A stretch of 30,962 nt of DNA, from IMG/VR virus record IMGVR_UViG_3300047678_000070, positions 1-30,962 of that record, one strand, 5' to 3'. The notes under the pieces are model-generated. The model was not told the origin of the DNA, did not search any database, and was given only the letters and a program-made list of their open reading frames with translations. This DNA is from a virus. The stretch's first letter is position 1, and the number at the start of each line of letters is the position of its first letter. This document shows, one piece after another, positions 1-30,962 of the stretch. Both the position numbers and the translations under genes were made by a program.

Positions 1-142
1 TAATATGCCATACTTCGATGCCACGGTTTCCGTCTGCGTCTGCTCCAAACGATTTGTCGTGGCTTCCATATACGGTCACTCCTGCGGTTACAGTTTTACC
101 AGACCGGGTCTCAACAGTTAATTCCTTGTAGATCGATGCCAT
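1..142 (-). CDS. Partial unknown phage protein (N-terminal 47 residues)
   Basis: The reverse strand reads ATG at 142-140, preceded by a good ribosome binding site (GGGAGG), and stays open to the window edge. The protein begins MASIYKELTVETRSGK and continues with a glycine- and aspartate-containing stretch. No family is recognised and the 3' end lies outside the window. It is divergent from the gene at 284, with a 141-base gap that must hold promoters for one or both directions. Confidence 0.6.
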   Translation of the reverse strand, partial: MASIYKELTVETRSGKTVTAGVTVYGSHDKSFGADADGNRGIEVWHI

Positions 143-177
143 AAGATCCTCCCGATAAAGGATGGTAACTACCTTCT

Positions 178-231
178 TATATATTGGTGAACAGTTTCGG
201 TAGTTTGTATCAACTCTAGACAATTTACTAT
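178..231. promoter_or_regulatory. Divergent intergenic promoter region (weak candidates)
   Basis: The 141 bases between the two divergent genes contain a TATATA box at 178-183 read on the minus strand. On the plus strand there is TTGTAT at 205-210 with TACTAT at 226-231, a 15-base spacer that is shorter than ideal. Neither is a strong match. The call rests mainly on the need for promoters between divergent genes. Confidence 0.25.
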
Positions 232-283
232 CTCAAGGTGAAATGGTATTCTCTAGTTAACCAGAACCACTAATGGAGAGCAA

Positions 284-580
284 ATGAGCCAAGAAATTAC
301 CCTTGAAAAAGAACGTACCAAATTAGAACGATACCTCAAGCGGAATGGATCACCTAATCTTATTGAAGATCTAGGTCGTCTCAATTTGGAGCAGCTCAAG
401 AAACGTATCCAGGATCAAGCTATCCACAAGCAGGACACTATCACCGAAAAACAAAACGATGAAAAGCTCAATGAGCTCAAAGATAAAGTCCGGGAAATGA
501 ACGCAACATACAATGAGCAGATTCGAATGAACGACAAGATCTCTCGGTACATTTCACTTTTGATCAAGGACGTGGGATAA
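284..580 (+). CDS. Small coiled-coil protein, unknown function
   Basis: A 98-residue, highly charged protein rich in Glu, Lys, Asn and Gln. Heptad-like helical segments run over about residues 25-85, so a coiled coil is likely. There is no signal peptide, membrane segment or recognised enzyme motif. The start ATG follows a clear ribosome binding site (GGAGAG). It is the first gene of the plus-strand run that continues to 5752. No function is claimed. Confidence 0.7.
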   Translation: MSQEITLEKERTKLERYLKRNGSPNLIEDLGRLNLEQLKKRIQDQAIHKQDTITEKQNDEKLNELKDKVREMNATYNEQIRMNDKISRYISLLIKDVG

Positions 581-608
581 TCTTTTATATAAACAGGGGG
601 ACTTAACA

Positions 609-803
609 GTGTCCGATCTTTTGGTAACCATTTTAATGTCAGCGTGTCCTATCTCAGTATACGGTGGTACAACAAAATGCCAAGAGTACCTGGTGAATTG
701 CGCGGTAGGGCACAAGGGTGAGATTACCGCGGATTCCATCCGTAAGTGTTTAGAGAAATATCAAAAGGAGTCTCACGATGAGAGTTCTGATTCTGGGGAG
801 TAA
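609..803 (+). CDS. Small cysteine-containing protein, possibly exported
   Basis: A 64-residue protein starting at GTG, preceded by GGGGGA seven bases upstream. Residues 4-17 are hydrophobic and are followed by Cys24, Cys31 and Cys47, with Cys13 inside the hydrophobic stretch. This pattern could suit a small secreted or disulfide-bonded protein, but the N-terminus has no basic residues, so a signal peptide is doubtful. The C-terminal tail is acidic and Ser-rich. Its 3' end overlaps the next gene by 26 bases, and the next gene's ribosome binding site (AAGGAG) lies within it. Confidence 0.55.
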   Translation: MSDLLVTILMSACPISVYGGTTKCQEYLVNCAVGHKGEITADSIRKCLEKYQKESHDESSDSGE

Positions 804-1131
804 CCCGTCCACGAAGGGTGGAACTTGTCCTACAATTCGTAAACTAAAAACCTGGCTTGACGCACTTGATTTAAACATCGTAAGTTTCTGCAACGTCGCT
901 AATAGTCACGGTCCTATAAGTTTAAAGGACGTGAAGCGTGAATACATTCATGAGATTTCTCAGGGATATGATAAAATCATCACTCTCGGAGCGACAGCTG
1001 GTTATGCTCTCAGTCTTATGGGAATTCGTCATTATAGTCTTCCTCACCCTAGCGGTCTTAACCGCAAACTCAACCAACCCGGGTTTATAGAACAAGAACT
1101 TTCAAAGTGCAGGGAGTATTTATGGGCGTAA
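778..1131 (+). CDS. Mini uracil-DNA-glycosylase-superfamily protein
   Basis: A 117-residue protein with the two signature motifs of the uracil-DNA glycosylase fold: LGSNPS at residues 6-11 (Asn9 at the position of the catalytic Asn in MUG/TDG GINPG motifs) and HPSGLNR at 90-96, close to the base-flipping loop HPSPL/NPSGL. The internal strand IITLGATAGYAL (67-78) also fits the fold. It is shorter than cellular enzymes (about 160-230 residues), like many phage members. The possible role is removal or recognition of a particular base in DNA. It sits directly ahead of the presumed base-modification genes and its stop overlaps the next start by 10 bases. Whether it cleaves glycosidic bonds or only binds a base is unknown. 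Confidence 0.7.
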   Translation: MRVLILGSNPSTKGGTCPTIRKLKTWLDALDLNIVSFCNVANSHGPISLKDVKREYIHEISQGYDKIITLGATAGYALSLMGIRHYSLPHPSGLNRKLNQPGFIEQELSKCREYLWA

Positions 1132-2285
1132 GGTTTTTCTCAGACTTTGAAGTCTTCCACTCCAAGCGGATTGGTATTACTAATCTACTATCAAATATCA
1201 CAACCAGAGACGGGTCCCATAAAGGCGGTTGGGCTAGACTCCTCAAGTGCCAACTTCAGAACCTAGGTTACAAGAAAGGTAAGATCCTGGACAACAAAGA
1301 TAATTTGTCTGACTTTGACGTAATCATTTTTGATCTTGGTGCCGAGTACTCAGGTGCCCTTAATATGTTTGGTGGACTAGATGAGAAAGTTTTCAAAAGA
1401 CTCAACGAGATCAAGAATTTCAAGGGTGATCTTTTTTCTTGGCGTAATGACGTTCCTAACCTCTCCGTACTTGAAGGTCGTAGAAACAACGCCTCCAGTT
1501 GCGAAGCGTTCAAAGCAACACCGGAGACGTTTCTAACGGATGTTGATCTGGTTCTTCAAAAGACCAGAACGTTCGACCACGCCTATCCCACCAACAAACT
1601 GTTAATTGGTGACTCGCATACTCCGAGCGTCTGGACCCCGGACTACATGATTGAGCGTCAAGATGGACGAACCCTTTACGGGTCTTTGACCAACTCCACC
1701 ATCCTATCACTTGTGGATAAGTTTGAGGGAAGAGTTATGCACTTGATGGTTCACATGTCAAACATCGACGTTCGGCATCACCTGTGCCGCCAAGACAAAC
1801 CAGAAATTGCTACGGCCAACTTAGCCCAATCTCTTATGTGCACATTGAATGATTTAAGAATGATGCTTGGTATTTCCACTGTCACAGTGTGCCATACGGT
1901 TGGGATCGAGGACGAATCTCGAGAATTACCCAAGACCGGATATTATAAGGGCACTCCCTTCTATGGATCTTGGGAAGAGCGTAACCGTGTCAGAAACATT
2001 TACAACGCAATGGTTGACGAATTAGCTGTACATTTTGGATACGACGTAGTTAAATTTCCTGAAGTCTTCTTCGATGAACAGGGGAAGTTTAAGTTTGACG
2101 TAATGGAGAAACCACAGAGCGTTCACTTGAGCCCTGAGTTCTATCGTTGGGACCTAGATGAAAACACCAACAGATGGAGCACCTATGATAAACCTATTGC
2201 TGGCTATGAGCATGGCTCAGGCATCCTTGCCACACAAGTTAAGGTCACCTGCGATGACCAAACCACCGGAACTACAACCGTGTAG
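1122..2285 (+). CDS. SGNH/GDSL-hydrolase-like protein
   Basis: A 387-residue protein. I chose the ATG at 1122 because AGGGAG lies five bases upstream; the GTG at 1107 has no such site. Three blocks match an SGNH hydrolase fold: IGDSHTPSVW at 162-171 (nucleophile Ser165), HMSNIDVRHHL at 211-221 (like the GEIDxRxH block, with Asn214) and SVHLSPEFY at 333-341 (catalytic His335). Residues 1-150 form an N-terminal domain I do not recognise. Family members hydrolyse esters, often acyl groups on sugars or small molecules. The substrate here is unknown. Its place between a glycosylase-fold protein and a PLP enzyme suggests a step in side-chain chemistry, which is inference. Confidence 0.6.
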   Translation: MGVRFFSDFEVFHSKRIGITNLLSNITTRDGSHKGGWARLLKCQLQNLGYKKGKILDNKDNLSDFDVIIFDLGAEYSGALNMFGGLDEKVFKRLNEIKNFKGDLFSWRNDVPNLSVLEGRRNNASSCEAFKATPETFLTDVDLVLQKTRTFDHAYPTNKLLIGDSHTPSVWTPDYMIERQDGRTLYGSLTNSTILSLVDKFEGRVMHLMVHMSNIDVRHHLCRQDKPEIATANLAQSLMCTLNDLRMMLGISTVTVCHTVGIEDESRELPKTGYYKGTPFYGSWEERNRVRNIYNAMVDELAVHFGYDVVKFPEVFFDEQGKFKFDVMEKPQSVHLSPEFYRWDLDENTNRWSTYDKPIAGYEHGSGILATQVKVTCDDQTTGTTTV

Positions 2286-2478
2286 GGTTTGTTTAAAGGA
2301 CTATTCTGACTGCGTTATCAAAGTGATAAAGAAAAAGCCCACGGACGAAGTTTACGGAATCGAAGAAAAGATGTGCAAAGATCAACTGGACGTTTGTATA
2401 ATCCAGTTCAAATGTAGGATGGTACCAGAAGATGAGTCACAACAACCATATAGTGGACGGAAAGCATCTAGAGCTTGA
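2254..2478 (+). CDS. Small six-cysteine protein, unknown
   Basis: A 74-residue protein in a frame different from both neighbours, overlapping the preceding gene by 32 bases and the next by 47. The ATG at 2254 is preferred over an earlier in-frame ATG at 2158, which would lie deep inside the upstream gene. AAGG lies about nine bases upstream. Cys10, Cys13, Cys20, Cys41, Cys48 and Cys54 could bind a metal (a CxxC at 10-13) or form disulfides. The long overlaps make it less certain than its neighbours, but without it 146 bases between two closely packed genes would be empty. Confidence 0.5.
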   Translation: MTKPPELQPCRVCLKDYSDCVIKVIKKKPTDEVYGIEEKMCKDQLDVCIIQFKCRMVPEDESQQPYSGRKASRA

Positions 2479-3322
2479 CAAATTTGGACCTGATTGGTTC
2501 AGAGAGGTCACTCAAGATTGGCAGGATCCTTATGGTCTTCCAGTAGTTGAAGAACACGAAGGCATCAAAGTAGTTCGAGACGACATGATGGTTGGATCCA
2601 AATGTCGCTTCGCCGACCTACTTGTCCAGTCCATCAAAGAGGACACTCTGGTATACGTCCAGCCACGCGTAGGTTTGGCTGGAGTATCTATCCTCGAGAT
2701 CGCAAAGAAGTACGGCAAGAAAGTGGTTTTGTTCATGCCGTCTTCCAAGCGTATCAGTTTACATCAAGCTTGCTGCATTGAACGTGGAGCAATCCCGATG
2801 TTTCGCAGAATTGCTGCCATGCCCAACCTAAATCTGATGGCGAAGAAGTGGGCGGATGAAAACGGAGCTAAGTTCGTTCCACTCGGTCTCAAACATGAGC
2901 TCGTGGTCGCGTGTGCATCCAGAGTTGCGATGAATTTAAAAGAAGTGTATGGTGAACCTTCTGCATGCTACGTTGCCACATCTACTGGGGTCCTTGTTCG
3001 TGGTCTTCAAATCGGTTGGCCTAACACAGTGTTTTTTGCAGTGACTGTTTCTCGCAATATGAAAACTGGCGAACTCGGCCGTGCGATCCCGATTATTGAA
3101 CCCAAAGAGTTCCAAGCTCCTGAAAGTAAGCCGAGTCTTCCGCCGTTCCCGACCGTCTCTACTTATGATGCCAAGGTGTGGAAGTACGTGAAACAAGGTA
3201 AAGAAATGAATCCAAATGCAAATGTGTGGATGTGGAACGTAGGTCAAGAACCTAAACTCCAAGATGCAACCCTGTTTGACCGTGTAGATTCCCAGCGTAA
3301 CTGGGGAGAGGTTAGAGACTAA
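2432..3322 (+). CDS. Fold-type II PLP-dependent enzyme (ACC deaminase / TrpB-like)
   Basis: A 296-residue protein resembling the tryptophan-synthase-beta superfamily. VVRDDMMVGSKCRF at 47-60 matches the RDD...GGNKxR block of ACC deaminase and D-cysteine desulfhydrase, making Lys57 the likely PLP Schiff-base lysine. GLAGVSILEIAKKYGKKVVL (81-100) resembles the substrate-domain helix and strand that follow the SNH loop. ATSTGVLVRGLQIG (182-195) occupies the position of the Gly-rich phosphate-binding loop, though with fewer glycines. It is slightly short for the family (about 320-340). Family members eliminate or replace amino-acid side groups. Its stop shares one base with the next start, so translation is probably coupled to the aldolase. 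Confidence 0.65.
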   Translation: MSHNNHIVDGKHLELDKFGPDWFREVTQDWQDPYGLPVVEEHEGIKVVRDDMMVGSKCRFADLLVQSIKEDTLVYVQPRVGLAGVSILEIAKKYGKKVVLFMPSSKRISLHQACCIERGAIPMFRRIAAMPNLNLMAKKWADENGAKFVPLGLKHELVVACASRVAMNLKEVYGEPSACYVATSTGVLVRGLQIGWPNTVFFAVTVSRNMKTGELGRAIPIIEPKEFQAPESKPSLPPFPTVSTYDAKVWKYVKQGKEMNPNANVWMWNVGQEPKLQDATLFDRVDSQRNWGEVRD

Positions 3323-3936
3323 TGCTTACATCGATGGGCGACATAATGCGCGAAGCCCACAAGCGTGGCTGGATTACTACCAGAGATGGAAACATCTCGG
3401 TTCGTCGTCAAAGCAAGTTCTATATCACCCCAAGCGGGTGGCGCAAGACAATCATCCACCCAGAGCATATCCTTAAAGCTTATGTCCGTGATGATGGATC
3501 TTTAAAACGTCGAGACGTAATAGGAAAACCTTCCGGTGAACTTGAAATGCACCGCCTACTTCAGACAGTAGACTTTGCTCCGACCTCATGCCGCTCAGTG
3601 GTTCATCTCCATCCAACTTACACAATCGCAGCAATGCACCGAGGATTCAACCTACAAGAATTAGCTGCAGAGTTTCCTGAAGTTGGACGGTACACCAGAG
3701 TGGCTCCCACTGTACGAGTTCTTCCAGTAACGTCAGACATCTTAGCTCGAGAAACCTTCGCAGCCATGACCTCGTGGGAAGATGGAGACGCGCCCATGCT
3801 TATGTTTGATATTGTTGGCCAAGCTGGTCACGGCGTTTGCGCTGTTGGTAAAAGTCCTTGGGATGCATTTGAACACATTGAACGTCTTGAACACGTTTGC
3901 CAGATAGTTTTGGCCTCAGGAGTAAGCCCTAAATGA
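3322..3936 (+). CDS. Class II aldolase/adducin family protein
   Basis: A 204-residue protein of the L-fuculose-1-phosphate aldolase family, about the usual length. Family motifs are in order: DGNISVR (22-28), YITPSGW (34-40), SGELEMH (71-77), VVHLHPTYT (93-101) and GHGVCAVG (169-176), followed by a helix with Glu residues. Metal ligands are therefore His95, His97 and His170, with Glu73 as the catalytic acid/base; all are present, so it should be active. These enzymes make or break carbon-carbon bonds next to a carbonyl through a zinc enediolate. A GGGGAGAGG stretch lies about 11 bases ahead of the ATG. The context (PLP enzyme before, pyrophosphorylase-family gene after) suggests a role in building or trimming a base side chain. 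Confidence 0.8.
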   Translation: MLTSMGDIMREAHKRGWITTRDGNISVRRQSKFYITPSGWRKTIIHPEHILKAYVRDDGSLKRRDVIGKPSGELEMHRLLQTVDFAPTSCRSVVHLHPTYTIAAMHRGFNLQELAAEFPEVGRYTRVAPTVRVLPVTSDILARETFAAMTSWEDGDAPMLMFDIVGQAGHGVCAVGKSPWDAFEHIERLEHVCQIVLASGVSPK

Positions 3937-4979
3937 TTAAGACTGAGTTTTTCCAAGACTTTCTACATTACTATTCCAAGGCTGCAGACTTAGAAGACTC
4001 TAATGTCAGAAATGTCAAAGTCAACGTAAATGATCCATTGATGGACAACATTACCATCTACGATACAGTTCATCGTCGCCAAGCAGGTTTCTCAAAAGCT
4101 CTGGAGGACATTCATGGAGTCAGACAAAGAAAAGACCTTGTCCGCTACGCAGACTTCTCAAAACGAATCGATCCAAAAGCATTTCAGTTTCTACACCTAT
4201 TCCACAGGTTTACTGGTTCAGGCGCCTCATTTCAGCCGACCCTACTCCCTGACGGGAGCCGCAATCCTAAAGAACACGGTTACCACAACAATCACGTTGA
4301 GGAACTGGCCTCTCTTATAGTTCTCAGAGGAGAGCATGGCATTGCTTGTGCACGAGAATATATTTCAACGTGCGTAAAACCAATGGTCACTTCCGTAGGT
4401 AACCAACCACCTTCGTTGAAGAACAGGAACCCATCCAAATATCGTTTGGCTCAACAGTATTACTTTGACAACTTCGCTGAACAATTCGTAGACGACTATA
4501 TGACGTTTTTGATCAATCGTGAATATGAAACCAATCAGCCAACTGGGATTAAAGAGGCTGTTGACTTCTGCTGTGCGTGGCACAAAGAACGTGGTTTCAA
4601 GCAGTGGCACTTCGTCATGACTGCCTTCGTTATGGACACCGCTGAGTATTACCCTGAGTTAGTGGATCCTAAGTCTCATTGCTACTATGGTGCAAATTGC
4701 ATCAGATCCTTCAATTTGATGTTTGAGAAGGAAAAGACTGACAAAGAACGCGGAAACGACTACTTTGAGAAATGTATGACTGAAGTCTGTAAAGCAGTCC
4801 AAGGTCGACCTTATGATGTCGAGGATGTTTGCTGCGACTTCATCCGATATCTCGTGGAGTACGTTCCCAAAGGCTACGATCATTTAACCAGAGAACAAAG
4901 ACTCAACAACTCTACTTTAAAAATTAATGGGGTTTACCCGGAATGGTCTAAATTACGTATGGAAAGGATTCTCAAATGA
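3933..4979 (+). CDS. Alpha-glutamyl/putrescinyl thymine pyrophosphorylase-family protein (clade 3-like)
   Basis: A 348-residue protein. From memory of the family it carries the conserved blocks of phage aGPT-PPlase clade 3 proteins: FHRFTGSGASF (90-100), HGYHNNH (115-121), TSVGNQPP (153-160), MDTAEYYPELVDPKS (234-248), YYGANC (251-256) and VEDVCCDFIRYLVEYVP (296-312). The family comes from phages with hypermodified thymine. Related proteins were shown to transfer amino acids or amines onto a pyrophosphorylated 5-hydroxymethyl pyrimidine in DNA. It overlaps the aldolase stop in an ATGA junction and the following gene in another. The family call is by motif pattern only; the reaction here is inferred. 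Confidence 0.65.
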   Translation: MIKTEFFQDFLHYYSKAADLEDSNVRNVKVNVNDPLMDNITIYDTVHRRQAGFSKALEDIHGVRQRKDLVRYADFSKRIDPKAFQFLHLFHRFTGSGASFQPTLLPDGSRNPKEHGYHNNHVEELASLIVLRGEHGIACAREYISTCVKPMVTSVGNQPPSLKNRNPSKYRLAQQYYFDNFAEQFVDDYMTFLINREYETNQPTGIKEAVDFCCAWHKERGFKQWHFVMTAFVMDTAEYYPELVDPKSHCYYGANCIRSFNLMFEKEKTDKERGNDYFEKCMTEVCKAVQGRPYDVEDVCCDFIRYLVEYVPKGYDHLTREQRLNNSTLKINGVYPEWSKLRMERILK

Positions 4980-5185
4980 CCCATTGGTCACGCCGCCTTC
5001 CAGCCAGGATCTTAAGCCAAATCATGGCTCAATATGGAACTGAGCACATCTCCACGGATCACGTGGTGGATTGGCTTTTGACTCAAGAACTCGACCGACT
5101 ACACAGTGAAAAGTTTACATTCGAATATGACATGAGTAGAATCTTAAATCACATCGGAGATGCCAATGAATCTGATTCCTATTAA
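4976..5185 (+). CDS. Small hypothetical protein
   Basis: A 69-residue protein starting in an ATGA overlap with the preceding gene and itself overlapping the next by 20 bases. It has mixed charge and is predicted helical, with no cysteine cluster or membrane segment. No family is recognised. Its translation is probably coupled to the pyrophosphorylase-family gene. Confidence 0.6.
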   Translation: MTHWSRRLPARILSQIMAQYGTEHISTDHVVDWLLTQELDRLHSEKFTFEYDMSRILNHIGDANESDSY

Positions 5186-5507
5186 ATGTCGCTGCGGTAA
5201 GAATGTAACTAACTTTAAATACAACATTGGCCCGTGGTACATTGGGACTTGCTGTCAGATCGCCGGCTATAATCATCTGGGCGAGCTTCAGTCTAGGGAA
5301 GGTACTTTAGTTAAAAATCCCGCCGAACTTCAAAAAATGACAACTGTTAGAGAAACTATAGTTACGGCTGATTTTGACGGAAATGTACTGTCTGAGCAGG
5401 AAGTAAAGCCTGAAATTATGCAGCCAAAATTAACTACAGAAGACATAACTGCGGAAGTTAAGTCGACAAAGCGCACCTACAACCGCGGCGGAAACATTAA
5501 GACCTAA
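5166..5507 (+). CDS. Small protein with N-terminal cysteine pair motifs
   Basis: A 113-residue protein. Two in-frame ATGs exist, at 5160 and 5166. GGAG at 5156-5159 abuts the first but is six bases from the second, so 5166 is chosen. Cys8, Cys10, Cys29 and Cys30 near the N-terminus may bind zinc in a short ribbon. The remainder is a low-complexity, Thr/Glu/Lys-rich tail without recognisable motifs. Its stop shares a base with the next start (TAATG). Confidence 0.6.
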   Translation: MNLIPIKCRCGKNVTNFKYNIGPWYIGTCCQIAGYNHLGELQSREGTLVKNPAELQKMTTVRETIVTADFDGNVLSEQEVKPEIMQPKLTTEDITAEVKSTKRTYNRGGNIKT

Positions 5508-5752
5508 TGAAAGACCTGAAGATCTTCGAAACCCAGAATGTCGATTTGGCGTCTTTCCTTATGCTGGAAGGCGTCAAGCTTTTGGAATGTCGGAAGTCTG
5601 ATTCCAACAAAAAGGTAGTCGTCTTGAGATTCCTCGACGAAAAGCAGAATTGTCTGGACCTGGAACGAGTCTACTTGAATTCCCAATTCAAGCAATACCG
5701 AGACATCAATAAGTATCTCCTGACCAAGATTCACGAGACCCTCAGAAGTTAG
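5507..5752 (+). CDS. DUF5659-like small protein
   Basis: An 81-residue protein whose pattern (a polar N-terminal strand, DLASFLMLEGVKLLECRK at about 13-30, a central strand KVVVLRFLD, then a helix with LLTKIHETL at the end) resembles the small DUF5659 proteins found in phages and their hosts. Their function is not known to me. It is the last gene of the accessory operon; a new promoter begins about 12 bases downstream. Confidence 0.6.
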   Translation: MKDLKIFETQNVDLASFLMLEGVKLLECRKSDSNKKVVVLRFLDEKQNCLDLERVYLNSQFKQYRDINKYLLTKIHETLRS

Positions 5753-5763
5753 TCCAAATTAGG

Positions 5764-5769
5764 TATAAT
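5764..5769 (+). promoter_or_regulatory. Promoter -10 (TATAAT) ahead of the fiber operon
   Basis: A perfect TATAAT, preceded by TTAGG, lies just after the previous stop and about 70 bases before the first fiber-block ATG at 5839. No convincing -35 box sits 16-18 bases upstream (the sequence there is AT-poor and lacks TTGAC). It resembles the other -10-driven sites in this window. Confidence 0.55.
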
Positions 5770-5838
5770 ATCCTGAGCTACAAGGGTAGTTCATGGTCTG
5801 GTGAAAATTGGGCCGATGGGTTTTATAGAGGACAACCA

Positions 5839-6393
5839 ATGGCTATTGAGAAGAAGTGGAGCGCAGTTCCACCGCAATCTATTACTTCAAACGGTACTCA
5901 GTACGGCCAACTTGGAGTCTCCGATGCCTCGTCCTTTTTCGTCAAGCAAATTGTCAAGCTTTTTTCTGACTCCATTAGTGTTTCCCAGTATCAAGTAAAA
6001 CGAGTCTCATCTGCCCAAAGTCTAGAACTTGGTCCAGTAGACGGTAGCCTCACCGACCGGTCTAATTTGTTAGCGTTCGTCACCACGGATCACCCAATGA
6101 TCAGCGCCGACGAACAGTTCAGACCCGCCATACCTACACAAGACCATCAGCGTGCAGTTTATCAAGAAGAGCCGGTCGTGGCTTTACGAGTGATCCAGGT
6201 TGATTCTTTGGGTAACCCAACATCTGCTACAGGAGCGTCCGGTCTTGCCCCTACGTCCTTTGACGACGTCAAGATTGTGAAGGATTCGAATGGCAACCCC
6301 ATTCAATATCAGTTTTTCCTGGCAAGTGTTTCAGTTGGTAATATTGATGTGTCGTATGATGCCTTTGGGGCATCTGAATATAAGAAGGCGTAG
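5839..6393 (+). CDS. Virion-associated hypothetical protein
   Basis: A 184-residue, Ser/Val/Gln-rich, probably beta-structured protein without signal or membrane segments. The ATG follows AGAGG with a seven-base gap. As the first gene of the fiber/adhesin operon it is likely a structural or fiber-attachment protein. This rests on composition and neighbours only; no family is recognised. Confidence 0.6.
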   Translation: MAIEKKWSAVPPQSITSNGTQYGQLGVSDASSFFVKQIVKLFSDSISVSQYQVKRVSSAQSLELGPVDGSLTDRSNLLAFVTTDHPMISADEQFRPAIPTQDHQRAVYQEEPVVALRVIQVDSLGNPTSATGASGLAPTSFDDVKIVKDSNGNPIQYQFFLASVSVGNIDVSYDAFGASEYKKA

Positions 6394-6621
6394 ATGAGCA
6401 ACCCTATCACCACAATTGCAAAAGACAAAGACGAAGCAGTTCTAAACCCGTTCACCGGGCAATTGGACATGGTTCGCAATTTTGAGCCTAACCGCGTGGT
6501 GACTCACAGCCTGAACCCCGCTGGCAATCCCCTTACAGTGTATGATCCAGTTTCTGGAGCGTATTTTGAAGCTGACGACGCCTTGGTTACAGATAACGAC
6601 GGTAACGTGGTGACTACATAA
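6394..6621 (+). CDS. Small virion-associated hypothetical protein
   Basis: A 75-residue protein starting on the base after the previous stop, with AAGAAGG just upstream. Asn-, Asp- and Pro-rich beta-type sequence, for example NPAGNPLTVYDPVSG, resembles linker segments of phage fibers. Its stop shares one base with the next start. No family is recognised. Confidence 0.6.
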   Translation: MSNPITTIAKDKDEAVLNPFTGQLDMVRNFEPNRVVTHSLNPAGNPLTVYDPVSGAYFEADDALVTDNDGNVVTT

Positions 6622-7310
6622 TGAAACATCGTAATCTACGAGGGGGCGATCTTCATGCCCCATCCTCAGAACTAATTGAAAACAACACCGGCGCAACGAT
6701 CGGCGTCCTGCAAGTCGTTAAATTTAACGGCATGGGAACTCTTTACCCGCAGGTTATCTTAGCCAATAGTGCAACGGATGTGGTCCGGGGTATCACCCAA
6801 TCCTCAATCGCAAATGGTGCTACTGGTTACATCACCTCGTTAGGTCTAATGAACGGCGTGAACACAAGTGCATGGACGGTAGGCACGACGCTATACTGCG
6901 ACATTTATGGTAACGTTACTAGCACGGTGATCAACACGCCAATCGGTAGTGTTCTGTCTCAAGACCCTGTAAATGGAATCATCTACGTCAACAGCATAGG
7001 TATTACTAAAGCAGAACTCAGCGCCCTTCAGTTCCCAGACGCGCTGTCTCTGGAGTTGGCATGGGATATTCTTTACGCGTCTAACTATGCAGAAACGACT
7101 TATGATGGTTCAGGAAAACTCACCCAGTACAACATCTGGGACTCTTCGGCCAAAGCAATTCACATTTTCAATAAAACGTTCACGTACACTGGAAGCAACG
7201 TCACCAAAGTTGTGGTTACCCGAGTACTAGATGGCCAAACTTTAGAAAAAGACATAACATACAACATGAGCAATCAACTGGTTAATGTCACGAGGACTTA
7301 CACGCCATGA
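6621..7310 (+). CDS. Tail fiber protein with shared fiber domain
   Basis: A 229-residue beta-rich protein. Residues about 17-127 match residues 15-127 of the fiber protein at 11999-13486: IENNTG/VENNSG, FNGMGTLYPQV/LNGMGTVYPQV, NTSAWTVGTTLYCD/NTSAWTPGTELYCD and DPVNGIIYV/NPLFGILYL line up in order. This is therefore a mobile or duplicated fiber module. The C-terminal 100 residues contain repeated beta strands like those of receptor-binding tips. It starts at a TAATG junction and ends in an ATGA junction. Its place among the fiber genes supports a tail fiber or adhesin role. Confidence 0.65.
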   Translation: MKHRNLRGGDLHAPSSELIENNTGATIGVLQVVKFNGMGTLYPQVILANSATDVVRGITQSSIANGATGYITSLGLMNGVNTSAWTVGTTLYCDIYGNVTSTVINTPIGSVLSQDPVNGIIYVNSIGITKAELSALQFPDALSLELAWDILYASNYAETTYDGSGKLTQYNIWDSSAKAIHIFNKTFTYTGSNVTKVVVTRVLDGQTLEKDITYNMSNQLVNVTRTYTP

Positions 7311-7753
7311 TTTTAGCTATAGTAAATAACGATGTAGTCACTGCGGTGATTATGACACAAGATGATAGTTCCTACGGACAGTATGCACAAAATGCCCAAG
7401 CCGCCATAGACGTGACCAATTTAACGCCGTGGCCGCAAGTTGGCTGGATATTTACTGGAAACCAGTTACTTCCCCCGAGTGTCTCGTCTTCTGGTAAAAT
7501 AACAAAGTTGGCAATGCTTCAAAGATTTACAGTTCCTGAACGATTAGCAACACTCACGTACGTGGAAGCAAATCCGTCTAGTGTGCCAGCTATATTAATG
7601 CAGAATATTATGGTGGCAACCTACGTCGACCTAAACAGAGCCGATACTCAAGCCGGAATAAATTACTTAGTATATGCAGGATTGATTACGCAAGATAGAG
7701 CAGTTCAAATTTTAACTACGGCGCCATCAGCGCTAGAAATCTACACGGGGTAG
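7307..7753 (+). CDS. Fiber-operon accessory protein (chaperone-like family)
   Basis: A 148-residue protein. Its middle carries VGWIFTGNQLLPP (45-57), a Gly-Trp motif also seen in small fiber-associated phage proteins. The C-terminal half has ITKLAMLQRFTVPERLATL (65-83) and DLNRADTQAGINYLVYAGLI (108-127), a pattern I know from unnamed phage structural accessory proteins where it often reads ITKLAFRxRFT...DLxRADTxAG. The exact role, fiber assembly or attachment, is not known. It overlaps the upstream gene by four bases, so the two are probably translated together. Confidence 0.55.
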   Translation: MILAIVNNDVVTAVIMTQDDSSYGQYAQNAQAAIDVTNLTPWPQVGWIFTGNQLLPPSVSSSGKITKLAMLQRFTVPERLATLTYVEANPSSVPAILMQNIMVATYVDLNRADTQAGINYLVYAGLITQDRAVQILTTAPSALEIYTG

Positions 7754-7756
7754 AAT

Positions 7757-9979
7757 ATGAAAACATATTTAGCAGGTCTACAAGCCAGCGTACAAACGTC
7801 TTACGCTAATAACGGAAAAACGACCATGACCGGTCGGGCGTTTCAAAAATCAATCAACTCACAGAACGTAATTGGACCCGCTCTGACCCAATTCATAGAC
7901 GTACAAACGATCGCAGGATTTGTACCTTCGATGAGCTATTTTAATCCAGCAACCAATCATTTGTTTTTTATAGGTCCCGTGTCAGCTACTCCGACGATTG
8001 CGCTGTTCAATTTTAATAACCTTACAGGAGTATATTCCTACGTCGGTAAAGTTACTATGTCTCTGGCGAATGCTGCAGCTACAACTGAAGTCTGGCGCGG
8101 TTTTAAAGTTTACGAATCTGGTGGTTTGATTTACCCTATCGTCTCGTCAACCGGTAGCGTTATAATCAACGGTGGTAATTTTGTAGGATGGGGATTATCT
8201 ACGACAGATTTTACCGTAGGTGGCACTACGATCTACGCAGCAAACGGGTCTAATCAAAAGGCAGTGTACTTTCTTCAAGACTCGGGAGCTCTTGGAGCAG
8301 CTCATGTTGCAACTACTTCTTGGGGATTAGCCCTACCGCAAGCGTCGTCTTCGGGATCGATCAATACCAAAGTTTATCAGTTAAACGGTACGTTGGCTCT
8401 TCCAGTAGTCTATTCCTGGGATTTATCACTTACCCCGACAGTTGCAGGAATCATCACTAACGGAGTATCTGCGCAAACCACCTTATACGCAGGTACATCC
8501 CCTTCTGCATTTTTTACAATGGGATCTTCGAACAACGGTTACGCCAACGGCGATCAAATTGTGTTGCAAGCTGGAACTGGTAATCCTCCTACAAATTTCA
8601 ACGCATGGGTTGCAGGTACTTCGCAGGTTGCTGCTTCAAACGTTTACTTCGTCCGAGATCTACAACTAGTCTCTGGAAATTATTACTTCAACTTAGCAAC
8701 AACATCTGGAGGCGCTGCGGTCACTCCGACAAGTGCTGGATCTAGCTTTACGATGATGAGAGCGTTCGGGATTTGCGGTTCATTATTTAATTTTAAAACA
8801 GCAACACTTCCAGCTTTTACGCTAGGAACTATCCTTCAGAATAACTCAATTGGCTATGCAAAACCAACATTAGCTCCCGCAAACACAAATTTAAACGGTC
8901 AAGACTGCATCTACATGCTCACGACTACTGGATTGTATTTGGGTAAAATCTCAGATTTAACTTCTGGATCAGGTACCTGGGCGTCTATGACTTTCTCTGG
9001 CGTAAATATCACTGGAACTGGTATAGACATAACGGCTCCGACTGTTATCAGCGGTACATATTCCGGTCAAAACACACCTTATGCAATCGATAAATTCATC
9101 TATGCCACAAATACTTCTACTTATGTCGTCAAGCCGTATCAAGCATCAAATATCACAACAATTTTTGGTGGCCAAACAGACACGTACTTAGAAACCCTTA
9201 ATCCAGTAACTGTTCAGGCGGGATTGACTTCCACCACGGATACTAGCTGTTACGGCGGCTGGCTATTTGTATGTGGAAATACCGTGGGACAGCGTGGCTG
9301 CGTGTTCATTGATTTATATTCTGATAGCATGTTTGGATCATCTAGTGTAATCTCTCCAGTGTTGACAGTTCCAGCTGGTAGCATTTTGAAATATATAGAT
9401 TCTCTGGAGCAGTTATTTGATTACACTGATTCTATGAATTTCTTCATCAGATCTGCTCCAACTACTGGGGACGCCATGTTTAGCAGCGCCTCAGGTGGTT
9501 GGGTATCAATAAAGACAGCCCAAGACCTAAGTTCAGTTGCTATAGGACCAGCATTTCAATTAATGGCTCAATTCCAAATTGCAACCTTAGACGCAAACAC
9601 GCCGTCGCAACTAAATGATTTCGTGTATACAGTCGTACTGACAAACGAAATGTCGGATTACTGGGAAGGTTCTGTTGATAACACTACGCAGAATGGAGCC
9701 ACTCCAGCTTATACTGCTTTTCGTATGACACAAACATATGGATCAGCCTTTGGATCCGTAGTCCCTACTCTTTATTTCAGAGCTTACGACGATAGCGGAA
9801 ACTTAGTTGCGTCAGCAGACACGACGTCAACTCCCTCGTTATTTCAGTACACAACTAATAACGGATCGTCTTGGAATAGCTTGGGGACCATCGCAAACAC
9901 AGCCTTAACTACCGAGATACGGTATGTGTGGGCGACTCCTCCAGGAGTTAGGGTTACATGCTCGATTAGGGAGTCATAA
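7757..9979 (+). CDS. Large tail fiber / adhesin-like structural protein
   Basis: A 740-residue protein that is almost entirely beta-type: Ser, Thr, Gly, Asn and aromatic-rich, with few charged residues and few helices. Repeating short strands such as TIALFNFNNLTG and TTGLYLGKISDLTSG suggest a propeller or elongated beta fold. No catalytic motif is visible. Length, composition and position make a distal fiber or receptor-recognition protein the best guess. The ribosome binding site is weak (ACGGGG). The stop shares one base with the next start. Confidence 0.6.
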   Translation: MKTYLAGLQASVQTSYANNGKTTMTGRAFQKSINSQNVIGPALTQFIDVQTIAGFVPSMSYFNPATNHLFFIGPVSATPTIALFNFNNLTGVYSYVGKVTMSLANAAATTEVWRGFKVYESGGLIYPIVSSTGSVIINGGNFVGWGLSTTDFTVGGTTIYAANGSNQKAVYFLQDSGALGAAHVATTSWGLALPQASSSGSINTKVYQLNGTLALPVVYSWDLSLTPTVAGIITNGVSAQTTLYAGTSPSAFFTMGSSNNGYANGDQIVLQAGTGNPPTNFNAWVAGTSQVAASNVYFVRDLQLVSGNYYFNLATTSGGAAVTPTSAGSSFTMMRAFGICGSLFNFKTATLPAFTLGTILQNNSIGYAKPTLAPANTNLNGQDCIYMLTTTGLYLGKISDLTSGSGTWASMTFSGVNITGTGIDITAPTVISGTYSGQNTPYAIDKFIYATNTSTYVVKPYQASNITTIFGGQTDTYLETLNPVTVQAGLTSTTDTSCYGGWLFVCGNTVGQRGCVFIDLYSDSMFGSSSVISPVLTVPAGSILKYIDSLEQLFDYTDSMNFFIRSAPTTGDAMFSSASGGWVSIKTAQDLSSVAIGPAFQLMAQFQIATLDANTPSQLNDFVYTVVLTNEMSDYWEGSVDNTTQNGATPAYTAFRMTQTYGSAFGSVVPTLYFRAYDDSGNLVASADTTSTPSLFQYTTNNGSSWNSLGTIANTALTTEIRYVWATPPGVRVTCSIRES

Positions 9980-11985
9980 TGGCCTACAGTCAATACTTTG
10001 GTAAAGCCTCGCAGCTATTACCAAATACATCCGTAAATAACACGACGCCTCCGACGTTTGGTGGGATTTCGTCTTTGACGCAAAACTCGGACGGTAGCTT
10101 AACTGCAAGTTGGTCTGCTGCAACCGGATCTGGGGCAACACCGTTTACATACGTTATTTACGTCCAGGCTGCGACTTCAACTAACCTATTCAGTACAACT
10201 CCAATTGGTTCATTCTTTGGAACCAGCCAGCGATTTTTCTTAAATAACGTCGGAAACGTGCTTCAAGTTGGTCAAACCTACTATGTTGGAGTACGCGCAA
10301 AAACTGCAGTGGGAATATTTGACACTAATTTAGCTACTCAGTCAGCAACCATCGCCAATATTAACTACGCGAATCTGGCTGCGGCAGTTTGGGATCAATT
10401 GAAGTCGGCTCATGTAGCAGCCGGAACGTTTGGAGCCGCTCTCCAAGCCAATGTTGACGTTAACACATCAACTCTTGCACCAGCCGCCACGGCCTTATCC
10501 ACCGCGCAGTGGACTAACGCTAGGGCCGCGCTGCAAGATAATTTGGATGTTGCTGTCTCTTCGAGAGCTTCCCAAACTAGTGTTACGGCAATCCCAACTA
10601 ATCCGTTGTTGACAAGCGACACTAGACTGAATAATTTGGATGTTGCTGTCTCTTCGAGAGCTTCCCAAACTAGTGTTACCGCTATTCCTACAAACCCGCT
10701 GCTGACTACTGATTCTCGTCTAAACAACTTAGACGCAACCATCTCATCAAGAGCTTCAGCAACATCAGTCGCAGCTATTCCTACAAACCCGCTGTTGACC
10801 ACGGATAGTCGCATAAACAACTTAGACGCAACGGTCTCATCAAGAGCATCGGCAACTTCTGTTGCGGCTATCCCAACCACTCCGCAATTGGCATCTGTGG
10901 CACTTACACAATACAATTCTCTGATCTCAGGATTGGGTAGCATTCAGAATAACTCAAATTTCTCTGGAGTTGTTCCGTCTACTATGGATGAGCAAACTGG
11001 TTCAAACACGAAAGCCTACACCTTCTATGCTTCAGTGTTTAATAGTACAGGCTCTCCAGTTGACCCAGATTCTTCAACTCTGAATTTTACGGTCAAAGAC
11101 AGTCAGGGGAATGTACTCCAGGCCCAAGCCGCTATGACAAAAGTGTCTACCGGGAAGTACACCGGAGTTTTCACCGTGACGTCGTCAATGGTCGAAACCG
11201 ATGTGGTAGTGTTCTTCGATTACTCTTTGTCATCAGTTTCTTTTGAGCAAGTAAGAACTTCCAAAATTACTTCACTGTCCACGGATAGCGCAAACATCTC
11301 AGCTATCAAAGCTAAGACTGACAATTTGCCAACAGATCCAGCCTCAAACACTGTTGTAAATACGCGATCTAGCCAAACAAGCGTCAATTTAATTCCTGTA
11401 AATCCTTTGTTAACTACAGATGCAAGACTTAACAATTTGGATGCTACAATCTCATCTAGGGCGTCTCAGACAACTTTAAACGCAATCCCAACGAATCCTT
11501 TGTTGACCTCTGATACTCGTCTAAATCATTTAGATGTAGATATTTCATCAAGAGCTTCAGCAACCTCAGTTGCTGCTATCCCAACTAATCCGTTGCTAAC
11601 TACAGATTCTAGGTTGAATAATTTAGACGTTGCGGTTTCAAGTAGGTCCTCGGCCGCGTCTGTTGCGGCTATCCCGACCAACCCGCTTTTGACTACTGAT
11701 ACTAGATTGAATAATTTAGATGCTGCGGTATCCTCAAGAGCTTCTCAAAGCAGCTTAGACGCTGATTTCGGTAACATGTCAACCTTAGTCACCAATCTAC
11801 AGGCAACTTCGGTCAATATTGCGTCTACCGAAAGCTCGTTGGCAACTGATGTGACTAATCTAGGAACCGAAGTTACAGCCCTAAGCGGCGCAACTTCTGC
11901 GATTACAACAGCAGCTGCAAATGTTGACGCAGCGGCTACTCAAGTAGAAAACGCAGCATCTCTTGTCGTAGCAACTGTTTTATAA
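9979..11985 (+). CDS. Tail fiber with FN3-like domain and 31-residue repeats
   Basis: A 668-residue protein. Residues about 20-125 look like a fibronectin type III domain (PPTFGGISSLTQNSDGSL then SWSAATGSG and YYVGVRAKTAVG). Residues 188-306 carry four copies of a 31-residue repeat with the core SSRASxTSVxAIPTNPLL. Residues about 335-435 form an Ig-like beta domain. Five more repeat copies follow at about 456-593. The C-terminus is a heptad-like helix suited to trimerisation. SSRAS repeats of this type occur in phage fibers. The repeats probably form a rod that lengthens or spaces the fiber. It begins in a TAATG overlap. Confidence 0.7.
   Translation: MAYSQYFGKASQLLPNTSVNNTTPPTFGGISSLTQNSDGSLTASWSAATGSGATPFTYVIYVQAATSTNLFSTTPIGSFFGTSQRFFLNNVGNVLQVGQTYYVGVRAKTAVGIFDTNLATQSATIANINYANLAAAVWDQLKSAHVAAGTFGAALQANVDVNTSTLAPAATALSTAQWTNARAALQDNLDVAVSSRASQTSVTAIPTNPLLTSDTRLNNLDVAVSSRASQTSVTAIPTNPLLTTDSRLNNLDATISSRASATSVAAIPTNPLLTTDSRINNLDATVSSRASATSVAAIPTTPQLASVALTQYNSLISGLGSIQNNSNFSGVVPSTMDEQTGSNTKAYTFYASVFNSTGSPVDPDSSTLNFTVKDSQGNVLQAQAAMTKVSTGKYTGVFTVTSSMVETDVVVFFDYSLSSVSFEQVRTSKITSLSTDSANISAIKAKTDNLPTDPASNTVVNTRSSQTSVNLIPVNPLLTTDARLNNLDATISSRASQTTLNAIPTNPLLTSDTRLNHLDVDISSRASATSVAAIPTNPLLTTDSRLNNLDVAVSSRSSAASVAAIPTNPLLTTDTRLNNLDAAVSSRASQSSLDADFGNMSTLVTNLQATSVNIASTESSLATDVTNLGTEVTALSGATSAITTAAANVDAAATQVENAASLVVATVL
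10543..10896 (+). repeat. Direct repeat array 1 (four 93-bp units)
   Basis: In-frame units start at 10543, 10636, 10729 and 10822, each 93 bases (31 codons); the last is degenerate. The first two share an identical stretch of about 49 bases beginning at 10538 and 10631, so that duplication is recent or kept uniform by recombination. The others match mainly at protein level. Confidence 0.85.
11344..11757 (+). repeat. Direct repeat array 2 (five 93-bp units)
   Basis: Units begin at 11344 (divergent), 11437, 11530, 11623 and 11716 (partial). They encode the same 31-residue motif as array 1 but differ at DNA level. The array is separated from the first by an Ig-like domain of about 110 residues. 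Confidence 0.8.
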
Positions 11986-11998
11986 CGGGAGGGTTTAA

Positions 11999-13486
11999 AT
12001 GCTAAACTCTTCTAGTTTGGATAAGTACCAAAGTTCCAGGGTGTTGGTTGAAAACAACTCTGGGTCTTCTATTTCGAGTCTTAAAATTGTCCAACTAAAT
12101 GGAATGGGTACAGTTTACCCACAAGTTGTTTTAGGAAGCCCCGCAGCTCCTGCGTTTGGTCTAACAGTTCAGTCTATTTCAAATTCAGGAGTGGGTGTAA
12201 TCTACACTCTGGGCTTGATTTATGACTTAAATACTAGTGCGTGGACCCCAGGAACAGAACTCTACTGCGATAGTTCCGGAAGCCTTGTGGTTAACCCGGT
12301 GAACGCAGGAGATGCACCCATAGCCGTATGCGTTAATCAGAATCCACTATTTGGAATTTTGTATTTGTTCATTCAAACGAATCAGTATAAAGGAAGTCTT
12401 GCCAATAACGTAGTAACCAATGCAAAGCTTTCGCAAATGGCGCCTGGGACCATTAAAGGAAACAACGGAACTTCTACTGCAAATCCAATAGATCTGACGG
12501 TATCACAACTTACTGCGATGCTGACTCCAGCTTACGCAGAATTACATTGTTTCACAGGTTACTCAGGATCGACTCAAACTGGAAGTTACAACCAACCATA
12601 CAACACTCTTCAAGGCGCGATAAACGCAGGAATCGGACTAGGTATCGCCAACGTTGTGATTCTAATGCATGATAGTCCCACTGAAAACGTCACCATAAAT
12701 AATTGGCCAAATGGTCTTACTATTCAAGGATACACAACCACCGCAAAAGACAGTCAGACGATCAAGATCAACGGAAATGTCACTTTGTCTGGATCTACCA
12801 CACGAGTGCGGATTAAGGACATTAAAATAGCCTATCCAGGTGGAACACAACCAGATCTGATAGACACATCTCAAGGAAGAAATTACTTTTCGAATGTGGA
12901 CTTTGGCGGCGGCGGAGGAATTCAATATACGGGTTCATGGGCCAGGTGGCATGAATTTATCGACTGCACAATAAACGGAGTAGTCAATATCGCAGGAACT
13001 CCGTCGGCTGGCAGCCAAGTTAGCATGTGGCGTACCCGAGGAGCTCCGACATTCACTTTGAATTCATCAAATGTAACTTTGGCCTTATACAACAACGAGA
13101 ACCTAGGAACTATTACGCAAACTGCAGGGTCTCTTCTCGTTGACGGCGGCTCTGGATTCGTAAGTAGTCCTGCGATCATTTCTACGGCCAATTCCCCAGA
13201 CACAATGAACCTTCTAAATGTCTCGCTCCAGATCTCAGGAACTACTTTTGCCCAGATAAATAAGACTGGAACTGCTCCGTACAACATTTCAAATGTATGG
13301 AGAAACGAGTCCATTGATGTCTTAACTGGAACGCGTCAAGGCTATGGCGCAACGTCTGCTGATCAAAAGTATGTCCCAGCAACTCCTGGAAATTGGTCGT
13401 CTCCAGCGCCTAGTGATGTAAAAGACGCCATTGATAGAATTGCAGCGCTTTTAGTAGTTTTAAATAGTGGAACTTCAATTCCGTAA
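11999..13486 (+). CDS. Tail fiber / tailspike-like beta-helix protein
   Basis: A 495-residue protein. Residues 15-127 are the duplicated fiber module shared with the gene at 6621. Residues 138-175 (NAKLSQMAPGTIKGNNGTST and following) match a common phage fiber linker. Residues about 190-430 start with PYNTLQGAINAGIG, typical of right-handed parallel beta-helix proteins, and continue with short regular strands (VVILMHD, VTINNW, LTIQGY, IKINGNVTLSG). The C-terminus, with NWSSPAPSDVKDAIDRIAALL, matches a short helical end seen in many phage fibers. No catalytic acid pair is obvious, so depolymerase activity is possible but unproven. The ribosome binding site is GGGAGG. Confidence 0.65.
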   Translation: MLNSSSLDKYQSSRVLVENNSGSSISSLKIVQLNGMGTVYPQVVLGSPAAPAFGLTVQSISNSGVGVIYTLGLIYDLNTSAWTPGTELYCDSSGSLVVNPVNAGDAPIAVCVNQNPLFGILYLFIQTNQYKGSLANNVVTNAKLSQMAPGTIKGNNGTSTANPIDLTVSQLTAMLTPAYAELHCFTGYSGSTQTGSYNQPYNTLQGAINAGIGLGIANVVILMHDSPTENVTINNWPNGLTIQGYTTTAKDSQTIKINGNVTLSGSTTRVRIKDIKIAYPGGTQPDLIDTSQGRNYFSNVDFGGGGGIQYTGSWARWHEFIDCTINGVVNIAGTPSAGSQVSMWRTRGAPTFTLNSSNVTLALYNNENLGTITQTAGSLLVDGGSGFVSSPAIISTANSPDTMNLLNVSLQISGTTFAQINKTGTAPYNISNVWRNESIDVLTGTRQGYGATSADQKYVPATPGNWSSPAPSDVKDAIDRIAALLVVLNSGTSIP

Positions 13487-13495
13487 AGAGGCTTT

Positions 13496-14008
13496 ATGAA
13501 AACATTGATTTTTGGTTTTAGTCGTCCAATCAAACCCACGCTGTTTGCCAAAGCAATCATGTGGTCTGACAAATCGAATTATGATCACTGCTATATAAAG
13601 TGGACTAATTCTGTAATTCAAAGAGACATCTATTATCAAGCCAGTAATCTGGCCGTAAACTTTGAAAGTAATATCTCATTCCTGGGCCACGCCATTCCTG
13701 TTGAGGAATATGAATTGGACGTGCTGGACGAGGTCCACGCGATAATAATGAGATTCTGCATAGACAACTCCAATAAACCGTATGGTGTTATCCAGATCGT
13801 TGGAGATGCTTATATTAAGGTCTGCAAAATCTTAGGTTTTAAAGTACACAATCCGTTCCCGTCTTATGGAAGTACGTATGTTTGCTCCAAGATCGCAGCA
13901 TCTATCCTCCAATTGGCTGGAATTCAGATTACCCAGCCTTTGGATGACGTTGATCCTTTGGATGTAAATAACATCATAAAAGCCGCTGGGCTAAAGAAAA
14001 TCTTGTAG
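13496..14008 (+). CDS. Permuted papain-like (NlpC/P60-related, YiiX-type) protein
   Basis: A 170-residue protein. SNYDHCYIKW (28-37) supplies a His and STYVCSKIAASIL (126-138) a Cys, in the His-before-Cys order of circularly permuted NlpC/P60 or YiiX-like enzymes. Likely catalytic residues are His31 and Cys130; Asp30 next to His31 is also typical. Such enzymes cleave amide or ester bonds in peptidoglycan peptides or other cell-envelope substrates. Lying between fiber and membrane-protein genes, it could act in cell-wall penetration or lysis. No signal peptide is seen. The start follows AAAGAGG. Confidence 0.55.
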   Translation: MKTLIFGFSRPIKPTLFAKAIMWSDKSNYDHCYIKWTNSVIQRDIYYQASNLAVNFESNISFLGHAIPVEEYELDVLDEVHAIIMRFCIDNSNKPYGVIQIVGDAYIKVCKILGFKVHNPFPSYGSTYVCSKIAASILQLAGIQITQPLDDVDPLDVNNIIKAAGLKKIL

Positions 14009-14055
14009 TTTACCGAAAGCTTCCAGTTGAATATACTTCTTCTGGAGGACTTTTC

Positions 14056-14436
14056 ATGAAACTAGAAATCTTTTCGAATCACAACTTTTTTATGTCCCTC
14101 AACAAGCTGATGAGCCAAAACGTATCCGTTCGGACGGGCTTTAAAATCAAGAAAATTCGCGAAGCGGTCGTTCAAGAGTTCAATCGCTATGAAGAAATGC
14201 GAAAAGACTTAGTGTTCAAGTTTTCAGAAAAAGATGAAGCCGGTAATACCAAGACCCACGCAGACTCAGATTCCGCCGTATTTACTAAAACTAACGAAGT
14301 TCTTTTCTCCAATAAAATCAAAGAGTTGCAGCAAATCGAATTCAGCTTACCAGACCACGTTAAGCTTTCTGAGTTAGAGAACGCTGAAATGACCGGCCAA
14401 GACATCATAAACTTACAAGACGTTATCCAAGAATAG
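14056..14436 (+). CDS. Small helical protein, DUF1617-like pattern
   Basis: A 126-residue protein, mostly helical and charged, with a late beta segment EFSLPDHVKLSELENAEMTG and a final helix. The order resembles DUF1617 phage proteins, whose function is unknown, but the match is from memory and weak. It has an excellent ribosome binding site (CTGGAGG). A promoter follows its stop. Confidence 0.5.
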   Translation: MKLEIFSNHNFFMSLNKLMSQNVSVRTGFKIKKIREAVVQEFNRYEEMRKDLVFKFSEKDEAGNTKTHADSDSAVFTKTNEVLFSNKIKELQQIEFSLPDHVKLSELENAEMTGQDIINLQDVIQE

Positions 14437-14467
14437 TCCCAATTCTGAAAGTTATAAGTCGTCTCAT

Positions 14468-14476
14468 TGGTATAAT
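14468..14476 (+). promoter_or_regulatory. Extended -10 promoter (TGG-TATAAT)
   Basis: TGG directly precedes a perfect TATAAT at 14471-14476, an extended -10 element. There is no TTGACA-like box at the usual distance. It lies 38 bases before the ATG at 14514, with CAGGA as the ribosome binding site. Flanking sequence is shared with the promoter at 14879 (AAAGTT, AAGTCG, TCTC and CTGATG in the same order). Confidence 0.65.
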
Positions 14477-14513
14477 TTTATTCTGATGACTTACATTTTG
14501 CCAGGATCGAAAC

Positions 14514-14858
14514 ATGGATAATGACGACAAGTTCCTCAATATACTTGAGAAACTCTCAGAAATTGGCGAAAGAACGGCTAGGATGGAAGTTACCACTCAA
14601 GTCATCAGCCGGGACCTGGAAGTAATTAAAGCTGAAGACCGTAAACAGAATGATCTCCTGGATACGCACATTCAGGGAACAGTCGCAAACACCCAACGTC
14701 TCAATTTAGAAATAAAAGCCCGTCAAGAATTTGAAAGTCGTTTAAAGAAAGTCGAAAAGATTCCCCAGTTCATGGCCTCTTTTTACAAGATTGTAGTTTA
14801 CATTGGAGCCATCATCGGAGTGATCTACGAAGTCGGCCGCATTCTGAAGCGCTGGTAA
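14514..14858 (+). CDS. XhlA-like coiled-coil protein with C-terminal membrane anchor
   Basis: A 114-residue protein. Residues 5-85 form charged amphipathic helices with heptad spacing. Residues about 91-108 (YKIVVYIGAIIGVIYEVG) form one membrane helix followed by a basic tail, RILKRW. This layout fits XhlA-type phage membrane proteins, which take part in host lysis together with a holin or amidase. The permuted papain-like gene nearby would suit a lysis role. The assignment is by architecture, not sequence identity. Confidence 0.5.
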   Translation: MDNDDKFLNILEKLSEIGERTARMEVTTQVISRDLEVIKAEDRKQNDLLDTHIQGTVANTQRLNLEIKARQEFESRLKKVEKIPQFMASFYKIVVYIGAIIGVIYEVGRILKRW

Positions 14859-14878
14859 AGTTAAGTCGATCTCCGATT

Positions 14879-14887
14879 TGGTACAAT
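14879..14887 (+). promoter_or_regulatory. Extended -10 promoter (TGG-TACAAT)
   Basis: TGG directly precedes TACAAT at 14882-14887. There is no clear -35 box. It is 34 bases before the ATG at 14921 and shares flanking blocks with the promoter at 14468. The UTR contains GGAG about ten bases before the start. Confidence 0.6.
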
Positions 14888-14920
14888 TTGATCTGATGTA
14901 TCGGATGGAGATTACCCAAG

Positions 14921-15310
14921 ATGCTTGCTGTACAAATTCTCAATGATTCCCCACAGTTGAATAGTTATTCCCAGGTTTTATCTGTAGCGTATATCCCTGG
15001 CGAAAACGTCACCATTAATTTCCAACTTTTGGATGTTGACGCTGCGATTCGTTTCATCCCGCCTACGACCGCAGTAGTAACTGTTGGCTTCAAGCAAAGT
15101 GACGGAACCACGCTAACCAAGACTACAACACAATTGTTTCCGTCAGACGACCGTTCTATCTTCCAAGTGATGCTCTCGTCCGTAGATTCCAATCTTGTGG
15201 TTGGCCAAAACATGCTCATCTCGGTGGACATGCTTGGAGACGGGACAAACATTCAACAAGCTATCGCCAACAACGTTTTAGCTAAGACGTTCTTTGAAGG
15301 AGATTGCTAA
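14921..15310 (+). CDS. Beta-sandwich virion protein
   Basis: A 129-residue beta-rich protein: ENVTINFQLLD, TAVVTVGFKQ, SIFQVMLSSVD and MLISVDMLGDG alternate as strands. This resembles small Ig-like or BppU N-terminal-like baseplate and tail proteins. No specific family is claimed. The stop shares one base with the next start. Confidence 0.55.
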   Translation: MLAVQILNDSPQLNSYSQVLSVAYIPGENVTINFQLLDVDAAIRFIPPTTAVVTVGFKQSDGTTLTKTTTQLFPSDDRSIFQVMLSSVDSNLVVGQNMLISVDMLGDGTNIQQAIANNVLAKTFFEGDC

Positions 15311-16149
15311 TGGCAATCGATGGAAATTCAAATGAAGGCTTAGTAGGTACAAACGCCTACGGCAAGAAGACCGAACCCTTGGTTACGGTCGAGAAACTTA
15401 AACAGACGTATCTGTTTGGTGTTCGTATTCGTGACGAAGACGGTAACCAGCCAGCAGATGAATTCTACCAGCAAGCAATCGACACCGCTATCTCGTTCAT
15501 GGAACACTTCTTGGACATTTCGATTACTCCGGTAATTGGCCACGTTCAATACAAAGATTACCATTTGAATGATTATGCCGAGTGGGGAACGATGTTTTGT
15601 GACAACTTCCCGGTCATCAAGATCAATTCGCTCCGCATGGTGTATTTCCGAGATGAAAACGGTCTTCCGGTAACTGTTCAGGAGATTCCTGTTTCATGGA
15701 TTCGTTTGGAACGTCACGATGGTATGATTCGTCTTATTCCGAACACTCGCTTTCCTAGCCAACTTCAAATCTCAGAAACTGGTTCGTTCTTCCCTGAGAT
15801 CTTGAGAGCGTCTGAGATTCCTCATCTTTGGGAAATCAACTATGATTTTGGTTTTGATACGGGTAAAATCCCGGTGTTGATGAACCAAGCGATTGGTCTT
15901 TTGGCCTCTATTATCTGTCTAGTTCCTGCAGGTCACTTGATCTTGGGAGCTGGTATCGGTGGAACCAGCATCAGCTTGGATGGTCTAAGTCAATCCATCC
16001 AGACCACCCAGTCTGCAGAAAACTCAGGGTTCTCTGCAACTATTAAGGATTACGGGGATCGTTTGTTTGGTAAAGTGACAAATGACCCGTTCTCAATGTT
16101 GGTGATTCTCAAGAATTACTACAAAGCCCAAAACATGAATATCATCTAG
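15310..16149 (+). CDS. Head-tail connector / neck-like structural protein (putative)
   Basis: A 279-residue protein. ATG 15310 is chosen because AAGGAG lies eight bases upstream; a TTG six bases earlier has no better support. Residues about 50-75 (FYQQAIDTAISFMEHFLDIS) resemble the N-terminal helix of phage connector and adaptor proteins of the gp6 type. A long beta region follows, then a Gly/Ser-rich segment (GAGIGGTSISLDGL) and a C-terminal helix ending in YYKAQNMNII. The position between beta-sandwich virion proteins and the Nudix-virion protein supports a structural role. The connector assignment is tentative. Confidence 0.45.
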   Translation: MAIDGNSNEGLVGTNAYGKKTEPLVTVEKLKQTYLFGVRIRDEDGNQPADEFYQQAIDTAISFMEHFLDISITPVIGHVQYKDYHLNDYAEWGTMFCDNFPVIKINSLRMVYFRDENGLPVTVQEIPVSWIRLERHDGMIRLIPNTRFPSQLQISETGSFFPEILRASEIPHLWEINYDFGFDTGKIPVLMNQAIGLLASIICLVPAGHLILGAGIGGTSISLDGLSQSIQTTQSAENSGFSATIKDYGDRLFGKVTNDPFSMLVILKNYYKAQNMNII

Positions 16150-16155
16150 GAAAAC

Positions 16156-17643
16156 ATGAAGGCCAAAACGGAAGAACAACTCAAGCTCCCTAAATTCTTT
16201 GCCTCAGTGATTGTAATGAATCACTTGGGCCAGACTTTATTGGGCATCCGTAAAGAGGATGGTATTTGCACTCCTCCTGGAGGCCACGCTCAGGATCACG
16301 AAACTCCTGAACAATGTGCAGTTCGTGAACTGTTTGAAGAGTCGGCCATCATAGCCCAAGAGCGTGACTTGATTACTCTACCGACCATCGATACCGTTGG
16401 CGGAAAAATCTGTCACTGCTATTTATTGATTACGTCTCAAGTTGATCCCACGCCGAAGCTGGACCCTGATAAAGAAGTCTCCAGCTGGGCTTGGTATGAC
16501 GACCACAATCTTCCCAAAGCTTTGGAAAAAGATCCTCGTCGTCACGAATCAGTTAGGAACGCATTTATGAGATTCTATGGAATCACCAAAGGTGGAGAAG
16601 GTTCTGGCGTTAAAGGCCATACCACTCAAAAACAAGCTTTGGAAATCAAAGGCCACGGGACTAAATTGGTCGACTTGGCCACCAAACTTGTGGAGATGAA
16701 CCCCTTTAAAGAACAGCTTCACAAGTTGGAGAACGGTGCCATCTTTGAAGGCCACGAACTTCGTTCTGGCAAGCCTCTGTATTTGAACGTTGATCAAGCA
16801 ATGGCCCACGCCTACACTCCGGACGACTACAAAGAGGCGGGATCATTTCACTATGAGAAAGCTCAAAAGATGAGCTATCAAATTGAAAAGATCAAAGCTC
16901 TCGGCAAAACTCCTCCCCCTGAGATGGAAAAGATAGTTAAGTTCCATACTCGTCAATTCAAACAGAATTTCAACATGGCTGAGAAGACCCACAAGCGGAT
17001 GGCTGATACCGAAACAGCTTTGTCTGACAAGAAAAAAGAGTTGAATGCCAAAGCTCGTGAGGCAGCTGCCAAAAAGAACGTGAAGAAGTCTGTTGTAATG
17101 ATGGGTCAACAAGATTCAGCTGAAGTTGACACGGCTAAATTTGCCATGGAACATCAAGTAAGCCAGGACAACGACTGGTTTCATATCATTTCCAATGTGA
17201 TGGAAGGATACCAGTACGGAGACGTGCCCAGAGTAATCACCATCGACCGTGGCGAGCTTCATCTGGTTAAAGTGGATGACGGCATGTACACGGGATATGT
17301 GAAGCTGGTGAGGCTTATGGACTCTCCAGAAGGTGGACCCGTTCAGACTATGGAAGACAACGCCAAAGTCCGTATTGAACGTATGACGATTCCCTCTATG
17401 GTCCAGTTCCTTATGGCCAAAGAATATATCAAGCCGATCCCCGTAATGCCTGAGCCACCCCCCATGCTGCCTGAGGCGATGGTGTCTTTAAATGATAAGC
17501 TGCAAGATTCCATGACTTTGGAGCCCTTAAGTGAGTCTGAGGCGCAGCCTAATCATCCTCCGGTCTATCACGAGTCTGTTCTTAGGACCAAGATGGGTGA
17601 ACGGATTCGGATGCTCGAGCTGATAGATAAGTTGATCAACTGA
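16156..17643 (+). CDS. Nudix domain fused to a virion/head-associated protein
   Basis: A 495-residue protein. Residues 12-140 are a Nudix domain; the box Gx5Ex7REUxEExGU runs from Gly43 through Glu49, Arg57, Glu58, Leu59, Glu61 and Glu62, with Ala64 in place of the usual Gly. The metal-binding glutamates are present, so hydrolysis of a nucleoside diphosphate derivative is plausible. Immediately after comes GGEGSGVKGH (146-155), a glycine motif seen in phage head and MuF-type proteins. Charged helices follow at about 225-310, then a beta domain at 325-400 and a proline-rich segment. It may be packaged in the virion or act in head assembly. A promoter follows for the next gene. Confidence 0.6.
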   Translation: MKAKTEEQLKLPKFFASVIVMNHLGQTLLGIRKEDGICTPPGGHAQDHETPEQCAVRELFEESAIIAQERDLITLPTIDTVGGKICHCYLLITSQVDPTPKLDPDKEVSSWAWYDDHNLPKALEKDPRRHESVRNAFMRFYGITKGGEGSGVKGHTTQKQALEIKGHGTKLVDLATKLVEMNPFKEQLHKLENGAIFEGHELRSGKPLYLNVDQAMAHAYTPDDYKEAGSFHYEKAQKMSYQIEKIKALGKTPPPEMEKIVKFHTRQFKQNFNMAEKTHKRMADTETALSDKKKELNAKAREAAAKKNVKKSVVMMGQQDSAEVDTAKFAMEHQVSQDNDWFHIISNVMEGYQYGDVPRVITIDRGELHLVKVDDGMYTGYVKLVRLMDSPEGGPVQTMEDNAKVRIERMTIPSMVQFLMAKEYIKPIPVMPEPPPMLPEAMVSLNDKLQDSMTLEPLSESEAQPNHPPVYHESVLRTKMGERIRMLELIDKLIN

Positions 17644-17646
17644 CTT

Positions 17647-17655
17647 TGATATAAT
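17647..17655 (+). promoter_or_regulatory. Extended -10 promoter (TGA-TATAAT)
   Basis: TGA immediately precedes TATAAT at 17650-17655, starting three bases after the previous stop codon. There is no -35 box at the expected distance. The ATG at 17684 follows a TTAGGAG ribosome binding site. Confidence 0.65.
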
Positions 17656-17683
17656 TATTTTAGATTGCATTTAGGAGTTTACA

Positions 17684-19090
17684 ATGGACGAAATTAGCAA
17701 AGAAATTGAAGCGATGGCTGAAAAGCTTTCAAAGTCCGTTGAAGATCCTAAAGAGACCCTTTTCAAGACTATTGCAGCTCTTGGAAAAGAAGGAATCAAA
17801 GCGCGTATGGGAAGCCTGAGCGCTGACGAGAAGACCCTGTTGAAAGCTGCGCTTGAGGAAATGACATTGAAAAAAGCTAAATCTGTTGAATTGGACAAAG
17901 AGGCTCGCGGAGCTCACGTAATCCAAGGCAACATTATGGACACGGTTATCCAAGAAGAAATTGGTTCCGACGACGCTGACGAAAAGCTCGTCAAACCTGA
18001 AGCTGCTAAACACAGCCACCAAGGTAACTCCGTTGAAGGTTGGGAAGGCCAAGTTGTTAAATCTGCTTGCGCCAAGTGCGGAGCCGGTATGCAAGGTCTT
18101 GAAAAGTGCGGCAAATGCGGTGGATCTATGAAAAAGGGCGAATCGGTTCCAAAGAAATCGATGAAGCAAGAAGAACAAGAAGACGCCGAAGCAGCCTCAA
18201 AAGTCGGAATTTACGCTGAGAAAAAAGGAAAAGCCATGAAGAAATCAACTGTTGAACTTGTCGAGCAGATGAACAAATCTGAAGACATCCTCGTTAAAGC
18301 AATCGAACGGATGCACGAAAAAGGCATGCGTAAAAAGATGATCAAAAAGAACCTCGAGTCGGTTGGCGTTGACAACGAAAAAGTCAAAAATGCTATGGGC
18401 AAAATGAAGATGAAAAAAGCCATGGCTAAAGAGGAAGCTGCCAAAAAGATTATGGCAATGGAAGAAAAAGAGCACGGAACTAAAGATCCGAAGAAACTAG
18501 TTGAAGCTGAGAAAAAAGAAGACGCAGCTAAGAAGATGAAGAAGTCTGAAGAAGACGCTAAGCACATTCTTAAAGAAGAAGATCAGTCGAATGACACTGC
18601 CCAGATGACGGAAGAGTCGAAAGACCTTGGCGTTCACATTGATACAGCTAAAGACAACAAACGTGCCCAAGCTGAAGTGAATAACATGAAGGTCGAAGGC
18701 ATGAAAAAAGGCTTTGACTGGACTCCTGAGAACGCTCTGTTGAAAGCAAACACCAACGGCCGTAACTTCCACTTCAACGTGGGTGATTTTGTTGAGACCA
18801 TGCTGAAAGCTGACGAAGAAGCGAAGAAGATGAAAAAAGAAGGCAAAGAACCTAAAGAAGAAGGCGAAGAAAAAGAACCTAAAGAAATGAAGATGAAGAA
18901 GTCTGAAGACATCAACGATCTCATCGAGAAGTCTTTGGATACGACTTGGTTTGCCGAAGACATGAAGAAGTCTCTCGCAGCTCAGGACGGCCAACGTTCT
19001 GCTTCACTTGTAAAGTCTTTCAACGAAGTTGAAGACATGGCGACTCTCTTGGGCATCAGCCCTGAGGAAGCCAAGAAGATTTTGGGATAG
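17684..19090 (+). CDS. Lys/Glu-rich scaffold-like protein with zinc ribbon
   Basis: A 468-residue, strongly charged, helical protein. A Cys-x2-Cys-x9-Cys-x2-Cys zinc ribbon lies at Cys129, Cys132, Cys142 and Cys145. The MKKS/KSE(D/E) motif recurs at about 185, 197, 285, 405 and 428, often followed by a short helix such as ILVKAIE, HILK or LIEKSL. High Lys/Glu/Met content and coiled-coil potential suit a capsid scaffold, internal head protein or protein-protein hub, and it lies beside the Nudix-virion gene. Its last residues (LLGISPEEAKKILG) form a neat helix pair. The specific role is unproven. A strong terminator follows. Confidence 0.55.
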   Translation: MDEISKEIEAMAEKLSKSVEDPKETLFKTIAALGKEGIKARMGSLSADEKTLLKAALEEMTLKKAKSVELDKEARGAHVIQGNIMDTVIQEEIGSDDADEKLVKPEAAKHSHQGNSVEGWEGQVVKSACAKCGAGMQGLEKCGKCGGSMKKGESVPKKSMKQEEQEDAEAASKVGIYAEKKGKAMKKSTVELVEQMNKSEDILVKAIERMHEKGMRKKMIKKNLESVGVDNEKVKNAMGKMKMKKAMAKEEAAKKIMAMEEKEHGTKDPKKLVEAEKKEDAAKKMKKSEEDAKHILKEEDQSNDTAQMTEESKDLGVHIDTAKDNKRAQAEVNNMKVEGMKKGFDWTPENALLKANTNGRNFHFNVGDFVETMLKADEEAKKMKKEGKEPKEEGEEKEPKEMKMKKSEDINDLIEKSLDTTWFAEDMKKSLAAQDGQRSASLVKSFNEVEDMATLLGISPEEAKKILG

Positions 19091-19114
19091 TATTTGAAAA
19101 TCGGTTAATTCCGT

Positions 19115-19164
19115 CCTGGAGAACTCGCGTACTGGCTGTACCAGTCAAAAGATCCAGGTTCTCC
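19115..19164 (+). promoter_or_regulatory. Hairpin leader with competing pairings upstream of the terminator
   Basis: CCTGGAGAAC (19115-19124) can pair either with TCCAGG (19153-19158) or with GTTCTCCGGG (19158-19167). The second pairing includes the 5' arm of the terminator hairpin. An inner hairpin ACTGG-CTGTA-CCAGT (19131-19145) closes the loop. The two alternatives would make the terminator stem available or not, as in attenuators. It could also be only a stabilising structure. Confidence 0.4.
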
Positions 19165-19193
19165 GGGGTGGCTAAACCACCCCGTTTTTATTT
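19164..19193 (+). terminator. Rho-independent terminator
   Basis: An 8-bp perfect stem CGGGGTGG / CCACCCCG (19164-19171 and 19177-19184) with a 5-base loop CTAAA is followed by TTTTTATTT. This is a classic intrinsic terminator at the end of the scaffold-like gene. The next ATG is only ten bases beyond it, so some transcription must read through or start nearby. Confidence 0.9.
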
Positions 19194-19203
19194 GAGGTTG
19201 AGC

Positions 19204-19521
19204 ATGCACGAGCTATTCGCAAAATGGAAGAAATTCGTAAGCGACATGAACGCTAAAGGTGTTCCAGTCCCTATGATCCGAGATTCAAAGACTGGCAGTG
19301 GTTCCGTGTCTTTGACCTTGGTGTTCCTCAGCTTCAACATCTGGATCGTTTCGATCGTAGGTAAGTGGTCAGGTCAACTCGGCGGAATCAACCCCACGGA
19401 GACCTTGAATATGTTTATGGTTTGCGCAGGTCTTTACTTTGGTCGTAAGCTTCAGAAGGACCCGAAGGGTAATATTTCCGTCGATCTACCTGAGTCTGAG
19501 CAGGAAGATCTGAAGAAGTGA
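19204..19521 (+). CDS. Membrane protein, holin-like candidate
   Basis: A 105-residue protein. The ATG at 19204 with GAGGTTGAG upstream is preferred to a GTG at 19168 that would lie inside the terminator stem. Two membrane segments are predicted: about residues 35-56 (VSLTLVFLSFNIWIVSIVG) and 68-84 (LNMFMVCAGLYFGRK). A polar N-terminal helix and a charged C-terminal tail flank them. Size and topology fit small phage holins or other inner-membrane proteins, with no sequence motif to decide. It ends in a GTGA overlap with the next small gene. Confidence 0.55.
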   Translation: MHELFAKWKKFVSDMNAKGVPVPMIRDSKTGSGSVSLTLVFLSFNIWIVSIVGKWSGQLGGINPTETLNMFMVCAGLYFGRKLQKDPKGNISVDLPESEQEDLKK

Positions 19522-19676
19522 GATCTTACAAAAGAACCTTCCAAGAGTGGTGGATGAGTTCTGACATCAAGCCTTCTGGTAAAGTAAAAAGGCTGGTGGG
19601 TAAAATCACCAGACAAAAACTCAAGGAAGAATTGAAAAGAGAGATGAAAGATGTCGAACAAGAATCCGATAACTAA
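19518..19676 (+). CDS. Small basic protein (52 residues)
   Basis: A 52-residue open frame starting at GTG in a GTGA overlap with the preceding stop. It overlaps the next gene by 26 bases and fills the gap between two real genes. It begins RSYKRTFQEWWMSS, then has a basic helix KVKRLVGKITRQKLKEELKR. There is no family match. Overlap-coupled translation and helical composition support it; the short length limits confidence. Confidence 0.5.
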   Translation: MRSYKRTFQEWWMSSDIKPSGKVKRLVGKITRQKLKEELKREMKDVEQESDN

Positions 19677-20493
19677 TAACGCAACGACCGGTAAAGCCGA
19701 AGGCTGGAATGTCAAAGACGGAGTAATTCGTAAAGAGACAGACCCCAGAGGCCGGGTTGATTTAAACCCTAAGGACTTTGACACTCTAATTCGTCAAAAA
19801 GGCGTCAACATCAAGGTGTTTCGTAGTTTCTATTGCCCTAATGTCAAATCAGTTGACGGAGCGGAACACGAGATCGATTGTCCGCTGTGCAACGGTTCTG
19901 GCTTCATGGATGTAGACTGCATAGAATGCAAGGCCTTCATTTCCAATCAAGAGAACGAGCGCCTGATGAGTCAGGGCGGTGATCACGATGGCAACACTGT
20001 CTACATGTCTTTTCCTATAGGGATTGAGCTTCAGTACTTTACCAGGGTTGAGCTTGTGGACTTCACTGAGATCTACTACCAACGGGTTCTTCGTAAACCT
20101 GGTACCAACACCGACGTTCTGAAGTATCGTGCATGCCGAGTCAACGTAGTTGTTGATAAAAACAACGTTCAGTACTATCAGCAGACCGACTTCGATATGG
20201 ACCAAAACGGCAACATCATTTGGCTCACCAAGACAGGCGCCCGTAAGCCTGCCGATAATGTGATATACTCGATCCATTACGAAACCCACATACAATTTAG
20301 AGCCGTAAAAGCCATGCACGTGGTTCGATTCAGTCAATACAAAACAGTCAAAGGGATTGAATTCGTCAAGTTCCCAGAGCAATGGATGATGACCAAGGAG
20401 TTCTTACTCCGACGTCGTGACATCAACACCAATCAGGACCTAGTCGAGGGTCCCTTTGACAATCATACGAATACTACCGGCGAGAACGGTTAG
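19651..20493 (+). CDS. Structural protein with zinc-knuckle domain
   Basis: A 280-residue protein. Cys62, then the DnaJ-like CPLCNGSGF (77-85), then Cys90 and Cys93 make a likely zinc site of the kind found in DnaJ-type modules. Residues about 110-230 are a long beta-rich domain with YRACRVNVVVDKNNVQ and GNIIWLTKTG. Similar proteins with a CPxC site occur in phage head-tail regions, so a neck or connector component is likely but not proven. Its 3' end meets the convergent gene at 20490 with a four-base overlap. Confidence 0.5.
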   Translation: MSNKNPITNNATTGKAEGWNVKDGVIRKETDPRGRVDLNPKDFDTLIRQKGVNIKVFRSFYCPNVKSVDGAEHEIDCPLCNGSGFMDVDCIECKAFISNQENERLMSQGGDHDGNTVYMSFPIGIELQYFTRVELVDFTEIYYQRVLRKPGTNTDVLKYRACRVNVVVDKNNVQYYQQTDFDMDQNGNIIWLTKTGARKPADNVIYSIHYETHIQFRAVKAMHVVRFSQYKTVKGIEFVKFPEQWMMTKEFLLRRRDINTNQDLVEGPFDNHTNTTGENG

Positions 20494-20690
20494 GGCCAAT
20501 CCTTCAAGGCATCAAGCTCATATTGGTGCCTTACGTCTTTGGCTCTGACGTACGAAACCATTGCATCAACCAGCAACCGACCGGACTCCATGTTTTGGAG
20601 CGAGTCAATCATCTGGGGCGCGAGACTCTGAGGAAGCGTAACTTCTATATGCTTCAGAATCTCGGCCTTTGTTTCATCCCACGTTTTCAT
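20490..20690 (-). CDS. Small hypothetical protein
   Basis: A 66-residue protein, last in the minus-strand sigma operon. It is helical and charged, and ends KDWP. No domain is recognised. It starts within four bases of the preceding gene's stop on the minus strand and converges on the structural gene at 20493. Confidence 0.6.
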   Translation of the reverse strand: MKTWDETKAEILKHIEVTLPQSLAPQMIDSLQNMESGRLLVDAMVSYVRAKDVRHQYELDALKDWP

Positions 20691-21238
20691 TTAAACTTCT
20701 CCTTTGATTCGCGGAGCGCACGATGCGTCGCGTCGTTAACAGATTCAACCGTGAATTTACTGAACTGCCGGAGCAGTTCCAAGTCTTCAGCCGCTGAAAA
20801 CCCAAAGTGCTTCAAATAGGTCTTTGTCCAAAACTCAAAATCAGCATTTAAAATCTCTTGAGTTCTAGTTACTTCCCACTCTTCCCTCTGAGCCTTTACG
20901 GCATTGAGTTTCGTGTTATTGTTTAATACCTCGAGGCCGGGTTCGTTAAGACGAAAATGATGTCCAGATACCAAACCGCATGAAGTACATACCAAGTACG
21001 ACCCGGGGTCTAGTCCCCTAAGCGCCAAAGTAGTCCGAGTCCATGTATGCGGCTTACAGGTGATATTCATTTCAACGAATTCATCGCTTAAATGTTGAAG
21101 CCTAGGGAACTTCAACGACGATCGATAGTTGGAAATGATAACCACTATATTCTTTATGCCGACAAACATCATAACCCCGGTAAACATCGAAACCAAACAT
21201 AGTACGTATATTGCTGATTCCATATTACTTTTGTCCAT
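20687..21238 (-). CDS. Membrane-anchored zinc-site protein downstream of the sigma factor
   Basis: A 183-residue protein (start at 21238; an alternative start at 21223 would give 178). One long hydrophobic segment (residues about 8-36) is followed by a soluble domain with Cys61, His64, Cys84, Cys87 and His93/His94, a likely zinc site, and a helical C-terminus. It overlaps the end of the sigma gene by 14 bases, suggesting joint expression. A membrane protein beside a sigma gene raises the idea of an anti-sigma partner, but no anti-sigma fold is visible. Confidence 0.6.
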   Translation of the reverse strand: MDKSNMESAIYVLCLVSMFTGVMMFVGIKNIVVIISNYRSSLKFPRLQHLSDEFVEMNITCKPHTWTRTTLALRGLDPGSYLVCTSCGLVSGHHFRLNEPGLEVLNNNTKLNAVKAQREEWEVTRTQEILNADFEFWTKTYLKHFGFSAAEDLELLRQFSKFTVESVNDATHRALRESKEKFK

Positions 21239-22664
21239 CGAAATATTTCCCCGCTTTCTTTTTGATTTTTTTGAGTGCACTCGTTTCAACGACCCGAACC
21301 CCCTGTTTGGTGATTCCAATGTGCTCACCAATTGCTTGCAGGGTCAGTCCTTCTTCTTTTTCATCCGTATCATGGTGAAGAAGGTCAGACGGAACTTCTC
21401 CGATACCATACCTAAGGCGGATGATCTTCTCCGTACGAGGAGGCAGAGTCGCCAAAATCTGACGAATCCTTTCGCGCAAGATCTTGTTCTCAGTCAGAAC
21501 GTACGGATTATTAGCTGCGTCAGACGGAAGAACGTCCATCAACGCGATACCAGAAGAAAGCTCTTCCTCGATTCCAACTTCATGGAGAGCGCGGGTCTCG
21601 AGCTCCTCAAGAACTTTTAATTCAACTCCAGAAGCCTCAGAAAGTTCTTTAAGAGTCGGAGGACGTTTTAAAGTGCCAGTCAACTTGTGAGCTAAAGCAC
21701 TCAGGTTCGTCTGAAGGAATTCAATATGGGTAGGAATACGAACAGTTTTGCCTTTGTTGGAAATAGCACGACGCATTGATTGATCAATCCACCATGTGGC
21801 GTATGTAGCCACTTTGGTTTTCTTCGAGGAATCATACTTGTCAATGGCTTTCATCAGACCAATATTACCCTCTTGAATCAGATCTTCGAACTCAAGTCCA
21901 CGATCTTTCAAGTGTTTGGCTCTAGAGACCACAAGACGGAGATTACGCTCAATCAATTGATTCTTCGAACCTTTCATCTGATGCTCTGAGGTAGCCAATG
22001 CTGAATACGAGGTTTTTACGTCTTGAAACGTAATGCCTTTAGGAAGATTGGCTTTGGTTTCATCGAATTCTTTGATCGTGTTCTCCCACTCACCACATTT
22101 ATTCATCATTTGGATTTCGGTGAATCCCAGTTCTTTACGAAGTTTGAGACGAATCTCAGCGTTACCTCGAATATTGCCGATGAGTTCAATTACAACGTCG
22201 AAGGTGCGGTTACCAAACCACTTGGTAATTTGCTTCACTTTTTGTTCAACATCGTAGATCTTCGTGTGAGTCTTTTTGATTTCAGTGACGATTCCGTGAA
22301 TGATGGTTCCAGATAACCCAACTTCATTCAGTAAATCTTGCACGCCAGACATATTATTTGCTTGCAGTTCAACCACCAACTTCGTAAACGACTCGCTGAT
22401 CTTCGCAACCAGTTCTGCATTGGAATCTTCATCCAATTTCTTGGAGATGTCTACAATTTCTACGCCAGAGCTTTGAAGGCTCTTAAGATAAGACAACAAC
22501 TCGACTTTGGCGAATTCTGATTTCAGACAGTTATCTAGAATCTCTTTTTGGTATATTTCAATATTCTTCACTAACGCTGCCTCTTCAGCGCGAGTTAATA
22601 AAGGTCCTGAGTCTATCTGGCTCAGATACTTCGCAATCACTGCTTCGCTCGATTTGTTTTTCAT
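21225..22664 (-). CDS. RpoD-like sigma-70 factor (phage-encoded)
   Basis: A 479-residue group 1-like sigma factor. Residues 5-35 match region 1.2 (AKYLSQIDSGPLLTRAEEAA). A divergent non-conserved region spans about 40-230. Region 2 runs about 235-313 (FEDLIQEGNIGLMKAIDKYD; ATYATWWIDQS; VRIPTH). Region 3 is about 313-395 and region 4 about 400-470. The -10-reading residues are largely kept (Tyr288, Trp291, Trp292, Gln295), but Arg298 replaces Thr440 of E. coli RpoD. In region 4.2, TKQGVRVVE (452-460) replaces TRERIRQIE, so the usual -35 contacts are changed, and about 15 residues are inserted before it (425-439). The phage probably redirects host RNA polymerase. Ribosome binding site AAGGGGTGA. 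Confidence 0.9.
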   Translation of the reverse strand: MKNKSSEAVIAKYLSQIDSGPLLTRAEEAALVKNIEIYQKEILDNCLKSEFAKVELLSYLKSLQSSGVEIVDISKKLDEDSNAELVAKISESFTKLVVELQANNMSGVQDLLNEVGLSGTIIHGIVTEIKKTHTKIYDVEQKVKQITKWFGNRTFDVVIELIGNIRGNAEIRLKLRKELGFTEIQMMNKCGEWENTIKEFDETKANLPKGITFQDVKTSYSALATSEHQMKGSKNQLIERNLRLVVSRAKHLKDRGLEFEDLIQEGNIGLMKAIDKYDSSKKTKVATYATWWIDQSMRRAISNKGKTVRIPTHIEFLQTNLSALAHKLTGTLKRPPTLKELSEASGVELKVLEELETRALHEVGIEEELSSGIALMDVLPSDAANNPYVLTENKILRERIRQILATLPPRTEKIIRLRYGIGEVPSDLLHHDTDEKEEGLTLQAIGEHIGITKQGVRVVETSALKKIKKKAGKYFDGQK

Positions 22665-22687
22665 CGTTCACCCCTTGTTGTAGCCAA

Positions 22688-22716
22688 TGTATAATCTCCA
22701 AGTAAAGTCTGTACAA
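22688..22716 (-). promoter_or_regulatory. Promoter for the sigma operon
   Basis: On the minus strand, TTGTAC (22716-22711) is followed after exactly 17 bases by TATACA (22693-22688). The start would be near 22681, giving a 17-base leader with a good ribosome binding site before the ATG at 22664. The -35 box is a partial match. Confidence 0.5.
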
Positions 22717-22741
22717 AATAGTTTTCTAGGTATCATAACAA

Positions 22742-22747
22742 TACAAT
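22742..22747 (+). promoter_or_regulatory. Weak -10 candidate (TACAAT) for the nucleotide-metabolism operon
   Basis: TACAAT lies 13 bases before the ATG at 22760, divergent from the sigma promoter. No good -35 box is present. The box ends too near the start codon to leave room for much leader beyond the GAGGGA ribosome binding site, so the true start may use another site. Confidence 0.3.
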
Positions 22748-22759
22748 TTTTGAGGGAAT

Positions 22760-23218
22760 ATGTCTCGAAACAAAACAAAAACCGTAAATCCTGAGAATAG
22801 CTGCGCCAGTTTGTTTACCAGCGATGTACCAAAATTAAACGATCCCCTTGTAGACATGTTTAATATACAGATGAAGCTTCAGAAGCATCTGGCAGCAAGG
22901 GGACGGGGTGTTGATTATGAGATGGCCCCGTACATGGAATGTATTAACGACATCACGGTTCAGTGGAGAAATCTCACCCTAGAATTCGCTGAATTGCTGG
23001 AGAGGCTACCATTCAAAGAGTGGAAGACATATAGTCCTGAGCAGAAGGCTGGTGCCATGACTGACGAGGAACACCTCGAGCTCTTGTATGAATACGCAGA
23101 CATGTTTCATTTCTTTATGAATATCGGGCTGGCTCTTGGAGTTGACGGTCAACTACTCGAGAAACTATATGTGACCAAGAACAAAGAGAATATTGATCGT
23201 CAAAAGCGGGGGTATTAA
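22760..23218 (+). CDS. All-alpha NTP pyrophosphatase (dimeric dUTPase/dCTPase type)
   Basis: A 152-residue protein. The signature ExxE...ExxD is present as Glu75/Glu78 and Glu111/Asp114, the magnesium-binding acids of the MazG/dUTPase-2 superfamily. FKEWKTY (85-91) matches the FKWWK substrate segment, HFFMNIGLALG the next helix, and YVTKNKENIDRQKRGY (137-152) the conserved C-terminal K/N/R motif. The family hydrolyses dUTP and dCTP (as in T4 gp56) to the monophosphate. Paired with the thymidylate-synthase-fold gene, it would supply dCMP or dUMP and lower the normal nucleotide pool, the usual arrangement in phages with modified DNA. Confidence 0.8.
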   Translation: MSRNKTKTVNPENSCASLFTSDVPKLNDPLVDMFNIQMKLQKHLAARGRGVDYEMAPYMECINDITVQWRNLTLEFAELLERLPFKEWKTYSPEQKAGAMTDEEHLELLYEYADMFHFFMNIGLALGVDGQLLEKLYVTKNKENIDRQKRGY

Positions 23219-23542
23219 ATGTTTGGATGGTTCAAGAAAAAGCCTAAACCTTTATTTATCCCAGAAGTCCTAGACCACGACGTGGGTAAAGCCACAATTC
23301 GAATTACGACTCGTAAAGATATTTACTTGCTAGATATAAAGGGGACGAAGCGTCGATATGGAGGACCTTATTATTCGAAAGTGTTGCCAGTGAACGTGGA
23401 AGCTCTATTCGTAGATTTCGTTGAAAAGTCTGGAAAAGACGGCTTCACCAAAATCGGACTAAACAAATTTATTGAAAACCGCCGAGTGAAGTCGATAGAA
23501 TTGGTGAATCGTACAGAATTCTTTATAACAATAAAGGGGTAG
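23219..23542 (+). CDS. Small hypothetical protein
   Basis: A 107-residue basic protein. The N-terminus is MFGWFKKKPKPLFIP, then alternating beta and helix with KATIRITTRKDIYLLDIKG. It could be a small beta-barrel fold, but no family is recognised. It starts on the base after the previous stop, with GGGGG upstream. Confidence 0.6.
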   Translation: MFGWFKKKPKPLFIPEVLDHDVGKATIRITTRKDIYLLDIKGTKRRYGGPYYSKVLPVNVEALFVDFVEKSGKDGFTKIGLNKFIENRRVKSIELVNRTEFFITIKG

Positions 23543-23546
23543 TAGG

Positions 23547-23834
23547 ATGAGAGCCAAAATGATTAGTCAAGGTGATCTTATAGAGATGCACCGTAACTTC
23601 TTGGATATGTATAAAGAGCGTCCTGAATTATTTGAAGCTCCAACTGAACGTCAACCTGGAGCTCACCCAGCTCTAGGAGCTTCTTACGGAAGTGTTCCAA
23701 TCAACATAGCGATTACGATCAACTTCGATGATCACAAGGGTTGTAACCATCGTTGGAAAAATTATGTAGGATTCAGCGAAGCCTATAAGTATTGCACAAA
23801 GTGTTCAGAAAAGAGAAATCTAGATGAGCAATAA
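23547..23834 (+). CDS. Small protein with C-terminal zinc finger
   Basis: A 95-residue protein. CNHRW (66-70) and CTKC (83-86) give Cys66, His68, Cys83 and Cys86 as a likely zinc site, in a layout common among small phage proteins. The first 60 residues have no recognised fold. It overlaps the next gene by 11 bases. Confidence 0.6.
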   Translation: MRAKMISQGDLIEMHRNFLDMYKERPELFEAPTERQPGAHPALGASYGSVPINIAITINFDDHKGCNHRWKNYVGFSEAYKYCTKCSEKRNLDEQ

Positions 23835-24630
23835 AGTCTATGAGACTGTTCACGAAGCTTACCTTGAGACCATGAGAGACGTGTATTACAACTATGAATA
23901 CACATCAGAACCTCGTGGTCAGCGCGTCCGTGAAAAGCTCAACTATTCCTTCACCATCACCAAACCAACTATCGACCCTATCGTTACCAAAGACGCAGAA
24001 CGTAATATTGTGATTGCTTCATACTCACAAAAAGAGTTTGACTTGTACGACTCAGGCTCTAATCGAGTTGAAGACTTTATGAAGGCATCAAAGTTCTGGG
24101 GTAAGCTTGCCAATCCAGATGGCACAGTCAATTCAGCCTATGGTTACCTCATATGGAAGAACCGTTCTCACGGCAACCCGTTTGAACAGGAGAGCATAGA
24201 TCACCCGCTGTTCGTATCTACAGACGGTGGTCCAGGTAAAGTCACCAAGCTCATGCCCAAATACCGCACACCTTGGGAATGGGCGTTCGAATCGTTAGTT
24301 GCAGACAAGGATACTCGTCAAGCAATTCTTCGATTCTCCTTACCTGAGCATCAATGGATGGGCAATAAGGACCAGACTTGCACGCTCCACGGTATCTTCA
24401 TGATTCGAAACAACAAACTCAACTTGACCATCAACATGAGATCCAACGATCTGACCTTAGGTTTGGTCTATGATCTTCCTTGGTTTATTTCGTTGATGTT
24501 TAAAATGAAACACGATCTTCGTGAAGTTTACCCTGACCTGGAGATTGGCAATTATACTCACTACGTCCATAATCTTCACGTTTATGACCGTGACGAAGAT
24601 AAAATACTCAAAATGCTAGGAGACAAATAA
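23824..24630 (+). CDS. Thymidylate-synthase-fold dNMP hydroxymethylase (dCMP-type residue)
   Basis: A 268-residue protein of the thymidylate synthase family, close to the usual 264. AYGYLIW (105-111), WEWAFESLVADKDTRQAILR (151-170), the nucleophile Cys186 in DQTCTLHGIF, Arg206-Ser207 of the RSxD motif (RSNDLTLGLVYDL, 206-218) and the THYVHNLH block (245-252) are present. The position of the Asn that binds uracil in thymidylate synthase is Asp217 here. The same Asn-to-Asp change is known in T4 dCMP hydroxymethylase. The likely reaction is transfer of a one-carbon unit from methylene-tetrahydrofolate to dCMP to give 5-hydroxymethyl-dCMP; a dCMP methylase is the alternative. It follows the pyrophosphatase by two small genes. 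Confidence 0.75.
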   Translation: MSNKVYETVHEAYLETMRDVYYNYEYTSEPRGQRVREKLNYSFTITKPTIDPIVTKDAERNIVIASYSQKEFDLYDSGSNRVEDFMKASKFWGKLANPDGTVNSAYGYLIWKNRSHGNPFEQESIDHPLFVSTDGGPGKVTKLMPKYRTPWEWAFESLVADKDTRQAILRFSLPEHQWMGNKDQTCTLHGIFMIRNNKLNLTINMRSNDLTLGLVYDLPWFISLMFKMKHDLREVYPDLEIGNYTHYVHNLHVYDRDEDKILKMLGDK

Positions 24631-24908
24631 TGTTGACCAAAACTCAGAACCTAAAAACTCCAGTTTACGGAATCTACCTAGGACCCGTTGAGGGTCGTTT
24701 TCCAGGGTCTCCCAATTTTGCTGTACGACAGTCCAATAATGAGACAGTTCTTCTTCAAGGAATTGAATCTTTGGCTGACCAGTTTCAAGCGATTCAAATT
24801 GGTACAGAAGTCAAGGTTGAATTCAAAGGCCTAGAAGAAACTGAGTATGGTAATACGAAGATTGTGGCGACTGTGTCAACAAAACAGTTCGTTCCTGTAT
24901 CACTCTAA
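24630..24908 (+). CDS. Small OB-fold-like protein (putative)
   Basis: A 92-residue protein starting in a TAATG overlap with the hydroxymethylase gene. Alternating beta strands (VYGIYLGPVE, TEVKVEFKGLEE, GNTKIVATVST) resemble small OB folds of the nucleic-acid-binding type. No diagnostic residues are visible, so the fold is a guess and the function unknown. Confidence 0.4.
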   Translation: MLTKTQNLKTPVYGIYLGPVEGRFPGSPNFAVRQSNNETVLLQGIESLADQFQAIQIGTEVKVEFKGLEETEYGNTKIVATVSTKQFVPVSL

Positions 24909-24935
24909 GACGCATAAAATAATTTCATGTAAAAC

Positions 24936-24963
24936 TTCTAGCCACGAGTCTAGAATGTATACA
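24936..24963 (+). promoter_or_regulatory. Inverted repeat over a candidate promoter
   Basis: TTCTAG (24936-24941) and CTAGAA (24950-24955) form a perfect inverted repeat with an 8-base spacer. They overlap TAGAAT (24951-24956) and sit next to TATACA (24958-24963), possible -10 boxes for the kinase gene. The arrangement would suit an operator that blocks the -10 region. It is only a candidate site. Confidence 0.35.
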
Positions 24964-24979
24964 TAGGGGAGTGGATTCA

Positions 24980-25543
24980 ATGTACCCAAGTAAATTTTTG
25001 ATCGATGGAATTGATCGTCTAGGTAAATCTACCCTATCCCAGTCTATTTTAAATGAGCTGGGCTACCACCTTATGATTCATTACGACAAGCCCAAAGTGC
25101 TTCCGTATTACACTCAAGCTTTGTCTCCAAATCAGGCCCGGTATCAGTATCAATACGAGTGCAACGTCAATATGTTTCGCCTATTGAAATCTGACGTCCC
25201 AGTCATTTTCGATCGTACACATTTAGGTGAACTGGTCTACGCTCCGATCTATCGTGGCTACTCAGGTGAGTACGTTTACGATATGGAGGTGGATCTTATG
25301 GACGAAAAACCTTTCACTGGCAAAGATAATATCAGATTGATACTATTGACTACGTCCAACTTCGATATAGTGACCGATGACGGCCAATCCTTCGATTTCA
25401 CGAAGAAAGAACTCGAACAACAAATGTTTGTAGATGCTTTCAATAAATCGAATCTGGCAGACAAGGTATTGATCGACGTTCATAATGGCCACGGTGGATT
25501 TAAAAGTCAACAGGAAATTCTTTTCGAGGCTCTCAGGAAGTAG
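24980..25543 (+). CDS. P-loop deoxynucleotide kinase (dTMP kinase-like)
   Basis: A 187-residue protein; the ATG at 24980 is chosen because GGGGAG is eight bases upstream. Walker A is GIDRLGKST (10-18, Lys16, Ser17). FDRTHLGELVYAPIYRG (77-93) carries the Asp-Arg motif of the dTMP kinase/deoxynucleoside kinase group. In T4 the equivalent job is done by gp1, which phosphorylates hydroxymethyl-dCMP. P-loop kinases of this general kind also phosphorylate 5-hydroxymethyl pyrimidines within DNA in hypermodified phages. The sequence does not decide between a mononucleotide kinase and a DNA hydroxymethyl kinase. Clustering with the hydroxymethylase favours one of them. Confidence 0.65.
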   Translation: MYPSKFLIDGIDRLGKSTLSQSILNELGYHLMIHYDKPKVLPYYTQALSPNQARYQYQYECNVNMFRLLKSDVPVIFDRTHLGELVYAPIYRGYSGEYVYDMEVDLMDEKPFTGKDNIRLILLTTSNFDIVTDDGQSFDFTKKELEQQMFVDAFNKSNLADKVLIDVHNGHGGFKSQQEILFEALRK

Positions 25544-25572
25544 TTGACCACCCAAAAACGGGTAGTTACAAT
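25544..25572 (+). promoter_or_regulatory. Sigma-70 promoter with dyad in the spacer
   Basis: TTGACC (25544-25549), a 17-base spacer, then TACAAT (25567-25572): the best two-box promoter in the window. The spacer region holds ACCACCC-aaaaac-GGGTAGT (one mismatch), an inverted repeat that could be a repressor site. It drives the GTG gene at 25612. Confidence 0.7.
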
Positions 25573-25611
25573 CTTCATGTCTGAATAACAAAGCTTTTCC
25601 TGGAGGGGAAC

Positions 25612-25920
25612 GTGGAAACAAGTGCAGCAGAAACTTTAGATCAAAATCAAGCAGTGAATTCAAATAAACTGTCTCAAAAAGATGCAGTCTTTAGCTTCCT
25701 CATCGAAGCTTTGGGCGGAGCGGTTCATAACCGTAATCCTGGAGAATCTCTCAAAACGTTGGTCACCAAAGACATTCGTAAAGTGGTGCGTCAACGCTTG
25801 TTCCAAGAGATCAAAGCTGGCAACGTAAAGTTGGGTAGTCCCATGGACGATTCCAAACTCAAAAAGTATTGCTCTGGCTTGATCAATAACTGGATGAAAA
25901 AAGATCAACGTTTCAACTAA
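25612..25920 (+). CDS. Small hypothetical protein
   Basis: A 102-residue protein starting at GTG, with TGGAGG about five bases upstream and a full sigma-70 promoter before it. A polar, Asn/Gln-rich N-terminus is followed by a helical, Lys-rich region (KDIRKVVRQRLFQEIKAG). Homologues in other phages might be small DNA-binding or regulatory proteins, but no motif proves it. Confidence 0.6.
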   Translation: METSAAETLDQNQAVNSNKLSQKDAVFSFLIEALGGAVHNRNPGESLKTLVTKDIRKVVRQRLFQEIKAGNVKLGSPMDDSKLKKYCSGLINNWMKKDQRFN

Positions 25921-25935
25921 ATAAAGGAGATCTAT

Positions 25936-26109
25936 ATGTTTAAGCTATGTATTGTCGAAAGCTATTACATCCACGGTCTCTATCGCGTTGAGTCATTTGA
26001 CAAACGTGAGCAACTCGAAGTTTTCCGTGGCAAGCTGGATTCCAGTGTAACCACTTGGGTGCTTGGAGAACGCATTCCTAAGCGCAAAGTCATCACGGCC
26101 TGGACCTAA
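25936..26109 (+). CDS. Small hypothetical protein (57 residues)
   Basis: A 57-residue protein with a good AAGGAG ribosome binding site, 15 bases after the preceding gene. The sequence begins MFKLCIVESYYIHGLYRVES and ends ITAWT, alternating beta strands with a helix. No family is recognised. A strong Shine-Dalgarno site and tight spacing support it as a gene. Confidence 0.55.
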   Translation: MFKLCIVESYYIHGLYRVESFDKREQLEVFRGKLDSSVTTWVLGERIPKRKVITAWT

Positions 26110-26110
26110 T

Positions 26111-26428
26111 ATGCAAAGCGTAATGAACTTCTCTGTGGCCTCGATTGGACTGGCTGTAGTTGTTGTTTTGGGTGCTCAGTATGTGTATCGTCAAATGAAG
26201 TCTAAGAAACTGACGGTCCGTGAGTACTTGAAGGAACTACAAGCCAACCTGGAAGCTAGTGCTGGTAGCCTTCTTGTGACCTTAGCTGCATCGGTGTTGG
26301 TGTCTTTGATCATCACAATGGTATCGTTTCGCCAGGTTTGGTCGAACGACGTCTTTCATGTTGTGTTCTTGGCTGCGTTACTTCGAGACAAAGCTGAGTA
26401 CTTTCTTTATCGCGTTTTTGATGTTTGA
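26111..26428 (+). CDS. Multi-pass small membrane protein
   Basis: A 105-residue protein starting at ATG 26111, or possibly 26123. Three hydrophobic segments are likely: about 5-26 (NFSVASIGLAVVVVLGAQYV), 54-77 (AGSLLVTLAASVLVSLIITM) and 82-98 (VWSNDVFHVVFLAALL). A Lys-rich loop (MKSKKLTVREYLK) separates the first two. It could be a holin or another membrane-remodelling protein; no motif decides. The ribosome binding site is weak, suggesting coupling to the upstream gene. Confidence 0.5.
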   Translation: MQSVMNFSVASIGLAVVVVLGAQYVYRQMKSKKLTVREYLKELQANLEASAGSLLVTLAASVLVSLIITMVSFRQVWSNDVFHVVFLAALLRDKAEYFLYRVFDV

Positions 26429-26429
26429 T

Positions 26430-26645
26430 TTTATCGGGGTATGGCCGTAAAGTAACGGTGGAGTCGCGCTCAACATGCCGGTTAACGCCCGGCTACCCCG
26501 ACCTTTTATAGTTCCTAGAGAGTCACTGAGAGGACAACGAGCAAACGACAACTCCAGGAGTTGATCGCCTGGTAGCTGGAACTCGGTAATTAGTGCTGAC
26601 GTGCTTTATATTGACTCAGAATCGATTGGCTTTCTAGGAACTTCC
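26430..26645 (+). ncRNA. Structured non-coding region: tRNA-shaped element plus long stem domain
   Basis: Domain 1 (26435-26500): a perfect 7-bp stem CGGGGTA/TACCCCG encloses a 2-base linker, a 4-bp arm GCCG/CGGT with an 8-base loop (26444-26459), a short arm near 26461-26471, and GCCGG-TTAACGC-CCGGC (26477-26493), a 5-bp stem with a 7-base loop adjoining the 3' arm. The geometry is tRNA-like, but the D-loop GG and the TTCRA loop consensus are absent, the anticodon arm is short and no CCA follows. Domain 2: AGTTCCTAGA (26510-26519) pairs perfectly with TCTAGGAACT (26633-26642), and GAGTCA (26520-26525) with TGACTC (26612-26617), enclosing CAACTC-CAG-GAGTTG (26549-26563). No gene fits here. 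Confidence 0.5.
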
Positions 26646-26649
26646 TTTT

Positions 26650-26658
26650 TGATACAAT
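26650..26658 (+). promoter_or_regulatory. Extended -10 promoter, leaderless type (TGA-TACAAT)
   Basis: TGA precedes TACAAT at 26653-26658. The ATG of the next gene is at 26665, exactly where transcription should begin (about seven bases past the -10 box). No Shine-Dalgarno sequence lies between, so the mRNA is probably leaderless. Confidence 0.6.
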
Positions 26659-26664
26659 ACTGAT

Positions 26665-27429
26665 ATGGCTGACATTTCACTGAAGCTGATTGCAGAGCAA
26701 CTCGGCAAATCCCTAGAAAACCTGGCACCTCTGGTTGAGCAAGAACTCAACATGGCCGTAAAGAACGTGGCGCATGCTGCGTACACTGCTATGGTTGCAA
26801 AGATGCAGGGGATGAACGCGGACCCAAAGAATCGATCCGACTATTTAAAAGCTCTGAGATTCAAGACTCTAGGCAACGACCAATACCTGATCTATTTGGA
26901 TGGTGAAGCTGCAGACCGGCTAGAAAAGGGCTTTGCAGCATATTCGATCCGCGAATTGATGCTGAAATCCACGAAGACGGTATCGGTAGGTTCACGATCA
27001 GGTAAACCGTGGGTTCAAAAAGGAGCTCAGGGTCAGAAGTATGCCCACGTTCCGTTTGAGCATAAACAGAACGATAAACCATCTAAAACAGGTGATCTTG
27101 CCACGGATTTAAAACAGATGACCGCCATGAATGCGAAGGGCGAACAACAGAAATTGTCCAAGGTATTCAAAGACATAGACGGTAATCCCATTAATGGAAA
27201 AGTGGCCACGATCAAGGAAGCGTTCAACGCTAAGTTTGATAATCTAGTCAAATATCAGTACGTCCACCCGTCTGGGAAGGTCTCAAGCGTTTACATGACC
27301 TACCGGACAGTATCTGAGAACGGCAAAGATTGGCGTCACCCAGGCTTTAAAGGCTACCAGATCTTCAAGGAAATTGAGTTGGTGGTTGAACAACAATTGC
27401 AAGATGTTATTAAGACAATCTTGAAGTAA
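26665..27429 (+). CDS. Tail/neck structural protein, HK97 gp10-like (putative)
   Basis: A 254-residue protein. A long amphipathic helix (residues 1-50), then mixed alpha/beta with DGEAADRLEKGFAAYSIREL, and a C-terminal WRHPGFKGYQIFKEIEL followed by a helix. The W-HPG pattern near the C-terminus occurs in gp10-like minor tail or tail-completion proteins. There is no ribosome binding site; it appears leaderless. The following tail and sheath genes support a tail role. Confidence 0.5.
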   Translation: MADISLKLIAEQLGKSLENLAPLVEQELNMAVKNVAHAAYTAMVAKMQGMNADPKNRSDYLKALRFKTLGNDQYLIYLDGEAADRLEKGFAAYSIRELMLKSTKTVSVGSRSGKPWVQKGAQGQKYAHVPFEHKQNDKPSKTGDLATDLKQMTAMNAKGEQQKLSKVFKDIDGNPINGKVATIKEAFNAKFDNLVKYQYVHPSGKVSSVYMTYRTVSENGKDWRHPGFKGYQIFKEIELVVEQQLQDVIKTILK

Positions 27430-27434
27430 CTGGA

Positions 27435-27440
27435 TAAAAT
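27435..27440 (+). promoter_or_regulatory. -10 promoter, leaderless type (TAAAAT)
   Basis: TAAAAT (27435-27440), preceded by TGGA, ends five bases before the ATG at 27446, so the predicted start of transcription falls at the start codon. There is no Shine-Dalgarno sequence and no clear -35 box. The pattern repeats that at 26650 and 28413. Confidence 0.5.
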
Positions 27441-27445
27441 ACACC

Positions 27446-28378
27446 ATGGCTGTCGATATTACCGTAATGGGTTTTAACATTCCTGAGCTGATAGTTGAGT
27501 CCATCATCCGTGATGGGATTCAAAACGTCAGAAACAACCCGTCTATTATAGACGATGTCTTCACTCAATTGACTAGGGCCTACAATTCTGCTAAATACGG
27601 TGCAACTGAGATCGCCAAAATCAAGACCATGATGACTGCCAAAGAATTTCCAGTGGTCTATAGCTATTCAGACGTGGAAGCTCACAACTTTTGTTTCTCG
27701 ATCGTGGTCGGAAACGATGACGAGGATAAACGTAGAGCTCACCTGAACGACGATTACGGCTCTGAAACAGACTTCCTTGTTGATCCAGCTGACATTGCGG
27801 CCCTGACTGTAATTCCAAACATCCAGCCTACAGCCTATGATCCAATATCCGGAAAAGTATCCATTCCTGACTCCGTAGACCTCACCAATGCGTTCAGAGG
27901 CTTAGTCTATGTGGATGATCAAGGAACCGAACACACGATCGTAGGCGGTATTGACAACACTCCAGGTCAGCGTAACTTTTTTGTGCCTAAACAAGACGAA
28001 GTCTCTATCCTAGCTCCTGGATACATTAAGTCTCCGCTTGACTACACTGTCTCAGAAATCCGTGGTGTAACTTCAGACATTCAATTGGTCATTGGTGTTC
28101 ATGCCAAAGACGCTCTGACTGTAAAGTGGTTGTACATCTTGTTGAAGTATTTCGTTTTGTCAAGAAAGTTTGATCTTATCAGTCGGGGCATTTATGTTGC
28201 CAGCTATCACGGCTCTGACTTCAATCGCAATCAAGAATACCTTGGAGACCGAGTCTTCACGCGCTTCTGGACTCTGACAGGTAAAGTCGACGACACTTGG
28301 CGTTCAGACTTAGTTGAGCTGATCGATCGCGTGATCATTGATGGAACTCCAGTTGACGGCCTTCCGACCGAAGACTAG
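27446..28378 (+). CDS. Tail-associated structural protein, unknown family
   Basis: A 310-residue protein. The N-terminal helix region (IPELIVESIIRDGIQNVRNN) is followed by a beta-rich middle (HNFCFSIVVGND, AALTVIPNIQ, FRGLVYVDDQG) and a C-terminal helix-strand domain (LTVKWLYILLKYFVLSRKFD and IYVASYHGSD). No exact family is recognised. It lies between a probable tail-completion protein and the sheath, so a tail terminator or neck component is the best guess. It lacks a ribosome binding site. Confidence 0.5.
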   Translation: MAVDITVMGFNIPELIVESIIRDGIQNVRNNPSIIDDVFTQLTRAYNSAKYGATEIAKIKTMMTAKEFPVVYSYSDVEAHNFCFSIVVGNDDEDKRRAHLNDDYGSETDFLVDPADIAALTVIPNIQPTAYDPISGKVSIPDSVDLTNAFRGLVYVDDQGTEHTIVGGIDNTPGQRNFFVPKQDEVSILAPGYIKSPLDYTVSEIRGVTSDIQLVIGVHAKDALTVKWLYILLKYFVLSRKFDLISRGIYVASYHGSDFNRNQEYLGDRVFTRFWTLTGKVDDTWRSDLVELIDRVIIDGTPVDGLPTED

Positions 28379-28412
28379 ATTCACCACATAAATACCAGCT
28401 TTAAATTTGAGA

Positions 28413-28418
28413 TATAAT
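28413..28418 (+). promoter_or_regulatory. -10 promoter, leaderless type (TATAAT)
   Basis: A perfect TATAAT at 28413-28418 ends five bases before the ATG at 28424. No Shine-Dalgarno sequence lies between (TACCC only) and no -35 box is seen. Transcription would start at the start codon. Confidence 0.6.
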
Positions 28419-28423
28419 TACCC

Positions 28424-28645
28424 ATGAGCAAGAAAAGAAAGCTTACTCAACAGGATAATTTGCAAACTGTTGAAACAGTTGCGATGTCCGAAGTGATGAC
28501 CTTTAATACGTTCATCAGTCAAAGCATAGCCAAGGGATTAGCTAGGCCTAGACAAGAAGCAGAGATCCACGCTTTCTTTAGAAGTCTAGGGCTTACAGAT
28601 AAAGAACCTTCAGATAAATATAAAGATGCGTTGGCAAAGTATTAA
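28424..28645 (+). CDS. Small hypothetical protein before the sheath
   Basis: A 73-residue, mostly helical protein beginning MSKKRKLTQQDNLQ, with a lysine-rich start. No domain is recognised. Translation probably begins at the 5' end of a leaderless transcript. The sheath gene follows after 25 bases with its own ribosome binding site. Confidence 0.55.
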   Translation: MSKKRKLTQQDNLQTVETVAMSEVMTFNTFISQSIAKGLARPRQEAEIHAFFRSLGLTDKEPSDKYKDALAKY

Positions 28646-28670
28646 ATCGTAAGCGTTATAGGAGCATACA

Positions 28671-30539
28671 ATGGGCATTAAGAAATCATTCGGCGGAGCA
28701 ACCATCAGAAAACCTGGTGCGTACTCAATCACTACAGTGGACAATTCGGCAGGATCTGATAGCATCGGCGCAGCTGATGTGTGCATGATCGTTGGCGAAG
28801 CTACTACGGGAGCTCCTGGCTCTGTAACTGGTCTTCTGTCTTTCCCCTCGACTCGCCTAGGCGATCTGATCGCCATGTTTGGCGATGGTCCTTTAGTTGA
28901 TTGCGCAGTTGCAGCAGCTCGCCCTTCAAAACAAAATGGTGTTGGTGGTGCTGGAACGATCATCGTTTGGAAAACTAACGCCTCGACTCAAGCTTCGGCT
29001 CTGTTGGCTAAATCTGGTTCGCCCATCATTCAAGTCCTTGACTTAGCATGGGGACGTCCTGGAAACGATCTGTCTGTCATCGTGACCGCTGGTGATTCTG
29101 GTCTTCAAAAGCAAATTTCAATCGCACGCGTTGGAGCTAAAACCGAAGCTCTCGGTGAGAACGCAGCTCAACAAGTTCTCCAGATTCAGTACACTGGAAA
29201 CGGAACTGCAGCAACTGCAGCTATCTCAGGTTCTAGCCAAACCGCTAAAGCCTTAGTGACCGTGTTGACTGGTCAAACTGACTCGTCTGTTGCCCTAAAC
29301 GTTCCCTTGAAGAACTACACTATGAAGTCGCTATGCGACTATGTGAATGCACAGCCCGGTTACGCTGCTAGCGTCTTGACCACGTCTCTGAGCTCCACAC
29401 CTGCAACCGACCTCGACCCGATCGCAGCTACTTCGATCAAATCGGCAGCAGTTCCTTTGTACAGAATTCAAGAAGAACTTGTTGACTTGCTCAACACGTC
29501 TGCAAACGTTTCTGCAGTGATCGAAGCTACTCCGGTAGTTGGAATCATCGATAACGTTTCCTCGGTCTTCTTGACCGGCGGTGCCAAAGGCGCTTCGGCT
29601 AACTCCGACTTCGCCAACGGTATGGCTGCAAGCTTGTCTGAAGATTACAACAACCTGTTGTGCGCAATCTCCAGAGACGCTTCTGTTGACATCGGCGACG
29701 CTGTTCAAGGTTACACTGATCCTAGTTCCACTTATGTCTTGGCTGCAGTTCAGGCTGCTCAAGATTCTCACCTCCGCCTCCGCGCTGACGTGAAGAACAA
29801 GAAGGAAGCTGGCGGTTGGGGTGGTCTACGTCTGAACACTAAAGCTGCAGCCTTTGCAGCTATTGCCAATATCGGTTCTGAATTCATGCAAGTTGCAATG
29901 CAGGATTGCTTGATGGTTGACGCTCAGTCGAACCAAGTTTACAAGCATCCGCATGTCACTGCTGCTTTTGCAATGGGAATGCGTTGTGGTACAGCTGTTG
30001 GTGAGCCTTTGACTCACAAATATCCTCAGGTTCAAGCAATCGGCCACTTCATCAACCCCGCTACTGGTGTTTCGGCTGGTGACTTCAATCCTGCTCTTGA
30101 TTACGACTTGGCCATCGATTCTGGCGTGTTGTTCTTGGAGAAGGCTGCTGGCGGATTCCGCTGGGTTGTTGACAATACCACTTACGGAACTGACAGCTCG
30201 TTCGTCTACAATCGTGGATCTGTGATGCAAGCTAGTTTCTACGTCAACAAGACTCTTCGTCAAGTTGCCGAAGACATCTTCATTGGTCGTAAAGTGTCGA
30301 ATGGTGCTGCTTCGTCCATCAAGAACGCAGTTGCAGCCGCTCTGATCTCGCTGAACGCTCCTGATGTGAATATCATCACCAGCTCTGGTTCGATTGCACC
30401 GAATGGTTTCCGCCTAGATACGTTTGTTGTTACTATCCAAGGTAATACCGCGACCGTTCAGGTCGAGTATATGCCTGTTCAAGGTCTTGACTTCGTATTC
30501 TACGAATTCACCCTTGGCGATATTCAACAAACCGCGTAG
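28671..30539 (+). CDS. Contractile tail sheath protein
   Basis: A 622-residue protein, close to the size of T4 gp18 (659). The N-terminal KPGAYSITTVDNSAG and ADVCMIVGEATTGAPGS fit the sheath N-terminal domain, and the C-terminal part (SFVYNRGSVMQASFYVNKTL, RQVAEDIFIGRKVSNG, QVEYMPVQGLDFVFYEFTL) matches the conserved C-terminal region through which sheath subunits interlock. It forms the contractile outer tube that drives the inner tube through the host envelope. The start follows AGGAGCATACA. This gene defines the phage as a myovirus. Confidence 0.85.
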   Translation: MGIKKSFGGATIRKPGAYSITTVDNSAGSDSIGAADVCMIVGEATTGAPGSVTGLLSFPSTRLGDLIAMFGDGPLVDCAVAAARPSKQNGVGGAGTIIVWKTNASTQASALLAKSGSPIIQVLDLAWGRPGNDLSVIVTAGDSGLQKQISIARVGAKTEALGENAAQQVLQIQYTGNGTAATAAISGSSQTAKALVTVLTGQTDSSVALNVPLKNYTMKSLCDYVNAQPGYAASVLTTSLSSTPATDLDPIAATSIKSAAVPLYRIQEELVDLLNTSANVSAVIEATPVVGIIDNVSSVFLTGGAKGASANSDFANGMAASLSEDYNNLLCAISRDASVDIGDAVQGYTDPSSTYVLAAVQAAQDSHLRLRADVKNKKEAGGWGGLRLNTKAAAFAAIANIGSEFMQVAMQDCLMVDAQSNQVYKHPHVTAAFAMGMRCGTAVGEPLTHKYPQVQAIGHFINPATGVSAGDFNPALDYDLAIDSGVLFLEKAAGGFRWVVDNTTYGTDSSFVYNRGSVMQASFYVNKTLRQVAEDIFIGRKVSNGAASSIKNAVAAALISLNAPDVNIITSSGSIAPNGFRLDTFVVTIQGNTATVQVEYMPVQGLDFVFYEFTLGDIQQTA

Positions 30540-30546
30540 GTGATTA

Positions 30547-30962
30547 ATGTCTAAGAGAGTCGTTTGGCCAGACGCCAAGATAGCTTCAGCGAAAAGAGCT
30601 CCCGGTAGTTACGGGAGCTTTAAAGAGTTGATGCAGAAGGCCACGACCCTTAGAGAAGAACAAGAACGGGCACAAGCTTTCTTGCAGAAATGCATGCCGC
30701 TGATGCTGACTGTTCTTGAGCATAGATTGAAGAACGGCGAACCACTGACGGTCATGAGACCTTTACGGTTCCAAACTAGCGAACTTCAGTCGAATCAGGA
30801 AGAAGATGATGGGTTTTACAACACTCGCAAGAGTGAAGTTGTGAATGATAAGTTTGTGGATGTGATTAAGACGATTCTGCCAGGTACACAACTGATGCTT
30901 AAAAGCATCGATACCATGATGCAAGAATTCATCTTCGTTGACGCGCAGCAGAGAGAATATGC
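30547..30962 (+). CDS. Partial tail-region protein (N-terminal 138 residues)
   Basis: ATG at 30547 with TAGGTGATTA upstream, seven bases after the sheath stop. The frame stays open to the window edge. The protein begins MSKRVVWPDAKIASAKRAPG, then has a helical coiled region with TTLREEQERAQAF and a region rich in Met and Lys. In contractile phages the gene after the sheath is often the tube or a chaperone, but this sequence does not look like a tube protein, so I assign no function. Confidence 0.6.
   Translation, partial: MSKRVVWPDAKIASAKRAPGSYGSFKELMQKATTLREEQERAQAFLQKCMPLMLTVLEHRLKNGEPLTVMRPLRFQTSELQSNQEEDDGFYNTRKSEVVNDKFVDVIKTILPGTQLMLKSIDTMMQEFIFVDAQQREY

Follow-up and report, generated by a model that had tools for sequence, protein, structure and literature searches.

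Which pyrimidine, uracil or cytosine, is the substrate of the thymidylate synthase (TS)-fold protein encoded at positions 23824-24630 (+) of an environmental viral DNA, and what becomes of its product? The DNA in question, hereafter the window, is the whole stretch of 30,962 nucleotides that was analysed, and derives from a virus of bacteria known only as an environmental DNA fragment (31 kb). A reading made from the letters alone, the sequence-only reading, had noticed an Asp in place of the Asn of thymidylate synthases at the site that recognizes the base, and had proposed dCMP as the favoured substrate.

The pyrimidine-specificity site

In enzymes of the TS fold, the choice between dUMP and dCMP is mainly determined by one position, occupied by Asn or Asp, as established by mutagenesis and structures (PMC6400193, PMC5175136). 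Specifically, Asp179 of T4 dCMP hydroxymethylase selects dCMP and protonates N3, again on mutational and structural grounds (PMC6400193), and Asp is common to MilA, BcmA and T4 gp42, whereas Asn is found in TS and in dUMP hydroxymethylase (PMC5175136). In a metagenome association study, TS homologs with Asp at position 177 were found on contigs with modified cytosine and those with Asn on unmodified ones, and position 147, directly after the Cys, proved to be a second discriminating site in environmental DNA (PMC8670742). A distinct signature, consisting of an Asp three residues before the Cys together with a Ser-x-Tyr motif, is indicative of hydroxymethylation and not of methylation (PMC6400193). 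The sequence-only reading, which had singled out the Asn/Asp site as the pyrimidine-specificity determinant, is in agreement with this published mutagenesis and with the structures.

The frame at 23824-24630 is a single open frame with an ATG start and encodes 268 aa. Its product matches the Pfam model Thymidylat_synt (9.4e-11) and phrog_160 (1.7e-28); its best solved relatives in the PDB are MilA (1.6e-17) and T4 dCMP hydroxymethylase (9.3e-14), while the best thymidylate synthase match is weaker (PDB, 3.3e-05). The protein satisfies the test for the TS fold, namely a Cys nucleophile and an R-S-x-D motif. In particular, the nucleophile Cys186 (TGC, 24379-24381) and the pair Arg206-Ser207, both of which had been said to be retained, are indeed present, in register with Cys148 and Arg168-Ser169 of T4 gp42. 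The distances of 20 residues from Cys186 to Arg206 and of 11 from Arg206 to Asp217 (GAT, 24472-24474) are identical to those of E. coli ThyA (C146, R166, N177) and T4 gp42 (C148, R168, D179). Given this equal spacing, the equivalence of Asp217 with T4 Asp179 and E. coli TS Asn177 needs no gap placement; the key column was in fact assigned by reading the motif directly, not from a gapped alignment. The pairing of Asp217 with Asp179 proposed earlier holds in this ungapped register, residue number included. A sequencing error can be excluded, since Asp occupies the same position in the close viral relatives L002 (73% identity) and L003 (65%), and a chance origin is contradicted by T4-type residues at other diagnostic positions (S104, Y106, D183, T187).

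The residue following the nucleophile, Thr187, is the same as in T4 gp42, the dUMP hydroxymethylases having Asn and ThyA having His at this point. Moreover, the Asn of the SPO1 and M6 dUMP hydroxymethylases lies one residue further on (RSNDLxWGxxGAN). The hydroxymethylation signature is complete: Asp183 (24370-24372), three residues before the Cys, is the equivalent of T4 Asp145, involved in water activation, and Ser104-Ala-Tyr106 (24133-24141) corresponds to T4 Ser94/Tyr96. As Asp183 is common to dUMP hydroxymethylases, it is evidence for a hydroxymethyl product and not for cytosine. In addition, the protein ends 14 residues past a His-Val-Tyr motif and lacks the folate-closing tail of the TS type.

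Overall, the residues shared with T4 gp42 comprise E71, S104, Y106, R165, D183, C186, T187, R206-S207, D217, H252 and Y254. The two proteins differ in that identity is only about 26%, the window protein falls in a separate, well-supported clade, and Gln166 takes the place of the second Arg that binds phosphate in T4 (Arg124). MilA, the CMP hydroxymethylase of mildiomycin and the best PDB match, likewise has Asp at the cytosine position, but its preference for ribose is conferred by Ala176 and Lys133 (PMC5175136), where the window protein has the deoxyribose markers Ser207 and Arg165. A CMP hydroxymethylase of the MilA type, for which Ala176 and Lys133 would be expected, was rejected on this basis.

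Neighbouring genes and nucleotide supply

As in T4, a gp56-like dCTPase is encoded nearby. This all-alpha dCTPase/dUTPase (22760-23218, +), the gene of which is located 0.6 kb upstream of the TS gene, matches Pfam dUTPase_2 (2e-10) and, in BLASTP, shares 31% identity with T4 gp56 (1.4e-16) in an alignment that reaches the last residue. In T4, gp56 converts dCTP to dCMP and thereby lowers the dCTP pool (PMC8056088; also the note in the T4 record). On the opposite strand, a sigma-70 type factor with regions 1.2, 2 and 4 (21225-22664, -) adjoins the dCTPase gene. At 0.3 kb downstream of the TS gene, a P-loop kinase is encoded (24971-25543, +), with a weak likeness to thymidylate kinase (Pfam 2.8e-4, phrog_761 8e-9) and, by direct comparison, no detectable similarity to T4 gp1 or M6 HMUDK; an hm-dCMP kinase is a candidate function, by inference only. 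In L002 the genes for dCTPase, TS and kinase abut.

The 31 kb fragment encodes no TS homolog apart from the window TS; the genome is incomplete, and a TS elsewhere in it remains unproved. Among relatives, ThyX is present in all five records longer than 130 kb (G007, G008, G012, G013 and LR756500), and the relative 44RR2.8t has a separate ThyA. In one of these records (W01, LR756500.1, 276524-278152, -) a single frame of 577 aa matches ThyX in two segments separated by about 1 kb, which suggests an intein or a similar insertion that keeps the frame.

In the phylogenetic tree, the window TS groups in one clade with L002, L003, L189 and L205 (100/99). The cultured relatives of the window TS adjoin cytosine-modifying genes, namely a carbamoyltransferase in Xp15 and a beta-glucosyltransferase in ATCCB. 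In the available sequence of L002, L003 and LR756500, no transferase, PLP or o392 genes (described below) were found. L189 (3987-4790) and L205 (10443-11225) encode the window-like Asp-type TS, and both contigs also have a relative of the window aldolase, with no fam348 operon in their available sequence.

Elsewhere in the window, a long protein (9979-11985, +), seen by eye to be built of repeated SSRASxTSVxAIPTNPLLTTDxRLNNLD-type blocks, is probably a tail fibre. A further product (16156-17643, +) appears by eye to be Nudix hydrolase-like in its N-terminal part (GGHAQDHETPEQCAVRELFEESA), with an unrelated C-terminal part.

The operon at 778-4979 and its relatives

Amino-acid-based DNA hypermodification has been characterized on thymine, in phages M6, ViI and phiW-14. 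The amino acid and PLP steps of the M6/ViI pathway were reportedly worked out by Lee et al., and to our knowledge operons combining a transferase with a PLP enzyme are so far known only on thymine. In M6 and ViI, a DNA kinase phosphorylates 5hmdU in the DNA, which is then further modified (PMC6449724).

At 19 kb from the TS gene, a distance that counts against the pathway proposed below, the window contains an operon (778-4979) of five plus-strand genes, the ends of which overlap or nearly touch. The first encodes a small protein of the UDG superfamily (778-1131, +) that has a counterpart in M6 gp048 (83.7% in a profile comparison). It is followed by o392 (1122-2285, +), by a PLP-dependent enzyme of the PALP type (2432-3322, +) homologous to M6 gp052 (hhalign 97.6%, 3e-12), by a class II aldolase (3322-3936, +), found within such operons only in the window, L156 and L157, and by fam348 (3933-4979, +), which fold comparison relates to the amino acid:DNA transferases (ADDT) and aGPT-PPlases as a divergent relative. 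The operon thus resembles that of Pseudomonas phage M6 in its UDG-like protein, homologous PLP enzyme, transferase of the same broad fold and association with a pyrimidine hydroxymethylase. Unlike the window, M6 encodes a radical SAM protein, a 5hmdU kinase of the P-loop type that is accompanied by a helical partner, and a hydroxymethylase of the Asn (dUMP) type; the window, in turn, has the class II aldolase and o392 in addition. The kinase (PF18748) and its helical partner (PF18723) were both found in M6, and neither in the window nor in five larger records with the operon (G006, G007, G008, G012 and G013), all of them possibly incomplete.

The relationship of fam348 to known transferases depends on its predicted fold. 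An AlphaFold2 model built from 21 sequences (pLDDT 70.6) was compared by Foldseek with viral models (BFVD), and retrieved ADDT-domain proteins (3e-13 and 2.4e-4) and aGPT-PPlase1 (0.014, probability 1.00). Against the PDB, the top matches were 8-oxoguanine DNA glycosylases (OGG-type) at a non-significant E of 0.2. Direct sequence evidence for an ADDT failed: the Pfam ADDT model (PF18724) was unmatched in the 21 members or in 16 records, no Pfam model matched the window protein, and the hhalign comparison with M6 ADDT was not significant. Accordingly, only the fold search supports the ADDT link; the modelled fold would make fam348 a divergent relative of the ADDT / aGPT-PPlase proteins, and transfer of an amino acid or amine is an inference. 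Profiles of the transferase, o392 and PLP enzyme likewise retrieved no convincing PDB relative by sequence. Another conserved operon protein of about 334 aa (L057:3011-4033, and 41 loci of the L006-L085 set) is distantly related to fam348 (hhalign 66.7%, 5e-5) and was not seen in the window.

As to o392, a stretch near its N-terminus resembles the N-domain of T4 beta-glucosyltransferase (BGT): the T4-BGT Pfam model matches 8 of 25 family members (best 0.0023), and hhalign aligns o392 with T4 BGT over about 60 residues (E 2.7e-4). The remainder, in a model of pLDDT 77.5, matches the fold of SGNH hydrolases (1.9e-5), in the place where T4 BGT has its GT-B second domain. A candidate function, by inference, is that of an enzyme recognizing and/or activating hmC in DNA. 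The homology extends to the N-terminal half of ORF233c of the T4-like Aeromonas phage 44RR2.8t (hhalign 100%, 2.4e-60), a protein of 795 aa (L086:8016-10400) which, unlike o392, has a further region weakly similar to the helical partner of the 5hmdU kinase (HMUDK_hel; 8e-4). Among cultured T4-like phages of Aeromonas, ORF233c is a candidate for an enzyme that modifies hmC.

Relatives of fam348 are encoded by 279 IMG/VR stretches, and 80 loci were retained for neighbourhood counts. In these loci, all partners being on the same strand, the PALP enzyme is present in 69, an o392 relative in 67 and the UDG-like protein in 41. A TS homolog is found upstream of fam348 in 59 of the 80; the remaining 21 contigs end less than 2.7 kb upstream of fam348, too early to tell, so that every contig long enough to show a TS has one (59/59). 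All 59 homologs have Asp at the specificity position, and those whose genes are complete also show the remaining T4 signature residues. In the control set, TS homologs that accompany the M6-type (thymine) transferase, Asn is found in 32/32, the M6 genome being counted twice. The 59 homologs reduce to 32 groups at 90% identity and to 15 at 70%; as the operons are related, their common Asp is for the most part a matter of descent and represents few independent events. The operon-linked homologs form with T4 gp42 a separate clade (100/99), outside of which the window TS falls, although it too has Asp. The pairing of the fam348 operon with two Asp-type lineages argues, within the limit of few independent events, that the operon needs hmC. 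Two contigs assigned to bacterial bins (L214 and L215) likewise combine the operon with a TS of the Asp type.

The preference for cytosine put forward by the sequence-only reading is therefore sustained by the literature, the gp56-like dCTPase, the Thr after the Cys and the division of 59 Asp versus 32 Asn, though by no assay. That reading had also presented a cytosine target as a departure for systems of the aGPT-PPlase type. This is right as regards thymine; it is not a peculiarity of the window, being the rule for its branch of transferases, in at least 59 other contigs.

Competing readings, a possible pathway and its meaning

On the residues described, the protein at 23824-24630 is very probably an enzyme that converts dCMP to 5hm-dCMP, a prediction for which there is no assay and no biochemical data. 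A dCMP methylase, in which Asp217 would likewise provide dCMP and hydride transfer would yield 5-methyl-dCMP, has a precedent in E. coli TS, where Asn177Asp alone produces such an activity, as cited in PMC8670742. This is nevertheless very improbable, as Asp183 in place of the TS Leu, the presence of Ser104/Tyr106 and the absence of the TS C-terminal tail are marks of a hydroxymethylase, and a methyl group would leave the downstream operon no substrate. Slightly less credible still is a dUMP hydroxymethylase with an operon that, like those of M6 and ViI, modifies bases derived from thymine. The PLP enzyme, the UDG-like protein and the transferase fold are indeed common to the M6 thymine pathway, but enzymes such as SPO1 gp29 and M6 gp58 would be expected to show the GAN-motif Asn and the Asn after the Cys, neither of which is in the window protein, and the dCTPase context is also against it. 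That an ordinary phage TS has undergone a chance substitution is hardly conceivable, even if the 31 kb fragment has no other TS homolog: such an enzyme should have Asn177, Leu three residues before the Cys and the folate-closing tail, whereas Asp217, Asp183 and a tail-less end were found, hydroxymethylases are its closest matches, T4-type residues occur throughout and Asp is present in all close relatives.

The fate of the hydroxymethyl group is less clear. A serious rival, though an unlikely one, accepts that hmC is made and holds that a sugar or acyl group is added to it, with o392 performing the transfer and the other genes making or trimming the donor. The BGT-like stretch of o392 and the occurrence of an o392 relative in 44RR2.8t without transferase or PLP gene would fit such a scheme; however, the rest of o392 has the SGNH-like fold and no GT-B second domain, and the constant partners of the operon are the aGPT-PPlase fold protein and the M6-type PLP enzyme. 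That hmC carries an amino-acid-derived decoration has, by analogy, about an even chance of being correct, and the final base is unknown.

For this preferred reading, a pathway can be envisaged in which the gp56-like dCTPase would convert dCTP to dCMP, and the enzyme at 23824-24630 would combine dCMP with methylene-tetrahydrofolate to give 5-hydroxymethyl-dCMP. In this step Cys186 would act as the nucleophile, Asp217 would hold the cytosine and protonate N3, and Asp183, Ser104 and Tyr106 would position the attacking water. Kinases might then raise hm-dCMP to hm-dCTP, to be incorporated by the polymerase into phage DNA, and after replication the operon at 778-4979 would decorate the hydroxymethyl group. 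Most likely, o392 would recognize and/or activate hmC in the DNA; fam348 might swap the activated group for an amino acid or amine; and the PLP enzyme, joined in the window's lineage by the class II aldolase, could trim or rebuild the attached side chain. Attachment by the transferase and trimming by the PLP enzyme are proposed in analogy with M6/ViI. What the sequence itself provides are residues, homologies and gene neighbourhoods; all the reactions are inferred from them, and this applies most strongly to the identity of the attached group.

A dCMP hydroxymethylase alone is a further member of a known family; the main interest resides in the constant company that the Asp-type TS keeps with a transferase and PLP operon. 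The operon looks like a version, for cytosine, of the pathway by which M6 and ViI hypermodify thymidine, and the known 5hmdU kinase is apparently missing from it. No description of a cytosine variant of the pathway was found in the literature searched, which did not include the most relevant papers. A broader proposal, to which we give somewhat less than an even chance, is that many uncultured phages bear a hypermodified C derived from an amino acid, for which a divergent transferase acts together with an M6-type PLP enzyme on 5hmC; activation of the hydroxymethyl group would be the task of a new BGT-like DNA-reading/SGNH enzyme and not of the known P-loop kinase, and the window's sub-lineage would have an additional aldolase step. 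At least 80 environmental phage contigs have the presumed cytosine counterpart, whereas sequence searches recovered none from 50,697 phage records, where fam348 gave no tblastn match. If true, such a cytosine counterpart, which supports a one-residue rule for inferring the target base from sequence, would extend the known DNA bases by a further class, together with new enzymes writing on 5hmC, and would offer a testable reason for a possible restriction resistance of the phages that carry it.
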